Source: Metallosphaera yellowstonensis MK1
GTDB lineage: Archaea; Thermoproteota; Thermoprotei_A; Sulfolobales; Sulfolobaceae
Direction: 5' to 3'
DNA length: 64,000 nt
Assembly (NCBI RefSeq): GCF_000243315.1
Contig: NZ_JH597770.1
Location: 19,859 to 83,858, forward strand
How positions within the stretch are numbered: the stretch's first letter is position 1; each line of letters starts with the position of its first letter. The notes under the pieces are model-generated. The model was not told where the DNA came from and did not search any database. It worked only from the letters and a program-made list of their open reading frames with translations. The translations under genes and the position numbers were made by a program. Below are positions 1 through 64,000 of this stretch, in pieces.

Positions 1-639
1 GTGGAGAGACTACTGAGACCTAAGGAGGCTTGCCAACTGCTCAGCATTTCATACTCAACCTTGTTAAGGTGGATCAGGGAGGGGAAGATAAGGGTGGTGA
101 GAACTGAGGGTGGGAAGTATAGGATACCTTATAGTGAGATTAAAAAGTACTTGCAGGGGAGGGAAGAGACGAGGGCAGTAATTTACGCTAGGGTATCCTC
201 GGCTGATCAGAGAGAAGATTTGGAGAGGCAAGTGAACTACCTAACGAACTACGCAACGGCAAAGGGTTACAAAGTGGTAGAAGTGATAAAAGATATTGCA
301 AGCGGGTTGAACACACAAAGGAAAGGGCTGTTAAGGCTATTCAAACTGGTTGAGGGAAGGAGTGTTGACGTCGTATTAATAACCTACAAGGACAGACTTA
401 CACGATTCGGGTTTGAATACCTTGAGGAGTTCTTCTCGACAACGGGAGTTAGGATTGAGGTCGTTTTGGGAGAAGAACCTGAGGATACGAAAGAACTAGT
501 TGAGGACCTAATCTCAATCATTAAGTCATTCGCTGGGGAAATTTACGGAATGAGGAGTCACAAGAAGACAGTCCTAGTTCAGGGTGTAAAAGAGCTCATG
601 GGTGAGTTGAGTGGAGAGGACAGTGAAGTTAAGGGTTGA
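1..639 (+). CDS. tnpA: IS607-family serine recombinase TnpA
   Basis: Serine site-specific recombinase that would excise and integrate the IS607 element it lies in. Residues 1-52 form a MerR-like winged helix with the typical IS607 opening (RPKEACQLLSISYSTLLRWI); residues 57-200 are the resolvase domain with YARVSS (nucleophile probably Ser66) and the arginine-rich YKDRLTRFG segment. The 212-residue length is normal for the family and the frame is intact. The GTG start is the first base of the window, so the promoter and left end lie outside. It overlaps the tnpB reading frame by 29 bp, the usual IS607 arrangement. It looks functional, whereas its tnpB is frameshifted. Confidence is high for the family. 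Confidence 0.95.
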   Translation: MERLLRPKEACQLLSISYSTLLRWIREGKIRVVRTEGGKYRIPYSEIKKYLQGREETRAVIYARVSSADQREDLERQVNYLTNYATAKGYKVVEVIKDIASGLNTQRKGLLRLFKLVEGRSVDVVLITYKDRLTRFGFEYLEEFFSTTGVRIEVVLGEEPEDTKELVEDLISIIKSFAGEIYGMRSHKKTVLVQGVKELMGELSGEDSEVKG

Positions 640-1821
640 GGTTGATCACAACACGTATTCAGCGCTCAAGGAGGTCGAGGAGGAGTACAGAGAGGTCCTG
701 GAGGAGGCAATAAATTATGGACTCGTAAATAAGACCACCTCCTTCACCAGGGTCAAGGCTGGGATTTACAAGGCTGAGAGGGAGAAGCACAAGTTACCCT
801 CACACTACGTTTACACCGCTTGTGAGGACGCTAGCGAGAGGTTGGACAGCTTTCAAAAGTTGAAGAAGAGAGGTAGGGCTTACACCGACAAACCGTCTGT
901 GAGGAGAGTTACTGTCCACCTAGACGATCACTTGTGGAGGTTCAACCTTGATAAAATCTCAATTTCCACGAAGAGGGGGAGGGTTCTCATTTCCCCAACC
1001 TTCCCTAAGATCCTCTGGAGGTATTATAACAAGGGTTGGTCCATTGCCAGTGGGGCTAGGTTTAGACTGACGAAAGGTAACGTGGTAGAGCTCTTCTTTT
1101 TAAGAGGGACGTTAAACCTTACGAACCTAAGGGTTTCATCCCAGTTGACCTCAACGAGAACTCGGTCTCTGTATTGGTTGATGGAAAACCGATCCTTTTA
1201 GAGACTAACACTGAGAGGATTACACTGGGCTATGAGTATAGAAAGAAGGGGATAAGTACTGGTAAGTCTACTAAGGACAGAGAAGTTAAGAGGAAGTTAA
1301 AGAGGTTGAGGGAAAAAGACAAGAAGGCTGATGTTAGGAGGAAGCTAGCTAAGCTCGTTGTTGTTGAAGCTTTTAAGAGTAGGAGTGCCGTTGTCCTGGA
1401 GGATTTACCCAGAAATACTCCGGAACACATGGTTAAGGATGTGAGGGATAAACAGCTCAGGTTGAGGATTTGTCGTTCAGCGTTTTCCTCGATGAAGAGT
1501 GCCATCTTGGAGAAGGCTGGGGAGTTCGGTGTCCCCGTGATCTTGGTTAACCCGTCTCACACTTCTTCAACTTGTCCAGTCCACGGGACGAAGATCATTT
1601 ACCGACCCGATGGGGGCGATGCCCCGAGGGTTGGTGTTTGTGAGGGTGGGAAAGAGAGGTGGCATAGGGACGTAGTTGCCCTCTATAACTTGAGGAAAAG
1701 GGCTGGAGATGTGAGCCCCGTGCCGTTGGGCTCGAAGGAGTCCCATGACCCACCTACCGTAAGTAGGTGGTTGAGGGCTAAGTCCCTACACTCGATCGTG
1801 ATTGAAGACAAAATGAAATGA
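611..1821 (+). pseudogene. tnpB: IS607-associated tnpB, frameshifted
   Basis: RNA-guided nuclease-type TnpB, read in two frames: 611 to about 1099, then about 1100-1821. The break lies in a T5 run at 1097-1101; adding one T would join VELFF to KRDVKPYEPKGF and restore one protein of about 403 residues. RuvC-like motifs are complete across the join: Asp in IPVDLNENS, Glu in VVLEDLP, and Asp in HRDVVALYNL. The zinc-ribbon region is altered (CPVHG then GVCEGG, one cysteine in the second knuckle). Neighbouring TnpA is intact, so the break is recent, a sequencing error in a homopolymer, or a recoding site. The 3' end is repeated as solo copies at 10290-10507 and 20948-21207. Confidence 0.88.
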
Positions 1822-1839
1822 AAGTGTAGGGACAAACGG
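1690..1839 (+). ncRNA. Candidate omega-RNA / right end of IS607 element
   Basis: This stretch covers the last codons of tnpB and the bases after its stop. It contains a hairpin around 1750-1770 (cccacctac / gtaggtggt) and ends in GG, as expected of an IS607 right end. The same sequence recurs in opposite orientation at 20948-21207 and, without the last bases, at 10290-10507, with base changes that keep the hairpin. In studied TnpB systems the right end encodes the guide RNA; that this one does is inferred from position and conservation only. Confidence 0.5.
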
Positions 1840-2180
1840 AAGCTTCAACTCGTGCTGAGGTCGAACCTCGCCCGGTCGGCTGAACGGGGTCGTTACCTGG
1901 AGCTCGGCCACGCTGGAGTACAACACGGATCTGGTCCCGGTCATGAAGCACCACGCCTCTCCAAGGAGGTCATGTCTCTAAACCTGGCCTACCTGGAGGT
2001 AAAAGCCATTCAAGAGTCGATTATATAATATCAGTACGCGTTATCGAATATCGTGACTGCATGTGAACACTCCATGAGAGTTATTTAAGTCACGTTACTT
2101 ACATTTTCTCGATTAAGGCGGAGCCACCTATAACTGTGTCTTTGATAGTTAAAAGATCTACAAAAACTAACAGTCGAGGT
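1840..2180. other. Intergenic stretch after the IS607 right end
   Basis: No intact gene is seen. 1840-2010 is GC-richer and looks like decayed coding DNA with stops in all frames, possibly an older transposase, but no family could be recognised. 2020-2160 is AT-rich and may hold the terminator of the gene on the minus strand. Confidence 0.3.
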
Positions 2181-3017
2181 TTAGAGCTTCTGGGCAATTG
2201 TAGTAGAGACCTCTCTCAAGGCCTTTTCAGCCACTATATTCAATAACTCATCAGTGTCCACGTTGTAAGCCAATAATATACCTCTCCCCTGCTCAAGTAT
2301 CAGCCTGGCCAGAACCTCGTTCCCGCTAATCACTTGATTTCCCTTTATCATCTTCATGTTTAATGGTTTCTTGTCTCTTACTGAGATTATTGCCCTCAAG
2401 TTTTTCCCGACTATGATCACGGCTCCGTTATCTATTTTGGAAATCGAGTCCCTTATCTTGGTAGCAAGCACTGGTAATTCATCTTCTATTCTTTCCTTTT
2501 CCTCCCAAGATAAAGTATCAGGCATTTTCACTGAACTTCCCCTCTGGTAGAACTTAAAATAAGGTAGGACATGGCCAGTCAATATGTGTTCTGCCAGCTG
2601 GAACGGACTCCTTCCCAATAGTTTATCTAGAGCACCACTCTTATACGTGAACTCAATTGAGGTTCTAAGTCTAGAGGTATCGTCTCCCTCTGTAATGTAA
2701 AACTCCATTTTCCATTCCATCTTGTCGTCTTCCGTTCTTCCAGAGTAACTGATTCCACCGGGGATAGGTTTAGGGCCATCCATATATCCTTTCATAATGC
2801 TTAGCTTGGTATCTGGCGTCCCGAAAACGTAGAGGACTAAGAAATCATTCATGGGTTCCCTGAGCGACTCTGGGGTAACATATCTTGCCTGTTCTTTATC
2901 AAAGACTTGAAGAATGTTTATATGGCCCACTATGCCCGTAAAGGAGAAAGGATCACCTAGTACATAGAGGATCTTGGATTTGGAGACGTCCAGACTAACT
3001 TCCTGGCTGTAGACCAT
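2181..3017 (-). CDS. Hypothetical protein, SRPBCC-like N-terminal half
   Basis: A 278-residue soluble protein of unknown function. No signal peptide or membrane segment is visible. The first 150 residues have the alternating strand pattern and conserved-looking turns of ligand-binding SRPBCC (Bet v 1-like) folds, ending in a long helix-forming stretch; the C-terminal half (about 180-278) is a separate alpha/beta region ending in a helix. Similar small SRPBCC-like proteins occur elsewhere in the window (9724, 57853). It stands alone between transposon relics. The fold assignment is an impression from the sequence pattern, not a motif match. Confidence 0.6.
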   Translation of the reverse strand: MVYSQEVSLDVSKSKILYVLGDPFSFTGIVGHINILQVFDKEQARYVTPESLREPMNDFLVLYVFGTPDTKLSIMKGYMDGPKPIPGGISYSGRTEDDKMEWKMEFYITEGDDTSRLRTSIEFTYKSGALDKLLGRSPFQLAEHILTGHVLPYFKFYQRGSSVKMPDTLSWEEKERIEDELPVLATKIRDSISKIDNGAVIIVGKNLRAIISVRDKKPLNMKMIKGNQVISGNEVLARLILEQGRGILLAYNVDTDELLNIVAEKALREVSTTIAQKL

Positions 3018-3099
3018 CGTTCATCTGAGGTCTGATGGCTTCTGACGTTTAAAAATTCATGTTGGAAAAATTCTAATGAAGAATCATAGTGTAGCTATT

Positions 3100-3330
3100 T
3101 AGTTACAAATTCCTGAACTGGTCCTCTCTCCCATAGGACTAGGGCTATGAAGTACTTCAACATCTCCGTGCTAAAGTTGACGTTCTTGGCGGTCCCCCTT
3201 GAACATGACAGACCTACTTAGGGACTCGTCAGGGTTGACGGGTGAGGTGAAGATGTAGTACCTCAAGGAGAAGTGCGGGTTGTAGTCGTCGCTCACCTCC
3301 CTTCTGGAGGTACTTCCTGAGCTCGTTGAA
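3100..3330 (-). pseudogene. Relic of unidentified transposon protein (family U)
   Basis: Reading the minus strand across frameshifts gives fragments such as VSDDYNPHFSL, SPVNPDESLSRS and NFSTEMLKYFIALVLWE. A second relic at 49690-49905 has the matching pieces VGDDYN, SPVNPNG, VNRSLETVKYSLAL. The shared order of pieces shows one protein family, probably transposase-derived since both lie among mobile-element debris, but I cannot name it. Confidence 0.4.
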
Positions 3331-3345
3331 GGTCCCCTCGCCCCG

Positions 3346-3610
3346 TCACGGAGAAGAGGAGGTAGAGGCCGGGGACGTGTAGACGAAGCACGTGAAGACC
3401 CACTTGTAAAGACAGTGGACTACCTGGGAGTACATTGACTGACATTGGACGTCCTGCTTCCTCAGGTCCAGTGCTAGTTGCCTAAGTTCCGTGAGAGTTA
3501 AACCCTTCCCATCCCTTTGGTAGAAATACATATCTGCCCAACGCAGGGTGTTGTGAACTTGAGGCTAACTCCAACCGGGCCTCTAACGCTCTAAACGTTT
3601 GTTGATCTAT
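3346..3610 (-). pseudogene. TnpB N-terminal relic
   Basis: The minus strand encodes [20 protein letters not shown] followed by LRKQD and a SMYSQVV-like stretch, the pattern of the N-terminal helical region of IS200/IS605-type TnpB proteins. The frame then degenerates and no RuvC motifs follow. It is a truncated remnant. Together with the relic at 3100-3330 it fills the gap between the hypothetical gene and the permease. Confidence 0.5.
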
Positions 3611-3801
3611 GTATGCCCCGAAACGTAACCCTACGGTGGGCTTCAACATAGTTCCTCGTTAACCCTTATTAGGGGGCCTATCCATCCCCACGGTGGGGGT
3701 CTTCCGCCCCCTAACCCCTCACTTAACCCCCGTTAAGATAAAGCTATTAAATAATAACTATGTATAACTTGCCTTATTCTAATTATATACTCATGACCTC
3801 T

Positions 3802-5337
3802 TTAAGACCTCTCTATTTCCTCCTCAGAGGGAACCACGATGTTCTTGAGGGAAGATTTGACGCCCCACGGGAAGAACACAGCAGCAGAAACGATGGCAAC
3901 CAATGCTGTGGCGAGGTAGAAATTCAAGAGTGAGAGCGCTCCATCAGACCCTATGTAAGTCATGAGAGTAATGAACAACATGTAGACCATATACCACAAC
4001 GAGTTAAACAAGTTCTGCTTAACTCTATACAGTACACCAAATACCGCTGAACCTAATGCTATAACTACTACAGAGTAAGGCACGGACGGCCATCCACTCC
4101 AGAAGGCTATCAAAGAGGAGAAGACGAAGGCTAACACCGCTATGATAGGGCCGCCCGGTAGCCTATACTTGAACTGTTTTCTCATGGATATCATGACGAC
4201 TGGATTGACAGCGAACCCGAGGTAACCTGCCACTACAGCGTCACTGATGAGGCTGTATATCGTGGGTATAGGTGCCGTCAGGAAGGTCAGGATAGCCCCC
4301 ACGACGCCGAAGACCACTAACGCCCAAACAGGTATGGAGTAGGTAGAGTGTAGTTCCTTCATCAACTTACTCACTAAGCCAGTCCTTCCCATGGCGAAGA
4401 GTACTCTAGTTCCTGCACCCAAATAGATGTAACCTGTAACGAATGGACCAATAATTGCGACTATTAGCGCCAAGATTAGTAATGCCCTGTTACTTTGAGA
4501 CAGGTCGACGAAGGGATTACCTGGTAAAGCGTTGGTCACTGCAGTCCAGTTACCTGGAGACAATGAGACCGCCGACCAGTTTATACCTCCGACGAAAGCT
4601 ATAGAGAAGAGTACGTATATTAGAGTTTGGCCTATTACGGTTACAATGATGGCCGCAGCTAACTTATGTCTGACCTTCGTTTCCTCAGCGTAATCTGGTA
4701 TGACTCTTATACCTCCGAAGGCAAACATGGCGAGAGGGATGGCTGAAAATATCCCTGCGAAGCCGAAAGGAGCGATTCCTCCGTAGGCCGAAAAGTTCCT
4801 CGCTGAGAAGTAGAGGGCCATGACCCCTAGAGCTAGGGCCACATAGAGGGCGAGCTTCCCGATCCCTATGGAGGTGGTTGACTTACCGAAAAATCCCACG
4901 CCAAAGTAGTTGAAGGGGACGAAGAGTAACAGGAGGATTACCCCAAGGATAGCCCCTTGGATAGTAGGAGTTCCACTGGGGGTTAGAAGGGAGGGGTAGA
5001 AGTAACTCAGGCCCTCGACCACCGCCAAGGCCTCTATCGGGGGTATGAAAAGATACCACACGAGGTCGGCCATGGCATTGAGGAGGTTGGTTGCCCTTCC
5101 ATGGGAGTAAACGCTATACCTCGAGGGACCTCCAGCTTCAGGAATATTCATGCTCATCTCGCTGTAGGTGAGACCTATGAAGAGATAAAATATCCCGCCT
5201 AGTACCCAAGCTATGACCGCTCCTGGTCCAGCAGATGAGGCCATACCGGCTGTACTGAACAGGGCTCCCGTACCTACCGCTCCTGCTATTCCCAGGATAA
5301 TCAGATTGAGATAACTTAACTCCTTCTTTAACGGCAT
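3802..5337 (-). CDS. APC-superfamily amino acid permease
   Basis: Cytoplasmic-membrane secondary transporter of the amino acid/polyamine/organocation superfamily, importing an amino acid or amine that the sequence does not identify. At 511 residues it has about 12 hydrophobic segments. The N-terminal region shows the APC signature: a broken first helix GIAGAVGTGALF at about 16-27, followed by GPGAVIAWVLGGIFYL and the conserved YSEM. The ATG at 5337 directly precedes KKELSYLNL, the usual short cytoplasmic N-terminus. It is monocistronic; the next genes are a zinc ribbon protein and mobile elements. A second APC permease of different sequence is at 29375-30748. Confidence 0.9.
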   Translation of the reverse strand: MPLKKELSYLNLIILGIAGAVGTGALFSTAGMASSAGPGAVIAWVLGGIFYLFIGLTYSEMSMNIPEAGGPSRYSVYSHGRATNLLNAMADLVWYLFIPPIEALAVVEGLSYFYPSLLTPSGTPTIQGAILGVILLLLFVPFNYFGVGFFGKSTTSIGIGKLALYVALALGVMALYFSARNFSAYGGIAPFGFAGIFSAIPLAMFAFGGIRVIPDYAEETKVRHKLAAAIIVTVIGQTLIYVLFSIAFVGGINWSAVSLSPGNWTAVTNALPGNPFVDLSQSNRALLILALIVAIIGPFVTGYIYLGAGTRVLFAMGRTGLVSKLMKELHSTYSIPVWALVVFGVVGAILTFLTAPIPTIYSLISDAVVAGYLGFAVNPVVMISMRKQFKYRLPGGPIIAVLAFVFSSLIAFWSGWPSVPYSVVVIALGSAVFGVLYRVKQNLFNSLWYMVYMLFITLMTYIGSDGALSLLNFYLATALVAIVSAAVFFPWGVKSSLKNIVVPSEEEIERS

Positions 5338-5677
5338 ACGTATAAAAACTATTCTAGTTTCCTATAAGCCTTTCTTAGGGAACTTTATTGAATTACCTAT
5401 GTAATATTAAAACAGTTAACTTTCGTCATCCGTAGCTCTAAATAGATTACTCCACTCCTTTCACATTCAACATCCTTGAGCAATACCATATTATAGGTCG
5501 GATTGATAGAAATCCAATTAGCACCTCTTTCAGAGTGTATGAAATGTATACCTGAGCCTCTCTTTATAGAGGCTCAAAAGAGGTCGTCCATTCCCGCCAG
5601 AGAGTTTTCGTCCTTCAACCTATATCAGGTAAAGATTGGAGAGAAAATCTTTGTTACATAGCCTTTATTTCAACGCA

Positions 5678-5863
5678 TTATATGAGCTGAGAACCACAGT
5701 AGACGCAAGTAGTTCTTCCTGCGGGATTTGTCCTGGAACACTTTGGACAGATCTTTACCTGAAATGCTCCGAATCTAGAAGGTAGGGTAGCTCCGCATTT
5801 CCTACAGTTTGTTAATATATCTGGATTTATTTCGCCACATTTAGGACACTTAATCTTTACCAT
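5678..5863 (-). CDS. Small protein with two zinc ribbons
   Basis: A 61-residue protein made almost entirely of two CxxC...CxxC zinc knuckles: CPKCGEINPDILTNCRKCG at residues 6-24 and CPKCSRTNPAGRTTCVYCG at 39-57. Such double zinc ribbons are common in archaea as small nucleic-acid-binding or protein-interaction modules and as fragments of larger regulators. No enzymatic domain is attached. The function is unknown; the fold is well supported by the eight cysteines. Confidence 0.85.
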   Translation of the reverse strand: MVKIKCPKCGEINPDILTNCRKCGATLPSRFGAFQVKICPKCSRTNPAGRTTCVYCGSQLI

Positions 5864-5982
5864 CTGGGTTTCCTCTATAGTTTTGAAGTCTCGTGGATTA
5901 TTAAGTGTTTAAGTTGCAGGATGTAATAATTATTGAGAATCGTGGCATCCGTTTAAGCTCTACGGCGGTTGGGAGTTTTCGG

Positions 5983-7050
5983 GGGCGATTCAGGGCTCCA
6001 TTGCGATTTCTATTTGTTTCTATAGAATGAAAGTGACTTAATTGATCCTACATCAGTACATGAAAAGGGGACGAGCGCTAGGTCATACCGTGAGGTTTCC
6101 AATCACGTGGTGACCGCGCTCCTCCTTGAGGTAGTTGGGGAGGTCGCGCCATTAAATGAATGAGATAGAGAGGAGGGCCCTGGAGGAGGAGAGGAGGAGT
6201 TACGCCAGGTACAGGTTCCTGAGGGGGTTCAGGGTATCCCTCCGGGGGGTCGTGTAAGGGCTGGAGTGGATCACGGTGAGGTTGCCCGTGCCGTACAGGG
6301 GAGGGGCGAGGGTGAGGACTGGAGTGGAGGAGTTGCTCAGGGAGGAGAGGCTGGTGCTCAGGGCCCTCCTCTACTCCATGTTGGGAACGCCGAGCTCTAA
6401 ACCCAGGAGCTGGAGGTGAGGGGGGACTTCAAGTACGTGATCGTGGACGGGAAGTACGTGAAGTTGAGGGGGGGAAGGAAGGGGGTGCTCCCGATCGCGT
6501 TGGGACTCACGGAGGACGGTGTGAGGGCCGTGCTGGACGTGGTCCTGACCGGGGAAGAGGACGTCGTGAGCTACTGGGACCTCCTGGTGAGGCTATGGAG
6601 GAGGTACAACCTCACCCTCGTTGTAGCTGACGGGGTGAAGGCCGTGGAGGAGGCCATCTCCCGCTCCGGGATCCAGGTCGCGAGGCAGACCTGCCTGGTC
6701 CACCTCAAACGAAGCAGGAGGGTGAGGGACGCGCTGGACCTCCTCCTCTCCCTTGCCGTCCCCACCCGGGGGTCTCCTACCTCTTTGCCCCCAGGGAGGC
6801 CCCTCCTCCTCGAACAACCCGACCAGCCCTTCAACTCCCTCCTGGAGAGTTCGGGAAGTGCCACTCCCCCTGGAGGATCGCCCGGGCCATAGCCCTCAAC
6901 TACAACCTCTCGCCCTGTTATCTCATTCTTGTAATAATATAGGAACCCTTATTTCTTCATGAAATGATCAAATATATTCAGTAATACCTCCATTGAATAA
7001 GTCCAAATCAACAGAGATATTACAATTCGCAAAGGAGTCCTGAATCGCCC
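5983..7050 (+). mobile_element. IS256-type element, copy 1 (defective), 8-bp target duplication
   Basis: A 1068-bp element with imperfect inverted repeats of about 27 bp starting gggcgattcagg at each end. It is flanked by the direct repeat gttttcgg at 5975-5982 and 7051-7058, an 8-bp target duplication in the range known for IS256-family elements. Copy 2 (34431-35629) is opposite in orientation and 131 bp longer, so this copy carries internal deletions. The transposase frame is broken throughout. Confidence 0.9.
6100..6984 (+). pseudogene. IS256/Mutator-type transposase remnant
   Basis: Broken DDE transposase. The longest open part (6416-6892) contains KYVIVDGKYVKLRGG with the first catalytic Asp, LTLVVADGVKA with the second, and the QTCLVHLKR motif that precedes the helical insertion in IS256/Mutator enzymes. 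The Glu-bearing segment seen in copy 2 (NLAESFNS) is destroyed here by deletions near 6760-6860. N-terminal coding from about 6150 has lost frame. It cannot make an active enzyme. Confidence 0.85.
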
Positions 7051-7097
7051 GTTTTCGGCAAAACCGAGACTAAACTTTCATCTTTTCGCACTAGAGA

Positions 7098-7117
7098 CCC
7101 CGTCCGTAAGGACGGGG
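7098..7117 (+). repeat. Left-end hairpin of IS1341-type element
   Basis: The palindrome ccccgtccgtaaggacgggg sits 14 bp before the tnpB start. A near-identical hairpin follows the gene at 8336-8355. Paired subterminal hairpins bounding tnpB are typical of IS200/IS605-type elements, where Y1 TnpA supplied in trans recognises them. No tnpA is adjacent. Confidence 0.7.
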
Positions 7118-7131
7118 AGCTAAGTATAAAT

Positions 7132-8301
7132 GTGAATCAAGGTAAAAAAAGATTGGGACGTTCCCTGAAAGCAGAAGTTAAAGTAGCAGTACAGGGTAAG
7201 ATTCTGAACCCTAACAAAGAGAAGAGGCATAAACTGAACGTCGTTCTGGAGAAGTACCTAAAAGCTGTGAAGTTCTTCGCTTCCTTTAAGATCAAGGATA
7301 AGGAACTTCTCCAACAGAAAGCGTACGAGGAGGCGAGAAGAAGGTTCGGTCTATCTTCCACTCTCACACAGACTGCTAGGGACAAAGCAGTAGAACTGGT
7401 TAAGGCTAATGAGGGAAGAGAGTTTCACGTGCATGAAGTATCAATGCGAGTGAACTACCGTGCTTTCAAGCTCGTGAGGAGGGACACTAAGTTAACACCT
7501 TATTGGTTGTACCTCAAGCTGGACGGTGATGGTGTGTGGTATCCAGTACAGTTGGGGGAAAGGCAAAGACAGATGATAGTTGACGCCCTCTCTGACGACG
7601 GCGAGTGGTCCTTGCAACAGGTTGAACTCGTAAAGAGAGACGGAGAGTGGTACGCCTACTTCACTCTTGAAAAACCATTCAAGGATTTTGAACCACAAAC
7701 ACCTATAGGGATAGACCTGGGTGAAAGGAACTTAGCCACAGTAATAGCACTAGTTGACGACAAACCGACAAAGGGCACCTTCTTCAAGGGATCTAGACTC
7801 AAGGAAGTCAGGCACAGGCACTTCAACATCAGGAGGAAATTGCAAGAAAAGAGAAGGTTGGACGTGTTCAAGAGGCTGAGAGGTAGAGAGAGAAGGATCG
7901 TAAACCACGAGCTTCACGTTATCGCCAAGAAGATTGTGGAATACGCTAAACAGTTCCCCTCTCCTGTGATAGTGATGGAGAAGCTCACGGGTATCAGGGA
8001 GAACTTCAGGAGGGGTAAGGAACTCAACAGGAGGTTTCACTCCTTACCCTTCAGGAAACTGCAGAAGATGGTGGAGTACAAGGCTAAGATACAAGGAATC
8101 AAGGTGGTATACATAGACCCTAAGAATACGTCCAAGACTTGCCACAGGTGTGGGTACGTTACCCACGTTGAAGGAAGGGAATATCGCTGTCCTAAGTGCG
8201 GTCTCAAGTACAACCGTGACCTGAACGCATCTATTAACGTAGCCCGTGCCTTAACGAGAGGTACGGGTCGGGGGTACGTAAACACCCCGAAGGGGAGATG
8301 A
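7132..8301 (+). CDS. tnpB: TnpB of an IS1341-type (tnpA-less) IS605 element, intact
   Basis: RNA-guided DNA endonuclease-type TnpB, 389 residues, the only fully intact classical TnpB in the window. The split RuvC-like site is complete: Asp in GIDLGERNLATV (about 200), Glu in VIVMEKLTG (about 285), Asp in NRDLNASINVARAL (about 367). The zinc ribbon CHRCG ... CPKCG lies between the last two. The GTG start was chosen because it follows the left-end hairpin and opens the conserved basic N-terminus. There is no tnpA next to it, so mobility would depend on a Y1 transposase elsewhere. Hairpins at 7098-7117 and 8336-8355 mark the element. Confidence 0.95.
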   Translation: MNQGKKRLGRSLKAEVKVAVQGKILNPNKEKRHKLNVVLEKYLKAVKFFASFKIKDKELLQQKAYEEARRRFGLSSTLTQTARDKAVELVKANEGREFHVHEVSMRVNYRAFKLVRRDTKLTPYWLYLKLDGDGVWYPVQLGERQRQMIVDALSDDGEWSLQQVELVKRDGEWYAYFTLEKPFKDFEPQTPIGIDLGERNLATVIALVDDKPTKGTFFKGSRLKEVRHRHFNIRRKLQEKRRLDVFKRLRGRERRIVNHELHVIAKKIVEYAKQFPSPVIVMEKLTGIRENFRRGKELNRRFHSLPFRKLQKMVEYKAKIQGIKVVYIDPKNTSKTCHRCGYVTHVEGREYRCPKCGLKYNRDLNASINVARALTRGTGRGYVNTPKGR

Positions 8302-8360
8302 AGGTGCGTCGTGAAGGCCACTGGAAACCCCAAAGCCCCGTCCGTGAGGGCGGGGTAGTT
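8302..8360 (+). ncRNA. Right end of IS1341-type element, possible omega-RNA 3' part
   Basis: Directly after the tnpB stop there are about 33 bp of linker, then the hairpin ccccgtccgtgagggcgggg at 8336-8355. In characterised IS605-type elements the omega-RNA runs from the tnpB 3' end to such a right end. No second copy is visible in the window to test conservation. Confidence 0.4.
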
Positions 8361-8391
8361 TACTCATTAACACTCCTTGATCTAGGCAGGA

Positions 8392-8800
8392 TTATAGCTG
8401 ACCTCCTCATACCTTGAGGGCGAGGTTTCCCCGAGTTAAGGGTTACACCACTTTACGGTGCTACTCGGTTGTGTTCCACCAGGAAGGAGAGCGGTCTACT
8501 CATCGTTGAAACTGCCACGTTGATGGGCTTCCTGAGCATGTTTAGACTTCCGTTCAGGAAGGAGCGTGGTCTGAGTCTGGGGGCAGTGAACCAAAACTCG
8601 ACCTCGTAGACACCCTCCTCAAGCGTCGCGGGAGAGATCGGCTCCAGTTCCTCGTCTCAGGAAGTTGGCCGAGTAGAGGCAGTCCGGTCGGCAGAGGCAT
8701 ACGTCATCGACTCCGGCTCAGGCCTCCAGGCGACACTCAACTCCGTCTGCAACTGTCGATGGGAAATTGAATTCCAAGTGAGCATCTAAGTATGGGGGCT
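8392..8800 (-). pseudogene. 3'-end relic of a TnpB element (family T3)
   Basis: The first 180 bp are close to identical to 14592-14770 (both contain gagttaagggttacaccac and actcggttgtgttccacca), which is the right end plus last codons of a TnpB. Upstream the coding part is scrambled and shortened. No reading frame survives. Confidence 0.65.
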
Positions 8801-8858
8801 ATCTATCAGCGCCGCGAAGAGGCTAGGTCTTCCGCCCCCACAACGTTAAAGTTAAGGG

Positions 8859-8922
8859 CAGCAGTTATTAGATTTCGCCTTGACTTCAAGGTTACACCTA
8901 AGGAAAAATCCCACAACTGCTG
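8859..8922. repeat. 64-bp miniature element (MITE family A)
   Basis: Begins cagcagttattagatttc and ends atcccacaactgctg. It is flanked by the 8-bp direct repeat gttaaggg (8851-8858 and 8923-8930). Its termini match those of the ISC1217-like elements at 19375-20582 and 36318-37474. Confidence 0.85.
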
Positions 8923-9092
8923 GTTAAGGGTATATGTGCGGTTATGAGTTTCTGCGTTGAGTGTAACCTTAAAGTCAAGGGCAAAGCCCAATGAGTGCTG
9001 ACAATTAAAGAGCTTTGACTTAGTAACTAGGGGTTTTCTGAGTTAGAACTCGGCTCATGTCAATATATCATGTAGATTTGCGTTCGAGGCGG

Positions 9093-9500
9093 TCACATAT
9101 AGGTTTGAGGCCTACCTCTCCTCCAAGATTCCCTGAGGTATATGTCACGCCGATCTGCCAATTCTGATGCCATTTTGTATGCAAAGCTCCTCTCTCCAAA
9201 CTTTTCATTAACTAAGTCTAAGGTCATCCTCCTGACCTCTCTCTCATCTGCTATGCCCAACATATGGAGATATTCGTGTAGTATGACCACATATAGGTAC
9301 TGACTCAAATATTCTTGTTCCACTTGACTGAGGGGAACTGAGTTCACATAAATTAAGTCTTCCCCTGCCCTCACGAAGCCCAGTATTGAGGGATTTAGAG
9401 GAGCGACCTTTACCCTGGCCTCTACAGTTCTGCCGAACACCTTAAGTACATCCTTTCTTACTTCCTTCAGTATATCTTCCGAAGTGAATGTAGGTGGCAT
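9093..9500 (-). CDS. Small zincin-type metalloprotease, unknown substrate
   Basis: A 135-residue soluble protein with a zinc-protease motif HEYLHMLGIADE at about residues 76-87, i.e. HExxH followed by Gly and an acidic residue, predicted to bind catalytic zinc. The N-terminal part looks like the strand-rich half of a minimal gluzincin/metzincin-like fold. No signal peptide is visible, so it acts in the cytoplasm if active. Similar small stand-alone zincins are common in archaea with unknown substrates. It could equally be a regulatory processing protease; nothing in the neighbourhood decides. Confidence 0.75.
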   Translation of the reverse strand: MPPTFTSEDILKEVRKDVLKVFGRTVEARVKVAPLNPSILGFVRAGEDLIYVNSVPLSQVEQEYLSQYLYVVILHEYLHMLGIADEREVRRMTLDLVNEKFGERSFAYKMASELADRRDIYLRESWRRGRPQTYM

Positions 9501-9696
9501 GAGAGTGATTCTCGAGTAAAGTTAAAATGATGAGTTAAATATATGGTCGTGGTTAGCGGTCTAGGGCCATTCAGGGCTCCGAGCTACTTGCAATCTTGAC
9601 TTATAAATTAAAGATATTCGCGTCGCGAAGTTTATAACAACTCATCATAATGGAAGAGTCAAAGGTATCTCACATGAAAGAAATATAAGGGTATGT

Positions 9697-9708
9697 TAAT
9701 AATTATAC
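9697..9708 (+). promoter_or_regulatory. Archaeal TATA box for the gene at 9724
   Basis: The AT-rich element ttaataattata lies about 20-27 bp upstream of the ATG at 9724, the spacing expected for a leaderless archaeal transcript. Confidence 0.5.
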
Positions 9709-9723
9709 TTTTAGGGGTCTATA

Positions 9724-10134
9724 ATGATCAAATCAGTAGAGTTCGACACGTCGCATGACTCAAACTCCTTGTCTACCATTCTGTCTGATCCCGACTTTGT
9801 CCTTCCTAGGTTGTTCCCACCGATTAAACAAGTGACCAAAAGTGGGACGTCATTCGATGCTAGAGGGAGATTCATGGGGATGAAGTTTAACATGCACGGT
9901 AATGTTCTTAAGGGAACTGAAATAATTTATGCGTTTCACCTAGGTGCAGGGGGTGGGGAAGGTGAAGGCAGACTTACAATAAGACTCCTGCCGGGGAAGG
10001 TGGCCCTAAGGTTTGAGTACGAAGGCTGGATGGAGAGAGTTTCTGGCATATTCTTCATGCAAAGGTGGTTCGAAAACTTCGGCAAAAGTCTGGAGGAAGA
10101 GGTAAGAATGGAGAGAATAAAGAGGAAGCTTTAG
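9724..10134 (+). CDS. DUF3211-like / SRPBCC-fold protein
   Basis: A 136-residue cytoplasmic protein with the alternating strands and terminal helix of the SRPBCC (START-like) fold. It resembles the small Sulfolobales family DUF3211 represented by S. tokodaii STK_08120, whose function is unknown; the match is from memory of the general pattern. A TATA box close to the ATG indicates a leaderless mRNA. A 64-bp MITE begins 20 bp after the stop codon. Confidence 0.6.
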   Translation: MIKSVEFDTSHDSNSLSTILSDPDFVLPRLFPPIKQVTKSGTSFDARGRFMGMKFNMHGNVLKGTEIIYAFHLGAGGGEGEGRLTIRLLPGKVALRFEYEGWMERVSGIFFMQRWFENFGKSLEEEVRMERIKRKL

Positions 10135-10154
10135 GGAGGAATCTTTTTCTGACG

Positions 10155-10218
10155 CAGCAGTTATCGGATTTTACCTTGATTACAGGGCGCTACCTAAGGA
10201 AAAATCCCACAACTGCTG
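10155..10218. repeat. 64-bp miniature element (MITE family A)
   Basis: Begins cagcagttatcggatttt and ends atcccacaactgctg. The 6 bp ctgacg flank it on both sides (10149-10154 and 10219-10224). Confidence 0.8.
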
Positions 10219-10252
10219 CTGACGGTAACATTTTAGAAATGGGGGTTCGAGG

Positions 10253-10289
10253 GGGGACTCGCCTCCCTGAGGCGGGGACGAAAAGCCAC
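10253..10289. repeat. Fragment resembling the left end of family T3 elements
   Basis: The stretch cgcctccctgaggcgggga resembles the conserved start of the family T3 relics at about 39900 and 53570. It borders the solo IS607 derivative that follows. Confidence 0.35.
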
Positions 10290-10507
10290 CATGATCGAGT
10301 GCAGGGGCTCAGCCCTCAGCCACCTACCCCACTTCAAGGTAGGTGGGTCACGGGACTCCTTAGAGCCCAACGGCACGGGGCTCACATCTCTGCTATCACT
10401 CCCACCCTTTTGGGAGAGCCCACATCGAGTGAGAGTTCATCTTTTATCAATAAAGACATAATAAACTAATATAAAAACATTTATGTTAACATGAAAAGGA
10501 TTCAGCC
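10290..10507 (-). mobile_element. Solo IS607 derivative (left end joined to tnpB 3' end)
   Basis: On the minus strand it starts ggctgaatccttttc, about 100 bp of left end, then jumps directly to the last 110 bp of the tnpB found at 611-1821 (gatgtgagccccgtgccgtt, then the hairpin cccacctacc / ggtaggtgg). The terminal 25 bp of the right end are missing. The left end abuts the stop codon of the molybdenum hydroxylase gene. Compare the better preserved copy at 20948-21207. Confidence 0.75.
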
Positions 10508-10508
10508 C

Positions 10509-12566
10509 TCAACTAGATAACTCGTAATGGAGTACCGGGGTTCCTCTGAGTTTCCTTCCTATTGCCTTCTCCAGAGCTATGAAGGTCGCAGGCAAGGCAC
10601 CGGTAGTTCCCGCCTCTCCTACCCCCCTTGCCCCACTCATGACAGGCGATGGCGTCTCGACGTATTCTGTACTCACCTTCCTGACCGCTTCGACTGCAGT
10701 CGGAACTCCATTGTCAGATATGGAACTGAATAGAGGGTTAGCCTCACTATCGTATGGAGCGACCTCAAAGATTACCTGTGAGATGCCCTGCAAGCTCCCT
10801 CCTATGATCTGCCCCTCTACCTCAGAGGGTATTATGGCCCTGCCAACATCGTCTATGGCCCAGTACTCCACCACCCTGGAGATACCTGTATCCTTATCTA
10901 GGTCCAGGACAGCCAAGTGTATTCCAGGAGTGTAGAGATCTGGAGTCTTAGAGAAGACCTCTGCCTCGAAGATCTCCCCAGAACTTAAGGCCTGCTCTAC
11001 CGTGAGTCCTCTGGTTCTGATTTTCTCAAGCACTGCCTTAGCTGCTTCGATTACTGCACTTCCGCCAGCTGCAGCTGACCTGCTCCCGAAGCTCCCTATT
11101 CCCTCCTTTATTAAGGAAGTGTCGTTGACCTCGACTCTAACCTTCTCCGGAGGTACACCTAAAATCTCTGAAGCTAGGAGGGCGAACGTTGAGCGGTGGG
11201 CCTGACCGTGGGGTCCACTCCCCACTGCTACATAAACCTCACCCCTACCTATCCTGACCTTTGCTCCCTCCCCAGGAGAACTCCTGACCACCTCAGTGAA
11301 GGCGACGAACGATACGGCCTTACCCTTATGTCTCGACTTCATCTCCCTGTACATTTTTTCTGCCCTCTCGAACATCTCCCTGTACCCTGCCCTATCTATG
11401 TATATACCCAGGGGGGTCTTGAAGTCACCATCAAGAAAGTTCCTCTTCCTGACCTCAACGGGGTCCATCCCTATTTGGTCAGAGAAATCCTCCACTAAGG
11501 TCTCCAGCATGAGCGCAGCCTCCGGTCTTCCAGCTCCCCTGTAGGGTCCAGTGGGTGGCCTATTGGTGTAGACTCCCAAGGCCCTTAGCCTGGAGAACCT
11601 CAACTTGTAGGGACCGTTAAGGAGAGAAGCTATGAACGCAGGCGTGGTGGTGTTTATGGTGAAGGCATATGCCCCTAAGTCTACAACCACATCTCCCTCT
11701 ATCCCTAGCAGGGTCCCGTCCTTTCTTCCGTACAACTTCAACCTGGAGTAGACGCCCCTCCCCTGGGTTGCGTTAACGAGGTGTTCCCTCCTGGTCTCAA
11801 TCCACTTCACAGGTCTACCAAGCTTCATGGAAGCTAGCGCAGCCAAGATGTACTCTGGATATGCCGGAACCTTGTTTCCGAAACCTCCTCCCACATTTGG
11901 AGCAGATCTCACGACTATCCTCTCGGGTGAGAGACCTAAGGCTTCCTGGAGATCTGCCCTTATCCTAAAGGAGGACTGGAAGGATCCGACCATGTTCAAG
12001 ACACCATCCTTATAATAGGCCATTACACCCTTGGGTTCCATAGGGTGCTGTACTATCCTCTCCTGGAGTAACTCCCTCTCTACTACCACCTCAGCGTTTC
12101 TCACTTGGTCCAGGTCTCCCCCAGAGAGGTTCAACTCTATGGCCACGTTGCCTCCCTCGTGCACCTTATCTTTCCCCCTCAGCGACTCCTCTATGGAACT
12201 CACAGGTCTCTCCTGCTGATAGTCCACTGAGACCTCCTCCAGTACGTCCTCAAGTTCGTACCTGTCCTCCACGACTACTGCGGCCACAGGCTGTCCCACG
12301 AAGTTGACCTTCCCATCACTGACCACTGGCATCTTAACAACGTTCTTACTCCTTGGATCCGGTCTGACCGGCATGTAGATTCCTACGTCCTTCCAAGTGA
12401 GGAAGAGGAGGGCCCTACTTGGCTCAGTCAAGGAGGTTATTCTAGCCTTGGCGTATTGAGACCTGACCACTCCTAAGTAGACAGTGCCTGGAAGTTCCAG
12501 GTCGTCTATGTACTTGGACCTTCCCGTTATAACGTCATAATGTTCTCTTAAGCCCTTTTCGGTCAT
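10509..12566 (-). CDS. Molybdenum hydroxylase large subunit (xanthine/aldehyde/CO dehydrogenase family)
   Basis: Molybdopterin-binding catalytic subunit of a xanthine oxidase-family enzyme oxidising an aldehyde, purine or CO; the substrate cannot be read from the sequence. An N-terminal a/b hammerhead domain (about 1-110) is followed by the Mo-binding domains with [26 protein letters not shown] and, near the C-terminus, GVGEAGTTG, whose Glu is the catalytic base in the family. It has 685 residues, slightly short of the usual 700-790. Medium (FAD) and small (2Fe-2S) subunits are not adjacent, so partners must be elsewhere. An XdhC-like maturation factor is at 52928-53503. A transposon end abuts its stop codon. 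Confidence 0.9.
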
Positions 12567-12798
12567 GAGGTGAAGTTACGAATGATCGATAAATAAGGCT
12601 TTCTCGAATCGGTTTCAGTACCCAAATGAAGTGGTTACCTGTTACGTGTTCTCCTCCTGATAGCTTCGAGCGAGGATGTCCTTCAGCTAGGGAACACCGA
12701 CGCCCTTCAGGGTTACGGTCACATCCAGACATTGCGCTGATACGATCATATGGCTAAAAGCTCGGGAGAGCTGAGACGACCGCAAACTTCAGGTCCGG

Positions 12799-13656
12799 TC
12801 ATATCTTCAGGAACTTAACATCGTTTACCTTGAAGATTGGGACTATACCCTTGACTTCCCTTGATATGGTTATGAGGGCTAACTTGAACTTCATGTCCTC
12901 TGACGGGCTTGCATTCACGGCTGTCACTCCCCCTACTACATCAACTGCAGCGGAGCCATGGACGTGCCCGTGTAGTGATAGCACGGGTTTGAACTCCCTC
13001 AGGAGATCTCTAACCGCCTTGGAACCCACGTGCCTCTTGTTGAACTTATCTAGGTTAGTGTCAAGTGGCGGAACATGAAAGTTTATCACAACGGGGGGTT
13101 CAGCTTTCTCCAACAGCTCCTTCCCCTTATTGTATATCAGGTAGTCAGGTGCTTCCCTGTAGTTCTTACCATCCTCGGGGGTGAAGTTATTGGTCAGGCC
13201 TAAGCTAACCAAGGTCATCCCACTTACGTAATTAGAAGTCATGATCACGTTCCCCTGCGGGGTCATACCCCTTTGAGTGAAGAAGTCCTCCACGAAGGGA
13301 GGGTCGGAGTGGCCCACAGACCAGTAGCAATTGAGCCCCTTACTCTCCTCCAACCACTCGTTCAACTGCTTTTCTCCCTCCCTTCTCAGCAATTCCAATT
13401 CATCGTCCCTCCCCTTAACGCCTATGTAAAAGCCCATTTCACTCGAGAGACCCAGTAGTTCTGTGGGATCCACTTCCTCGCCCTTAAAGTAATAGGAGTC
13501 CCCTACCTTGTCGAGAAGTAAGGGTCTCCCCAGGAGGTCTCCCCCTATTATCAAGAAATCCGGTTCAATGGATCTCACCTTCTGGATTGCCTTCTTAAAT
13601 ACGGTTTTAATTCCATGAAGGTCAGTGATGAAGGCAATCCTGATTTCTCTGGCCAC
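12799..13656 (-). CDS. Calcineurin-like metallophosphoesterase
   Basis: Two-metal phosphoesterase of 285 residues. All core motifs are visible: FITDLHG (about 9-15, D and H), GGDLLG (about 38-43), the NFHVPP histidine (about 190) and the terminal HGHVHG (about 227-232). The usual GNHD element is replaced by a divergent WSVGHSDPP region. It is cytoplasmic, and the substrate (phosphoprotein, nucleotide or phosphodiester) is unknown. It is monocistronic, with divergent orientation to the carotenoid gene at 13848. Confidence 0.88.
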   Translation of the reverse strand: MAREIRIAFITDLHGIKTVFKKAIQKVRSIEPDFLIIGGDLLGRPLLLDKVGDSYYFKGEEVDPTELLGLSSEMGFYIGVKGRDDELELLRREGEKQLNEWLEESKGLNCYWSVGHSDPPFVEDFFTQRGMTPQGNVIMTSNYVSGMTLVSLGLTNNFTPEDGKNYREAPDYLIYNKGKELLEKAEPPVVINFHVPPLDTNLDKFNKRHVGSKAVRDLLREFKPVLSLHGHVHGSAAVDVVGGVTAVNASPSEDMKFKLALITISREVKGIVPIFKVNDVKFLKI

Positions 13657-13847
13657 AGTATGTTGAGTATGGAAAGAGTAAATAATACTTTCTATACAAT
13701 TTTAACGATAGTTTAGTAAAACTTCTGAGCTCTACAATGACCGGTACTTTCCATCGTTCAATCTCCATTCCTTATAAATGATGAAGTTTTCGCTACTTTG
13801 ACCTTCAACCCATCAATACAGATAACCAAAACAAATCTATTTTAATC

Positions 13848-14579
13848 ATGGATTCAGGAAATTCAATGAGGGAATTGAGGGGTCTCGAACTAAAATGGAT
13901 AACGGCGTACCTATATCTCGTCTACCTATTTTTAGCTACGATTCCTCAATTAAACCCTTTGCCTCCATTCAGTGACGGGATACCGGTGTTGGTTCTCATC
14001 ATGGTTTATCTCTTTCACTCGACCTTATCGTTCGGGGTTAAGGCCCTGAAGTTTCTGGCCTCGGGAGGTGGGTTAGGCTTCCTGTTTGAATTCCTGGGAG
14101 TACACACAGGCTTCCCCTTCGGGAGGTACTATTATACACCCAATGCCGGGCCTCAAGTATTGGGAGTCCCTGTTCTCATCCCTCTCCTTTGGGCTACCTT
14201 ATGTTACTTCTCCTTTATCGCGGTCGAGCAAGCCTTCATCTCGTCATGGCTCATGGTACTAATCGACATCACGGTGGATCCTCTGTTCTCCAGGTTCGAT
14301 TGGCACTGGATCACACCAGGACAGTACTTCGGGGTACCTCTCTCCAACTTCGTTGGATGGTACATAGTGTCTTTACTGATCTTCTTATCCTGGAAAGGGA
14401 CAGGGAGATTAACAGTAAATGTGAGTGCAATACTATTTTACTCCAGTCTCGTCGTCCTCTTGGCGTTGCAGGATCTCTTCGCAGGTTTAGTGTACCCTGG
14501 GCTGATATCGGTTATCCTCACAACCTGCACTACTCTCTCCCTGTTCTTCATAAGGGGGCGTACAGGGAAGCTTACGTAG
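13848..14579 (+). CDS. CruF-like carotenoid hydratase family membrane protein
   Basis: Polytopic membrane protein of 243 residues with about seven hydrophobic segments. It carries the family's central block FLGVHTGFPFGRYYYTP followed by GPQVLGVPVLIPLLW and DPLFSRFDWHWITPG, which mark the carotenoid biosynthesis protein family (DUF422/CruF, 1',2'-hydratases for acyclic carotenoids). It would hydrate the ends of a C40 or C50 carotenoid. An AT-rich TATA-like stretch at 13836-13845 lies so close to the first ATG that the ATG at 13866 may be the true start. A CrtI-like oxidoreductase is 1.4 kb away on the other strand. Family assignment is firm; the exact substrate is unknown. Confidence 0.85.
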   Translation: MDSGNSMRELRGLELKWITAYLYLVYLFLATIPQLNPLPPFSDGIPVLVLIMVYLFHSTLSFGVKALKFLASGGGLGFLFEFLGVHTGFPFGRYYYTPNAGPQVLGVPVLIPLLWATLCYFSFIAVEQAFISSWLMVLIDITVDPLFSRFDWHWITPGQYFGVPLSNFVGWYIVSLLIFLSWKGTGRLTVNVSAILFYSSLVVLLALQDLFAGLVYPGLISVILTTCTTLSLFFIRGRTGKLT

Positions 14580-14584
14580 TGGAC

Positions 14585-15008
14585 TGACCTCCTCCCGCCC
14601 TGAGGGCGAGGTTTCTCCGAGTTAAGGGTTACACCACTTTACGGTGCTACTCGGTTGTGTTCCACCAGGAAGGAGAGAGGTTTCCTCACCGTTGAAACCA
14701 CTAAGTTTGCGGCCTTCCTGAGTATGTTCAGGGCACCGTTCAGGTCTGAATGAAGCTTATGTCCTAATGGACAGTGAACTACATCCCTCGGCCGTCTCTC
14801 GACCTCGACGCCGTTGGGGAGGAGACTTACGACGTTCGTCCTCGTGTTCTTACACTCGACGTCGTAGACGCCATCCTCTGGCATCGCGGGGGAATCGGCC
14901 CCCGCCCCTCATCTCCAGGGAGTTTACCAGAGGAAGGCATCTCAAGGTGGAATGGGTTTCCGCTTTCAAAAACTTTATCTCGCCCCTTCCAGGGGCGAGG
15001 CTTGTCAT
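14585..15008 (-). pseudogene. TnpB C-terminal relic with right end (family T3)
   Basis: The open part 14639-14884 encodes the TnpB C-terminus: MPEDGVYDVECKNTRTNVV, then HCPLGHKLHSDLNGALNIL with the last RuvC Asp and a terminal helix. Only one zinc-binding Cys pair half survives. 14585-14640 is the right end with the palindromic gccctgagggc. N-terminal coding is absent. The same end is found at 8392 and, inverted, at 53545-53985. Confidence 0.8.
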
Positions 15009-15016
15009 CCTTTTTG

Positions 15017-15472
15017 TCACATGAAAGTGCTACCCAACTGGGGTGTTCCGAACCTGTCCGCGAACATGAAGATCGCTATCGTCCCCGCATTCCTTACCTT
15101 ATACATGGCGTGAAGTAAATCGTTAGGCGTTGACTCCTCCTCATAGACTACCCTGGAGACGAATATAACCTGAGGTATCTCCTCGTTGGGAGGAGTGAAG
15201 GCCATGTCAACTCCCATCTTCAGGAGAGCATACCGGAGCTTGGAGAGGAATCTCCTCCTGTCCTCTTCCTTGAGAAATCTCAATTGTTGTTGATGAAACT
15301 GGTGAACTGAAATTGCCATTCCGAGTACGTAAAACTTGGAGTCTCTCTCAGGTTTAACCACATCAAGGGTTGGACCGCCTTGAGGAGGAGAGACCGTTAA
15401 GTGCAAATATTCGCTACTTTTCGCTTCTGTCACGTTCAAGCCCAGTGCTTTGAATATGGACACTGTATCCAC
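15017..15472 (-). CDS. DUF2299-like protein, paralogue 2
   Basis: A 151-residue soluble protein closely related to its upstream neighbour (both share HLTVSPPQGGP / HITVTPPQGGP, a FYxLGM segment, a following H-Q-rich helix and MGVD near the middle). It resembles the archaeal family DUF2299, with no known function. It lies 9 bp downstream of the paralogue, so the two probably form an operon with the CrtI-like gene. A TnpB relic lies just after the stop. Confidence 0.65.
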   Translation of the reverse strand: MDTVSIFKALGLNVTEAKSSEYLHLTVSPPQGGPTLDVVKPERDSKFYVLGMAISVHQFHQQQLRFLKEEDRRRFLSKLRYALLKMGVDMAFTPPNEEIPQVIFVSRVVYEEESTPNDLLHAMYKVRNAGTIAIFMFADRFGTPQLGSTFM

Positions 15473-15481
15473 GATGATCCC

Positions 15482-15973
15482 TCAGATGTACTTGGTGTCA
15501 GCTACCCTTCCAAGAGTTGCTCCAAACTCGTCAACGAATCTCATGATCACGTACGTCCCTGCATTCCTCACCGTATAGTATACGTCTAAGAGGACGTTAG
15601 GAGTGAGACCGTCCATGAATACCAGCTTACTCACGTGTATGAGTTGAGGTATATCCTGGTTCGGTGGAAGGAAGGCCACGTCAACTCCCATCTCTAGTAG
15701 ATAATACTTTATGGAATCCACGAACTCCTTCCTTGAGGCAGTGTCCATCCTCCTCAAACTGTCTTGATGATATTGATGTATCCCTATACCCATACCCAGA
15801 ATGTAGAATGGAGTCTGGTTTGTAGGCCTTATCACGTCAAGGATTGGACCCCCCTGAGGTGGAGTGACTGTGATGTGAAAGAACTCCCTAGCCTGCGGCG
15901 GGACCGAAACGGACATCTTAAGGTTTGTAAATATTTCTCTTACCTTTTCCTCCATGGGGAAGTCTATCCTCAC
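15482..15973 (-). CDS. DUF2299-like protein, paralogue 1
   Basis: A 163-residue soluble protein, tandem paralogue of 15017-15472, with FHITVTPPQGGPILDVIRP, FYILGMGIGIHQYHQ and MGVDVAFLPPNQDIPQ. The GTG start overlaps the TAG stop of the preceding oxidoreductase by one base, a sign of translational coupling. The tandem arrangement suggests a heterodimer. Function unknown. Confidence 0.68.
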   Translation of the reverse strand: MRIDFPMEEKVREIFTNLKMSVSVPPQAREFFHITVTPPQGGPILDVIRPTNQTPFYILGMGIGIHQYHQDSLRRMDTASRKEFVDSIKYYLLEMGVDVAFLPPNQDIPQLIHVSKLVFMDGLTPNVLLDVYYTVRNAGTYVIMRFVDEFGATLGRVADTKYI

Positions 15974-17244
15974 TAGGTAAAAAACCCTCCTCGTTGTAAA
16001 TCCTCCTTTACGGCAGTAACTACATTGAATCCAGGTATCCCTGTCACCTGACCGCCAGGAAAAGTTCCCGCACCAGTGATGTAGAGACCCTTAAGAGGTG
16101 TCCTGTAACCCCAACCCTTCACTGGCCTACCGTCGAAGAGGTAAGGCATTCTCATGGGCAAATGGTTGAGATTTCCCCCAGGTAGATGATAGTATCTCTC
16201 AGCAAAACTTGGAGTGAGCTCCTCATGGAATATCACTTCCCCCTTGAAGATCTGTAGTATCTCCTCAGGATCTCCCATGAACTCCAGGACGTGGGCACCT
16301 CTAGTGGGATCCACAGCGGAAGGCATGACCACTTCTCCAGACTGTAAGTCAATAATACCACCTAAGTGAGGCCTCAATGCCTCAGGAACCCTAGGCATAT
16401 CCTTGAATATCACGTTGTGCTTTGCCCAACTGGACTTGCCTACGTCCAGCTTGACGTCGGCCAGCTCTGGCGTCATGGAGAACGTAGCCACAGGACTTAT
16501 GGCCGACACCACGATGTCTGCCTTCACCACCTTGTCCTGGTATCTCACTCCCTTCACTCTCCCGTTGGACGTAATTATCTCCTCCACCTTGGTGCCGGTG
16601 AAGAGTAGAACTCCAGCTGACCTGGCCTTGGAGGCTATAGCTTCACTCACCCTCCCCATTCCTCCCCTAACGTGCGACCACTGAGAGTAGAAATATGCTA
16701 CCATGTAGGCTGGCGATTCCTCCATGGCTGGATAGATGAAGTATCTGTGAACTTCTTGAGGCAGGTATTTAGAGAGGAAGCTCCTGGACGTATCCCTAAC
16801 GATCTCAGGGACTCCGTATCTCTCGGCGACTTCTAACACCTTCTCCCTGGAGGGAGGATTTACATCGAAATGGAAGAGTGACATGATCTCCTTCATTAGG
16901 CAAACCCTTCTCTCGAACTCCTCAAAATCAGGGAAGTATTTCCCCAACACGTTTAACCTCCTCTCCTTATCTCTATGGAATGGAATGAGCTTCCCTTCGT
17001 ACTCTATGACTTGATAAGGGTCGTTCTGGATGACAGGTATATCGAACTCCTCAATGAACTGTCGGGGCATTAGGCCCAGAACGTACGACGCTCTACTAAC
17101 CAATGCCCTACCCACAGTGTAACTCTCAGTCATCCCCCCGACTCTGTGGGATGCCTCAAGGAGTATTACCTCGAGACCCAACTTTCTCAAGTAGTAACTC
17201 GCCAAAAGTCCGTTGTGACCGGAGCCTATGACAACAGCCCGCAT
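15973..17244 (-). CDS. CrtI/phytoene desaturase-like FAD oxidoreductase
   Basis: FAD-dependent amine oxidase/desaturase-family protein, 423 residues. The N-terminal dinucleotide fold is clear (VIGSGHNGLLASYYLRKLG, residues 4-22, then the acidic EAS ending strand 2 and RVGG), and the C-terminal FAD block is ITGAGTFPGGQVTGIPG. This pattern belongs to the CrtI/PYROXD2 group, which includes carotenoid desaturases and isomerases. The neighbouring CruF-like gene supports a carotenoid role, but they are not cotranscribed, and the operon partners are two DUF2299-like proteins. Substrate unproven. Confidence 0.82.
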   Translation of the reverse strand: MRAVVIGSGHNGLLASYYLRKLGLEVILLEASHRVGGMTESYTVGRALVSRASYVLGLMPRQFIEEFDIPVIQNDPYQVIEYEGKLIPFHRDKERRLNVLGKYFPDFEEFERRVCLMKEIMSLFHFDVNPPSREKVLEVAERYGVPEIVRDTSRSFLSKYLPQEVHRYFIYPAMEESPAYMVAYFYSQWSHVRGGMGRVSEAIASKARSAGVLLFTGTKVEEIITSNGRVKGVRYQDKVVKADIVVSAISPVATFSMTPELADVKLDVGKSSWAKHNVIFKDMPRVPEALRPHLGGIIDLQSGEVVMPSAVDPTRGAHVLEFMGDPEEILQIFKGEVIFHEELTPSFAERYYHLPGGNLNHLPMRMPYLFDGRPVKGWGYRTPLKGLYITGAGTFPGGQVTGIPGFNVVTAVKEDLQRGGFFT

Positions 17245-17362
17245 AGCCCGTATCTACACCTCTTCAGTAATATTGCTTCCCCGCTGTCCCAATTATGGGT
17301 CTAATTAATAAGCCACTACTTCACTAACTTAACCTCCCTTGAGGAGAAGCTAGTGTCGTGGC

Positions 17363-17959
17363 TTATTCATCGGACTCCTTGGCTAACTTCTTCGATAACC
17401 TATCTGCCTCACGCAAAACTTCGGGATAGCCCTTCCCTGATAATTCCAAGACGTCGTCCAGATCCACCAAGTTACCGGGGCTATAGTAATATCTCCCAAC
17501 CTTCACACCTACTCTCTCACCCTGGAGTAACAGATATTCTCTATCTCCCTCCTTCACCACCTCCCCAGCTAGCCTTGACTTAGCTATCCCTATGGTGGGC
17601 ACCTTGAGGAGAACCCCCATGACTGTCGCTATTCCGCTCCTCCTGGGGTGAGCTAAGCCATGTCCGTCAACTAAAAGAAGGTCAAACCTTACACCCTCCA
17701 ATGCCTTCATTATGATTGGGGCCTCCCTCATGAACAGGTATCCAGGTATGTAGGGGAACCCTACCTTACCCTTCACGGTACTAACCCTTTCCTCGTCCCC
17801 CTTACAAACTACCACGGCGACACCGACGTCCCCTCTATAAGCAACGTCTGCCCCACAGGTGGTTCTCACGTTTTCCAACCCCAGGTGAGACAACCTAACT
17901 TGCTCTGAAATCAAAACTTGAATCCTCTTGAGGAACGGGATGAGGAAATCACTTTCCAA
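17363..17959 (-). CDS. nfi: Endonuclease V
   Basis: Deoxyinosine-specific endonuclease that nicks DNA one phosphodiester 3' of inosine. It has 198 residues. Catalytic acids are seen in GADVAYRGD (about 36-44), in the wedge-motif region PYIPGYLFMREAP (Glu) and in LLVDGHGLAHPRR (Asp). Deamination repair matters in a hyperthermophile. It overlaps the tyrosine phosphatase gene by 11 bp and ends a three-gene operon beginning with the GMP synthase glutaminase. Confidence 0.95.
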   Translation of the reverse strand: MESDFLIPFLKRIQVLISEQVRLSHLGLENVRTTCGADVAYRGDVGVAVVVCKGDEERVSTVKGKVGFPYIPGYLFMREAPIIMKALEGVRFDLLLVDGHGLAHPRRSGIATVMGVLLKVPTIGIAKSRLAGEVVKEGDREYLLLQGERVGVKVGRYYYSPGNLVDLDDVLELSGKGYPEVLREADRLSKKLAKESDE

Positions 17960-18404
17960 GGTTTAGTTCCCTCAACTTGTAGAGGAAGAGAAGTTGTTGC
18001 ACGCTGTCTACGGCGTTGGGCCTATATCTTCTAACCTCCTCAACCGCCTCCTCTGGGTTAAGACCTTCCTTCACCAACAAGTACCCAGCGATCACTGTAC
18101 CAGTCCTCCCCTTACCTGCCACACAATGAACTACGTTAGAACCCTCGTCCAACCAACGTAAAGCTCTACCGAAATCCTCTAGAGTTGGAGGATAACCATC
18201 AGGGGTAGGGAGGTGTAAGACCCTAAATCCTTCCTCCCTAAGTAATTGGAAGTAGTAGTCAACGCTACCCCACACTTCCTCTATCTCCCACTCCTCTGCC
18301 AGTACTAGAACCTTTTTCACCCCTCTCCTCTTCCAGTCCCTCACGTCTTCGAGGTTTGAGGGGATCTGGGATCCGCCTATCCTATCTTTCCTCACCCAGT
18401 ACAT
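17949..18404 (-). CDS. Dual-specificity/tyrosine protein phosphatase (SsoPTP-like)
   Basis: Small cysteine-dependent protein phosphatase, 151 residues, matching the crenarchaeal SsoPTP type from the first residues (MYWVRK, then GG-rich loop). The P-loop VVHCVAGKGRTGT holds the catalytic Cys and Arg, and LPTPDG likely supplies the general-acid Asp. It removes phosphate from Tyr/Ser/Thr of archaeal proteins. Middle gene of the guaA-glutaminase / phosphatase / endonuclease V operon. Confidence 0.93.
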   Translation of the reverse strand: MYWVRKDRIGGSQIPSNLEDVRDWKRRGVKKVLVLAEEWEIEEVWGSVDYYFQLLREEGFRVLHLPTPDGYPPTLEDFGRALRWLDEGSNVVHCVAGKGRTGTVIAGYLLVKEGLNPEEAVEEVRRYRPNAVDSVQQLLFLYKLRELNLGK

Positions 18405-18428
18405 CGAGATCAGCTGATCCGCTGTTCT

Positions 18429-18995
18429 TCACTTCCTACAGATTTGGAGGAAGTTGCTTAATACTTTAATCCCGTCCTCGGTGTGCTTAACCTCTGGATG
18501 AAATTGAACTGTATAGATTGAAGATCCTTCGTTCACCATGGATTGAATCCTCGTGGTCTCACTACTGGCGATGACCCTGAAACCGGGAGGTGGGGTCAAA
18601 ACCTCGTCGTTATGGCTCTCCCAGGCCCTGAACTTCTTGGGGAGGCCTTGAAGTATCGTGTCGTTGTCCTCCACTTCAACGGTTACGAGTCCGAACTCTG
18701 GGGTCTTGGCCCTCCCTACCACCCCTCCCAACACGTGAGCTATTAGTTGGTGCCCGAGACAGATCCCCAACTTGGGTACCTGTACTTCCCTGACGAACTG
18801 GGGAGAGTTGCCCATCTTGTGTAACTCCTCCACTACAGACTGAGGGCCTCCGCTGAAAATGAGACAATCATAGCCCTTCACCTCATCTACCGTCCTGGAC
18901 GGACTGACGACCTCTATCTCTGCCCCTAGGTACTTGACGTTTTTTAGTATCAGGTGGTTGTACTGACCGCCGTAATATAGCAGACCCACTCTCAC
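18429..18995 (-). CDS. guaAa: GMP synthase glutaminase subunit
   Basis: Class I glutamine amidotransferase that feeds ammonia to the separate GMP synthetase ATP-pyrophosphatase subunit, converting XMP to GMP. The 188 residues cover only the amidotransferase domain, the split arrangement found in archaea. The triad is visible: Cys79 in GICLGHQ, His and Glu in [11 protein letters not shown]. The oxyanion loop FSGGPQS is also present. First gene of the operon. The synthetase subunit is not in the window. Confidence 0.93.
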
Positions 18996-19039
18996 AAGTT
19001 CAACTGCTCTAATAGATATTTAACAGTGACCCTTCTCCA

Positions 19040-19138
19040 AGGGGCGGAGGGGTGTGAACGGGTTTCCCCGTGACTCCGGTGAAGCCCAGGGGCTGAGGAT
19101 TGATATTAAATATTATGAAATCCTATGAAGCCCAAACC
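19040..19138 (+). repeat. TnpB-type right-end relic (family T4)
   Basis: Contains gtgactccggtgaagccc, then ggggctgaggattgatatta and aaatcctatgaagccc. The conceptual translation PVTPVKPRG followed by a stop suits the tail of a TnpB. Related copies are at 44310-44412 and 37475-37512. Confidence 0.55.
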
Positions 19139-19201
19139 CCGTGGAGTTTACTTCATTTGGTGTGATTCAACATTTCTAGCCCTTATATCGCGAAAATTTT
19201 T

Positions 19202-19265
19202 CAGCAGTTATGGGACTTTCCCTTAAATATTGCACTGTTTTCAAGGGAAATCTAATAACTGCAAC
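19202..19265. repeat. MITE family A, degenerate copy
   Basis: Starts cagcagttatgggacttt and ends in the decayed aactgcaac. No target duplication is visible. Confidence 0.65.
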
Positions 19266-19374
19266 ACTAGATCCCTGAAGGCTCGCGTCCGATCAAGGGA
19301 ACTGGGTCTACATCTCCCAGAGAGCAATCGATGGGACAGAGGATCACTTCACCTACCCTCACTTTAACCCGTGA

Positions 19375-20582
19375 CAGCAGTTATGGGACTTTAACGTAAC
19401 TTAAAGATTTTCATCAGCCGGCGGTCCGCCTAAATGACGTTCAACGAACCTGAGGAACGCCTCCACGCTCCTCAGGTTAAGAGCCCCCACCAGCTCCCTG
19501 ACGACGTTGGTCATGATGGTGAAGATCGTGAGGTAGCCCTGGAGCCTCTCCCTCCTCCAGAACGAGGACTCCTCCAGTCCCAAGGCCTTGACGTCCCTGT
19601 GGAGCTCCTCGATCTCCCACCTCATCCTCCAGGCCTCCTCGATCTCCTCCTCGCTGAGCGAGAGGTCGGTCGTGTAGAGGTACCTGGCCTGTGTCCCGGA
19701 GTCACGTTTATATTTCCGGACTAGCAACTTTACCGTAATCGCTCGGCCTCCCAGGGTCAGGTCGGCGTAGTAGACTCCGGGGGGTAGGTCTCCCACTCGG
19801 AGGTGTCCCTCCACCTCCTCGAGGGTCCCCTGGACCGACTCGACCCTGGGCTCGGTTGGACTTGAGCTCAGACACCACGTTGTCCGTCACGAGCTTCTCG
19901 GACCAGTACCACGAGTCGAAGACGACCCTGGACACGCGGAAGCGCTCCTTGAGCACGTCCAACATCTCCCTGGCCAAGTCGATCTTGGTCTTGAACTCGT
20001 TGACCATCCCCAAGTCCAACATCTTCCTCACGGCGTAGGGGAAGGCCCCCACCATGAACGTCCTGCCCGTGGAGAGGTCCACTATGGCGACCGTGAGGAG
20101 CTGCACGCCCCTCTCGAACCTCCCGTGGGCGTGACAGTAGATCCAGTAGTTCCCGTGGGGGCTCACGTCCTTCCCCCTGGAGTACTCCTTGTGGTCCACG
20201 GTGTCGTCTATGATGACGGCCACCTGACCCTTCACCAGCCCCGACAGGACCTCCAGGTAGTCCCTCCACGCGTCGTGGAGTTCTCCCAACGCCTCCAGCA
20301 GGTTTGCGTAGTCCAACCCGAACGTCTCGGCCCCGTTCCTCACGCTGGCCCTCCCACCCACCAGGACCATGAGGACTAGCGCCAACCCGACCTTCCTGCT
20401 CCTCCCCTTCCTCCTGACCACGCCCAGAACCTGGTTGACCGCCTTGACCAGCCTCTCCCTAGCCAACTCGATTTGTCCTTTTCCGTTCAGCATCTTTTCA
20501 GCAGGAAGACGTCGAAAAATTAAAAACTTCTCGTTAATACCAACTTCTTGGTATTACCTCCCTAAGATTCCCATAACTGCTG
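19375..20582 (-). mobile_element. ISC1217-like element, copy 1, 7-bp target duplication
   Basis: A 1208-bp element with terminal inverted repeats cagcagttatggga. It is flanked by cccgtga on both sides (19368-19374 and 20583-20589). Length, termini and transposase type are compatible with the Sulfolobus ISC1217 group; that name is not verified. The same termini are used by the family A MITEs. Confidence 0.85.
19401..20493 (-). pseudogene. DDE transposase of ISC1217-like element, frameshifted
   Basis: IS4-superfamily-like DDE transposase split into two frames: N-terminal part 20493 to about 19845 and C-terminal part about 19845 to 19401. It shows VAVIIDDTVDHKEY (first Asp), VVFDSWYWSEKLV (second Asp) and RWEIEELHRDVK (Glu) across the break. 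The joined protein would have about 364 residues. Copy 2 has its frame break at the same codon region, so the shift was inherited from a common parent or is a recoding signal. Confidence 0.82.
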
Positions 20583-20589
20583 CCCGTGA

Positions 20590-20947
20590 GTCTCGGTGAC
20601 GTTTACCCCGTCTATGACTTTCATGTGACCTGAATGTCTGCGGTAGTTCTCCGATGACCTGTGATGAACTGGCCTCTCAACGGGTAAGCTGAAAGTTCAG
20701 CATATTACCCTCCTCATCACGCCTCAGCCGGGCAAGTTGTCATCAAGTTAAACCGGGCCTGATCAAACGCAACTTGTGTACCCTCTGAAAGTACAAGTTA
20801 AATGCTTTGAGTTTAAGGAGATAATGCTCCACGAGACCGAGTTTAACACCTTAGAGGTGAGTTAATCTATTAGAAACGAGGTCGTAAGTCGCCTTTGACC
20901 TCAAAGGACGGGACAAAACGCTCAATCTTCACGAGATCACCTCGTGA
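20590..20947. other. Relic region between two mobile elements
   Basis: No intact gene. Around 20800-20880 a minor stretch reads like the start of a TnpB (KCFEFKEIMLHETEFN), but stops interrupt all frames. Nothing else was recognised. Confidence 0.3.
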
Positions 20948-21207
20948 CCGTTTGTCCCTACACTTTCATTTCAATCATTTTATGTTCATTCATGATCGAG
21001 TGCAGGGACTTAGCCCTCAACCACCTACTTACGGTAGGTGGGTCATGGGACTCCTTTGAGCCCAACGGCACGGGGCTCACATCTCTGCAATCCCTCCCAC
21101 CCTTTTGGGCATAGCCCACATCGGTGTGAGAGATCATTATTTATCAACGAAAATTCGTTATAAACAGATATAAAAAGATTTCTATTAACGGGAAAAAGGA
21201 TTCAGCC
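20948..21207 (-). mobile_element. Solo IS607 derivative retaining tnpB 3' end / omega-RNA-like part
   Basis: A 260-bp element that on the minus strand starts ggctgaatcc and ends acaaacgg, so both ends carry the GG expected for IS607 sites. The first 100 bp are left end; the rest is nearly identical to 1690-1839 of the full element, including the hairpin and bases beyond the tnpB stop. All of tnpA and most of tnpB are missing. Confidence 0.8.
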
Positions 21208-21321
21208 CCAGTCTAAGGGATCGGTTATTCGAGTGGAACCGACAGGCAAGAGACCATGTGAAATCGGAAAGGGTCACTAAAAACCCCCTGTGTTTATAAA
21301 ACTCATTGACATAGTTAATAG

Positions 21322-21684
21322 ATGATCATGAAGAGGGTCCTAAGGATTCCACGTTTCAATAAGGAGGGGAAACCGAAGACCTTAGAGTTGCTCATGGATT
21401 CTCCTAATCTAAACGAGAAAGGTTTTCCTCAAGAGGCCAGGCTGCTCCTAGTCATAGACGATGGAAAAAATAGGATTGGATTCCAACTCACCACCGCTGA
21501 AGCGGCGCTACTCTACCAGAGGCTGAGCTACGTTCTCAACGAGACAGCAAAAGAATATATTCAAATCGAAGAGAAGAATAGGAAAAACTTCGAGTCCAGA
21601 AAGGCCAGAGATAGTAGAGACGAGGAGAAGGAAGAGATACCTCCTGAGTACTTTGAGGATATGCCTCCTGATGATCAACTTTGA
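21322..21684 (+). CDS. Hypothetical protein with charged C-terminal tail
   Basis: A 120-residue protein of unknown function. The first 75 residues look folded (strands around LLLVIDD and a helix TTAEAALLYQRLSYVLNETA); the last 40 are highly charged and probably disordered (EEKEEIPPEYFEDMPPDDQL). A TATA-like stretch at 21291-21302 favours the ATG at 21328 (MKRVLRIP) as a leaderless start. Its last 149 bp are antisense to the 3' end of the PNGase A-like gene. Confidence 0.6.
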   Translation: MIMKRVLRIPRFNKEGKPKTLELLMDSPNLNEKGFPQEARLLLVIDDGKNRIGFQLTTAEAALLYQRLSYVLNETAKEYIQIEEKNRKNFESRKARDSRDEEKEEIPPEYFEDMPPDDQL

Positions 21685-23434
21685 AGTCCATGGGGCTAAA
21701 GGCTCTCTCGATCTTAAGATAGTAACCTGTGGAGTTGACCGTCCTGTTCTGTTTGGCTACGGCAAGGAAAACCTCCCTATACCCTACTCCGTCTATCAGG
21801 TACTGAGCCTGTAAGGTCTTGCTGGTTATGGCGTTGTTACTGAGGAGCTTTACCAATACCGCTCCGCCGTAGGTGTTGATGACCTCTATGACTCCAGAGA
21901 ACCCTCCAGTGGCGTTAACTTTCTCGTTCAGGTACTGTTGAGTGGTGTGGCCGTTGATAGAAAACGTGTAACTGTACGTGGCCCCTAGCTCTATGGAGCC
22001 GTTTTGTGCATAGGACAGGTTGAATGGGATGACGTTCGTCGGAGTTATTGGGGTAGCGAACGCCGATATTTGGAGAGTGACCGGGTAATTCCCAGTGATT
22101 TTTAGGGATGAGTTGTACATCCCTGTTTCAGTAGCCACCTCAGAGAACTGCTCATCCAGATAGGCAAACTGGTAGATAGGATTGAAGGATTGCGATGCGT
22201 AGAACTTCCCCTGCTGAACCACGTAGACCGTCTCGGCACCGTGGGTGAACATCAGGGTGGAGGAGTACCTCAGCAGGTAGTTTCCGCTCTCCTGATAGTG
22301 CAGTCCCGAAAATCCTCCGTTGAATATGGGGGAGGAGTCCAGGAACCTGGAGTAGGCCACGGTGAGGTGGCCTCCCAAGAGCGGATTGGACTCATTTATC
22401 CAGAGCAGGAGTACTCCGGAGATTTCCCAGGAGAACGCCGGAGAGTGATTGACCTGCTCAGCGGTCTGGAGGTTTGTGACAGACACGGTGATATTGGCCT
22501 TGTCTCCTAAGGCCAGGAAGGGTGTCAGGTCCACTTGATAGGGAGTATGGAAGGCTAACGTATTTATGCTGGGCATGGGTTTCCACCAGAACAAGTCTAT
22601 CCCACCTGTATACACGGTCTCGTATGGGGGAACCACGCCCGCTATCAGCCCGTCATAGGAGAGTAGGATGTCCCTGGTAGCAGGCTCGTTGGAATACCAG
22701 AACTCATCCAAGCCTCCCCCCTCCTCATAGAGTAGGGCGGAGACCCTGAAGGTTCCGTTGGGTAACGAGACCTGAGACGTGTAAGAACTCTTGGACGGGT
22801 TCAGTATTACGTAGGAGTAGTTGTAGTGAAATGTTCCATTGACGAACAATGGAACAAAGCCGTTGGGGAGCCCATAGGGTTTCTGACCTGGGTACATGAA
22901 CAACGTCACGTTCAAGAGGTAGAGCCCAGTTATGTTCACCTTCGCGTCGTAGAAGTTGACCAGCACGGGTTCGAAGGTTACGTTACCCTGTAATAGGTTC
23001 TCAAAAGGCGTCAAGTCTACCGAGGCCGTGGAATTTAATATCTCCTGGGTGGATCCCCAAAACACAGGTACTCCGTTCACGAATATGTAGAGAGGTCTGT
23101 CAAACTGGGTCCCGTTGACTTCCCTGACACTCACGTTCATCAGGACGAAACTATAATTACCCTTGGGAATGGTCACGTGTATGTAGTAAGGTTTCCATGC
23201 TGTGTCGTTGAAGACTAAGTTCTGTACGACCTTCACCACGACCGGCGTCTCGTTGGGAGGAAGGTAGCCGAAGGCCTCGAAGGAGTAATAGCTCGGGTCA
23301 ACTCCCAAGTTGCCAGAGGTGACGTTGAAGGTGAAGTACCGAGGGTGATACATTGGGGAGGCAAGGGACAGTGAAGGTAATGAAGAGGCACATAACACGA
23401 ACAGTATAAACAAGGCTAACGTTAACCTGGTCAT
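21536..23434 (-). CDS. Secreted PNGase A-like peptide:N-glycanase
   Basis: Resembles peptide-N4-(N-acetyl-beta-glucosaminyl)asparagine amidase A, which removes N-glycans from glycoproteins or peptides. It has 632 residues: a signal peptide (1-25, hydrophobic, ending SLAS), then a PNGase A-type region with DRPLYIFVNGVPVFWGSTQE (about 112-131), SVDLTPF and GLDEFWYSNEP (about 232-242), and a second jelly-roll-like half. It is rich in N-x-S/T sequons, as Sulfolobales surface proteins are. Its ATG overlaps the stop of the S53 protease gene by 4 bp, so the two are translated together. The last 40 residues lie antisense to 21322-21684 and may be an extension rather than part of the fold. Catalytic residues were not mapped. 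Confidence 0.78.
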   Translation of the reverse strand: MTRLTLALFILFVLCASSLPSLSLASPMYHPRYFTFNVTSGNLGVDPSYYSFEAFGYLPPNETPVVVKVVQNLVFNDTAWKPYYIHVTIPKGNYSFVLMNVSVREVNGTQFDRPLYIFVNGVPVFWGSTQEILNSTASVDLTPFENLLQGNVTFEPVLVNFYDAKVNITGLYLLNVTLFMYPGQKPYGLPNGFVPLFVNGTFHYNYSYVILNPSKSSYTSQVSLPNGTFRVSALLYEEGGGLDEFWYSNEPATRDILLSYDGLIAGVVPPYETVYTGGIDLFWWKPMPSINTLAFHTPYQVDLTPFLALGDKANITVSVTNLQTAEQVNHSPAFSWEISGVLLLWINESNPLLGGHLTVAYSRFLDSSPIFNGGFSGLHYQESGNYLLRYSSTLMFTHGAETVYVVQQGKFYASQSFNPIYQFAYLDEQFSEVATETGMYNSSLKITGNYPVTLQISAFATPITPTNVIPFNLSYAQNGSIELGATYSYTFSINGHTTQQYLNEKVNATGGFSGVIEVINTYGGAVLVKLLSNNAITSKTLQAQYLIDGVGYREVFLAVAKQNRTVNSTGYYLKIERAFSPMDFKVDHQEAYPQSTQEVSLPSPRLYYLWPFWTRSFSYSSLRFEYILLLSR

Positions 23435-26400
23435 CTCCTCATCACCCTGAAGAATAGGTAAACCAGGAGAGCTCCCAAGATTGATGCAACCGAGATGAGG
23501 ATAACCTCTAGGTTGAAGATTTGGGACTGAAGGCTCAATTGCTCGTATAAATTGTCTACCCGGAAGGTCAGGTTATACGTCAAACCGTTCTTGAGAGTCA
23601 GTTGATACGTGTATATTCCCGAAGGGAGGGAACTGGAATTGAAGGGGATGTGTAGTTCCAACACACCTGCCTCCTCTGAGTACGTGAAGTTCTGTGGGAT
23701 CCCGTTCAGGAGTAGCTCCACTGGAGTATAACCTGGGGTAACTGTTACGTTGACGATTTCGAACTTATGCTTTACCACAGAAGTTACGTTGAGAATTTGT
23801 GGTACCGAGATAGCTATCTTGGGGGCAGTGATAGTAGCTCCCTGGAGCAAGACGTCACCACCAGAGACGTTGAAGGCATAGTTGTTAGACTTGACTACGG
23901 TAGAGATGAGAGTAACGTTAGACCCGACTGAATTTATGACCGGACCCTCTCCTGAGATCGTGGAACTCTCCACGATCAACGTGGAGTTCTCCAGTATAAC
24001 CTTGGAGAGTGTGGAGTCCACGACGTAGGCCTTTGCGTCTATTAATATGAGCGTTCCAGCTGAGGAATCATATAGGTTCACGTTCGTCCCCTTTACAGTC
24101 ATCAACGGAGAGTAAACCTGGTATAAGGAGTAACTAGAGCCGTTGTACAGGGATGAATAGACGGAGTCTCCTTGTTCTAACACCACGTTACCCAGGAAAG
24201 TCAGAGGCATGACCTGGAGGTCAGTGACATAGAAGGCTGGATAACCCAGAGCAGACGTGCCCTCCACTATGGCTTTCCATGGGCCAGAGATAACCCCTGG
24301 TTGACTGCCCCTGAACATACTACCGTTGATGTACGAGGGTACCTGGAAGTGGCCCACCCACTCCCTCAGGGAGGAGTTGTACTGCAGAGGAACGCCGAAA
24401 CTAAATTCCTCCAGGAGGGACTCGTATCCGGTTCCTGAAGGTATCAGGGTGAGAGTGAAACTACCCTGAGTTACCTCACTACCGTTTGGATACCTTATGT
24501 TAGCCATCACATTGACCTGTTGACCTTCATAGACCACTGGAGTCACGTTGAGGGACACGAGTAGCTGAGAGGGGAGAACGTAGAACCAGGTGGTGAAGTT
24601 TCCTTCCTCTATGCCTACTGATGTGTTTACACTGGCCTCATAGATCACTTGATATAAACCTTGTGTGAAATTGCTGGGGATGGTGAAGTTCGCCTCCTTT
24701 AGTCCGAAGAGGTAAAACACCCCATACTGGATCGACTCCGGTGCAGGGACTAGGGGAACCTGCGCCACTAAGGTACCGTTATGATACACGAGGGCAGTGA
24801 CATTTGATGAGAAGAGACCCAGGCCGAAGCTACTGATGGTCGCTGAGAAGAACGTTACGTTCTGTCCGGGTGCAACTCCAGGCATTCCGTCAATCACTGG
24901 AGTGTATACGGTTCCGTAGACCGCTGGGCCGAAGTAGAGGTATGTGTACGCTGAACCTAGAGAGGAGTTCACTACAAGTAGGTACGTTCCCTGAGGCATT
25001 CCAGGTAAGAGTGAGAACTGATTCTCATAGATACCAGGTTGCTGGGGTACCTGTAAGAGAGTCAGGTTCAATACCGTCTTTCCGTCCCTAATCAGGTAAG
25101 CGTTAACGGTCATGTTACTTAAGGGAGTGCCGTTTACGGAGGTCAGTTGGACCTGGATGGGAATCGGTTCGTTGAGAGGAAGAGGGAAGGAGAAGGGGAA
25201 GGGAACAGGTTGAACTATGACTAGGGAGTCACCTATATCTATGTCAGTCTGCCCCACACCACCCAGGCCAGAGGACGTACCATTGACTATGACGCTCCAA
25301 ATGTTGGCAGGATCGCCAGGTGATACCGTGAACTCTCCGTTCCAATAAGTCCCGTTGAAGATCAGCGGGACAGTTCGCAAGAATCCTGAGGTGGTATAGA
25401 TATATGCGGAGAAGTTGCCTTGATCCACTATAGTACCATTCTCTAACGAAATGTATGCTACGACTTTCACTGTGGCGTTATATGGGTACCAAGGGTAAGT
25501 GGAGTTTGACGAAAATGTGGAGACCGATACCTCCAGCTGGTTTAGAGACTCGTATTCCTTGAAAGCGGCGAGGAGGTAACCGTAGTTCGGTGACCCGAGA
25601 CCTGTGACCATATTGTAACCATTCCTCGAACTGTATAGTCCATTGAATCCCTGATATATGGGGTGGAAGGCCTTATCGTAAAGTGAGGAGTTCATGATCC
25701 AGTATAGGGCGGGATTGAGCAACCCTAACGGATGCCCCAAGACAGATTCAGCATCGGCTATCATTCCGGCCCAAAGGGGAGAGGCCAGGGATGTACCTCC
25801 TATGACCTCCTGAACCCCCTCAACGTACACTATCATCCCAGTGTAAGGGTTTGCGTCAGCGGCCACGTCAGGTAGTTCCCTCATGTTCGCATGGAGGTAC
25901 TTAATCTGATACCATGGTGCTGGGAAAAGCGTACTCATGCCCCCACCAGAAGAGACACTGGATACCGAGGGGTAGAAGTACTGCGGTAGAACGCTCCAAG
26001 CAGTTTCAAACCCGTAATTCGCACTGGCGTTCTTGTTCTCTAACGAGCCCTTTGTGACGTTCAAGTATAGTGACGTTCCCCCAACTGCAGTTACGAAGGG
26101 AGATGAAGCAGGAAAGTTAACTCCACCGTATGTCGTAGTAGTACCGTCATATGCACCTGTATCTCCAGAGGAGGCGAAGAAGGTTATCCCTTCGGCTGCA
26201 CCTAGAGCAAAGTAATAGTCCAAGAAGGGGTAATTCGGTGTACTCATACCTTGGAAGTATGCATAAAATCCTGAGGCCCCTATTACGTTCTCGGGCAACC
26301 CCCAACTCATGGACACTACCTGGGCTAAGTCCTCTGATACCACGAGGTCTACCGCATTGAACAACGCTGCCCCTGGGTTAGATGCTATAACGGCTATCAC

Positions 26401-27261
26401 GTGAGCGTAGGGAGCCATGGTGTGGACTGCCTCCACGTCGAGGGCGGTCTCTGCATCCCAGCCAGAGAAGATTCCGAAGATGGGGTGATAAGCTCCTACA
26501 GGGAGTATGGTGAGGTTGATGGGAGGAAGATGGAACTGTATATCGAAGGATTTGAGATCCTGAACAAGTTCTGGATCCCCGTAGGCGTCTATCACCGCCA
26601 CCGTGACGTTCTTACCTGCGGGAGTTACGTTGTAGGCCCCCTGTAATTCCTGGGGAGTGTAGTAGAGTGCAGAGAACTGAAACCCGTAATAGTTGGTGGG
26701 AGAAGTTGATGGAATTAGTCCTTGAGTCCCTAGACGGCCCAGGACTATGTCTTCTGGCATGATTTGAGTGAAGTTAGTGAGACCGGCTATGAGCACCCCC
26801 TCCAGTTGGAGAGGAACGACTGGGGGAGTCAGGGGCCTATAGTAAATCTCCCCCTGATCGTTGAATAGACCTAGTTTAGTCTGGAATACCTGTTCCACCA
26901 GAGACGCGTTAGCCAATACCATCAGTGAGAAAGGACTCTGGTAGACTACGTGAAATCCCTTGGACTTAAAGTAATGAACTAAGTTAGCCTCCTCCTCCAC
27001 GTTTCCAAAAAGGGATATCAATTGAGTCCTGTTCAGTGGTTTTATTTGATGATTGCCCACCTCCTGGGCCAGGAGGAGAAGGTAGTTCATGTCCTTGGGA
27101 GGTATGAACACTGATATACATACCCCAGCACTCTCAGGTAGTGATCCCTGACTGATGCCCTGAAACTGAGGACCGTAATACTGAGCGTAGGCTGTCGACT
27201 GAATGACTGGGATTGAACTCATTATTACTAAACCTATCACGATAAGAGATACTTTCATCAC
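23431..27261 (-). CDS. S53 (kumamolisin/sedolisin) protease, surface-anchored
   Basis: Acid serine-carboxyl endopeptidase of 1276 residues acting outside the cell. It has a signal peptide (1-26), a pro-kumamolisin propeptide (about 45-190) and a catalytic domain (about 200-575) with the full set: Glu~271 and Asp~275 in WDAETALDVEAVH, oxyanion Asp~367 in SSGDTGA, Ser~489 in GGTSLASPLWAGM, and the calcium-site region MVTGLGSPN. A sequon-rich beta extension of about 650 residues follows, then a C-terminal transmembrane anchor (ILISVASILGALLVYLF) and a basic tail. A TATA box at 27281-27288 gives a nearly leaderless mRNA; GTG at 27261 or ATG at 27258 is the start. It forms an operon with the PNGase A-like gene. 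Confidence 0.92.
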   Translation of the reverse strand: MMKVSLIVIGLVIMSSIPVIQSTAYAQYYGPQFQGISQGSLPESAGVCISVFIPPKDMNYLLLLAQEVGNHQIKPLNRTQLISLFGNVEEEANLVHYFKSKGFHVVYQSPFSLMVLANASLVEQVFQTKLGLFNDQGEIYYRPLTPPVVPLQLEGVLIAGLTNFTQIMPEDIVLGRLGTQGLIPSTSPTNYYGFQFSALYYTPQELQGAYNVTPAGKNVTVAVIDAYGDPELVQDLKSFDIQFHLPPINLTILPVGAYHPIFGIFSGWDAETALDVEAVHTMAPYAHVIAVIASNPGAALFNAVDLVVSEDLAQVVSMSWGLPENVIGASGFYAYFQGMSTPNYPFLDYYFALGAAEGITFFASSGDTGAYDGTTTTYGGVNFPASSPFVTAVGGTSLYLNVTKGSLENKNASANYGFETAWSVLPQYFYPSVSSVSSGGGMSTLFPAPWYQIKYLHANMRELPDVAADANPYTGMIVYVEGVQEVIGGTSLASPLWAGMIADAESVLGHPLGLLNPALYWIMNSSLYDKAFHPIYQGFNGLYSSRNGYNMVTGLGSPNYGYLLAAFKEYESLNQLEVSVSTFSSNSTYPWYPYNATVKVVAYISLENGTIVDQGNFSAYIYTTSGFLRTVPLIFNGTYWNGEFTVSPGDPANIWSVIVNGTSSGLGGVGQTDIDIGDSLVIVQPVPFPFSFPLPLNEPIPIQVQLTSVNGTPLSNMTVNAYLIRDGKTVLNLTLLQVPQQPGIYENQFSLLPGMPQGTYLLVVNSSLGSAYTYLYFGPAVYGTVYTPVIDGMPGVAPGQNVTFFSATISSFGLGLFSSNVTALVYHNGTLVAQVPLVPAPESIQYGVFYLFGLKEANFTIPSNFTQGLYQVIYEASVNTSVGIEEGNFTTWFYVLPSQLLVSLNVTPVVYEGQQVNVMANIRYPNGSEVTQGSFTLTLIPSGTGYESLLEEFSFGVPLQYNSSLREWVGHFQVPSYINGSMFRGSQPGVISGPWKAIVEGTSALGYPAFYVTDLQVMPLTFLGNVVLEQGDSVYSSLYNGSSYSLYQVYSPLMTVKGTNVNLYDSSAGTLILIDAKAYVVDSTLSKVILENSTLIVESSTISGEGPVINSVGSNVTLISTVVKSNNYAFNVSGGDVLLQGATITAPKIAISVPQILNVTSVVKHKFEIVNVTVTPGYTPVELLLNGIPQNFTYSEEAGVLELHIPFNSSSLPSGIYTYQLTLKNGLTYNLTFRVDNLYEQLSLQSQIFNLEVILISVASILGALLVYLFFRVMRR

Positions 27262-27280
27262 AATAAGGTTGCATGTCCCT

Positions 27281-27288
27281 TATATTAA
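27281..27288 (-). promoter_or_regulatory. TATA box of the S53-PNGase operon
   Basis: ttaatata on the minus strand, about 22-30 bp before the start codon of the S53 gene. Confidence 0.5.
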
Positions 27289-27337
27289 CCTTGTCCAAAG
27301 ATATAAGGAAAGAAAATGTGGAATTGAAACTCTCCTT

Positions 27338-28462
27338 TTATAAGTATTGTAGAAGTGAGCCCAGGTAACTTAGCAGTAGAGATTGGCTGGCCGCCTTGGC
27401 AAAATTCAACTCAGTGACGAGATAGTTTCCGCTCACCGCGTAGAGTATCAAGGTGTTGTTGTTCAGCGGATTCGGGTTGGCTACGAAGTAAGTGGAGCCA
27501 TCTAGTTGGCCTGTGGAGACTATTGCACTATGACCTGTGTAGTTAACGTATGACTGGAAGAAGTTTAAGGCGCTCTGATATTGTGATTGAGCCTGTTGAC
27601 TGGAGTTGAATTCGGCGACTTGTACTGAGAGGAGAGAGGTGGAGTTTGCGTATACAGCGACATAAGCCAAGGTCAAATTGATGGCGGGCTGATGCATAGC
27701 TGATGCATAGTGCCTGAGATCATTAGCATGCTTCCCTAAGTTGTTATATAAGGACTGGGTCAAGTTCACCCCCCTGAGTGCGGTATAATTCACATAGGCC
27801 CAGCTAACCATTCTCATGCCCTGTTCTTGAGGAAAGATAGAGGTCGGGGACGGAGTTGGGGGCCTTGAATTCAGTACATCCTGATATTGTATCATTAAGA
27901 GGTTTAAAGCGGACTGAGCTGGATTCGAAGTACCCTTGACGAGGTCTGCAACCAGATACTTTCCGTCGTAACCCAAAGCCAATCCTGTTGACGATATATT
28001 ACCATAGACGTACTCTAACTCGCCAGACTTGTTCACATTGAAGTCGTAACCTGCCACAAGGATCAACGCAAGCTTTCTGAAGTAAGCTGTGGCGTTGGGA
28101 GAAGTTACTGTTGAGAGAAGAGAGACCGCCGTGGAGTTCTTGTTACTGAGAACTTCTAAATAGGTCGTTCCAAAGTTCTTGCTCAAATTCTGGACGAGCA
28201 TACCTGGAGTGGTGTTCGTGGGAAGTAGCCCAGATAAATTACTTACCTCAAGCCACGCTCCTACAACGTACCCGTTCTGGCCAGTAGCGCTACCGGCCTG
28301 TGCCACTGTGGGAAGCAGTGTGGAGGAAGGTGTCGTGATTACAATTGGCTTTACGGTATTAGTTTGGGATGAATTATGAACCGTGGAGATTTCCATGAAA
28401 TATACCACAGAGGAGAGTATCAAGACCACGGCAACTATGCCTACTACTGTAGCCGATTTCAT
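27338..28462 (-). CDS. Secreted/anchored protein of unknown function
   Basis: About 374 residues starting at MKSATVVGIV. ATG 28462 was chosen over an upstream TTG at 28501 because gaggt lies about 10 bp upstream. A hydrophobic signal anchor (about 5-23) is followed by a Ser/Thr/Asn-rich extracellular part with many N-glycosylation sequons and no recognised domain. It lies just upstream of the S53 protease gene on the same strand with 77 bp between, but that gap contains the protease promoter. Divergent from the PadR gene. Confidence 0.7.
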   Translation of the reverse strand: MKSATVVGIVAVVLILSSVVYFMEISTVHNSSQTNTVKPIVITTPSSTLLPTVAQAGSATGQNGYVVGAWLEVSNLSGLLPTNTTPGMLVQNLSKNFGTTYLEVLSNKNSTAVSLLSTVTSPNATAYFRKLALILVAGYDFNVNKSGELEYVYGNISSTGLALGYDGKYLVADLVKGTSNPAQSALNLLMIQYQDVLNSRPPTPSPTSIFPQEQGMRMVSWAYVNYTALRGVNLTQSLYNNLGKHANDLRHYASAMHQPAINLTLAYVAVYANSTSLLSVQVAEFNSSQQAQSQYQSALNFFQSYVNYTGHSAIVSTGQLDGSTYFVANPNPLNNNTLILYAVSGNYLVTELNFAKAASQSLLLSYLGSLLQYL

Positions 28463-28587
28463 GAATGTGATTGACCTCCCCTCGAATATAAACGTTTGCA
28501 AAATACTTATTTAGACATGGACAATCGAAACGAAAAATCGACTCGATTTTCCGATAGCTATTTATATTACTTCTGAGAGTTCTTTTT

Positions 28588-29004
28588 ATGATCCATCCTG
28601 GATCTGGACACTGGAGACATAGGAGAGGACTTAGGTACCTGGTCCTCGCCTCCTTAAGGGAATCACCTAAGAACGGGGTAGAAATTATAAGAAGCCTGGA
28701 GGACATGAGCATGGGATTTTGGAGACCATCTCCTGGCTCCATTTACCCCTTACTCGCCACAATGGTCGAGGAAGGACTCATCAGGAAGAGAGAGGACGGA
28801 AAGTATGAGCTGACCGAGGAAGGCAGGGGACACCTGGGAATCGTGGCGGAGTCTAGACCTTCAACCCCTGAGGAGATGCTGAGGGAGATGGAAATCTACG
28901 TGGAGTACTTCCAGGACCTAAAGGTTACCGAGCCGGTGAAATTGGAGGGACTGAAGGAAAGAATACGATCTCTGGGTGAGAAGTTACTGAAAGTGGGGTC
29001 GTAA
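28588..29004 (+). CDS. PadR-family transcriptional regulator
   Basis: Winged-helix repressor of the PadR family, 138 residues. The typical N-terminus is present: RGLRYLVLASLRESPKNGVE, then the wing region PSPGSIYPLLATMVEEGLI and KYELTEEGR; a C-terminal helical dimerisation part follows (about 85-138). The gene is divergent from the secreted protein at 27338 with only about 125 bp between starts, so it may control that gene, itself, and the coupled downstream NifX-like gene (1-bp gap). An AT-rich TATA-like stretch is at 28558-28568. Confidence 0.88.
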   Translation: MIHPGSGHWRHRRGLRYLVLASLRESPKNGVEIIRSLEDMSMGFWRPSPGSIYPLLATMVEEGLIRKREDGKYELTEEGRGHLGIVAESRPSTPEEMLREMEIYVEYFQDLKVTEPVKLEGLKERIRSLGEKLLKVGS

Positions 29005-29005
29005 A

Positions 29006-29371
29006 ATGAGGGTAGCAGTTCCAGTCACTGGCGGAGTCGTTGACGGTCCAGGTGAAGGAGAGGTCGTAAGGATATATGAGGTGGGGAACGACGTCAAGCT
29101 CATTGAGGAGTATGAGAACCCAGCTAAGTACGCCATGGCCGCCAGAGGCGTTCACATGCTGAAATCTGCGTTGGAGAGGGGAGCGGAGGCCTTCATAGTG
29201 GCAGAAATCGGTCCTCCAGGATTGAGGTACCTCGAGTCCAAAGCTAAGATTTACCTTGGAAAAGGTTATCCGGTGGAGCTAGCACTTGAGAGGTTCATGA
29301 AGGGGGAGTTACCTGAGATTAAGGAGCCGACCCACGGTCATCATCACGAGAGAAAAGTAAACAGGTTTTAA
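29006..29371 (+). CDS. NifX/NafY-like dinitrogenase cofactor-domain protein
   Basis: A 121-residue protein with the small alpha/beta fold of the dinitrogenase iron-molybdenum cofactor biosynthesis family (MRVAVPVTGG at the start, then VHMLKSALERGAEAFIVAEIG in the middle). In non-diazotrophs such proteins are thought to bind metal clusters. The C-terminus is His-rich (THGHHHERK), an obvious metal-binding tail. It starts 1 bp after the PadR stop and so is cotranscribed with a regulator. No nif genes are nearby. Confidence 0.82.
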   Translation: MRVAVPVTGGVVDGPGEGEVVRIYEVGNDVKLIEEYENPAKYAMAARGVHMLKSALERGAEAFIVAEIGPPGLRYLESKAKIYLGKGYPVELALERFMKGELPEIKEPTHGHHHERKVNRF

Positions 29372-29374
29372 AGA

Positions 29375-30748
29375 CTAAACTTCAGCTTGACTGTGCGTCG
29401 ACTCTCCTCCCCTATCTTCCGCCTTATCCTCAGCTTTGCTCATTTCCATGACTTCAGCTGCCAAGAAACCCAAAATTATGGATCCCATGAAGAAATAAAC
29501 TATTACTGGAGAGGATTTAGATATAGACAGAAATAGTTCAAAACATGAAAAGAGGATGGCCCCAATGGAGAGGGTAAGCCAACCCACTCTCTTCGACATC
29601 TTGCTCAAGGAGATCTTGAAAAGTGAGAAGTCTGACGCGAGGTGAACGAACAAGTTGGAGAGAAGTGACACCAGACCAGCCACCGTAAAGGCGAGGAAGG
29701 CGTTGAAGTTAGACAGCAGTTCTCCGCCCAAGACTATCACAAAGAACGCAACGATCGATACCAAAACTGCGTTAACGGGCCCTCTACCAGGGTTTAGCTT
29801 TCCCAAGGACTCAGGGAGGAATCCTCCCCTGGCCATTGCAAATATAGTCCTCGAGGTTGACATCAAATAACTCAGAGTCGCCAATATCCCGTCGTTGGCA
29901 GCCGCGAACAGTACAAACGCTAACGTAAGTAACCCGAACCTATCTTCTATGAGGTGAAGCAGATCTAAATTGTTAGCCGACATATGGAAGTATATCAAGT
30001 GATCTGTTATGCCGTATATATCGAAAGCCGCCAACAGGCCTCCCATTAGTATGACAGTCACTATGGCCTTAGGTACGCTCTTCTCTGGATTCTTTACCTC
30101 TCCTGATAGTGGGGTTATGGAACCGTAGCCTGTGGGAATACTGGAACCAAAGAGAATACCCAAAGCCAATGAAGAGAGGTTCAAGTTAGAAGGTACTGGG
30201 TTGTAGAGGTAGAAATGGGTAGATCCCATGAACAGAACTGCCAGAGCAGACATCATCCCGATCTCCATGACACTAGCAACTATTGCGTACTTGGCTGTTG
30301 GCCTTATGCCAAGAACCGCAAACAGGCTGGATATGCCTAGAATGGGCAGTGCTATTAACAGAGAAGGTATCTCCAATATGGTGGAGAGGATATACGAAGC
30401 TCCTAGGACGTAAGCAGAACCATACATGGTGGAGTAGAGGAGGTAAAGCCACCCTGTCTCAAATCCCAGCCTCTTTGACAGAGAATAGTAGGCGTAAGTA
30501 TAATACCCCCCAGTCTTTGTGAACTTTCTCGACAACCTGTAGACTACTAGCCCGTTTAGGAGCACCAGTAAAGTGCCTAGGACTATGGCTAGGGAGGCTG
30601 CCTGGCCTACATAGAGGTAAACTGCCACACCGTAGGTCAATACGCTAAGGAAGGGAGATTGCCCACCTAGGCTTATGAAGACAAGGTCCAGGATGCCGAT
30701 CTCCCGCTTAGGTTCCTCTTTCCTCACTTTCTCCAGCGATTTAGCCAT
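29375..30748 (-). CDS. APC-superfamily amino acid permease
   Basis: Membrane transporter, 457 residues, about 12 hydrophobic segments. The first helix has the APC pattern LVFISLGGQSPFLSVLTYG, and GSSIPTGYGSITPLSGEVKNP resembles the helix 6 and loop region of amino-acid/polyamine permeases. Substrate unknown. The C-terminal tail is charged (EDKAEDRGGESTHSQAEV). It converges on the NifX-like gene with 3 bp between stops, so neither has room for a separate terminator. Confidence 0.88.
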   Translation of the reverse strand: MAKSLEKVRKEEPKREIGILDLVFISLGGQSPFLSVLTYGVAVYLYVGQAASLAIVLGTLLVLLNGLVVYRLSRKFTKTGGYYTYAYYSLSKRLGFETGWLYLLYSTMYGSAYVLGASYILSTILEIPSLLIALPILGISSLFAVLGIRPTAKYAIVASVMEIGMMSALAVLFMGSTHFYLYNPVPSNLNLSSLALGILFGSSIPTGYGSITPLSGEVKNPEKSVPKAIVTVILMGGLLAAFDIYGITDHLIYFHMSANNLDLLHLIEDRFGLLTLAFVLFAAANDGILATLSYLMSTSRTIFAMARGGFLPESLGKLNPGRGPVNAVLVSIVAFFVIVLGGELLSNFNAFLAFTVAGLVSLLSNLFVHLASDFSLFKISLSKMSKRVGWLTLSIGAILFSCFELFLSISKSSPVIVYFFMGSIILGFLAAEVMEMSKAEDKAEDRGGESTHSQAEV

Positions 30749-30920
30749 TCAGGGTGAGGTGAATGTAACGAGGTATTAAAAACCTTCCACTTTTTTGTTA
30801 TCTTTAGACGAATTTAATGGAATATTCTTCATGGACTAACATTCCGTGGAATGAACTCGTACCTTGCCCACGACACTATAGAAGAGGGGCTTCAAAGGGA
30901 CGGAAGACTGTAACTCTTTC

Positions 30921-30940
30921 ACGTAACTACTCGTTATTTT
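30921..30940 (+). repeat. Copy of the end of the zinc-ribbon-less tnpB element
   Basis: acgtaactactcgttatttt matches 58488-58507, directly beyond the 3' end of the tnpB at 58494-59574. It is a solo end without a gene. Confidence 0.5.
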
Positions 30941-30947
30941 CAATTCG

Positions 30948-31205
30948 TTATTTTCAATTTTATAAATATCGTTTTGACATCGGTTATGTTCATGTAGTAT
31001 TACCCAAGAATTCTCTCTTGACGATCTCCCAACTGATGACGGGCATTGCTCACGAGGATGGGAGAGAGAAGTCGGATGGGTATTGAAGTTTCCCTCGACC
31101 AGCCCCAATGATCTGGGGGTGACCGTTATGATCCCTTAGGAGGGGTGCCAGTGGCGGAATTAAAAGTGGTTAAAGAAGGTAAGTTACGCCACGGGTAAAC
31201 ACCTC
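30948..31205 (+). mobile_element. Solo derivative of IS607 element 2
   Basis: Begins with tttcaattttataaatatcg, which also opens the inverted copy at 61245-61503, and ends with a tnpB 3' end matching 57650-57753 (gcggaattaaaagtggttaa, then gttacgccacgggtaaacac). The middle of the element is missing. Confidence 0.7.
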
Positions 31206-31369
31206 GCCTCTCTACGGTAGACTTAAGATCACTTTTCTAAAAATATTTGATCTTCAATTTCAATTGTGAGTAAGAAAGGGTCAATGCAAGGGAGTAGTCA
31301 TATTACTCATGAACAGAACGTGGGGAATACGATCGATCTCACGCCGAGAACTTCGGCGAACTGCAGGTA

Positions 31370-32165
31370 AGATAGAGTCCTACCTGAACTTTCTGGGAAG
31401 GCGAGGGAGGTGGCCGAGGCCCCGGTCTCGTCCTGACTGTTGAACGCTTCGGTTGAGAGGTTCACTCGGGCCAGATCTCGTCCCAGACCGTGAGGAACTA
31501 CGCGGGGAGGTCGTGGCCGAAGAGACGCTGAGGAGGGCGAGGGAGGTGAGAGTGAGACTGCGGGGAGTAGAGGAGGTCCGAGTGTCACTGGACTGGTCGA
31601 GCGTGAAGTTCAGGATAAGTACGTGAAGGGTCTCGGGGGCTGAGAGAGGGGACTCTCCTGGAACTACGCCACGGCCATGACCAGGGTGAGGGGAGGAACC
31701 TGATGAGTGTGGTGAGACACGTGAGGAGGGCGAGGGAGGTTGAGGTCGTGAGTTCGCTCGTGGAACAGGTCCTCTCCCCGGGGAGTCAAGCTCGTGGTCC
31801 TCGACGCCGTAGAACCTGGCGTCGAGGTACTTCACCACCTCTTAGTTATCTACGTCCTCGCAGTCTCTGTTGGGGACGTGAAGGTCTACCGTGAGACGGG
31901 GAATTCATGATCAAAGGTGAGAGATATGAGGCGGAGGATCAGGTGAGCTTCAGGCCCCTAGTTCACGGCTGTACCGTGAAGGAGACGATCCACGCGGTCA
32001 GGACCACCTACCTCTCCCGGGAGGTCCTCAGGCTCTACAACGTGGTCAGGACCCCCTAAGGCCTCCCGAGGATCAAGACCTTCCTGCCCTTCACGAACTT
32101 CACTTGGTGGAGCTCAGGCTCCTCACCTTCACGCCGGCCTACCCTTATACTCCGTCCTCGTGACC
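31370..32165 (+). pseudogene. Heavily decayed IS4-superfamily transposase
   Basis: No open frame, but pieces in order resemble a DDE transposase: LDWSSVKF, NYATAMTRVRGG, VSSLVEQVLSP, a shifted LVVLDAV, and GDVKVYRETG. 31907-32040 stays open for 45 codons (KETIHAVRTTYLSREVLRLY) before a stop. It is the oldest-looking relic in the window; the family is only a guess from the pattern. Confidence 0.45.
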
Positions 32166-32190
32166 TTCAAGGGCGTGGTGAGACTCAGGT

Positions 32191-32251
32191 AGTAGTTATT
32201 CGACTTTCCCTTAACTGACGTCCTGTTATCAAGGGAACTCTAGTAATTACT
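32191..32251. repeat. MITE family B, 8-bp target duplication
   Basis: Begins agtagttattcgacttt; flanked by actcaggt at 32183-32190 and 32252-32259. Inverted relative of the copy at 45623-45686. Related in layout to family A but with agtagtta termini. Confidence 0.75.
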
Positions 32252-32396
32252 ACTCAGGTTCCTCCTGATCTTGCTCTTAATTGAGAAGATAACATATTAT
32301 CTGTGTATTCCTCTGTTGAATTATTAGAATTGTTTCGATTTAATTCTGACTTATTTTCGAGGAGGTGATTTTGGGTCTACCGTAAGAGGCGAGGTT

Positions 32397-32547
32397 AGCC
32401 ATTCAGGTTTCCATTGCAAATCCACTTTATTTGAATCCTTTTAGAGTAATTAGTCGTGAATTCGGGAGAACTTAGCGGTGATAAAGTAGAATTTGCATTA
32501 CGTGATAACATAAAACTGCTATTCGCAATGGATCCGTGAATCATCCA
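32397..32547. mobile_element. 151-bp MITE with IS256-type termini
   Basis: Left end gccattcaggtttccattgc and the inverted right end gatgattcacggatccattg match the inverted repeats of the IS256-type elements at 5983 and 34431. It is flanked by ggcgaggtt at 32388-32396 and 32548-32556. It has no coding capacity. A second element of the same length is at 63305-63455. Confidence 0.78.
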
Positions 32548-32583
32548 GGCGAGGTTTTCCGCTCCCTTTGAACTCCCACTCTA

Positions 32584-32595
32584 ATATATAAAATT
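32584..32595 (+). promoter_or_regulatory. TATA box of the thermopsin gene
   Basis: atatataaaatt lies about 25 bp upstream of the ATG at 32617, indicating a leaderless transcript. Confidence 0.55.
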
Positions 32596-32616
32596 TATAT
32601 TTAGAATCCGAAACTT

Positions 32617-34461
32617 ATGTTGATGTTAAGGCTGTTCCAACTAATGACCCTGACCCTCTCGGTGTTCTGGATTTTGACCTTTCACTCGGTTGCTCTGGGA
32701 ACTTACACCCTACCGCTTGGCCATTACGTCTTTGAACAACTTCCGATAAAGCAACCCTCCATAGTTGAGGTCTCCTGGAACTCCACCGGGAACGTGTCAG
32801 TTATGGTTATGGATCAGGGGCAGTTCACTCAGTTCCTGAACGGGAGTAACCCATATCAGGGTGCAATCTCTCTGGCTAGGTCGGGAACCCTCCTTTACCT
32901 TGCTACTCAGGGCACCTATTACGTGGTCGCTTACGCCTACCTTCAGGACGTCAATGTGAGCCTCAACTACAGCGTGGAACCTGCAAACGTTACCTTCACC
33001 CTATTCCCCTTTTACTCCGAGATCTACACCTTGAACCTCACTTACCCTTTTAACCTCCACGTGTTCTTCGTCTCCAACTCAACCCTGGAGGTAATGATCT
33101 CGAACTTACAAAACCAGACGGTCTTCCTATCCAAGGGAACCCACCTGAGTTCTGGAAACTTCGTGAATGCGACCCTGACCTTACCAGCAGGGGAGTATAA
33201 CGTCAAGGTGTCAAATTTGCTTAACTACACGGTTCCGGTCTATGGGTTCGTAACCTACTCATCAGTTTACCCGAACCCGTTCTCCCAGTCCAGGGAGTAC
33301 TTCCCCATGGGTATCGCGTCGTACGGTATCTATAACAGGTCTGGCACACCTGTTCCTTACACTGTGAGGGCACCTGTGGTACTAGGTTGGGTCAACGTAT
33401 CTTCCATTCTAGCTCATGACAGTTCAGCCAGAATCCTCAACGTTTCCCCTTACTCTGCTTCCCTCCAACTTAACGTCCCCCTCGTGGTCTACACCGGTCA
33501 GGGCAATCAGACCTACTGGGTACAGAACGTGGCCGAATTCCTTACGAACGACTCAGTCCTGTGCTACCAGTCCAGCGTCCTTAACGTGACCTCCGTCAAT
33601 GCTACTCTTACCAACAACTCGATAACCGGAAGGGGTGCTGTCTACCCACCATTCCAGAACGGATTCTACTACACGTACATCACTAGGAACTACACGTATC
33701 ACTTACCCCTATCCCTCGAGCTCTCCGTGAACGTGAGCGTCCTGCAGGGGTTAGGGGTTCAGCTCAAGTTCTGGGTCATGGTAATTCAGAACGGTTCACA
33801 GTACCCGATGAAGGGCTTAACCTTCGATTCCGTACTCGTCAAGGTGCCCGCCAAGAAGGCGTTTCTGTACGTTTCAGGATATCAAACTCCAGTGTCCATA
33901 AACTATTACGACGCAGAACTGGTCTTCGGAGGGGGTGGAAACGGTGCTATAGCCACGTTCAAACAGCTCAACGCATACCTGGCCCTCTTCTATTACAACG
34001 GCTCCCTGAGGCCGTTTCCCAGCGTCTATTCCTTCGGCGGAGACACCGCAGAGGCATCGACCAACGTCAACGTGATTTACACAGGCAATTTTGTTCTAGC
34101 AACGGTGGGCAACGAAGATCCTGCCTTCCTCACCAACAGTTTTAGTCCAAAGCTCCCCGTGGTGCATCCAAATTTGGTCACCAATACCACGCCTCAGGTG
34201 AGTAACACCACAAACACCTCCGGTCCCACCAAGTCCACAAACACCAGCTCGGGGACTTCGAAGGAGAACACCTCCGTGGGCGTCACCAATACCACTAACG
34301 TTCATCCTCCGATGAGTGCGTCTGGATCCAGGAACGTAGTCAATGAATACCTCCTGGTACCAGTGGTGATCCTAATAGTAGCTGTCTACTTATGGTTCAG
34401 GAGAAGAGGGAGGAGGCCTACTCTGAACCTGGGTGATTCAGGGCTCCTTTGCAAATTGTAA
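32617..34461 (+). CDS. Thermopsin-family (A5) acid protease, membrane anchored
   Basis: Secreted acid protease of the thermopsin family, 614 residues. A signal peptide (1-28) is followed by strand-rich N-terminal modules, then the thermopsin core with YPNPFSQSREYFPMGIASYG (about 217-236), APVVLGWVNVSS and VVYTGQGNQTYWVQNVAEF. A Thr/Ser/Asn-rich linker (about 515-565) and a transmembrane segment (LLVPVVILIVAVYLWF) place it on the cell surface. The original stop was at TTA-G just after CTGAAC: an IS256-type insertion duplicated ctgaacct and added the tail GDSGLLCKL from the element's inverted repeat. The protease domains are untouched. Confidence 0.88.
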   Translation: MLMLRLFQLMTLTLSVFWILTFHSVALGTYTLPLGHYVFEQLPIKQPSIVEVSWNSTGNVSVMVMDQGQFTQFLNGSNPYQGAISLARSGTLLYLATQGTYYVVAYAYLQDVNVSLNYSVEPANVTFTLFPFYSEIYTLNLTYPFNLHVFFVSNSTLEVMISNLQNQTVFLSKGTHLSSGNFVNATLTLPAGEYNVKVSNLLNYTVPVYGFVTYSSVYPNPFSQSREYFPMGIASYGIYNRSGTPVPYTVRAPVVLGWVNVSSILAHDSSARILNVSPYSASLQLNVPLVVYTGQGNQTYWVQNVAEFLTNDSVLCYQSSVLNVTSVNATLTNNSITGRGAVYPPFQNGFYYTYITRNYTYHLPLSLELSVNVSVLQGLGVQLKFWVMVIQNGSQYPMKGLTFDSVLVKVPAKKAFLYVSGYQTPVSINYYDAELVFGGGGNGAIATFKQLNAYLALFYYNGSLRPFPSVYSFGGDTAEASTNVNVIYTGNFVLATVGNEDPAFLTNSFSPKLPVVHPNLVTNTTPQVSNTTNTSGPTKSTNTSSGTSKENTSVGVTNTTNVHPPMSASGSRNVVNEYLLVPVVILIVAVYLWFRRRGRRPTLNLGDSGLLCKL

Positions 34462-35629
34462 TATATCTCTCGGTTTAGACTTATTCAATGAAGGAATTAC
34501 TGAATATATTTGATCATATCACGAAGAAATAAGGGTTCTTGTAATATTATTACAATGATGAGATAACAGGTCGAGAGGTTGTAGTTGACGGCTATGGCCC
34601 GGGCGATCTGGAGTATCCTCCAGGGGGAGTGGCACTTCCCGAACCTCCTCCTCTCCAGGAGGGAGTTGAAGGACTCGGCCAGGTTGTTTGACCTGAGGAG
34701 GGGCCAGAGCTCCCTGGGGGCGAGGAGGTAGGAGAGGAGGGGGGAGCCACGGGTGGGGACGGACTCGGCGAGGGAGAGGAGGAGGTCCAGCAAGACCCTC
34801 ACCCTCCTGTCCACCCTCCGTTTGAGGTGGACCAGGCAGGTCTGCCTCGCGACCTTGATCCCGGAGCGGGAGATGGCCTCGTCCAGGGCCTTCACCCCGT
34901 CGGCTACGACCAGGGTGAGGTTGTACCTCCTCCACAGCCTCACCAGGAGGTCCCAGTAGCTCACGACGTCCTCCTCCCCGGTCAGGACCACGTCAAGCAC
35001 GGCCCTCACACCGTGGTCAGTGAGTCCCAACGCGATTAAGAGGACCCCCCTCCTCCCTCCCCTCAACTTCACGTACTTCCCGTCCACGACCACGTACTTG
35101 AAGTCCCCCCTCACCTCCAGCTCCTGGGTCCAGAGCTTGGCGTTCAACTTCCCTCCCAACACGGAGTAGAGCAGGAGGAGGGCCCTCGAGCACCACCCCC
35201 TCCTCCCTGAGCAGCTCCTCCTCCACCCTCGTCCTCACCCTCTCCCCTCCCCTGTACAGCACGGGCAACCTCACCGTGACCCACTCCACCCCGTACACTA
35301 CCCTCCTCCCCAGGAGGGAGACCTTGAACCCCTTCAAGAACCTGTACCTGGCGTAACCCCTCCTCCTCACCTCCTTCCCCCTGGCGTACCTGGGGGAGGT
35401 CCTCTCCGCCTCCTCCAGGGCCCTCCTCTCGATCTCAGCCACCGTTTCATTTAATAGCGCGTCCTTCCCAAGTAACTCGGGGACGAGCGAGGTCACCACG
35501 TGATAAAATGGGTGTCTCATGGTATGACCTAGCGCTCGTCCCCTTTTTAGTGTTACTGATGTAGGATCAATTAAGTCACTTTCATTCTATAGAAACAAAT
35601 AGAAATCGCAATGGAGACCTGAATCGCCC
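34431..35629 (-). mobile_element. IS256-type element, copy 2, 8-bp target duplication
   Basis: 1199 bp with inverted repeats starting gggtgattcagg and, on the other strand, gggcgattcagg. Flanked by ctgaacct at 34423-34430 and 35630-35637. Inserted in the last codons of the thermopsin gene. Longer than copy 1 and close to full length. Confidence 0.92.
34497..35520 (-). pseudogene. IS256/Mutator-type transposase, single frameshift
   Basis: Two overlapping frames (35520 to about 35190, then to 34497) make one transposase of about 341 residues. The N-terminal part holds a helix-rich DNA-binding region; the C-terminal part has VVVDGKYV (Asp), LVVADGVKA (Asp), QTCLVHLKRRV and NLAESFNSLLERRR (Glu). 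The break is near 35188 (one extra base or two lost). All catalytic residues survive, so this copy may have died recently. Confidence 0.88.
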
Positions 35630-35678
35630 CTGAACCTTTAGTTTGCGTTTTTATCCAACCTCTCCTTAAAGTAAACCA

Positions 35679-35957
35679 ATGAAGATATCACAACTGATGA
35701 TCCTAGGCCTACTACTGGAGGGAGAGTTGAGCGTATCAGAAATAGGTGAATATACTGGACTCGACGAAAGGGAACTGAAGAGGGAGCTCAAGGAGCTCCT
35801 TAAGGACGGATTGGTTGAGGAGAAGGCTGTCCTGGGGGGAGATCTAATCCTAGCCATAACGCAAAGGGGTACTGAGGTACTCCTGGAGAACTACCAGGTT
35901 TTAAAGAGGTTCCTTCAGAACCTGGAGGACACTCTATGTCTCCAGTTCAGTTGTTAA
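35679..35957 (+). CDS. Winged-helix DNA-binding protein
   Basis: A 92-residue regulator with a MarR/ArsR-like wHTH: SVSEIGEYTGLDERELKREL is the helix-turn-helix and DGLVEEKAVLGGDLILAITQRG the wing, followed by a C-terminal helix and two cysteines. A TATA element at about 35647-35653 is at leaderless distance. It lies directly after the IS256-type insertion; before the insertion it followed the thermopsin gene by about 40 bp. Confidence 0.75.
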   Translation: MKISQLMILGLLLEGELSVSEIGEYTGLDERELKRELKELLKDGLVEEKAVLGGDLILAITQRGTEVLLENYQVLKRFLQNLEDTLCLQFSC

Positions 35958-36079
35958 CTGACTCTCCAAAGTTACGATGCGTCTTGTAAGGTGATTAGGG
36001 AAGTCAGTCGCACAGCTGGAACTCCTCATCTTTCTGGGCCGAACCGTCTTCGCATAAACGGATTAATGTCGAGGCTTTT

Positions 36080-36145
36080 GAACGTAGCATCTATTAAATT
36101 TCACCTTGATTAATGGACTATATTCAAGGGGAAAGTCCCTAGCCT
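36080..36145. repeat. Possible decayed MITE
   Basis: ctattaaatttcaccttgat and ttcaaggggaaagtccct recall the inner parts of family A/B MITEs, but the termini are gone. Weak call. Confidence 0.3.
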
Positions 36146-36271
36146 TTGTTTAGAATTTTCTTCCGCATACCATAACATGAGACTAAATTTGGTTGAAATC
36201 CCTCATTCCCCATCTCTCGACCCAACAGTGCCAAGGGTTTCCACCATCCTACTAAGACTTCGTTAGACCAG

Positions 36272-36317
36272 GGCTGAATCCTTTTTCATGGTAATAGGGA
36301 TGTTTCATTTTTGTTTA
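36272..36317 (+). repeat. Left-end fragment of the first IS607 lineage
   Basis: ggctgaatcctttttcatgg matches the left ends of the solo derivatives at 10290-10507 and 20948-21207. It is cut off by the ISC1217-like element at 36318. Confidence 0.55.
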
Positions 36318-37474
36318 CAGCAGTTATGGGACTTTAACGTAACTTAAAGATTTTCATCAGCCCAGGTGGTCCGCCTAAATGACGTTCAAGAACATGAGGA
36401 ACGCCTCCACGCTCCTCAGGTTCGGCTCCCCCACCAGCTCCCTGACGACGTTGTTGATGGTGAAGATCGAGAGGTAGCCCTGAAGCCTCTCCCTCCTCCA
36501 GAACGAGGAGTCCTCCAGTTCCAGGGCCTTGACGTCCCTTGGATGTCCTCGATCTCCCACCCGACAGGCCTCCTCGACTTTCTCGCTGAGCGAGAGGTCG
36601 GTCGTGTAGAGGTACCTGGCCTGTGTCCCAGAGTCACGTTTATGTTCCCGGACTAACAACTTCACCGTAATGGCTCGGCCTCCCAGGGTCAGGTCGGCGA
36701 AGTAGACTCCGGGGGGTATCCCACTCGGAGGTGTCCCTCCACCTCCTCGAGGGTCCCCTGGGCCGACTCGACCCTGAGCTCGGTTGGACTTGAGCTCAGA
36801 CACCACGTTGTCCGTCACGAGCTTCTCGGACCAGTACCACGAGTCGAAGACGACCCTGGACACGCGGAAGCGCTCCTTGAGCACGTCCAACATCTCCCTG
36901 GCCACGTCGATCTCGGTCTTGAACTCGGTGACCCTCACAAATCCAACATCTTCCTCACGGCGTAGGGGAAAGCTCCCACCATGAACGTCCTGCCCGTGGA
37001 GAGGTCCACTATCACGACCGTGAGGAGCTTGGCCCTCTCGAACCTCCCGTGGGCGTGGCAGTAGATCCAGTAGTTCCCGTGGGGGCTCACGTCCCCCTTG
37101 GAGCCTTGCTGTCACGGTGTCGTCCATGATGACGACCTGACCCTTCACCAGCCCCGACAGGACCTCCAGTCCCTCCACGCGTCGTCGAGTTCTCCCAACG
37201 CCTCCAGCAGGTTTGCGTAGTCCAACCCGAACGTCTCGGCCCTGTTCCTCACGCTGGCCCTCCCACCTACCAGGACCATGAGGATCAGTGCCAGTTGACC
37301 TTCCTGCTCCTCCCCTTCCCCCTGACCACGCCCAGCCTGTTTACCGCCCTGACCAGCCTCTCCCTAGCGAACTCGATCTGTCCCTTTCCGCACCTTTTCA
37401 GCGGGACGACGTCGAAAAACTTCTCACAATACCGACTTTCCTGTATTACCTCCCTAAGATTCCCATAACTGCTG
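36318..37474 (-). mobile_element. ISC1217-like element, copy 2, no target duplication
   Basis: Same terminal repeats (cagcagttatggga) and about the same sequence as 19375-20582, shortened by small deletions to 1157 bp. The flanks ttgttta and gatatta do not match, and each flank belongs to a different transposon relic. Confidence 0.85.
36375..37400 (-). pseudogene. DDE transposase of ISC1217-like element, multiply broken
   Basis: Copy 2 of the transposase. The frame break seen in copy 1 recurs here near 36768-36777; a further small deletion nearby (GTPPSGIPPGVYFADL) returns to the original frame, and other deletions damage the N-terminal third. VVFDSWYWSEKLV remains. Not functional. Confidence 0.82.
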
Positions 37475-37512
37475 GATATTAAATATTATGAAATCCTATG
37501 AAGCCTGAACCC
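37475..37512 (-). repeat. Family T4 right-end fragment overlapping a gene end
   Basis: gatattaaatattatgaaat and cctatgaagcctgaacccc match 19100-19138 and, less closely, the end of 44310-44412. It supplies the last residues (about GVQAS) and the stop codon of the gene at 37496-38266. Confidence 0.55.
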
Positions 37513-38266
37513 CTCCGTAGTAGTACAGCCTAACCAGTTCCTCTCTCGCTGGAGTGAAGTGGAAGATCAACTGAGTCTCGGCTATTAGGTAATAACTACC
37601 TTTTGGTATCTCCTTGAAGGAGTAGTCCGGCAGATCAAAGTGCAGTATGATCACATGTGTTCCTGGAGGTATCGTCAGGTTGAACGTCTGATTACCTAAA
37701 TTGGAGGCAATGAAGAAGGATTGGGACGCACTAATGAGGCTGGGATTCACTACCTTAACTACGGTGACCGAGACTGGTGAGAAAACCTGGAGGGTAACGT
37801 TAGCCTCTCCGGAGAAATATGATATGTTCAAGATCTTAATTGAGAGGACGTAATTTAAGGGTGTTGGTTGGGAGAAAGCTATATACACGAGGGAACCCTG
37901 GAGATACCCCCTTAAAACTCCCTGGACAGTAACCAGGGAGAAGTTAAAGTCCATGGGGGAGGCAGGAGCTGACACATTAAATCTGGTCGAGTTCACAATA
38001 TAAAGGTGAGGTACTGTGAAGTTCTGTCCTGTGTTAAGTACGGTGATGTAACCGCCGGTTACGTTAATGGGGAAGGATAGAGTGTTAACTGCCTCCAACT
38101 CTATGGTTATATTACCATTCTCCAAGCTAGCCCCTATTACAGAGACGTAGGGCGGGGATATGTTCGAGGACGGAGGTACGGTTCGGGAGTACAAGACAAG
38201 GAGAAGAGAGGAGAAGATAAGTGCCAAGAGGAGAATGAAAAATATTCTTATCTTTTCCGATGTCAT
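37496..38266 (-). CDS. Secreted or signal-anchored protein, unknown
   Basis: 256 residues with an N-terminal hydrophobic anchor (IRIFFILLLALIFSSLLLVL, about 5-24) and an extracellular beta-rich part with sequons; no recognised domain. The stop codon and last few residues come from a transposon end, so the original C-terminus may have been longer. It follows the small secreted protein gene by 11 bp and is surely cotranscribed with it. The context suggests an accessory protein for that product. Confidence 0.68.
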   Translation of the reverse strand: MTSEKIRIFFILLLALIFSSLLLVLYSRTVPPSSNISPPYVSVIGASLENGNITIELEAVNTLSFPINVTGGYITVLNTGQNFTVPHLYIVNSTRFNVSAPASPMDFNFSLVTVQGVLRGYLQGSLVYIAFSQPTPLNYVLSIKILNISYFSGEANVTLQVFSPVSVTVVKVVNPSLISASQSFFIASNLGNQTFNLTIPPGTHVIILHFDLPDYSFKEIPKGSYYLIAETQLIFHFTPAREELVRLYYYGGVQAS

Positions 38267-38277
38267 TTTTCACTCCT

Positions 38278-38898
38278 TTACACTCCAGGGGGTAGTGGCA
38301 CTCTAGTTGAAGAGATCACGTTATCTCCAAAGTAGACAGTTATGGAAGCAGTGGAGGAAGAGGTGAGCCCAGGGCCAGAGTTAGGTTGGATCAGCAGGCT
38401 TACCTGGTAGGTACCTGAAGATAAGGTGACCGCGGTCGATGTTCCCGTAACTGCTTTACCATTCTGTATTATCTGTATTACTTGAGCACTGGCGTAACTA
38501 TTGGTATTTTCTTGGATTATTATCCAAGCATTATTGACTATACTTCCGGTGTAAGAGACGTTAGTGACGTATATGTTAGCTGGTGTGGCGAGTACATCTA
38601 GACCTATTATTTGGTAAAATAGGTCGTAGCTACTGTTAGTGATGTCTACAGTGGCACTAAAGCCGTAGGCGTAGTTGCTTTTGTTATTACCTCCAATTAA
38701 GGTGACTTGAGCGTAACTTCCGGCCGCACCATTTGGAGCATCTTTACCATAAACGAATTGTAACGGCTGGGAGGTGGTATTCACCGTGATACTCCCCTGG
38801 AATAAGTAGACTACCTCTGCTAGCCCCACGGGCACTATAGCCATGAGTAGTAGAAGGGGTATCAGTAATTTTCTACCGAATTTGGGACTCCTTTTCAC
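38278..38898 (-). CDS. Small secreted beta-rich protein, candidate filament subunit
   Basis: 206 residues: a cleavable signal peptide (KFGRKLLIPLLLLMAIVPVG, about 6-25, then LAEVV), then a Thr/Ser/Asn/Gly-rich beta protein with sequons and no cysteine. The start of the mature part, VVYLFQGSITVNT, reads like the free N-terminal strand of donor-strand-exchange subunits. Sulfolobales make extracellular 'threads' from a small secreted protein of this general type. The assignment is inference; a plain surface glycoprotein is equally possible. Confidence 0.6.
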   Translation of the reverse strand: MKRSPKFGRKLLIPLLLLMAIVPVGLAEVVYLFQGSITVNTTSQPLQFVYGKDAPNGAAGSYAQVTLIGGNNKSNYAYGFSATVDITNSSYDLFYQIIGLDVLATPANIYVTNVSYTGSIVNNAWIIIQENTNSYASAQVIQIIQNGKAVTGTSTAVTLSSGTYQVSLLIQPNSGPGLTSSSTASITVYFGDNVISSTRVPLPPGV

Positions 38899-38995
38899 AG
38901 TTCACAGATATCTCTGGTTGTTATTATAGCAACATCTTATATAAAATTTATCCAGATTATATAGAACATTATCCATACATGTTCTATACTCTTAC

Positions 38996-39844
38996 TCACT
39001 CGGCGTACTCTTCCACGAGAACTTTGGTTTCCTTTCCACCAAGTTCGTTGAACAGGTACTTGATGAGCTGCTTATGATCTATCACCTTAATGTCGTGACC
39101 ATGATTAATTATAACCATTCTCTTCCCAATGACTATACGGGTCTTTCCACGCGGGAATAAAAGGTTGATTTTGTCTGTACTACCCTCTGGTCTTATTTCC
39201 ATTCCTTCCGTTTCTATTCCCCATTCCCTGATGGTGAAGGGAGCGTTGATCTCCTTGAGGAACCTCAGTAGTCCTTTTAAATCCCCTCTCTCTAAGCCCC
39301 TGATAGTCCTCTCAAATAAGGTTAGTCTCCTGCCCATCCATGAGGCCCCCTTCCATAAGTTCATTAATGATATACCCAAGAGTGTGAACACCAAGAAGGT
39401 GGGAGGTCCCACGTTGATCTCCACTGGCGAGTAGATGAAAAAGTAACCCGTTGGGCTCGGCAACAGGGAATACCCAGCGTAATGCATATACCTTTCGACG
39501 TATATGAGAGAGGTCAGCATCATAGAGCCAGACAGGGCGAAGGAAAGGGAAGATAGGTAAAGAGAGTACTTAGTCCTCCACACTATTGGTAGAGCTCCCC
39601 CAACCAACGCGTAACCGAGAGATGCAAGCGGAAGGGCAGAGTAAATCACGTTCCTTAGGTTTAGGAAGCTAACCGAGAATCCAAACCCCATGATATCCAA
39701 AGAGTAGACTGACGACTTGTACGATATCGCAGGGACGAAAAACCATACGATAGCTAGAGACACGGATAGGACCATAGGGAGTTGTATTTCTCTTCTCAAA
39801 CCCAACACCTGAGTTTGGGCTCTATGAGCTAAACCTTCATTCAT
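38996..39844 (-). CDS. Membrane protein with cytoplasmic C-terminal domain
   Basis: 282 residues: about four transmembrane segments in the first 165 residues, then a soluble part (about 170-282) with a helix pair (TLFERTIRGLERGDLKGLLR) and a beta/alpha stretch. No family recognised. It is the first gene of the minus-strand group with the two secreted proteins (98-bp gap), which hints at a role in their export, anchoring or control. Confidence 0.65.
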   Translation of the reverse strand: MNEGLAHRAQTQVLGLRREIQLPMVLSVSLAIVWFFVPAISYKSSVYSLDIMGFGFSVSFLNLRNVIYSALPLASLGYALVGGALPIVWRTKYSLYLSSLSFALSGSMMLTSLIYVERYMHYAGYSLLPSPTGYFFIYSPVEINVGPPTFLVFTLLGISLMNLWKGASWMGRRLTLFERTIRGLERGDLKGLLRFLKEINAPFTIREWGIETEGMEIRPEGSTDKINLLFPRGKTRIVIGKRMVIINHGHDIKVIDHKQLIKYLFNELGGKETKVLVEEYAE

Positions 39845-39884
39845 AACAAGTGGATTTTATTATATTTATTTCTTTATAGAAGGG

Positions 39885-40190
39885 GTTCAAAGGAGGAGTA
39901 AAACCTTGCCTCCCTGAGGCGGAGATGGATAGCCCCTTTGTAGGGTTTTAAACTTAAATCTCTCCTCCGCTCGAGATGTCCTCCTCTGGACAACTTCCTG
40001 TCAGCAGTTATTAGATTTTGCCTTGACTTCAAGGCTACACCTAATGAGAAATCACATAACTGCTGTTCCTGTGAATGAGGAGAGGGAGCTGACCTCTCAC
40101 GTGATGCCGGAGGAGGGCGTGTATGAGGTTGAACGTGAGAACAAGAGGACGAATGTCGTACGTCTTCTACCAAGTTTTCAGGGAATGAAA
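39885..40190 (+). pseudogene. Family T3 TnpB relic interrupted by a MITE
   Basis: 39885-40001 and 40073-40190 align with 53545-53760 of the other relic. The second part encodes VNEERELTSHVMPEEGVYEV and RTNVVRLLPSFQG, TnpB fragments. A 64-bp MITE splits it at 40002-40065. No start, no catalytic residues. Confidence 0.65.
40002..40065. repeat. 64-bp MITE (family A) with 7-bp target duplication
   Basis: Begins cagcagttattagatttt; flanked by ttcctgt at 39995-40001 and 40066-40072. Removing it and one ttcctgt restores the sequence seen at about 53650. Confidence 0.9.
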
Positions 40191-40198
40191 CTAAAGAG

Positions 40199-40262
40199 CA
40201 GCAGTTGTGGGATTTTTCCTTAGGTAGCGCCCTGTAATCAGGGTAAAATCTGATAACTGCTG
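40199..40262. repeat. 64-bp MITE (family A) with 7-bp target duplication
   Basis: Inverse orientation to its neighbour (cagcagttgtgggatttttc first). Flanked by taaagag at 40192-40198 and 40263-40269. Confidence 0.9.
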
Positions 40263-40284
40263 TAAAGAGTTTAGCAAACCACTG

Positions 40285-40862
40285 TTCTAGGCCCTTCGAA
40301 GAGTTGAACTACGAGAGGAGACAGTAGTTCTTCCAGCAACGACGTGTGGACTTCGAAGCTACGTGGGGCAATTACTACGAGAAGTACAGGGAGGCACTCG
40401 GTAGTGCCAACGGGCAGGCCATGATGCAGAAGAACAATGAGGCCTGGTAGTGCTTCTCACTGCTGAAGTTGAAGGAGGAATACGATGCATCAGGCACGTG
40501 AGCGCACCTAGATACCGGAAGGACAAGGACACTAAGGAGAGCAAGTTACTAGTCGCAGTGAGGCAGGACAGGTACGTCGTGGAGAGCAGGACTAGCTGGT
40601 CCCGAAGTACTTCGGCCTCGAGATCGAGTTCGTGAGGAGGTTGAGGCGATACGGGAAACAGGACAGCTCGAGATATACTACGACGAGGTTGAGAAGCTTG
40701 GTACGCCTCTATCCCAGTCGAGGTTGGCGTGGAAAAGACGAGGAAGGGCAAAAGGTCGAGATACGTGGTCCAGGGCGAGAGAAAGAAGATCCAATTCGAG
40801 TCCCCAAAGGGGGAAAAAGTGGCGTCGATCGACCTGGGCGTCAAAATCACACATGTTGTTAG
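40285..40862 (+). pseudogene. TnpB N-terminal half, frameshifted and truncated
   Basis: Pieces in several frames follow a TnpB: WGNYYEKYREALGSANG, then LLKLKEEYDA, RYRKDKDTKESKLLVAVRQD, LEIYYDEVEK (shifted), and VQGERKKIQFESPKGEKVAS ending at SIDLGVKITHVV. It stops at the first RuvC Asp; the Glu, zinc ribbon and last Asp are missing. It probably belongs with the T3 relics around it. Confidence 0.75.
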
Positions 40863-40901
40863 GTAATACAATTAAAGTCCATAGCCCCTAAGGGTTATAA
40901 G

Positions 40902-41783
40902 GTGTACACAAGGAATCTCTCCTTTATGGAGATAGAGCGTGAGCTGGACCTTTACAGAGTCCTGAGAGACGCTAAGGAACAGGGTAAGAAGGTCGCCATA
41001 ATAGGTACTGGAACTCATGCGAGAAAGAGTGCCGATATCATAGTGACTACGCTAAGGATGTCCGATTTCGAGATAAGGGGAGACACCCTGAGGGCTCAGG
41101 CCGGCGTACCGGTGGCAAAGATCAGGGAAGAGGCCTCGTCTCAGGGCCTCCTCTTCCCTACCCTCTACGATGGGACCGTTGGCGGTTTACTCGCCACTAA
41201 TGAACCTTCCACGATATCTACAGCCTACGGAACACCCGAGAAATTTACTGAGTGGGCAAGAATAGTGACTCCTGTGGGAATTTTCAGGTGGAAGGGTTTC
41301 CTAGGTTCAAAGGGCCTTCTGGGAGGGTTCACAGAGGCCTCAATGAGACTCCTCCCGAGACCAAACTCAGTGGTCACGTATACCTCTCAGGTGGAGTTCG
41401 AGGAGGCCCCCTCAGTGTTCGATAAGCTGCTGAATAGGTCTCCCATCGCATTGCTCTTGGAATACGACGGTAAACTGAGGATACACGCCTCCTTCACATC
41501 TCCCACCGTGGAGGGAATGGAGTCCTACGAGGGAGTCCCAGTGGTGGAGGAGAACGACAGGGGAAGCTTCATGGTCAGGACAACGGGTATCACCGAATTC
41601 CTCGAGGTCGTCAAATCAGTGAACCCTGTCTATGCGTATTATATACATGGAGTGGGTTGGAGCAAAGTGTACACGTCCGACGAGGAGGAACTAAACAGGT
41701 GGGATCACTATCCCTCCTCCGAGGCCAGAAAGATCGTTCTGAGAATTAAGACCGTCTTGGATCACTGGAACGTCCTAGTCTAG
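40902..41783 (+). CDS. FAD-binding oxidoreductase, GlcD/GlcE-like, short form
   Basis: PCMH-type FAD-binding protein, 293 residues, resembling the N-terminal and central part of glycolate oxidase/D-lactate dehydrogenase subunits. The flavin-binding stretch is IIGTGTHARKSADIIVTT (about 33-50), followed by the AQAGVPVAKIREEA helix and LYDGTVGGLLATNEP loop typical of GlcE. It lacks a full C-terminal substrate domain, as GlcE does, so it may pair with another subunit. GTG start. The TnpB relic upstream ends about 40 bp before it. Confidence 0.82.
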   Translation: MYTRNLSFMEIERELDLYRVLRDAKEQGKKVAIIGTGTHARKSADIIVTTLRMSDFEIRGDTLRAQAGVPVAKIREEASSQGLLFPTLYDGTVGGLLATNEPSTISTAYGTPEKFTEWARIVTPVGIFRWKGFLGSKGLLGGFTEASMRLLPRPNSVVTYTSQVEFEEAPSVFDKLLNRSPIALLLEYDGKLRIHASFTSPTVEGMESYEGVPVVEENDRGSFMVRTTGITEFLEVVKSVNPVYAYYIHGVGWSKVYTSDEEELNRWDHYPSSEARKIVLRIKTVLDHWNVLV

Positions 41784-41796
41784 TGAATGACCATTG

Positions 41797-41833
41797 CCGT
41801 AGTCAACAGTTTCAGATAAACTGTGAAGTTTAT
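41797..41833 (+). repeat. 37-bp dispersed repeat (R37)
   Basis: gccgtagtcaacagtttcag followed by ataaactgtgaagtttat. Similar copies: 49183-49217 (+), 43284-43325 (-) and, weaker, 57731-57773 (-). Each lies at the edge of a TnpB or IS607 element or relic. Confidence 0.5.
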
Positions 41834-41834
41834 G

Positions 41835-42935
41835 TCATTTGATATCATTTAACATTCCTAGTCCTTTTAACGCTATTAAGTAAGCTGAGGCTGTATGCCT
41901 GTCAAAACCCTTCTCCCTCATCACCTTCTCGTGGTCTTCTGAATTTGTAGTACCCTTAGGGTTAACTAACACAACGTTAAAACCCAACCTCAACGCCTTA
42001 ATAACGCCGTGGATTAACAACTGTTTCTTAGCGAAACGCGTTATCTTCCTATTACCGCTCTTACTCGTGGTGAACTTCCTCCTCTTAACTAGAAACAAAT
42101 CCTCAAAAACAACGTAATCAACGCCAATCCTTGATAGGAAACTGAGGGCTTGTGAAAGAGCATTCAAACGTAAAGCCATAGCTTTCCCTTTAGGAAAACC
42201 TGGCCTAGTAACATCTGAATACAAAAAAGTCTTAATGGCAATAATTTCACCCCCCTTGTTGATTACAACGTTCAACCTATCACTATTCAAATCAAAACCG
42301 GCAAACAAACCGTAGCCATTAGGTTTCGGTGAAGAGAAGTGCTTCAAGTATAACCAGAGTGGGATTTGGAGGTGGATCATTGGTTTTTCCTTAAAGGAAA
42401 TTAATGCACCATAACCCTCCACCTTATTACTCACCAACTCCTCCAACTCATGAAGTAGCTGTAAGTACTCTTTACCAAAATATGCTTTCCCATAAACCCA
42501 CTTACCCCAAGGGTCTTTAACCTTAACTTCAACGTGGTCTTGAAAAACGTGGAACTTCACATTCCTATTACCCTTGTCAGCTTTATTCCCCCTACTGCCA
42601 AACCAGAATTTCCTTATCTTAGCGTGAAAAATTTTATTCTCTTCCTCTCTATCCAACAAGCCGTCAACAATTGTCTTAGCTTGCTTTAAAGCAGTTTCGA
42701 GGTAAATGTAGTTCGGTAAAAAGTTGTAAAACTCCTTGGTTAACTCATCAATACTCTTCCCATTAAAGAGTGGTTTTATAGCACTCTTAACTACTTGTGA
42801 GTAAGCCCTAGCAATTCTAACAACCCTCTCTTTCTCGTTAAATAAGACTCTACCATTTATCGTAACGAATTGGAAGTTTTCGAGAGCTTCTCTGGAACCG
42901 ATAATCCTATTCCTCATCATCTGGTAGGATAACAA
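41835..42935 (-). CDS. tnpB: TnpB-like nuclease lacking a zinc ribbon
   Basis: 366-residue RuvC-type protein of a TnpB lineage distinct from the others here. Catalytic residues appear in LFAGFDLNSDRLNVV (Asp), VDYVVFEDLFLVKRR (Glu) and GFDRHTASAYLIALKGL (Asp). Between the last two, where TnpB normally has a four-cysteine ribbon, there is only NPKGTTNSEDHEKVMREKG. The N-terminal half is helix-rich and basic. The frame is intact. Its start overlaps a short companion reading frame (42907-43055). The homologue at 58494-59574 is frameshifted but lacks the ribbon in the same way, so the absence is a lineage feature. Confidence 0.85.
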   Translation of the reverse strand: MLSYQMMRNRIIGSREALENFQFVTINGRVLFNEKERVVRIARAYSQVVKSAIKPLFNGKSIDELTKEFYNFLPNYIYLETALKQAKTIVDGLLDREEENKIFHAKIRKFWFGSRGNKADKGNRNVKFHVFQDHVEVKVKDPWGKWVYGKAYFGKEYLQLLHELEELVSNKVEGYGALISFKEKPMIHLQIPLWLYLKHFSSPKPNGYGLFAGFDLNSDRLNVVINKGGEIIAIKTFLYSDVTRPGFPKGKAMALRLNALSQALSFLSRIGVDYVVFEDLFLVKRRKFTTSKSGNRKITRFAKKQLLIHGVIKALRLGFNVVLVNPKGTTNSEDHEKVMREKGFDRHTASAYLIALKGLGMLNDIK

Positions 42936-43055
42936 TTACTATCACCTCCTTTCCGGCAATTTTCTCAGCCTTCTCTTTCACGCTCTTCGGGATGTATATC
43001 GCATACCTCTCTCCAGCGATGAAGGATGAACCCTGACTTACCCTTGCTGAGAAGT
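42907..43055 (-). pseudogene. Truncated companion ORF of the zinc-ribbon-less tnpB
   Basis: Open frame with no start codon ending GKEVIVIVILPDDEE, preceded by RYAIYIPKSVKEKAEK. It aligns with the complete 54-residue ORF at 59546-59710. Its stop lies inside the tnpB start region. The 5' part has been replaced by other relic DNA. Confidence 0.6.
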
Positions 43056-43283
43056 CTCAAACACGGAGTTTGGGCTTTTTCGAATTTTCATGAATTTGTA
43101 TCAATCCTAGGCCTTGAGCTTCACCGGAGTCAGGGCTGGCCCGTTCACCCTACCCCCCAGCGGGATGACCCCATTCAACGCAGTGTTACCGCCCTTTGGG
43201 AAACCCGCACATCCCTGACGCACTTGCCGTCACACCTATCGGGATATTTCCACCTCATCCGGTGTGACTGTATTTTTATTTGC
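43056..43283 (-). pseudogene. TnpB C-terminal relic
   Basis: The minus strand gives RCDGKCVRDVRVSQ, then in another frame GGNTALNGVIPLGGRVNGPA and LTPVKLKA followed by a stop, similar to the tails of family T4 (PVTPVKPRG). No other part of the gene is present. Confidence 0.5.
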
Positions 43284-43325
43284 CTATAGAGTACGTAAAC
43301 CTCGCGGTTTATCGGAAGTTGACAA
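43284..43325 (-). repeat. R37 repeat copy
   Basis: Minus strand reads gccgttgtcaacttccgata then aaccgcgaggtttac, similar to the R37 copies at 41797 and 49183. It abuts a MITE. Confidence 0.4.
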
Positions 43326-43389
43326 CGGCAGTTATTAGATTTCCCTTCACTACAAGGTGGCAATTGAGGAAAGTCCCATAACTACTCTC
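43326..43389. repeat. MITE family A, diverged copy
   Basis: cggcagttattagatttccc at one end, tcccataactact at the other. No target duplication found. Confidence 0.65.
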
Positions 43390-43450
43390 GATAACCTATT
43401 TTCTCATTCTCGACTCTTTCATCTCGTCGTTGAGGATCTTTTCAACTTCA

Positions 43451-43514
43451 CAGCAGTTATTAGATTTCACCTAGATTACAGGGCGGTACCTAAGGGAGAA
43501 TCCCATAACTGCTG
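43451..43514. repeat. 64-bp MITE (family A) with 9-bp flanking repeat
   Basis: Begins cagcagttattagatttc; flanked by tcaacttca at 43442-43450 and 43515-43523. Confidence 0.88.
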
Positions 43515-43731
43515 TCAACTTCATAAAATCTTTCACGTTCTACATGGGTTCACTCCTTAGAATAATACTCTGTTAATCAATATGTGACAGTACTCAGATA
43601 AAGATACAAATGTTTTATTCTATCTTCCTATAAAAAGAATTCTTCGTCGTAAATTCTTAAAATCAAACGTCTCTTAAAAGGTCCCGTAGAAAACCTCCAT
43701 TTTTACGTCATAGGTTTCAATCTCGGGCAGG

Positions 43732-44103
43732 TCACGTCAGAGCGTCCCCCACTATATCATCGAATATCTTGTCGAGCTCCCTAGATATTTCCTCTTCCCC
43801 CCATTTGGAGAATACCTCACTGGGTTTGAAGTACTCCACGTAAACCTCTCCTCCGCTCTCAAAAACATATATCCTAAGAGGCGGCTCTATTCCCATCCTC
43901 AAATCCTTCTGGAATAACCTGTAGGCAAAATCAGGTCTGAACACCTCAAAGATGTAATTTCCGCCTATCCTGAAACCGGCTTTGGCCAAGTTTTCTTGAG
44001 CGTTAACCCTGGAAACTATTCTCATATTATGAGAAAGAATGGAACTCTCGAGCTTGGATAAGGTAGTATTGAAGTCGTATTTGGACTTCAGAACCTGAAC
44101 CAT
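43732..44103 (-). CDS. DUF302-family protein
   Basis: 123-residue cytoplasmic protein of the DUF302 type: an N-terminal strand-helix unit (YDFNTTLSKLESSILSHNM) and the family's later block FEVFRPDFAYRLFQKDLRMG, then PPLRIYVFESGGEVYVEYF. DUF302 proteins are small dimeric proteins without an established function. Monocistronic and isolated between repeats. Confidence 0.8.
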   Translation of the reverse strand: MVQVLKSKYDFNTTLSKLESSILSHNMRIVSRVNAQENLAKAGFRIGGNYIFEVFRPDFAYRLFQKDLRMGIEPPLRIYVFESGGEVYVEYFKPSEVFSKWGEEEISRELDKIFDDIVGDALT

Positions 44104-44309
44104 GACGTTGAACGAACCTCAAATCCGATATAAGGTTTTCCCCAATTTCACTTTGTGTAATGCTGGCAACTCGTGACGATTTTGCAATTCCCTATCCCGT
44201 GGCTACGATTGGTGTTGAGAAATCGAACAAACAGTCAATGTTCCAAGACGCTAACGACAAGTTGTCTAAAAGGATCTCCAGGACTGTATGTAGGTGTGGG
44301 TGAGGGTTA

Positions 44310-44412
44310 TCCCGCCAAGGGTGCGGAGGGGGTGTGAACGTGCTTCCGTTGATTTCGGTAAAGCCCTGGGGCTGAGGATTGATATCAAGTGAAGTCCTAT
44401 GAAGTCCTGAAC
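44310..44412 (+). repeat. TnpB-type right-end relic (family T4)
   Basis: gtaaagccctggggctgagg, then attgatatcaagtgaagtcc and tatgaagtcctgaaccccc, similar to 19040-19138. Confidence 0.55.
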
Positions 44413-44441
44413 CCCCTTGATGTAACTTCTCCCTCGAACTA

Positions 44442-45557
44442 TCATTTCCCTGTGATCCCGATCCTAGAATAAAGTAAAGTGGAAATTATGCTTATGAACC
44501 CCATCATTATCCACAACCACTGATATCCTAGGCTGGTCACGATCCACCCTGCCATCACCGAGCTGGTCACCCCACTAAACTGCCAGAACGTATTGGCAAT
44601 ACCAGTTGCCTTACCTGCTCCCTCTCGACCGATTCGGGCGATGGCGGTAGAGTGGGCAGGAGTTATCAGGAACCTTACTCCACCCATCAACGTAGCCAGG
44701 ATAGCCAGAGATAAGGGGCCCCTTGCCAGAGGAATTAACATGAGGAGAAGCCCATAACTCGAAACTGTAACTACGAGCGACTTCACGTGACCTAACCTGT
44801 TTATGAGTCTACTCGACAACACTGTACTCACTATTCCAGGTAGGGCCGTGAGGGAATATATTAATCCGGACACGATAGGATCGTCGGTCAATCTGAGAGC
44901 GTAGTCGTAAAAGTACAGGGCCACGGCCCAGTAGGCGGTGAAGAAGAGAAATCCACCGCCTGAGATGAGGACGACGTCCCTGATGTCTTCCAATCTCCCT
45001 GGGCTATTAAAGTTGGGCGTTGGCTTAACGGTAGGAAGGAGAGATACGGTCATAACGGAGAGCGCGGTCACAAAGAAATATCCCCACCTCCAACTCAACT
45101 CCGTGGCTATTGGGGGTAGTAAATAGCCTGCGGCTATGATAGAGAGGGGCCACGCTAAGCTGTAAACTCCCATTGCCTGTGCTAGCTCCTTCCCTGAAAA
45201 GGATTCAGAGATTGCCTTCACAGTTGAGGGATATATCCATCCTGCTGACAATCCCATGAAGATGCTGAGTAGATATTCGGTGCGAATAGAGTCTGCTAAA
45301 CCTGATCCTAGGGACGTTATCGCTATCCCCACAAGGGAGAGGAGAAGAACAATCTTGAAGCTCATCCTATCCACTAAAACTCCTGCGGGGATCTGAACAA
45401 CTACATATCCAGCGAAGAACAGCGAAAAGATGTAACTGTCCTCCTCCACGCTAGGATGTAAAGTGGATAGGGGACCTAGGATGCTCCAAGCGAGCCTAGA
45501 GAAGTAGGCTAGGAAGAAGGAAAGAGAACAAACCAAAATCAGAAGCCTTCCATTCAC
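44442..45557 (-). CDS. MFS transporter
   Basis: Major facilitator superfamily carrier, 371 residues, about 12 hydrophobic segments. The loop 2-3 signature is visible as VPAGVLVDRMSFKIVLL (about 57-73), and the second half repeats it as LINRLGHVKSLVV. Substrate unknown. Slightly shorter than typical (400) with short loops. Monocistronic. Confidence 0.88.
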   Translation of the reverse strand: MNGRLLILVCSLSFFLAYFSRLAWSILGPLSTLHPSVEEDSYIFSLFFAGYVVVQIPAGVLVDRMSFKIVLLLSLVGIAITSLGSGLADSIRTEYLLSIFMGLSAGWIYPSTVKAISESFSGKELAQAMGVYSLAWPLSIIAAGYLLPPIATELSWRWGYFFVTALSVMTVSLLPTVKPTPNFNSPGRLEDIRDVVLISGGGFLFFTAYWAVALYFYDYALRLTDDPIVSGLIYSLTALPGIVSTVLSSRLINRLGHVKSLVVTVSSYGLLLMLIPLARGPLSLAILATLMGGVRFLITPAHSTAIARIGREGAGKATGIANTFWQFSGVTSSVMAGWIVTSLGYQWLWIMMGFISIISTLLYSRIGITGK

Positions 45558-45622
45558 CTGAGGTAGATCTAAGGTCTACATAAAAAGTTTTGAGGCCCAG
45601 TAACTTGTGGATTGTTTAAGGA

Positions 45623-45686
45623 TAGTAGTTATTTAGATTTCCCTTGATAACAAGACGTCAGTTAAGGGAAAATCAAATAACTACTA
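45623..45686. repeat. 64-bp MITE (family B)
   Basis: Begins tagtagttatttagatttcc and ends aaataactacta. Inverted relative of 32191-32251. No target duplication seen. Confidence 0.75.
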
Positions 45687-45780
45687 TACTATAAAGAAGC
45701 CTTTGGAATTTCGTCATTTCATTCAGTTGCTATAATTCTGCAATCCTCATCGGAGTTTAAACGTTGCTACTTTACGACTA

Positions 45781-46080
45781 TCATCCTTTGACCAATCCTA
45801 TTACCAACCCTATAATGAATACAATCGAGTTGTAAGGTAGGAGATTTAAATAAGCACTCACCTTACTCTCAGCTTGAGTTGCTGTCTGCCCCAGTTGCAT
45901 CAACGCACTCTCGACAGTGTGAGGAGAGATAACTCCAATTGCAAGCAAGATTATGACGATAGCTAGGAGTATGATGCCCACCTGAACTATCTTCTTGATT
46001 AGGAAACCCACCAGCAGACCCAAAACAAAGGCCACTATCAGGGATATTATGGAACCGCTAGTTATGTCTGGTACTGCCAT
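45781..46080 (-). CDS. Small membrane protein
   Basis: 99 residues with three hydrophobic segments: about 10-27 (ISLIVAFVLGLLVGFLIKK), 31-49, and the C-terminal 80-97, joined by a short polar region. No family recognised. Divergent from 46133 with 52 bp between. Confidence 0.6.
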   Translation of the reverse strand: MAVPDITSGSIISLIVAFVLGLLVGFLIKKIVQVGIILLAIVIILLAIGVISPHTVESALMQLGQTATQAESKVSAYLNLLPYNSIVFIIGLVIGLVKG

Positions 46081-46132
46081 GCATAATTTTCAAGGAGAAG
46101 ACTTTTAAATCCTTTCTTAATACTGACCCACC

Positions 46133-46414
46133 ATGAAAGTCGTGAAATATGAAGTTGAGGTGAAGGTCGAGGGCAAGGACAAAGCTCTCACGATAAAGAG
46201 AAAATATAGGCATATGGCCTATGCTAGGGACTTCGTGAGGGGTTTAGTGAAGGGAGAGTGTAAGTGGACAGCTGAGGGAAACGTCATTAAGGCTGAATGT
46301 AGCTCCAACGAGGGAACAAAGTATCTAGTTAGCATTACTAAAGTAAGACTACAGAGACCTAAGAAAGAAGATAAAGAGAAACAAGGTAAAGTCCAGGAAC
46401 AGGGAAAATCCTAA
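46133..46414 (+). CDS. Small basic hypothetical protein
   Basis: 93 residues. Residues 1-75 suggest an alternating strand-helix fold (VEVKVEGKDKALTIKRKYRH, then AYARDFVRGLVKG), ending in a lysine/glutamate-rich tail. Size and strand order recall small archaeal proteins such as Pcc1, but no diagnostic motif is present and I do not assign that. TATA-like cttttaaat lies at about -25. Confidence 0.55.
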   Translation: MKVVKYEVEVKVEGKDKALTIKRKYRHMAYARDFVRGLVKGECKWTAEGNVIKAECSSNEGTKYLVSITKVRLQRPKKEDKEKQGKVQEQGKS

Positions 46415-46417
46415 ACT

Positions 46418-46813
46418 TCAGCTGGGCACTACTGCCAGTTGAACGTGAGCTTTAAACTGGTTCTTCACGGCCTCAGTTAGCTTCTCCATGTCATCTGTTA
46501 CCTTTTCGTATAGCGATTCCCTGTCCACCCAGTATAAGTAGGCCGGTCTACCCTTTCTCTTCTCCTCGTCAGTCACCTTCTCTCTTCCTATCAAACCCTT
46601 GTAAAGTAGGTTGTTTATCGACTTGCTGATCGAAGCCTTGGTTACCTTCAATTCCTCAGCCAAGTCCTCAGTTGACATCTTCCTACCCTTGCACATCATC
46701 ACGTGCAGTACCTCTACGTCACTCCTGGATAGGCCATATAGGAAAGCTATCACTTCCTGAATATCCACTTCCCTGCCATCCGGGAACCTCACCTTACTGT
46801 TCATTTTGCTCAT
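46418..46813 (-). CDS. Lrs14-like winged-helix regulator
   Basis: 131-residue transcription factor resembling the Sulfolobales Lrs14 group, which includes regulators of biofilm and motility. After a short N-terminal strand (VRFPDGREVDIQEVIAFLYG) comes the wHTH: MSTEDLAEELKVTKASISKS (recognition helix) and LLYKGLIGREKV, and a C-terminal helix probably mediates dimerisation. An AT-rich promoter (about 46855-46872) and a ggtgg ribosome site near 46820 give a leadered mRNA. It converges with 46133 with 3 bp between stops. Confidence 0.8.
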   Translation of the reverse strand: MSKMNSKVRFPDGREVDIQEVIAFLYGLSRSDVEVLHVMMCKGRKMSTEDLAEELKVTKASISKSINNLLYKGLIGREKVTDEEKRKGRPAYLYWVDRESLYEKVTDDMEKLTEAVKNQFKAHVQLAVVPS

Positions 46814-46854
46814 TTCTTTACCACCTATCTTACACTGTTCTTTCTTGATTAAAA

Positions 46855-46872
46855 AATGTATATATATTAATG
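46855..46872 (-). promoter_or_regulatory. AT-rich promoter of the Lrs14-like gene
   Basis: The stretch atgtatatatattaatgt contains a TATA element for the minus strand, about 45-60 bp from the ATG. It is partly palindromic and could be an autoregulatory operator, as is common for Lrs14-type factors. Confidence 0.4.
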
Positions 46873-47041
46873 TTAAGAAAAATGTAGAAGTATATACTTT
46901 CGTGCAAAAATGTTTACATTTGTACGGGAGTGAGGTAACCCTTGTATGAAAAAGTTAAAGGTCGTAAATTAACGGGGTTAATATGGCCTAGGCATAGGTT
47001 ATCAACGAAATCCCTAATTTCTTAGAACAAAAGATAAGGTT

Positions 47042-47362
47042 ATGAAGTGGGAGACCCCTTGTGAACAAGGTTTCACTGTTGTAGTCCCATACTTGCGGGC
47101 CGCGTTAATACAGCGGATGGTTGAGAGAGGAGTTAAGGTTAAGAAGGCCACTAAGTTGGTGGGACTCTCAGCTACCTCTTACGAAAAACATCAGAAGAGC
47201 ACCAAAGTCAAGGAGATATTGTCCGATCCTGTAGTTTCAGATATGTTAGAGAGTCTCGTGGGGAGACTAGTAGCTGGTGATAGGGTAGAGGAGACTAGCT
47301 TTTGCCTCCTATGTTCTAACTCTCGTAAGATATTTGGTCTCCCTCCCTGTCCCGTCCTCTAA
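47042..47362 (+). CDS. HTH regulator (COG2522-like)
   Basis: 106-residue protein with the layout of small archaeal HTH regulators: CEQGFTVVVPYLRAALIQRM, then a helix-turn-helix GVKVKKATKLVGLSATSYEK, a helical middle and a C-terminal cysteine cluster (CLLCSNSRKIFGLPPCPVL) that may bind metal. Likely a transcription regulator. The last 4 bp overlap the convergent gene at 47359. Confidence 0.65.
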   Translation: MKWETPCEQGFTVVVPYLRAALIQRMVERGVKVKKATKLVGLSATSYEKHQKSTKVKEILSDPVVSDMLESLVGRLVAGDRVEETSFCLLCSNSRKIFGLPPCPVL

Positions 47363-47982
47363 TCTGGTGGAGGGAGGGATATCTTAAGCAGGTTCGCGTG
47401 CTCCTCGGTTATGTTCTCTTCCCTATATCTCTCCAGCGAAACCTTTCCGTCCTCCGATATTCTAACCTTACTGAAGTAAAACTTCCTGGCGTTCACGTCT
47501 GCTGTGAACAGTCTTATCTCAGGCAAACTCCTCAGCCATTTGAGAAGCTCCTTGTCTTGTAGTGCAGTAGAAAGTTGCTTACTGGCTAGCCAACTCCTCA
47601 CGTGAAGTAGAAGTACTCCCCTAAAGCCAGCTACTCTTAGGGCATCAAGAGATCTCAGGAACACTTCGTTCACCAAGCTCATCTTTTGCTCTCCACCGAA
47701 TGCTAAATAAACTCCCTCAGCTCCCCAGGAGACGATCTTCTTGGCGGTCTCCTGTATGTTTGGGGAATAGTCGAATATCTTCACCTTGTTTTCTCCATAT
47801 CCGTGCCTCTCAAAATACGCCACGGTGGCCGCAGCGGCAATGGATTCACAGATTCTATCTGGGTAACTAATTATGGCTATCCTTTTGAGCCCCTCGAACT
47901 CGTGGACACCAACTAGTCTCCCAGTTAGGGCCCTCAGGTACACCTCCTCCTCAAGGGACGCCCTTGAAGACATCTGTGACAT
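47359..47982 (-). CDS. Hypothetical protein
   Basis: 207-residue soluble protein. Alternating hydrophobic strands and helices (RIAIISYPDRICESIAAAAT, KVKIFDYSPN, GAEGVYLAFGG, RGVLLLHVRSW) suggest a Rossmann-like alpha/beta fold, but no nucleotide-binding motif is clear. Not recognised. No operon partner. Confidence 0.6.
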   Translation of the reverse strand: MSQMSSRASLEEEVYLRALTGRLVGVHEFEGLKRIAIISYPDRICESIAAAATVAYFERHGYGENKVKIFDYSPNIQETAKKIVSWGAEGVYLAFGGEQKMSLVNEVFLRSLDALRVAGFRGVLLLHVRSWLASKQLSTALQDKELLKWLRSLPEIRLFTADVNARKFYFSKVRISEDGKVSLERYREENITEEHANLLKISLPPPD

Positions 47983-48206
47983 CTCAGATCACGTAGAACT
48001 TCACTGAGCTTTAATATAAATTTATCTCTTTTTACTGCCAAAAATTATGAATTTCCAATATATAATGAAAATAGTGAGAAATCACACCGATTGCTGTCTG
48101 AGAGAGGTGAATACCAGACTATGGGGCGTAACGTTAATATTCCTAAGAATAAAGAAGTTAAATAGTAGAGGGGTATACGAAAGTAGTACATAAGTGGCGA
48201 TACGTA

Positions 48207-48566
48207 ATGACACCTGCTAGGGGAGAGGAGAAGACACCGGTGTCTTCAATGCTCATGGATACTACTCATGATGGGGGAGAAAAGTGGGGTTTAGAGGAGG
48301 ACTTAGTCAGGACTATAGTCTCTGTCATCGAGTTAGATTCTAATCCACGGAAGGTCCCCCTGAAGATGATAAGTGATCCGGACAAGTTCATGTCCCTCAT
48401 TATTCCCAAAGGTGCCAAGAAGGTCGTCTTGGTCCTCTCTAGGGAGAGGATGGGATTTGAGAACCAGTACAAAGAATCCGTTAGAAAAGTCTCTTCTTCA
48501 GCTGTTGTAATGGTTCTGTTCAGCCATAAGTTAGATAAGGATGTTATGCTTATCTTCTTTAAGTGA
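48207..48566 (+). CDS. Hypothetical protein coupled to a nucleotidyltransferase
   Basis: 119 residues, unknown. Residues 60-119 look folded (LIIPKGAKKVVLVLSRERMG, then VVMVLFSHKLDKDVMLIFF); the first 30 are polar and may be disordered, so the ATG at about 48252 is an alternative start. Overlaps the next gene by 4 bp, so the two products probably act together. Confidence 0.5.
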   Translation: MTPARGEEKTPVSSMLMDTTHDGGEKWGLEEDLVRTIVSVIELDSNPRKVPLKMISDPDKFMSLIIPKGAKKVVLVLSRERMGFENQYKESVRKVSSSAVVMVLFSHKLDKDVMLIFFK

Positions 48567-49177
48567 CTCTAGAGAACGAAATCAAGGGATTGTGTACAAG
48601 GGCGAAAACTATAGGTTTCTTCGGATCCTACACTAGGTCAGACTATGTGGAAGGCGTCTCAGATATCAACGTTTTCGCTCTCTCAGAAGACAAGTCGTTA
48701 CTCTTGGAATTAGCTTCCCTGGGTGTCACACCCTTAGTGCTCAGAGACCAGGAGCTTAAGGCTCTGTGTGACGCGGGGGAACCCCTGTGCTATTACCTGC
48801 TCTACGACTCCAAATTGGTGTGTGGCTCCCTGGAGGGTTTCAGGTTCAATAAGACGAACGTGACATGTTTAAGACTGTTGTATTATTCCAAGAGCCTCGT
48901 GAAAATTGCTATAGAGGGATTCCTCAGGGGGGATCAGGTATCATCGGTTCTGAACTCCTATAGATCAGTTAAATCTTACTTGCGGTACAGGTGTTGTGAG
49001 AGAGGAGAGATTCCGCTATCTGACGAGGAAGTGATGAAGTGTTGTAACAATATAGGAGGCGAGATGTGCGATCTCTTTCTAAAGATAGTGAGGAGTAGAA
49101 GGGATGGAACGCCAGTCGGGTTTTCCGTCGTCAAGAAGGTACGCGAAATCACACTTGGCCCTGAGAGTACAGCCTAG
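48563..49177 (+). CDS. Nucleotidyltransferase-fold protein (MNT-like), unusual active site
   Basis: 204 residues with a pol-beta-type nucleotidyltransferase domain: IGFFGSYTRSDYVEGVSDIN (about 18-37) gives the GS motif and first acid, but the usual second Asp of the DxD pair is Asn (SDIN). A helical C-terminal region (about 100-204) resembles substrate-binding or HEPN-like helices but has no RxxxxxH motif. MNT proteins often act with HEPN partners as toxin-antitoxin modules; here the coupled partner (48207) is not HEPN-like. GTG start overlapping the previous stop. Confidence 0.65.
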   Translation: MTLENEIKGLCTRAKTIGFFGSYTRSDYVEGVSDINVFALSEDKSLLLELASLGVTPLVLRDQELKALCDAGEPLCYYLLYDSKLVCGSLEGFRFNKTNVTCLRLLYYSKSLVKIAIEGFLRGDQVSSVLNSYRSVKSYLRYRCCERGEIPLSDEEVMKCCNNIGGEMCDLFLKIVRSRRDGTPVGFSVVKKVREITLGPESTA

Positions 49178-49182
49178 CCGTT

Positions 49183-49217
49183 GACAACAGTCTCAGACAA
49201 ACCGTGAAGTTTATACT
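49183..49217 (+). repeat. R37 repeat copy
   Basis: gttgacaacagtctcagaca and aaccgtgaagtttat match the copy at 41797-41833. It precedes the IS607 tnpA relic. Confidence 0.5.
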
Positions 49218-49239
49218 CTTTATATGTAAGTTTAATTGT

Positions 49240-49672
49240 GATGCTGAAACCTAAGGAAGTGTGCCAAAAACTGGGAATATCCTACCGTAAGTTACAGAGC
49301 TAGTTAAGAAAGGTTATATTAAACCTGTACTAGAGACCGGGAAGTGGAGGTTCAGGGATGACGTGGAAAAGTTGATGAGAATTGTTAGGAAGAGAAAGTT
49401 GTATTATACGGTGGAGTGTCATCGCGAAAGGACGAGTTGGCAAAGCAAGTTAAGTACCTCGAGGAGAACGTTAAGGACCACGAGCAGGTCATCACGGACG
49501 TGGGACCTTCGTTGAACGTGAAGAGGAAGGGGTTACTCAACTGAGGATGATAGTAAACAACGAAGTGTCGAAAGCCGTAGCCTACCCGGACAGGCTGGTG
49601 AGGTTCGGCTTCGAGATGGTAGAGGTGGTATGCAGAGCGCACAGTTGTGAAATAGTAGGATATTGTGTACAT
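49240..49672 (+). pseudogene. IS607 serine recombinase relic
   Basis: Starts LKPKEVCQKLGISYRKLQ, then shifts frame (GKWRFRDDVEKLMRIVRKRK). The resolvase part is readable in pieces: RKDELAKQVKYLEENVK, VKRKGLL, DRLVRFGFEMVE. Several frameshifts and a stop; the nucleophile segment is damaged. No tnpB follows. Confidence 0.8.
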
Positions 49673-49689
49673 TAGTGAGATAAATTCTG

Positions 49690-49905
49690 GAATTACTTTT
49701 CTCTCTCACAAGACTAAGGCTAATGAATACTTGACCGTCTCCAAACTCCTGTTTACAGCCCTTGTAGCCCTCTTGAACCTAACCGGCCTATCCCTAAGTG
49801 AAGAATGCGATGACCCGTTAGGGTTAACTGGTGAGACGACCGTGTGATCCTTTAACCGGAAGTACAAGTTGTAATCATCACCTACCATCACGTGGCACAT
49901 AACGT
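49690..49905 (-). pseudogene. Relic of unidentified transposon protein (family U)
   Basis: Open for 64 codons: VGDDYNLYFRLKDHTVVSPV, then SSLRDRPVRFKRATRAVNRS and LETVKYSLAL. Similar to the relic at 3100-3330. A MITE lies at its upstream edge. Confidence 0.45.
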
Positions 49906-49917
49906 TTAACCTCGTTA

Positions 49918-49980
49918 CAGCAGTTATCAGATTTTACGCTGATTACAGGGCGCTACCTAAGGAAAATCCCACAACTGCTG
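49918..49980. repeat. 63-bp MITE (family A) with 7-bp target duplication
   Basis: Begins cagcagttatcagattttac; flanked by ctcgtta at 49911-49917 and 49981-49987. Confidence 0.9.
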
Positions 49981-50213
49981 CTCGTTAAAAGCCGTCTCAC
50001 CCACTGAAAAGACCAAGTAAAGACCTAGAGTACTGCCCCTAGAAGGGGCGAGGGTTCACACATTTCGGTTATGAGGAATTTCTTTCAGATTTACTTTTTT
50101 CATAGTACAATTTTTCAGATTTGTCGAAGTTAAAGAGTTTTAATGACTCATCGTTTACATATTCTTCCTCAAGGTGTATCCAGTGCAAAAGAGTCCTTGA
50201 AGGCCCTGCATGT

Positions 50214-51320
50214 TTATCCTCCCCTCCTAAACTTCGAGGATAGAGAATCGTAATCAGGAACTATAGCTCCTCGTCTTTCGCCTCCAATGTATCCCGCTCC
50301 CCTGGCGTATTCCATGAAAAATCTGTCCAGTTCTTCCCTGGACTTCTCGCTCAGCTCCCGAATTGCGTTCAGTAGGGATGACCTGAGTCTCTCCACGTAA
50401 GCCTCGTCGTCCGATACTGGGAGGTCGCGATTAGAATGGTAGACTGAGGTCATATCATCGTTGTAAATAGCCATTCCTGGATGTCCCTTGAGGACGAAGG
50501 GGAAGTGATCCGAGAACGGCGTGGGCATCTCGACCCTCTTCGTCACAAACTGTCTGGAGAGGAACCATAAGTCAGGAGTTGCAGAGAGGACTTCCCTGGA
50601 GGGGTAGATGGCATCAACGGAAATGAAGGCATGGAGGTTCCTTTCATCGTATTGCTGGGATCCGGTGCAACATCTAGGACCCTCCTCTGAGCTCAGGAAC
50701 AGTAACTTAACCCCCCTCTTTAACTCCATCCTGTTGAGTTCTTCAACTAGTGATACGAGGAGTCCCACAGAGAGGAGGTTATCGTGAAACCCAGTTAGCC
50801 AGTGGTCGACATGAGCTCCCACTATCACGTACGAGTCTCCCTCCCTCACTGTAACCTCAACGTTGAAGGAGTTACTGTCGATCAGTCTGCCCTCTCCGCA
50901 TACCTCCACGTAAGCGTCATCTTCAGGTTCTCTACTCACGAAGGCAGATGGCGGAAAGCCCTCAGGCAGAGTTATCCTCCTCAGCTTGCCCTCCTCGAAG
51001 AAGAGGACTCCCTCATATCCCTTTGGGTCAATCCTCTTTATAAGGAATGGATGTTCGGGCATCTTTACCTTCATTATCTCTCTCCCTAGCTTACCCTTGA
51101 CGCAACCCTTAGTGTAGGGCATCAATGTATGTTCCACTCTCTCCCCGTTGATGAACACGTCAGAGAAGTTCACCTCCCAGAACTTTGTATTGACTGGGAC
51201 TCTCCTGTGCTCGGGGAACTTCTGGGCAATCATCTCCAGGAGTGTTCTCTCCACAGGTCCTCCGTGCACTGCCTCTCCGTATTTCATGAGCTCCATCGCG
51301 AAACGTAAAGCTGAGACCAT
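50214..51320 (-). CDS. M28-family zinc aminopeptidase
   Basis: Co-catalytic dizinc peptidase, 368 residues, no signal peptide. Metal ligands and catalytic residues are visible: VGAHVDHW (His, Asp), GFHDNLLSVG (bridging Asp), FLSSEEGPRC (catalytic Glu and ligand Glu), ISVDAIYP (Asp) and SVYHSNRD (His). It would release N-terminal residues from peptides in the cytoplasm. An unusual insertion TGSQQYDERN follows the Glu pair. Monocistronic. Confidence 0.88.
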   Translation of the reverse strand: MVSALRFAMELMKYGEAVHGGPVERTLLEMIAQKFPEHRRVPVNTKFWEVNFSDVFINGERVEHTLMPYTKGCVKGKLGREIMKVKMPEHPFLIKRIDPKGYEGVLFFEEGKLRRITLPEGFPPSAFVSREPEDDAYVEVCGEGRLIDSNSFNVEVTVREGDSYVIVGAHVDHWLTGFHDNLLSVGLLVSLVEELNRMELKRGVKLLFLSSEEGPRCCTGSQQYDERNLHAFISVDAIYPSREVLSATPDLWFLSRQFVTKRVEMPTPFSDHFPFVLKGHPGMAIYNDDMTSVYHSNRDLPVSDDEAYVERLRSSLLNAIRELSEKSREELDRFFMEYARGAGYIGGERRGAIVPDYDSLSSKFRRGG

Positions 51321-51498
51321 AAAGTAATAAGCTAACCTAAAGTTTTAAGGAGTCCCTACAGCAGTTAAGCCCTAAACCCCTTAAGTGCTGAGGTCTTACC
51401 TGCATCACCAGTGAATATAAAGTACGAGATGAGGACGTATGAACGGGCGCAAAGAGAAGAACACTTCATAAGGCTGGGATCACCCTATATAAATCCAG

Positions 51499-52539
51499 AT
51501 GCAAATGCTGTTGACCGTCAGGGAGGACTCGATAGTTAAGGAGGGGACTGAGAGTTGGGTCATGTATACTAGATCCTCATCCACTTCAGTCAGTAGATAT
51601 CTCACCGAGCAAGGTTGGTCCTCCCTTCCGCCCAGTAAGCCTGTTGACATCAAATCCAGAGAGATTTGTTCTTCCCACAGGCATCCCTCTGTGATGTCGT
51701 GGGAGAAAGCTAAGACGATACTGGAGAGGGTCAAAGCCCAGAGGATAGAAATTAGGAGGGTGAGACGGGAGGCACAATGGGATGACGTAAGTTGCGTGGA
51801 GGAGAAAGTTGTGAACTTCATCACGAATAATGGGAGAACCTTCGCCTTCACCGGCGACCCTAGAGACATTCCGTCAGTCCTGGAGCTACTCGCCCAAGAT
51901 CAGGAATTCAAGAAGACAAACCTTTGGATCCCAGAGAGAGTGACTGCACTCCTCGATCCGGAAGCTACAGGCTACATCCTAGCTGGTCTGATGGCGTTCC
52001 TCAAGGGCGACAAGCCCTTGTTGAGACAAGACGAGAGGGGACTCCCAGACATCACGATCTATGATGATCCTACTATTGAGTATTCTCACGTTTTCTTCAC
52101 GTTCGACGACGAGGGAACCAGGACTAGGAGAAAGGAGCTCATAGGAAACGGCCAGGTGGTGGACTACCTTGGTTCTCTATTCTCCAAGTATGGGTCCCCA
52201 GGTAATGGAAGAGGTTTCTACCCGGTACCAGATTACTATAACGCAGTGCTCAAGACCGGTGATTGGCAAATCCAGGAGATGATGGAGGAGTCAAAGGACT
52301 TCATCCTAGTGCTAGGTGCGTCAGAGTATCACGTCCTGAGGAACAGTATAAGGATTAGGCCCAGGAAGGTAGTCGTACCGGGAGCCGGTGAGGTTTTCGT
52401 GAGGGAGATAGCCATCCCTCTCCCAGAGATGGTCACGCTTGACGCCGTATCCAGGGACTCCAGGTTGGTGTATTTGGACGAGAATCACGGGGCTCTTGCA
52501 CCTTTCATTAGGCTTAAGGTGAGACCACTCCTTCACTGA
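51499..52539 (+). CDS. TldE/PmbA-like protein
   Basis: 346 residues of the TldD/PmbA family, which forms TldD-TldE heterodimeric metalloproteases. The family block is FTFDDEGTRTRRKELIGNGQ followed by VVDYLGSLFSKYG (about 195-228). The HExxxH zinc motif of TldD is absent, so this is the non-catalytic TldE type; its TldD partner is not in the window. A TATA element at about 51484-51492 sits only 7-15 bp before the first ATG, so a later start such as 51559 (MYTRSS) is possible. Its last 7 bp overlap the convergent trmO gene. Confidence 0.78.
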   Translation: MQMLLTVREDSIVKEGTESWVMYTRSSSTSVSRYLTEQGWSSLPPSKPVDIKSREICSSHRHPSVMSWEKAKTILERVKAQRIEIRRVRREAQWDDVSCVEEKVVNFITNNGRTFAFTGDPRDIPSVLELLAQDQEFKKTNLWIPERVTALLDPEATGYILAGLMAFLKGDKPLLRQDERGLPDITIYDDPTIEYSHVFFTFDDEGTRTRRKELIGNGQVVDYLGSLFSKYGSPGNGRGFYPVPDYYNAVLKTGDWQIQEMMEESKDFILVLGASEYHVLRNSIRIRPRKVVVPGAGEVFVREIAIPLPEMVTLDAVSRDSRLVYLDENHGALAPFIRLKVRPLLH

Positions 52540-52931
52540 ACTGGATGCCAGGGAGCAACCTTTGGTTCCTGTACCGAGTCCCACCTATCATAGGGCTTGA
52601 GGTCAATAACCGGAGTACCATTGACGGCATTAAGCCCAACTACTTCAAGTTTGTTACCCTCTCTCCCCAAGAGCCTCACCACCGAGATGCCCACTGGATT
52701 AGGTCTCCTGGGGCTCCTCGTGGCGAATACTCCCACCTTAAATCCCCTAACCTCTTTCAACAGCGACCACTCCTTCACCTCATGAAGGTGATATATGAGG
52801 ATCAAGTGAGAGAACTCCTCTATCCCCAAGAGACCCTCAACGAATTCCTCCAGGATAACAACTCTACACGGTAGATTCCTGGAGGGAGGCCCCTCCCTCT
52901 CCACAAAACCTATGGCTTTATACTGGATCAA
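52533..52931 (-). CDS. trmO: TrmO-like tRNA m6t6A methyltransferase (TsaA family)
   Basis: SAM-dependent methyltransferase of the single beta-barrel TsaA/YaeB family that N-methylates t6A37 in tRNA. 132 residues, the compact archaeal length. The family signature GVFATRSPRRPNPVGISVV is complete (about 67-85), followed by GTPVIDLKPY. Overlaps the upstream XdhC-like gene by 4 bp and is cotranscribed with it. Confidence 0.9.
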   Translation of the reverse strand: MIQYKAIGFVEREGPPSRNLPCRVVILEEFVEGLLGIEEFSHLILIYHLHEVKEWSLLKEVRGFKVGVFATRSPRRPNPVGISVVRLLGREGNKLEVVGLNAVNGTPVIDLKPYDRWDSVQEPKVAPWHPVQ

Positions 52932-53503
52932 AGTTCTTCCACTACTTTCTTCAACTCCTTCTTGTCCCTCAGGGGGATACCCGAACCTCCCCTGTTGACA
53001 GCCACAATTTCAGCCACTATGCTCAGGGCTATTTCCCCTTCATCCTCAGCATTGAGATCGAGACCTGCAGGAATCCTCAGGTTCATCAGTTTATCCTTCG
53101 GTATGCCCGCTTGTAGAAGCCTCTTGAGGATCACCTTGGCTCTCCTGACGCTCATTACGGCAGATATCTCCTTCGCTCCCCCCAGTATGGCCTTCATGAG
53201 AGCCCAAGTGTCGTACACGTGTTTGGTCGCCACTAGGACGTACTTATCCTTGACTACCTCGTCCGGAACCTGAAACGTGCTCCCTCTAATAACCTGGTCA
53301 GCTTCATATTCCCCACCTTCAGCGAAAGGGTCTACCACAACGACCTTGTAACCCAGGGACTTGAGCATCCTTGAGACGATGGGGGCTATCCCTAAACTCT
53401 TCCCCTTACACTTACTCTCATCAACTCTAACTGTATCCCTATCACAGAAGACAGGTTCCTCCATCTCGGCCTCCCTGCTAGATGAGAAGATCAGAACGTC
53501 CAT
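52928..53503 (-). CDS. XdhC/CoxI-like molybdenum cofactor protein
   Basis: 191 residues corresponding to the C-terminal Rossmann-type domain of XdhC/CoxI proteins, which sulfurate and insert Mo cofactor into molybdenum hydroxylases. The diagnostic tail is IPAGLDLNAEDEGEIALSIV (about 144-163); VVVDPFAEGGEYEADQV marks the nucleotide-binding strand. The N-terminal Cys-containing domain of full XdhC is missing. It probably serves the large subunit encoded at 10509-12566. Operon with trmO. Confidence 0.82.
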   Translation of the reverse strand: MDVLIFSSSREAEMEEPVFCDRDTVRVDESKCKGKSLGIAPIVSRMLKSLGYKVVVVDPFAEGGEYEADQVIRGSTFQVPDEVVKDKYVLVATKHVYDTWALMKAILGGAKEISAVMSVRRAKVILKRLLQAGIPKDKLMNLRIPAGLDLNAEDEGEIALSIVAEIVAVNRGGSGIPLRDKKELKKVVEEL

Positions 53504-53544
53504 GATATCACAATAAAAGTGAGTAGATCGAGATTATAAATAAG

Positions 53545-53985
53545 GGGGTTCAAAGAGGACGTAAAAACCTCGCCCCTTCTGAGGGGATGAATAGCCCACT
53601 TTGTAAGGTTTCAAGCTTCGGATCTCTCCTCTCCACGGTGATCTCTTCTGGTCGACTCCCTGTGGATGAGGAGCGGGAGCCGACCTCTCCCGCGATGACG
53701 GAGGAAGGCGTCAAGAGGTTAAGTACTCCAACAGGAGGACGAACGTCGTACGTCTCCTGCCAAGGCTTTCAAGAGAGGGAACCCGGGAAGGGACACAGAC
53801 TCCACTCCGACCTGAACTGGTACCTAACGTCCTCAGGAAGGCCACCAACTTGGTCGTGTCGACAACAAAGAAACCCTTCTCCTCCGTGGTGGACCACAAC
53901 CGAGTAGCACCGAAGAGGGGTGTGACCATTAACTTGGGGAAACCTCGCCCTCAAGGTGTGGAGGTCACAAAGACGGGCATCCTGT
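53545..53985 (+). pseudogene. Family T3 TnpB relic with left and right ends
   Basis: Left end 53545-53610 matches 39885-39950; then VDEEREPTSPAMTEEGV and, after frameshifts, HRLHSDLN (as in HKLHSDLNGALN at 14639) and DHNRVAPKRGVT; the right end (aacttggggaaacctcgccc) matches the 14585 and 8392 copies inverted. So 440 bp hold both ends with the middle of tnpB deleted. Confidence 0.7.
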
Positions 53986-54163
53986 TTCCTGTAGAACACG
54001 TTGAAGTAGTGGTCTCGCTTCATGAACTACCTCTATGGCCTCCGACGCGTTCATAAAACGCGCAAATCGCAAAATAATACGGAGATGCTCGAGGTCCTCC
54101 TGTCCCGGGTTTAGAGGAGTCGACCTAAAACGTCCGTGCAAACGTCAAGGCTCGTGTCTACCC

Positions 54164-54173
54164 TTTTTAAGTA
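54164..54173 (+). promoter_or_regulatory. TATA box of the vWA gene
   Basis: tttttaagta lies 22-31 bp upstream of the ATG at 54195. Confidence 0.45.
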
Positions 54174-54194
54174 TAGGTTTGTCACTTTTCTAAT

Positions 54195-55346
54195 ATGGGA
54201 CTATCCGTCAGTCTCGACGTTAGCCACTCTAAATCCTTCATCCAGGAGATTCGGGCCGTGATGAGGCTAACTCTATTACCCAGATCCACATTTCGTGAAT
54301 CTCGTTTCCATTACCTTATACTTCTGGATAGAAGTTACTCGATGAAAGGTGAGAAACTTGAGATGGCCAAAAAGGGAGTGGAGCTATTGGTCGAATCCCT
54401 CCCCAATGATTCTAAGGTGACTCTCGTCTCCTTCAACGAGAACGTAGAGGTACACAACGAATTCTCTGAGCCTTCTGGTGTCGATCTGGACGAGCTTCAC
54501 AAGATTAAAGTAGGTAGCGGAACCGCGTTGTACAAGGCACTTGAGACTGCCTTCCGACTGTCCAAGGATCATCAGCTTCCCTCTTACGTTATCCTCCTTA
54601 CTGACGGAATTCCCTCAGACATGGGATGCATGCAGGGAATAAGAATGAAGTTCAACCTGGAGAAGTGTCTACAAGTTTACCAGTCCCTAGAGGTTCCTGA
54701 GAACGTTGAGATAATATCCTTCGGGATAGGAGAAGATTACAGTGAGGAGATACTCAAGGCCCTGTCAGACAGGGGTAGGGGATACTTCTATCACGTGAAG
54801 GATCCATCTGAGATACCCGAGAGGATGCCCAAACTCGCCAAGTCTCAGGTGTCAGCCAAGAACCTGGTCGTGGACAGCGTATCTGAAACTGCTATAAGAC
54901 TTCTAAATTACGAGGGGTTTCCCATTAGGATAAACGCATTAGAGGGAACAACGAGAATTTACGGAGAGTTCATCATCCCTAAACAGTACACAGGCAAACT
55001 CTTCACGATAAAGGTGAGCTATGAGGACGAATCTGGGGAGAGGTCTAACGTTGTGGAGCTCCTGGTGGAAAGTGCCTCAGATCAGGGGGATTTTCTAAGA
55101 TCCATCAATAGGGACATCTTGATGGAGTACGAGTACCTAAAGACGATGCAAGGATACGTGAAAAGTCTAGAGGCAAAGGATTTGGTAGAGGCCACCAAGA
55201 ACCTGGACAGGCTAAGGGAAATAGCTGAACAGACCCGCAGGACAGATCTCATACAGACGACCGAGGAATTGACCAGGAGCATGAGATCACAGGACACTAA
55301 GGAGGCCCTCAGTGAGGCAACCAGGAAACTCAAGTACCAGGAATAA
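54195..55346 (+). CDS. von Willebrand factor type A domain protein
   Basis: 383-residue cytoplasmic protein with a vWA domain (about 39-215) carrying the metal-ion-dependent adhesion site: Asp45-Ser47-Ser49 in LLDRSYSMKG, the Thr in GSGTALYKAL, and LLTDGIPSD. A beta domain (about 220-295) and a helical, probably coiled-coil tail (about 300-383) follow. vWA proteins usually act as adaptors, often with AAA+ ATPases; none is adjacent. Converges with the HPP gene (17-bp overlap). Near-leaderless start. Confidence 0.85.
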   Translation: MGLSVSLDVSHSKSFIQEIRAVMRLTLLPRSTFRESRFHYLILLDRSYSMKGEKLEMAKKGVELLVESLPNDSKVTLVSFNENVEVHNEFSEPSGVDLDELHKIKVGSGTALYKALETAFRLSKDHQLPSYVILLTDGIPSDMGCMQGIRMKFNLEKCLQVYQSLEVPENVEIISFGIGEDYSEEILKALSDRGRGYFYHVKDPSEIPERMPKLAKSQVSAKNLVVDSVSETAIRLLNYEGFPIRINALEGTTRIYGEFIIPKQYTGKLFTIKVSYEDESGERSNVVELLVESASDQGDFLRSINRDILMEYEYLKTMQGYVKSLEAKDLVEATKNLDRLREIAEQTRRTDLIQTTEELTRSMRSQDTKEALSEATRKLKYQE

Positions 55347-55767
55347 CTTTAGTGATTCCGTAATTAATCGTCTCTACGATCACAGCTCCCGTAAGGACTG
55401 GGTGAACGATGTAGAGAGGACCTGCCCTCTCCAGGATCCCTAGAAAGGTAGCTAGTATTGAGGGAGGGTGATCGACGCCCAACGCCGATATGATGATGAA
55501 CGACATTAGGCTTCCCAGTAACGCGAGGCCCGTTCCCGACGCTCCTAGCTCCACTAACCCGACCGCTATTGCTCCCGATACGGTGTACGCGACGATCACC
55601 GAGATGGAACGACTGAATCTCCACTCTGGATCCCTGTACTTAGTAGCTGCAGTTGCCAGAAGGGGTGGGAGCACAAAGGTAGTCCTGGTTATAAAAGTGA
55701 TAAGGAATAAAAACAAAACCGATAACCCTAACGTGAGGATAGCCCTCAGACTGCTTCTCCACGGCAT
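55330..55767 (-). CDS. HPP-family membrane protein
   Basis: 145 residues with four transmembrane segments and the HPP signature region GVDHPPSILATFLGIL (about 97-112). HPP proteins have been linked to nitrite transport in chloroplasts and cyanobacteria; the archaeal role is unknown. TTKYRDPEWRFSRSISVIVA-type loop (about 42-60) fits the family. Ends within the 3' end of the vWA gene. Confidence 0.75.
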   Translation of the reverse strand: MPWRSSLRAILTLGLSVLFLFLITFITRTTFVLPPLLATAATKYRDPEWRFSRSISVIVAYTVSGAIAVGLVELGASGTGLALLGSLMSFIIISALGVDHPPSILATFLGILERAGPLYIVHPVLTGAVIVETINYGITKVIPGT

Positions 55768-55859
55768 GGAAAACTACATAGAGACCAGGCTTTAAGTTTT
55801 CTAACAACCTGAGGGAAGACTATAGCACTTTCACGTGACTTTTAAATATTTCTAGTTAC

Positions 55860-56385
55860 TTTTAATTACTGTGGAGAGGTATCTAACACCTAGTGAGGTT
55901 GCTCAAATATTCGGCGTGAGTAGGAGTGGTGTCATTAAGTAAGGGAGGGGAAGATAAGGGTTGTTGAGGTTAACGGTAGGTGGAGAATACCTTACAGCGA
56001 AATTGAAAGATTGTTGTCCGGCGGTGGAAGGGTTGAACAAGTAGCGATATGCAAGGGTTTCACCAACGCGAAAGGACGACTTGGAGAGGCAGTTGGACGC
56101 ATTGAGAGAATAGGAAAACTCTCGGTGAAGTGAGTGTGATAGAAGAAGGATATAGGTTCCGGATTGAAAGAGGATAGGGGAGGGTTAAAGAAGTTAATAG
56201 AGTTAGCCAAGAGGGGGCAAATTGACGCAGTTGTAGCTTATAAGGACAGGCTAACGCGTTTCGGTTTCGAAGTGAAGTTATTCAAAGCTTACGGAGTAAA
56301 CGTTATTGTAGCTTTCCAAGATGATAAGGATCACACGCAGGAGTTGATGGAGGACTTTGTAGAGATCGTCAAGTCATTTGCCTAG
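55860..56385 (+). pseudogene. IS607 tnpA of element 2, broken
   Basis: VERYLTPSEVAQIFGVSRSG starts the MerR-like domain; a TAA follows soon and the frame shifts. IPYSEIERLL, then pieces of the resolvase domain appear, with 56164-56385 open (AVVAYKDRLTRFGFEVKLFK). The nucleophile segment lies in a damaged part. Inactive. Confidence 0.82.
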
Positions 56386-56420
56386 AATTTACGGCCAAGA
56401 GTGTGAGAAGGTGGTAAAAT

Positions 56421-57745
56421 GTGTTGAAAACCTTAAAAAGGACGGTTAAACTGGAGGGTGACTTCTTGAACGAGTGGAAGTACCGCGTTCTTAGAGAGGT
56501 TGAGGAACATCAGAGGAAGTTTGTTAATGAAATGATTGGGGTAATACTCTCCGAGGCTTTACCAACTACTAGGAAGAAGTTGCACGAGAGATTTTACAGT
56601 GACTATAAGGAGAAGTACCCCTTCCTACCTTCAAGGGTTATTGAAGGTGCCTACGTCGTAGCCGGAAGGATCGTTAAGAGCTTCAGAGAGAGGAGGAAGA
56701 GAGGGCTAACGAGGAAGGATAAACCGGAGTATAAGAGGGTTGTGATCACTATTCCTAACATGGTTAATTGGAGGTTTAACAAGGTTTCTGTCAGCCTCCT
56801 AACTCACAAGGGTTGGGTTGAGATACCCCTCAAGTTCACCAAGCAATTTACCCGCTACGTACATGAAGGTTGGAGGGTTTCGCAAGAGCTTAAGTTAAGG
56901 TTAGTGGGTAGGAAAGTCCTAGTTTGGTTGACTTTTGAGAAGGAGGTTGAGAGGTTGAGTCCAAGGAGGGCAATCACATCTCTATTGACGTTAATGAGAA
57001 TAACGTCACGGTAGCGGTTTTTGAGGGTTTTAAACTCAAGGAGTTGAGGAGATATGAGACTGGGTTGGGGAGGATTGTGGTTAATTACTCCTTGAGGAGG
57101 GAAGAGATTACTAAGGGGCACTCAACTAAGGACGAGTTAATGAAGAAGAAGTTGAGGAAATTGAGGGAGAGGGAGAGGAAAACTGACGTGTTAAGGAAGA
57201 CTGTTAAGAGAGTCGTGGAGTTAGCTAGGGATTTAAAGGCTAAGGTTATTGTTGGTAAGTTCTCCTCAAGGTCTAAGGAGAAGATGGAGAGTAACAAGAC
57301 TGCTAAGCTTAGGCATAGGATTCACCAGTGGAGTGTTGTTAAACTCGTGGAGATGTTGAAAACTCAGCCGATAGACGTCGCGGAGGTTTCTGAGTCCTAC
57401 ACTTCCTCCATCAACCCGTTTAACGGTGAGAAGTTGAAGAGGAGAAAGCAGGTAGTTGAGAGAGTTATCAGGGTTTTTAACCCCTACCTGATGACGGGCT
57501 CTGCTCACGAGGGTGGGGGTGTAAAAGTACTGAAGGTGAACGCTAGGTACTTGGAGAGCGGTGAAGTTCTTTTGGAGAGGGATTCCATTGCTCCCCTCAA
57601 CTTGGCAAGGAAGGTGGATGGGAGGGTAGTGGTGTTTCCCTCGACTGGCCCCAATGAGTTGAGGGTGACCGTGTATGATCCCTTAAGAGGGGTGCCCGTG
57701 GCGGAATTAGAAGCAATTAAAGAAGGTAAGTTACGCCACGGGTAA
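56421..57745 (+). pseudogene. tnpB: IS607 tnpB of element 2, frameshifted
   Basis: Two frames: 56421 to about 56970 and about 56970 to 57745. A one-base indel near 56965-56975 separates VERLSPR from ISIDVNENNVTVAVFEG, which carries the first RuvC Asp; the second part has the Glu region AKVIVGKFSSRSKEK, diverged, and a tail NPYLMTGSAHEGGGVKVLK. The CxxC zinc ribbon and the last Asp motif are not recognisable, so the gene is also degenerate or divergent there. Its 3' end is repeated at 30948-31205 and in part at 61245-61503. Confidence 0.8.
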
Positions 57746-57773
57746 ACACTTTCTGGTTTATCGGTAACTTTTG
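57731..57773 (-). repeat. Possible R37 repeat copy, diverged
   Basis: Minus strand gccgtcatcaaaagttaccg then ataaaccagaaagtgttta. Weaker match than the other three copies. Confidence 0.3.
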
Positions 57774-57852
57774 ATGACGGCTACGCTAAAGTTAGACGGT
57801 AACTTTCAACTATTTAAGTAAAAGATAATATTTACTATTCAAAGAGGAGGAC

Positions 57853-58266
57853 ATGATAAGGTTTAAGGTATCTAAGGAGATAGAGAACCCCGACGTAGTG
57901 TGGGAAGTAGTCAAGGACGTGACCTCCATTCCGAACTACTGGAAGGGGATAAGGGAGCTGAGAGTGAAGGAAATTTCACCTGGGATTTATGAAGGGGAAG
58001 TAAAGTTTGCCTTCCCTTCCACGTCCAAGGTGAGGTTGGAAATACGGGAAAACGAAAGGAAACTCCTCTTTCACTTCCTTGGGGGCATACTTAAGGGGTT
58101 CAACGAGGTAAGGGTGGGGGAAAGGACGATTGAGTCCACCTGGGAGGTGGAGATGCCCTTGTACATGAGGCCCCTGGAGTCGAGGAACCAAGAGCACTTC
58201 AGACAGGGCACAGAGAACGCGTTAGAACGCATGATCAATGAGGCGAGGACAAGGACTCAGGGCTAA
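57853..58266 (+). CDS. SRPBCC-family protein (CoxG-like fold)
   Basis: 137 residues of the START/SRPBCC fold: N-terminal IRFKVSKEIENPDVVWEVVK, a ligand-pocket strand series, and the long C-terminal helix (EHFRQGTENALERMINEART). A good ribosome site gaggagg (57844-57850) precedes the ATG, unlike the leaderless genes here, and an AT-rich promoter lies at about 57810. The ligand is unknown. Its end overlaps the small convergent gene at 58235 by 32 bp. Confidence 0.72.
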   Translation: MIRFKVSKEIENPDVVWEVVKDVTSIPNYWKGIRELRVKEISPGIYEGEVKFAFPSTSKVRLEIRENERKLLFHFLGGILKGFNEVRVGERTIESTWEVEMPLYMRPLESRNQEHFRQGTENALERMINEARTRTQG

Positions 58267-58483
58267 TGGTCCTGTAGAGAGTTTCAGCCCTAAGTTTGAT
58301 GGCCTCTCCCAGGAGTCTCACCCGTCTCACGGTCTCGCGAACCTTTGGGAACTCCTCTCCAAGTATTGAGGAGATCCCCTCAACTTCCTCCACTACTTCG
58401 AGGAGTGAGGCTTTGAGATCCAAAAGGATACGTGAAGAGGAACACCCAGTTATGAGGAACCCCAGGATCACTGTCTGTAACAT
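58235..58483 (-). CDS. Small helical hypothetical protein
   Basis: 82 residues, mostly helical with heptad-like spacing (LLDLKASLLEVVEEVEGISS and VRETVRRVRLLGEAIKLRAE), compatible with a coiled coil. The hydrophobic start with Cys (MLQTVILGFLITGCSSS) could be a lipoprotein-like signal but may be chance. Not recognised. It overlaps 57853-58266 and begins next to a transposon end, so it is a moderate-confidence gene. Confidence 0.45.
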   Translation of the reverse strand: MLQTVILGFLITGCSSSRILLDLKASLLEVVEEVEGISSILGEEFPKVRETVRRVRLLGEAIKLRAETLYRTISPESLSSPH

Positions 58484-58493
58484 TTTTACGTAA

Positions 58494-59574
58494 CTACTCG
58501 TTATTTTTAATCACTTCTAATCCCCTTAACGCTATTAAGTAAGCTGAGGCTGTATGCCTGTCAAAACCCTTCTCCCTCATTATCCTATCATGTTCCTCTG
58601 AATTGGTAGTACCCTTAGGATTAACTAACACAACGTTAAAACCCAACCTCAACGCCTTAATAACGCCGTGGATTAACAACTGCTTCTTGGCAAAACGCGT
58701 TATCTTCCTATTACCGCTCATACTCGTGGTGAACTTCCTCCTCTTAACTAGGAATAAGTCCTCAAATACAACGTAATCAACGCCAATCCTTGATAGGAAA
58801 CTGAGAGACTCTGAAAGAGCATTCAAACGTAAAGCTTTAGCCTTATCCTTAGGAAAACCTGGTCTAGTAACATCTGAATACCACCACGTTTTGAAAGTAA
58901 TAATTTTACCCTCCTTATTAACTACAACAGCGTTTAACCCATCACTGTTTAAATCGAAACCAGCAACCAGACCGTAACCGCTAGGTTTTGGCGAAGAGAA
59001 GTGCTTTAAGTACAACCAGAGTGGCACTTGAAGGTGAATCATTGGTTTTTCCTTAAAGGAAATTACTGCACCATAACCTTCCACCTTTCTTTTAGATAAC
59101 TCTTCCAACTCAAGAAGTAGCTGTAAGTACTCCTTTCCAAGATAAGCTTTCCCGTGAACCCACTTTCCCCAAGGGTCTTTAACCTTAATTAACACGTGGT
59201 CTTCTAAAACGTGAAATTTTATTCCCCTATTGCCCTCATCGCTTTTGTTAACCCCTACAAGCGATCCACTTCTTTCTAACCTCAACCTTGTTACCGTTAC
59301 TCTCGACAAGGGCTAAGGCTTGTTTATAGGCAGTTTCGGCATAGAACGCGTAAGGAATGATCTTGTATAACTCCTTAACAGCATCGTTTAGGGAGACTCC
59401 TCTTAAAGCTAAGTTGATCCCAGCCTTTACAGCCTTTGAGTGAGAGTAAGCAATTCTAGCTACCTTACCCACGTCCTCAAACTCAACCCTACCATTTATA
59501 GTCACGAATTGGAAGTTTTCAATTGCTTCCTTAGAACCAATTAGCTTACTCCTCATCATCCGGTAGGATAACAA
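58494..59574 (-). pseudogene. tnpB: Zinc-ribbon-less tnpB, copy 2, frameshifted
   Basis: Close homologue of 41835-42935. Frames 59574-59248 and 59309-58494 overlap; about 15 codons around 59250-59309 are lost or garbled. The C-terminal part keeps VAGFDLNSDGLNAVV (Asp), VVFEDLFLVKRR (Glu) and GFDRHTASAYLIALRGL (Asp), again without cysteines. The companion ORF at 59546-59710 is intact upstream. Confidence 0.85.
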
Positions 59575-59710
59575 TTACAATCACCTCCTTACCGTATAAT
59601 TCCTTCCCCTTCTCCTTGAGCTTTGAGGGGATAGTTATACCATATCTCTTATTCCCATACTTATCGGTGCCATAACTTGAGACAGTTGATTTGAAAACTA
59701 TTTGCTTCAT
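59546..59710 (-). CDS. 54-residue companion protein of zinc-ribbon-less TnpB
   Basis: Complete short ORF beginning MKQIVFKSTVSSYGTDKYG and ending VIVIVILPDDEE. The middle part RYGITIPSKLKEKGKELYG resembles the swapped-hairpin pattern of AbrB-type DNA-binding proteins, which would suit an autoregulator; this is inference. It overlaps the tnpB start by 29 bp, implying coupled translation. The end of the same ORF is preserved before the other tnpB (42907-43055). Confidence 0.6.
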   Translation of the reverse strand: MKQIVFKSTVSSYGTDKYGNKRYGITIPSKLKEKGKELYGKEVIVIVILPDDEE

Positions 59711-59762
59711 AAGAGTGTTAGAAGCATTAAAATTTATAAACTTTTATGCTAACATTAGAATA

Positions 59763-59941
59763 GAGGGTGCCACCATGAAGTCGATGAGCAGTCGCGAGGT
59801 GGAGGAAGGCACCCAATGAAACTCCCCATGTCCTTGAAGGGAGTGGCCACTGCTCCCGTAGACGGCATGGGGAGTAAAGAGGGGTGATGAGGCCGAGTGA
59901 TTAATAGTCACGAAAAGTGACTATTAGCCACGATGAAGGCC
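59763..59941 (+). ncRNA. Candidate structured RNA with three hairpins
   Basis: Three nested or successive stems: gggtgcc (59765-59771) with ggcaccc (59808-59814); actccccatg (59821-59830) with catggggagt (59866-59875), enclosing an inner gggag/ctccc hairpin; taatagtcac (59902-59911) with gtgactatta (59917-59926) closed by gaaaa. The last is bracketed by gatgaggcc and gatgaaggcc. No frame is open across it on the plus strand. It could be a host ncRNA or the end of a mobile element; no known class was recognised. Confidence 0.45.
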
Positions 59942-60211
59942 GAACTCTTCTAGCGAACCCAACTCTTCGAGAGCCATCCAGAACCTACCTGAATTACGGG
60001 GATCTCTCCTTCCGACCTCTCCTAAGGCCTCGGAGATCAATCGCTGTGCGGTATCCAGGTGATGGAAGAAGTCCTCGAGCTCCGGGAAACTCATCATGAT
60101 AGTCCAGGCCAACTCTGGATTCCCTTCACTTAAGGGGATCGAGCGATCTATCCTTCGTTTGGTGACGTAATCTCTACTCCTCCTCTCGAACCCGGAGATC
60201 TCCGAGAACAC
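59924..60211 (-). CDS. Small hypothetical protein, helical
   Basis: 95 residues, mostly helical and charged, without recognised motif (DFFHHLDTAQRLISEALGEV in the middle suggests a helix-bundle or HEPN-like element). Its stop codon lies inside the third hairpin of the candidate RNA, which could act as its terminator. Divergent from the hexokinase gene with 62 bp between. Confidence 0.5.
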   Translation of the reverse strand: MFSEISGFERRSRDYVTKRRIDRSIPLSEGNPELAWTIMMSFPELEDFFHHLDTAQRLISEALGEVGRRDPRNSGRFWMALEELGSLEEFGLHRG

Positions 60212-60250
60212 GTCCGTAGGTAACCAACCTCCTCTAAATCACTACGTGGG

Positions 60251-60261
60251 AAGTTTAAATT
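60251..60261 (+). promoter_or_regulatory. TATA box of the hexokinase gene
   Basis: aagtttaaatt lies 13-23 bp upstream of the ATG at 60274, near leaderless spacing. Confidence 0.4.
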
Positions 60262-60273
60262 CGTAGAATAATT

Positions 60274-61179
60274 ATGGACTACATGCTCCTCGTGGGAGTA
60301 GATGCAGGAGGCACTAAGACAGCCTCCGTCTCAGCTGAGTGTGTGAGTGGGAAGGGCAAGATCTTGAATAGATACGTGACTAAGGGAGCTAACTTCCATA
60401 ACGTGGGTCTCAGGAGGGCCTACAGTAGGATAGCTACTGCCGTCCGTGAGGTCTCCGGGGACAGGAAACCCGACGTTGTTGTCCTCGGTATAGCTGGCCT
60501 TGACTCCAAATACGACGAGATAGTATTACGTGAGACGTTGAAGGATTTGGGCGGTAAGGTCGTCATGGATAATGATTCGTTCTTCGTGCTCTACGGCAAC
60601 GTGAAGGGCGGTAAGGGAGCCGTCACAATCTCCGGCACGGGTAGCGTAGTTCTGGGGTACGATGGTACCAACAAGATCAGGGCCGAGGGTGCGGGATGGT
60701 TCTTGTCGGACACAGGTTCAGCCTACTGGGTTGGGAGGGAGGCCTTACGATACGTCACCAGAGTCCTTCAAGGAAGAGAGGAAGGATCTCCCATGGTCGA
60801 AAGGATTATGAGAAGCATAAGGGCGAAGGACCTTGACGACATTATCTACTGGGTTTATCATAAGGGACACAGGGTAGAGAGAGTGGCTGGTATAGCTAAG
60901 GTAGTAGACTCCTCATCTGAGGCAGGGGACATGAAGGCCAAGGAACTCCTGAGGAGAGGCGCGGAGCTATTAGCCGAGGCCGCGGTTTATGTGGCGAGGA
61001 TAGTTAACGTTGACCAGGTAATCATATCAGGGGGCATGTTCTCCTCCACAACCTACACAAACTCCTTTAGAGAGGTACTAAGTCGTTTCAATCTCGAGAC
61101 TAGGAGGACAGAGGTTAGCCCGGAGTATGGGGCCCTATTGTACGCCTCCAGACTAAAGGGATGTGACTTAATTACATAA
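60274..61179 (+). CDS. Sugar kinase (hexokinase/GlcNAc kinase, BadF/BcrA family)
   Basis: ASKHA-fold ATP-dependent kinase, 301 residues, closely resembling the broad-specificity S. tokodaii hexokinase that phosphorylates glucose, glucosamine and GlcNAc. Phosphate-binding loop GVDAGGTKT (about 7-15), catalytic region VVMDNDSFFVLYG, second loop TISGTGSVVLGYDG and EGAGWFLSDTGSAYWVGREAL are all present, and VIISGGMFSS closes the adenosine site. Monocistronic. It could act on sugars released from glycoproteins, which links loosely to the secreted PNGase-like enzyme. Confidence 0.9.
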   Translation: MDYMLLVGVDAGGTKTASVSAECVSGKGKILNRYVTKGANFHNVGLRRAYSRIATAVREVSGDRKPDVVVLGIAGLDSKYDEIVLRETLKDLGGKVVMDNDSFFVLYGNVKGGKGAVTISGTGSVVLGYDGTNKIRAEGAGWFLSDTGSAYWVGREALRYVTRVLQGREEGSPMVERIMRSIRAKDLDDIIYWVYHKGHRVERVAGIAKVVDSSSEAGDMKAKELLRRGAELLAEAAVYVARIVNVDQVIISGGMFSSTTYTNSFREVLSRFNLETRRTEVSPEYGALLYASRLKGCDLIT

Positions 61180-61244
61180 GCGATGTTTCGGAGATGAAAC
61201 TGTTCACTTAGAGTTCAGCTAAACTACTCTTCAGTGACGACCTT

Positions 61245-61503
61245 CACCGTATGGTGATGGTTGCGGGAGAGTTCACCAGGATCTCCCTTTCACTAGATCC
61301 CTTAGCAAGACCTAGGGATCATAACGGTCGCCCCAGATCACTGGGCCAGTCGAGGGAAACTTCAATACCCATCCGCTTTTATCACCCCCAAACCTCGTGA
61401 GCAGTGCCCTTCATCAGTTGGGAGATCACCAAGAGAGATTTCTGGGTAATACTTCACTAACATAACCGATGTCAAAACGTTATTTATAAAATTGAAAACA
61501 ACC
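61245..61503 (-). mobile_element. Solo derivative of IS607 element 2, inverted
   Basis: On the minus strand starts ttgttttcaattttataaat, then gttttgacatcggttatgtt, matching 30948-31045; the later part gaagtttccctcgactggcc matches 57640 and 31090. The downstream end diverges after gttatgatccc. Confidence 0.65.
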
Positions 61504-61539
61504 AGTAGTCACGTAAAAGAGTTACAGTCTGACTAACCA

Positions 61540-62019
61540 TCATATGAGTTTTCCTCCTTGGTAGGAGCCCTCGTAAACCTTTAACGTAGGCTCTTGAAGC
61601 TTGGCGAAAATAAGGTGCACGACTCTGAACCCCCTTCTTATCCTCCCTCCCCTCAGCGTACTCAACGCGATTATTATTTTCCCCTTGTATCCAGCATCTA
61701 TCACTGTGGGAGGAGCCAAGAAGCCGTTCCTGGCCATGGTACTCCTCAAGGTCATTATCCCCATGACGTCGTTCGGCATGTTGACTTCCTCACAACTCTC
61801 CAGGAGGTAAGTGTTGCCTGGTTCCAGATCCGCATACTCCTCAAAAGGAAACTCCTCCACCTCGCTTTTCTTCTCTGGGAGGGAGGCCCCACCAAGAATT
61901 CTCCAATATTTGTCCCCACAGACTCTGAGGTCGTACCCGTTCTCCCTTACGCTCTCCTCAGAGAAGTTAAGTATCATGGACCCTAGGGAATTCCTTATCT
62001 GCTGATAGGTCAGGATCAT
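61540..62019 (-). CDS. dcd: dCTP deaminase
   Basis: Trimeric dUTPase-fold enzyme converting dCTP to dUTP. 159 residues. Conserved features: VRENGYDLRVCG near the N-terminus, MTLRSTMARNGFLAPPTVID (RSS/T-type nucleotide motif) and AGYKGKIIIAL in the middle. The residues between keep the deaminase pattern rather than that of a plain dUTPase, though bifunctionality cannot be excluded. Divergent from the YedY-like gene with a 120-bp AT-rich gap holding both promoters. Confidence 0.85.
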   Translation of the reverse strand: MILTYQQIRNSLGSMILNFSEESVRENGYDLRVCGDKYWRILGGASLPEKKSEVEEFPFEEYADLEPGNTYLLESCEEVNMPNDVMGIMTLRSTMARNGFLAPPTVIDAGYKGKIIIALSTLRGGRIRRGFRVVHLIFAKLQEPTLKVYEGSYQGGKLI

Positions 62020-62106
62020 ATGTAAAACATAGTGTTCGAAACGAATATAACAGATATTCCCATGTATTTTTCTCTTTATTCTCTAATAAAAGGAGATTAT
62101 GGTAAA

Positions 62107-62117
62107 AGTATATAAAG
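62107..62117 (+). promoter_or_regulatory. TATA box of the YedY-like gene
   Basis: agtatataaag lies 23-33 bp before the GTG at 62140, giving a leaderless mRNA. Confidence 0.55.
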
Positions 62118-62139
62118 CCTGTGATAGGCCGTTCAACAT

Positions 62140-62778
62140 GTGAAACCTCTAAGCGACAGGAGGACCTTCCTCAAACTGCTCGTCTCTTCCACTACCTTAC
62201 TTGCATTGGGCAGATTGGGAGCTGACCAACTAGCTCCTCTGCTTCACGCCCCAAAAGGACTGACTCCATTCTCATCGTGGTACGTGGTACAGATAGGAGG
62301 TACACCTAACGTCAATCTAAGTAATTACGTTCTCACCGTGGACGGAGAGGTAGAGAACCCTCTCCAGCTCACGTATGAGGAAATTCTGAGCATGCCCTCC
62401 GTACAAGTTAAGGATACCATACAATGCGTGTCTGATCCTTACTTCCTCAGGGCGGAGGTTGTTTGGACTGGCGTCCCTCTCTCATACATACTCCAGATGG
62501 CTAAACCTTCACCCTCAGCCATAAAGGTCTTGAGCTACTCAGCGGACGGGTATACGGCCGACCTACCTATCTGGAAGGCTATGGAACCTGACACCGTCCT
62601 GGCCTACATGGCCGACGGGAAGCCCTTGCCTCAGGTTCATGGTTATCCTGTGAGGCTTGCAGTGCCCAGGTGGTGGGGTTACACCTACGCCAAGTGGGTA
62701 ACTAGGCTCTACGTTACTTCCCAGAATGTATTAGGCTATTGGGAGTCGTTGGGGTATGCTGATGTTGCGAGGAAGTAG
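62140..62778 (+). CDS. YedY/MsrP-like molybdopterin oxidoreductase
   Basis: Sulfite oxidase-fold Mo enzyme exported by the Tat system: SDRRTFLKLLVSST (residues 5-18) is a twin-arginine signal. 212 residues. DTIQCVSDPYFLRAEVVWTG contains the Mo-ligand Cys, and GYPVRLAVPRWWGYTYAKWV is the family's C-terminal block. In bacteria MsrP repairs oxidised methionine in envelope proteins; a sulfite or other S-oxide substrate is possible in a sulfur-oxidising archaeon. GTG start set by the TATA box. Overlaps the membrane-protein gene by 23 bp. Confidence 0.9.
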   Translation: MKPLSDRRTFLKLLVSSTTLLALGRLGADQLAPLLHAPKGLTPFSSWYVVQIGGTPNVNLSNYVLTVDGEVENPLQLTYEEILSMPSVQVKDTIQCVSDPYFLRAEVVWTGVPLSYILQMAKPSPSAIKVLSYSADGYTADLPIWKAMEPDTVLAYMADGKPLPQVHGYPVRLAVPRWWGYTYAKWVTRLYVTSQNVLGYWESLGYADVARK

Positions 62779-63244
62779 TACCTCTCTACTTGTATGGTTG
62801 GCGTCACTTGTAGTGACGCTTTTGCCCCTGTTCCCTCAGGCCTGGGTGATCGGCGTAATGATGGCCGGTTATCCTAAAGCTTTCAATCCCACCTCCAGGA
62901 CGTCCATATATTCACCTGAGTTTAGGAGAAAGACTTCGGTCGTACTACTAGTTTTAGCCATATTGGAAGGCTTAACGGGTTTTGGTGCTGGTCCCCAAAC
63001 TTCAAGCTTCGTCACCGAGTTGACCCTAGGACTCCTAACTAGAGGGATCTCCCTTGAGTTACATCTAGCCCTGATAGCTCCATTGGCCCTCTTCTTCGTG
63101 ATTCATACGGTCTCTGGGCTAGGGTCGCTTTTCATCCTGAAAGGAGTGAAGAGGAATTGGATCTACCAGTATCTCCTTCCGGGGACGTGGATAGGGCTCT
63201 ATCTGTTGACTGTATATCTTGACCTGAACTACTTCCTCTCCTAA
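62756..63244 (+). CDS. Membrane partner of the YedY-like enzyme, possible heme b protein
   Basis: 162 residues with about four transmembrane segments. Segment 3 holds two histidines 13 apart (HLALIAPLALFFVIHTVSGL), a spacing typical of heme b ligands on one helix or of quinone-linked subunits. Gene overlap with the Mo enzyme suggests it is its electron donor or acceptor, in place of MsrQ; it is not similar to MsrQ by any motif I can see. Confidence 0.72.
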   Translation: MLMLRGSSTSLLVWLASLVVTLLPLFPQAWVIGVMMAGYPKAFNPTSRTSIYSPEFRRKTSVVLLVLAILEGLTGFGAGPQTSSFVTELTLGLLTRGISLELHLALIAPLALFFVIHTVSGLGSLFILKGVKRNWIYQYLLPGTWIGLYLLTVYLDLNYFLS

Positions 63245-63304
63245 ATCACTCATAGTGAATTTCGGGGACGTCATGGACAGAACTCAAAGGAAGAGAATAG
63301 ATAG

Positions 63305-63455
63305 GGGCGATTCGGGTCTCCTTTACGAATCGTATTATTCTACCGTTTATAAGACAAATCCATCTCGTCCCTCATATAAAGTTACGTAGTTCTACATTTA
63401 TTTGCTACGATATTCATTCAATAAAGTGAATTCACGACGGAAACCCGAACGGCCT
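63305..63455. mobile_element. 151-bp MITE with IS256-type termini, 8-bp target duplication
   Basis: Left end gggcgattcgggtctccttt, inverted right end ggccgttcgggtttccgtcg. Flanked by atagatag at 63297-63304 and 63456-63463. Same length as 32397-32547, and its inverse shares the run cactttatt near one end with that copy. Confidence 0.78.
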
Positions 63456-63590
63456 ATAGATAGCGCTGTGGGGGAATACTTTGACGCACTGGTAAGACAT
63501 GATGGAACTGGAGTCCTAGCTGTGGACGGTAAAGTAGTCGTTAAGAAATACGCAGACGACAGAGGAAAACTATGGGTTAACACTGCGTAA
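63456..63590 (+). CDS. Short hypothetical ORF, start uncertain
   Basis: A frame open from 63402 to 63590, but its first 18 codons lie in the MITE. Outside it, VGEYFDALVRHDGTGVLAVD and GKVVVKKYADDRGKLWVNTA could be a short protein starting near GTG 63468, or a gene cut by the MITE. No family recognised. Confidence 0.3.
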   Translation: MDSAVGEYFDALVRHDGTGVLAVDGKVVVKKYADDRGKLWVNTA

Positions 63591-63663
63591 TCTAGATGAA
63601 CGGGCGGGAAAGAAGGGTGAAAAGCTTATAAGAACTGCAATGGAGTTTCGAGAGGGCTGGTAA

Positions 63664-64000
63664 GATGGAACAATCCTAGAGGGCAGGGATCTGGCCTTCC
63701 AGTATGGCCCAGAGTATAGGGTATTTGAGCACGTCAATCTGAGGGCTTTGGACAACGAGCTAATAGCCATAGTGGGTCCCTCGGGAGTGGGAAAGTCTAC
63801 CCTGCTGAGGATATTGGGCGGTTTCATTAAACCCACTGAGGGAGAAGTCATCCTATTGGGAAAGAAGGTCACTAGGCCTACCCCAAAGATTGCACTGATA
63901 CATCAATCCATAGCTACTTTTCCTTGGCTCACTGCGTTGGAAAATGTTAAGCTCGGTCTCAAGTATAGAAACTTGACTAAGGAGGAGGAAGATTCGATAG
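63664..64000 (+). CDS. ABC transporter ATPase (SsuB/TauB-like), partial, start disrupted
   Basis: ATP-binding subunit of an importer, cut by the window end. Walker A GPSGVGKST at about 63774-63800, Q-loop LIHQSIATFPWLTALENVKL, which has the FPWLT pattern of nitrate/sulfonate/taurine ATPases. The frame opens after a TAA at 63661-63663 with no ATG, GTG or TTG nearby; the ATG at 63665 is one frame off and meets TAG after four codons. One extra A in ggaacaatc would join ATG to the frame (M-E-T-I-L-E-G-R). So it is either a sequencing slip, an atypical start, or a broken gene. Confidence 0.78.

Follow-up and report, generated by a model that had tools for sequence, protein, structure and literature searches.

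A conserved S53 protease and PNGase A-family gene pair of Sulfolobaceae with a probable role in extracellular N-glycoprotein breakdown

Introduction

Surface proteins of the Sulfolobales are densely coated with chitobiose-linked N-glycans, and no established pathway for degrading these glycoproteins is known to us. Two adjacent genes of Metallosphaera yellowstonensis MK1, one for an S53 protease and one for a PNGase A-family amidase, raise the question of whether such a route operates outside the cell. We analyzed the 64,000-nucleotide stretch of DNA that carries them (hereafter the window), for which an initial annotation had proposed that the two products together strip glycans and cut the protein. 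Protein families, predicted fold, and gene linkage support this proposal, with its order amended to protease first, and we consider it probable that the pair degrades N-glycoproteins outside the cell, in acid and in two steps. Both enzymes are of known kinds, and we found no account in the literature of the two as a conserved unit.

Gene layout and conservation

Both open reading frames were confirmed on the reverse strand, with the S53 gene at 23431-27261 and the PNGase A-family gene at 21536-23434. The stop codon of the former and the start codon of the latter share the 4 bp ATGA at 23431-23434 (reverse strand; sequence GATGAGGAG-ATGA-CC), and a Shine-Dalgarno-like GGTGAT can be read 6 nt upstream of the PNGase start (23441-23446, reverse strand). 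The 76-bp intergenic region 5′ of the S53 gene (27262-27337, reverse strand), picked out by eye as a candidate promoter of the pair, includes TATA-like AT-rich stretches (TTAATATAAGG). The 4-bp overlap described in the initial annotation was thus read directly from the sequence, and its two-gene operon is supported by this overlap together with the published co-regulation of saci_1147 and saci_1148 (PMC8578740), the orthologous pair of Sulfolobus acidocaldarius.

Across all 31 Sulfolobaceae genomes examined, representing 11 genera, the two genes are adjacent and on the same strand with S53 first, separated by gaps of −20 to +8 nt, and the overlap is exactly 4 bp in 21 of these genomes. Since linkage holds in 31/31 genomes, we do not attribute the adjacency to chance, and the earlier concern that the pair might be unlinked in relatives was not borne out in this family. 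The pair is universal in Sulfolobaceae irrespective of lifestyle, while all of its neighbors change: among 30 relatives, at most 10 retain any other nearby window gene, and a larger conserved operon was therefore rejected. The initial annotation had also pointed to a hexokinase with possible GlcNAc activity. This gene is real, namely a BadF/ROK-type ATPase at 60274-61179, but it lies 33 kb from the pair and nothing links the two, so that this connection was likewise rejected.

The S53 protease

The S53 gene encodes a sedolisin/kumamolisin-type protease of 1276 aa, predicted to be secreted and membrane-anchored. A pro-kumamolisin activation domain (residues 37-164; 26770-27153, reverse strand; PF09286, 3.8e-11) precedes the catalytic domain (residues 199-565; 25567-26667, reverse strand), which was assigned from conservation and from a match to kumamolisin 1t1e (phmmer, 3.7e-32); human TPP1 was matched at 3.6e-11. 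All four catalytic residues are present, i.e., the Glu-Asp-Ser triad E271, D275, and S491 and the oxyanion Asp D367, and they are kept in essentially all of 37 homologues. S53 enzymes typically, though not by definition, bind Ca2+ close to the C-terminal end of the catalytic domain. The kumamolisin ligands, which we take to include the carboxylates D316 and D338, correspond here to P534 and N550, with Pro/Gln and Asn at these positions in nearly all members.

Beyond the catalytic domain lies a long stalk (residues 566-1238; 23548-25566, reverse strand), characterized with Foldseek and with an AlphaFold2 model that was used for local folds only (pLDDT 79.6, pTM 0.44). In this model, Ig-like beta-sandwich domains are followed by many short regular strands and then by another beta-sandwich, residues ~1045-1165 being beta-helix-like as judged from the strand pattern; Foldseek matches to the stalk were limited to tandem Ig/MG-domain proteins of a generic kind. 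A single C-terminal hydrophobic segment (residues 1253-1271; 23449-23505, reverse strand; hydropathy 2.68) forms a helix in the model and is the predicted transmembrane anchor. Pro-domain, catalytic residues, and membrane segment all agree with the initial description of an anchored S53 protease with a complete active site. The protein contains 39 N-glycosylation sequons, vs 11.8 in shuffled sequences.

The PNGase A-family protein

The second gene encodes a putative amidase of 632 aa, assigned to PF12222 by profile, fold, and conserved residues. The profile match spans residues 69-350 (22385-23230, reverse strand) and scores 101 bits against a curated cut-off of 25.3 (E=7.3e-29). The M. yellowstonensis MK1 genome has no other PF12222 gene. 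NCBIfam returned nothing useful. An N-terminal hydrophobic, signal-peptide-like segment (~residues 1-25; 23360-23434, reverse strand; hydropathy 2.23 at residue 4) and no further membrane segment indicate that the protein is secreted, and 22 N-glycosylation sequons were counted, vs 6.7 in shuffles. The predicted model (pLDDT 83, pTM 0.81) displays the PNGase double jelly-roll fold, and its best solved match is PNGase Bb (PDB 9vla, a glycopeptide-bound structure; 4.8e-29, TM 0.73 on the target), with only ~16% identity over the structural match. PNGase Bb is also the closest solved structure by sequence, at 2.2e-6 from the single sequence and 1.5e-32 by profile. Other fold neighbors include the zebrafish acid PNGase 9lwg and PNGase F types, along with CBM35 matches.

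Within the profile match, 41 homologues, PNGase H+ of Terriglobus roseus among them, share D112, R113, E244, and W284 without exception, and PNGase Bb has D and E at the positions aligned with D112 and E244. As judged from these alignments, D112 and E244 are the predicted counterpart of the conserved acidic catalytic pair of the PNGase A family, presumably equivalent to D60 and E206 of PNGase F. The profile search proposed with the initial annotation thus yielded strong homology, and its description of a secreted protein resembling PNGase A holds on profile, fold, and N-terminal segment. Its qualifier “plant-type” needs the amendment that well-characterized acid relatives are known from bacteria, e.g., Terriglobus PNGase H+.

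Occurrence outside Sulfolobaceae

Linked pairs were also found in Caldisphaera, in one Acidilobus-like genome, and in Marsarchaeota G2. In two of the three Acidilobus-like genomes with the PNGase, the S53 orthologue sits at another chromosomal site. All five Acidilobus/Caldisphaera-type genomes that have an acid-clade PNGase also encode an S53 orthologue, and none of the 14 with a divergent PNGase does. Vulcanisaeta encodes the PNGase with only a distant, unlinked S53. Because of one very long branch, Marsarchaeota could not be placed on a first S53 tree; with full-length proteins and this branch left out, their placement in the S53 tree matched that in the PNGase tree, which suggests joint transfer of both genes. 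If so, the cassette would have moved as a unit between archaeal orders. A bacterial counterpart of the pair was rejected: of 57 bacterial PNGase loci, only 2 have an S53 gene at a distance of up to 8 kb, a co-occurrence we judged unremarkable because S53 genes are expected to be frequent among the acid-soil bacteria concerned.

Proposed function and alternatives

Given that the pair occurs in 31/31 Sulfolobaceae genomes, it probably recycles glycosylated surface proteins outside the cell. The S53 protease, with its own pro-domain and held on the membrane by a C-terminal helix and a long beta-rich stalk, would mature at low pH and act first, producing glycopeptides from glycoproteins of the cell surface or the environment. 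In the second step, the amidase would hydrolyze the GlcNAc-Asn bond, which would free the chitobiose-based glycan and convert Asn to Asp, and the peptides, perhaps the glycans too, would be taken up. We infer the order, cleavage and then deglycosylation, because PNGase A acts on peptides only, and the preferred substrates of characterized PNGase A and F types are peptides or denatured protein (reviewed in PMC10154615). This order is the most likely one, be it for recycling or for scavenging.

Along with this peptide requirement, expression and glycan linkage were taken from the literature. Upon nutrient depletion of S. acidocaldarius, saci_1148 is up and the N-glycosylation genes aglH, agl2, and aglB are down (PMC6335949), which suggests recycling rather than biosynthetic processing, either of the S-layer and surface glycoproteins that the cell itself carries or of proteins from dead neighbors. 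Saci_1147 and Saci_1148 are both down on xylose and share a regulon with other catabolic genes (PMC8578740), and saci_1147 transcription was high in an overfeeding study (PMC11486757), so that its expression is not purely a starvation pattern. The N-glycans of S. acidocaldarius are chitobiose-linked (PMC2948927), and Sulfolobus N-glycans are released by PNGase F (PMC12042106). Apart from the overfeeding result, these published data fit glycoprotein breakdown by the pair.

Alternatively, the pair may remodel the surface by trimming or maturing the cell’s own S-layer, pili, or archaella, e.g., N-glycans for Ups-pili species recognition. Its universality whatever the lifestyle, the surface anchoring of the protease, and the recognition role of N-glycans in Sulfolobales (PMC7064770) are consistent with this. 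So is the setting of the PNGase in one Desulfurococcales genus, where a subtilase and a coiled-coil stalk protein are encoded beside it, an arrangement like that of S-layer protease complexes. However, published expression tracks carbon supply rather than mating or UV (PMC6335949, PMC8578740), peptides or denatured protein are what characterized PNGase A and F types favor, and the two enzymes of the pair are sequon-rich themselves, hence we regard remodeling as unlikely. Less probable still is that the two are carbon-starvation exoenzymes with different substrates, neighbors through shared control only. The common regulon would agree with this, and in two incomplete Caldisphaera genomes (G017, G020) S53 is paired with a thermopsin in place of the PNGase, but an exclusive, mostly overlapping adjacency over 11 genera amid changing neighbors, like the matching Marsarchaeota placements, exceeds what shared control needs. 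A non-catalytic, glycan-binding PF12222 protein presenting glycoproteins to the protease, for which the use of jelly-roll folds in carbohydrate-binding modules, as in the CBM35 matches, and low identity to PNGase Bb could speak, is very improbable with the acidic pair and surrounding motif invariant from archaea to the active bacterial PNGase H+.

Beyond glycoprotein breakdown as such, we only tentatively suggest that Sulfolobaceae and a few acidophilic relatives may possess a dedicated external recycling system, in which an anchored acid protease and an amidase are matched to eukaryote-like chitobiose N-glycans. Literature searches on archaeal PNGase gave nothing specific and no report of enzyme activity for archaeal members, and this protein would, if the reading is true, be the first archaeal PNGase, in an extracellular counterpart of lysosomal glycoprotein breakdown. 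As a candidate for such breakdown, the conserved unit is directly open to genetic tests through saci_1147/1148 in a tractable host, and glycan analysis and hydrogen-exchange mass spectrometry would profit from a PNGase that works at 70-80 °C and pH 2-3.

Relationship to known systems

PNGase H+ (30% identity over 314 aa, E=1e-28) and its Dyella and acidobacterial relatives also belong to PF12222; PNGase H+ shares the invariant motifs and has a measured optimum of pH 2.6 (PMC4231336), whereas these enzymes are bacterial and mesophilic. Kumamolisin, sedolisin, and TPP1 resemble the archaeal protease in pro-domain, catalytic Glu/Asp/Ser, and oxyanion Asp, and differ from it in lacking the stalk and membrane helix. 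The animal lysosome combines the same two enzyme types, TPP1 and the fish acid PNGase Ngly2, in an acidic compartment (PMC12753239), a likeness by analogy only, as the archaeal pair is extracellular and Ngly2, of the PNGase F type, is only distantly homologous. The Tetrabrachion-STABLE protease of Staphylothermus is likewise surface-held and proposed to feed peptide metabolism (PMC5744192), but it is an S8 subtilase on a separate stalk with no PNGase described. In expression papers, Saci_1147 and Saci_1148 were named “subtilase” and “asparagine amidase” and treated separately (PMC6335949, PMC8578740, PMC11486757). The next gene, Saci_1149, is a 3HP/4HB-pathway gene and matches the acyl-CoA-synthetase-like downstream neighbor in L055.

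Linkage of S53 protease and PNGase genes across Sulfolobaceae

Both genes of the initial annotation were recovered where it had placed them on the minus strand, namely an S53 (sedolisin/kumamolisin-type acid) protease gene encoding 1276 aa (27261-23431) and a PNGase A-family amidase gene encoding 632 aa (23434-21536). The S53 stop overlaps the PNGase start as ATGA, and GGTGAT lies six bases 5' of that start. The PNGase family (PF12222) is represented by a single copy in this genome and was detected in 55 of the 214 genomes of the order; all 31 Sulfolobaceae genomes have it. The linkage of the pair proved complete within the family: S53 sits directly upstream of PNGase on the same strand in 31/31 genomes, with an overlap of exactly 4 bp in 21 of them (−20 to +8 in the rest). 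These upstream S53 genes are 42–64% identical to that of the window, and none of the further S53 paralogues in the family (mostly ~30–38% identity) adjoins a PNGase. Over the same 17-kb loci, no other gene near the pair persists in more than 10 of 30 relatives, and these genes are mostly restricted to the window's own genus. As all other neighbours change while the pair stays, selection keeps the two genes together.

Adjoining the pair (27338-30748) are genes for a secreted protein of 387 aa, for a divergent PadR regulator, and for an amino-acid permease, kept mainly inside the genus. Just downstream (19401-20493, minus strand) lie two overlapping frames resembling a DDE transposase in pieces, the larger of which is missing from 30/30 relative loci.

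Identity and architecture of the two enzymes

The proposed PNGase A homology was confirmed by profile search (PF12222 PNGaseA, 101 bits vs a cut-off of 25.3), and a PDB search with a profile of 47 relatives hit PNGase Bb (9vla; 1.5e-32). PNGase Bb was also the top match of the AlphaFold2-predicted structure (4.8e-29; pLDDT 83, pTM 0.81), with zebrafish acid PNGase and enzymes of the PNGase F type ranking next; all of the top 14 structural matches are PNGases or a putative hydrolase from that group. The only hydrophobic segment is N-terminal. Residues D112, R113, E244, F245, and W284 are invariant in 41 PNGase sequences, including that of Terriglobus roseus. The window's PNGase is 30% identical to the latter over 314 residues, and the recombinant T. 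roseus enzyme is active, with its optimum at pH 2.6 (PMC4231336). We infer that D112 and E244 are the counterparts of PNGase F D60 and E206, since zebrafish Ngly2 depends on the corresponding Asp and Glu (PMC12753239).

The S53 protein matches the pro-kumamolisin domain (3.8e-11), kumamolisin (1t1e; 3.7e-32, phmmer), sedolisin, and human TPP1, and its catalytic residues E271, D275, D367, and S491 are conserved in essentially all of 37 homologues. It has a hydrophobic segment at the N-terminus and a single membrane segment at the C-terminus. Past the catalytic domain, the model (pLDDT 79.6, pTM 0.44, hence usable for local folds only) predicts several beta-sandwiches, then a run of short regular strands resembling a beta-helix, then one more sandwich ahead of the membrane helix. 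The predicted structure matches generic tandem Ig/MG domains, and this region looks like a stalk keeping the protease off the membrane. At two aligned positions that we take to be kumamolisin Ca2+ ligands (25567-25670, minus strand), nearly all of the 37 homologues have Pro or Gln, and Asn, whereas kumamolisin has carboxylates at both, and this clade may be a Ca2+-free sedolisin group.

Predicted role in glycoprotein breakdown

Sulfolobus acidocaldarius has N-glycans with a chitobiose core and a densely glycosylated S-layer (PMC2948927), and N-glycans of a Sulfolobus strain were released by PNGase F (PMC12042106); the bond needed by a PNGase therefore exists in Sulfolobus. We equated Saci_1147 and Saci_1148 of S. 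acidocaldarius with the pair on the basis of their adjacency and their annotation as subtilase and asparagine amidase, and because Saci_1149, a 3HP/4HB-pathway gene, parallels the acyl-CoA-synthetase-like gene adjoining the pair at locus L055 (nearest relative of genome G198). Upon nutrient depletion, saci_1148 transcripts increase while aglH, agl2, and aglB decrease, for which the authors suggested glycan recycling (PMC6335949). Both genes belong to one iModulon and drop on xylose (PMC8578740), and Saci_1147 is highly transcribed under overfeeding (PMC11486757). Since PNGase A takes glycans off peptides only (PMC10154615), the S53 protease would cut first and the PNGase would strip glycans second. 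Sequons are strongly enriched in both the PNGase (22 vs 6.7 ± 2.2 in shuffles) and the protease (39 vs 11.8 ± 2.9), so that both enzymes are probably glycoproteins themselves, needing the safeguard of peptide-only PNGase action. For both enzymes, activity, substrate, and pH range are predictions, and so is the order in which they act. The suggested link to a hexokinase encoded 33 kb away was unsupported.

Occurrence outside Sulfolobaceae and possible transfer

Related pairs were found in Acidilobaceae (Caldisphaera and 1 of 3 Acidilobus-like genomes, genus labels being inferred, partly from named relatives), in Marsarchaeota G2 (L093), and in MAG CPBay_23 of another family (L099/L170). Every Acidilobaceae genome with an acid-clade PNGase (five in all) also has an S53 orthologue (46–50% identity), unlinked in two, and no S53 match was found in the 14 genomes carrying divergent PNGase clades. 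Among the latter are relatives with the labels Desulfurococcales, Staphylothermus, and Aeropyrum, which are mostly neutrophiles. In two incomplete Caldisphaera MAGs (L172 1009-6723; L173 3-3297), a thermopsin (PF05317, 2.3e-26 in G017, the other MAG being G020) takes the place of PNGase directly after the S53 orthologue, so that one acid exoenzyme is exchanged there for a different one. In Vulcanisaeta and a further MAG, the PNGase is accompanied by distantly related S53 genes only.

Marsarchaeota G2 is joined to Sulfolobales strain HS-7 in both the PNGase (support 100/99) and S53 (91/91) trees, which suggests that the pair moved as a unit, the Marsarchaeota G2 evidence being one MAG contig with contamination possible. 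Both enzymes belong to families already known, and for one species the PNGase gene had been mentioned before; the family-wide unit, its complete linkage, and its likely transfer appear to lack a description in the searchable literature.

PNGase is split in two frames in CPBay_23 (L170 7773-9624) and in a Vulcanisaeta draft genome (L171 7785-9583), the gene being intact in a related complete genome (L168); frameshift, decay, or assembly error could each account for the split. A single MAG (G034) has two PNGase loci on two contigs with the same neighbouring genes (L078, L079), reflecting either duplication or two mixed strains. In an Acidobacteria MAG (L154 1327-5687), PNGase is followed 320 bp on, on the same strand, by an S53 protease with Ig domains. 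Finally, in one Desulfurococcales genus (L064 7242-16737, minus strand; L065 16-3036), a secreted coiled-coil stalk protein that has a membrane helix at its C-terminus is encoded upstream of PNGase; in L064 an S8 subtilase (1.5e-28) is encoded upstream as well, and stalk protein and subtilase resemble the tetrabrachion/STABLE set, here beside a PNGase.
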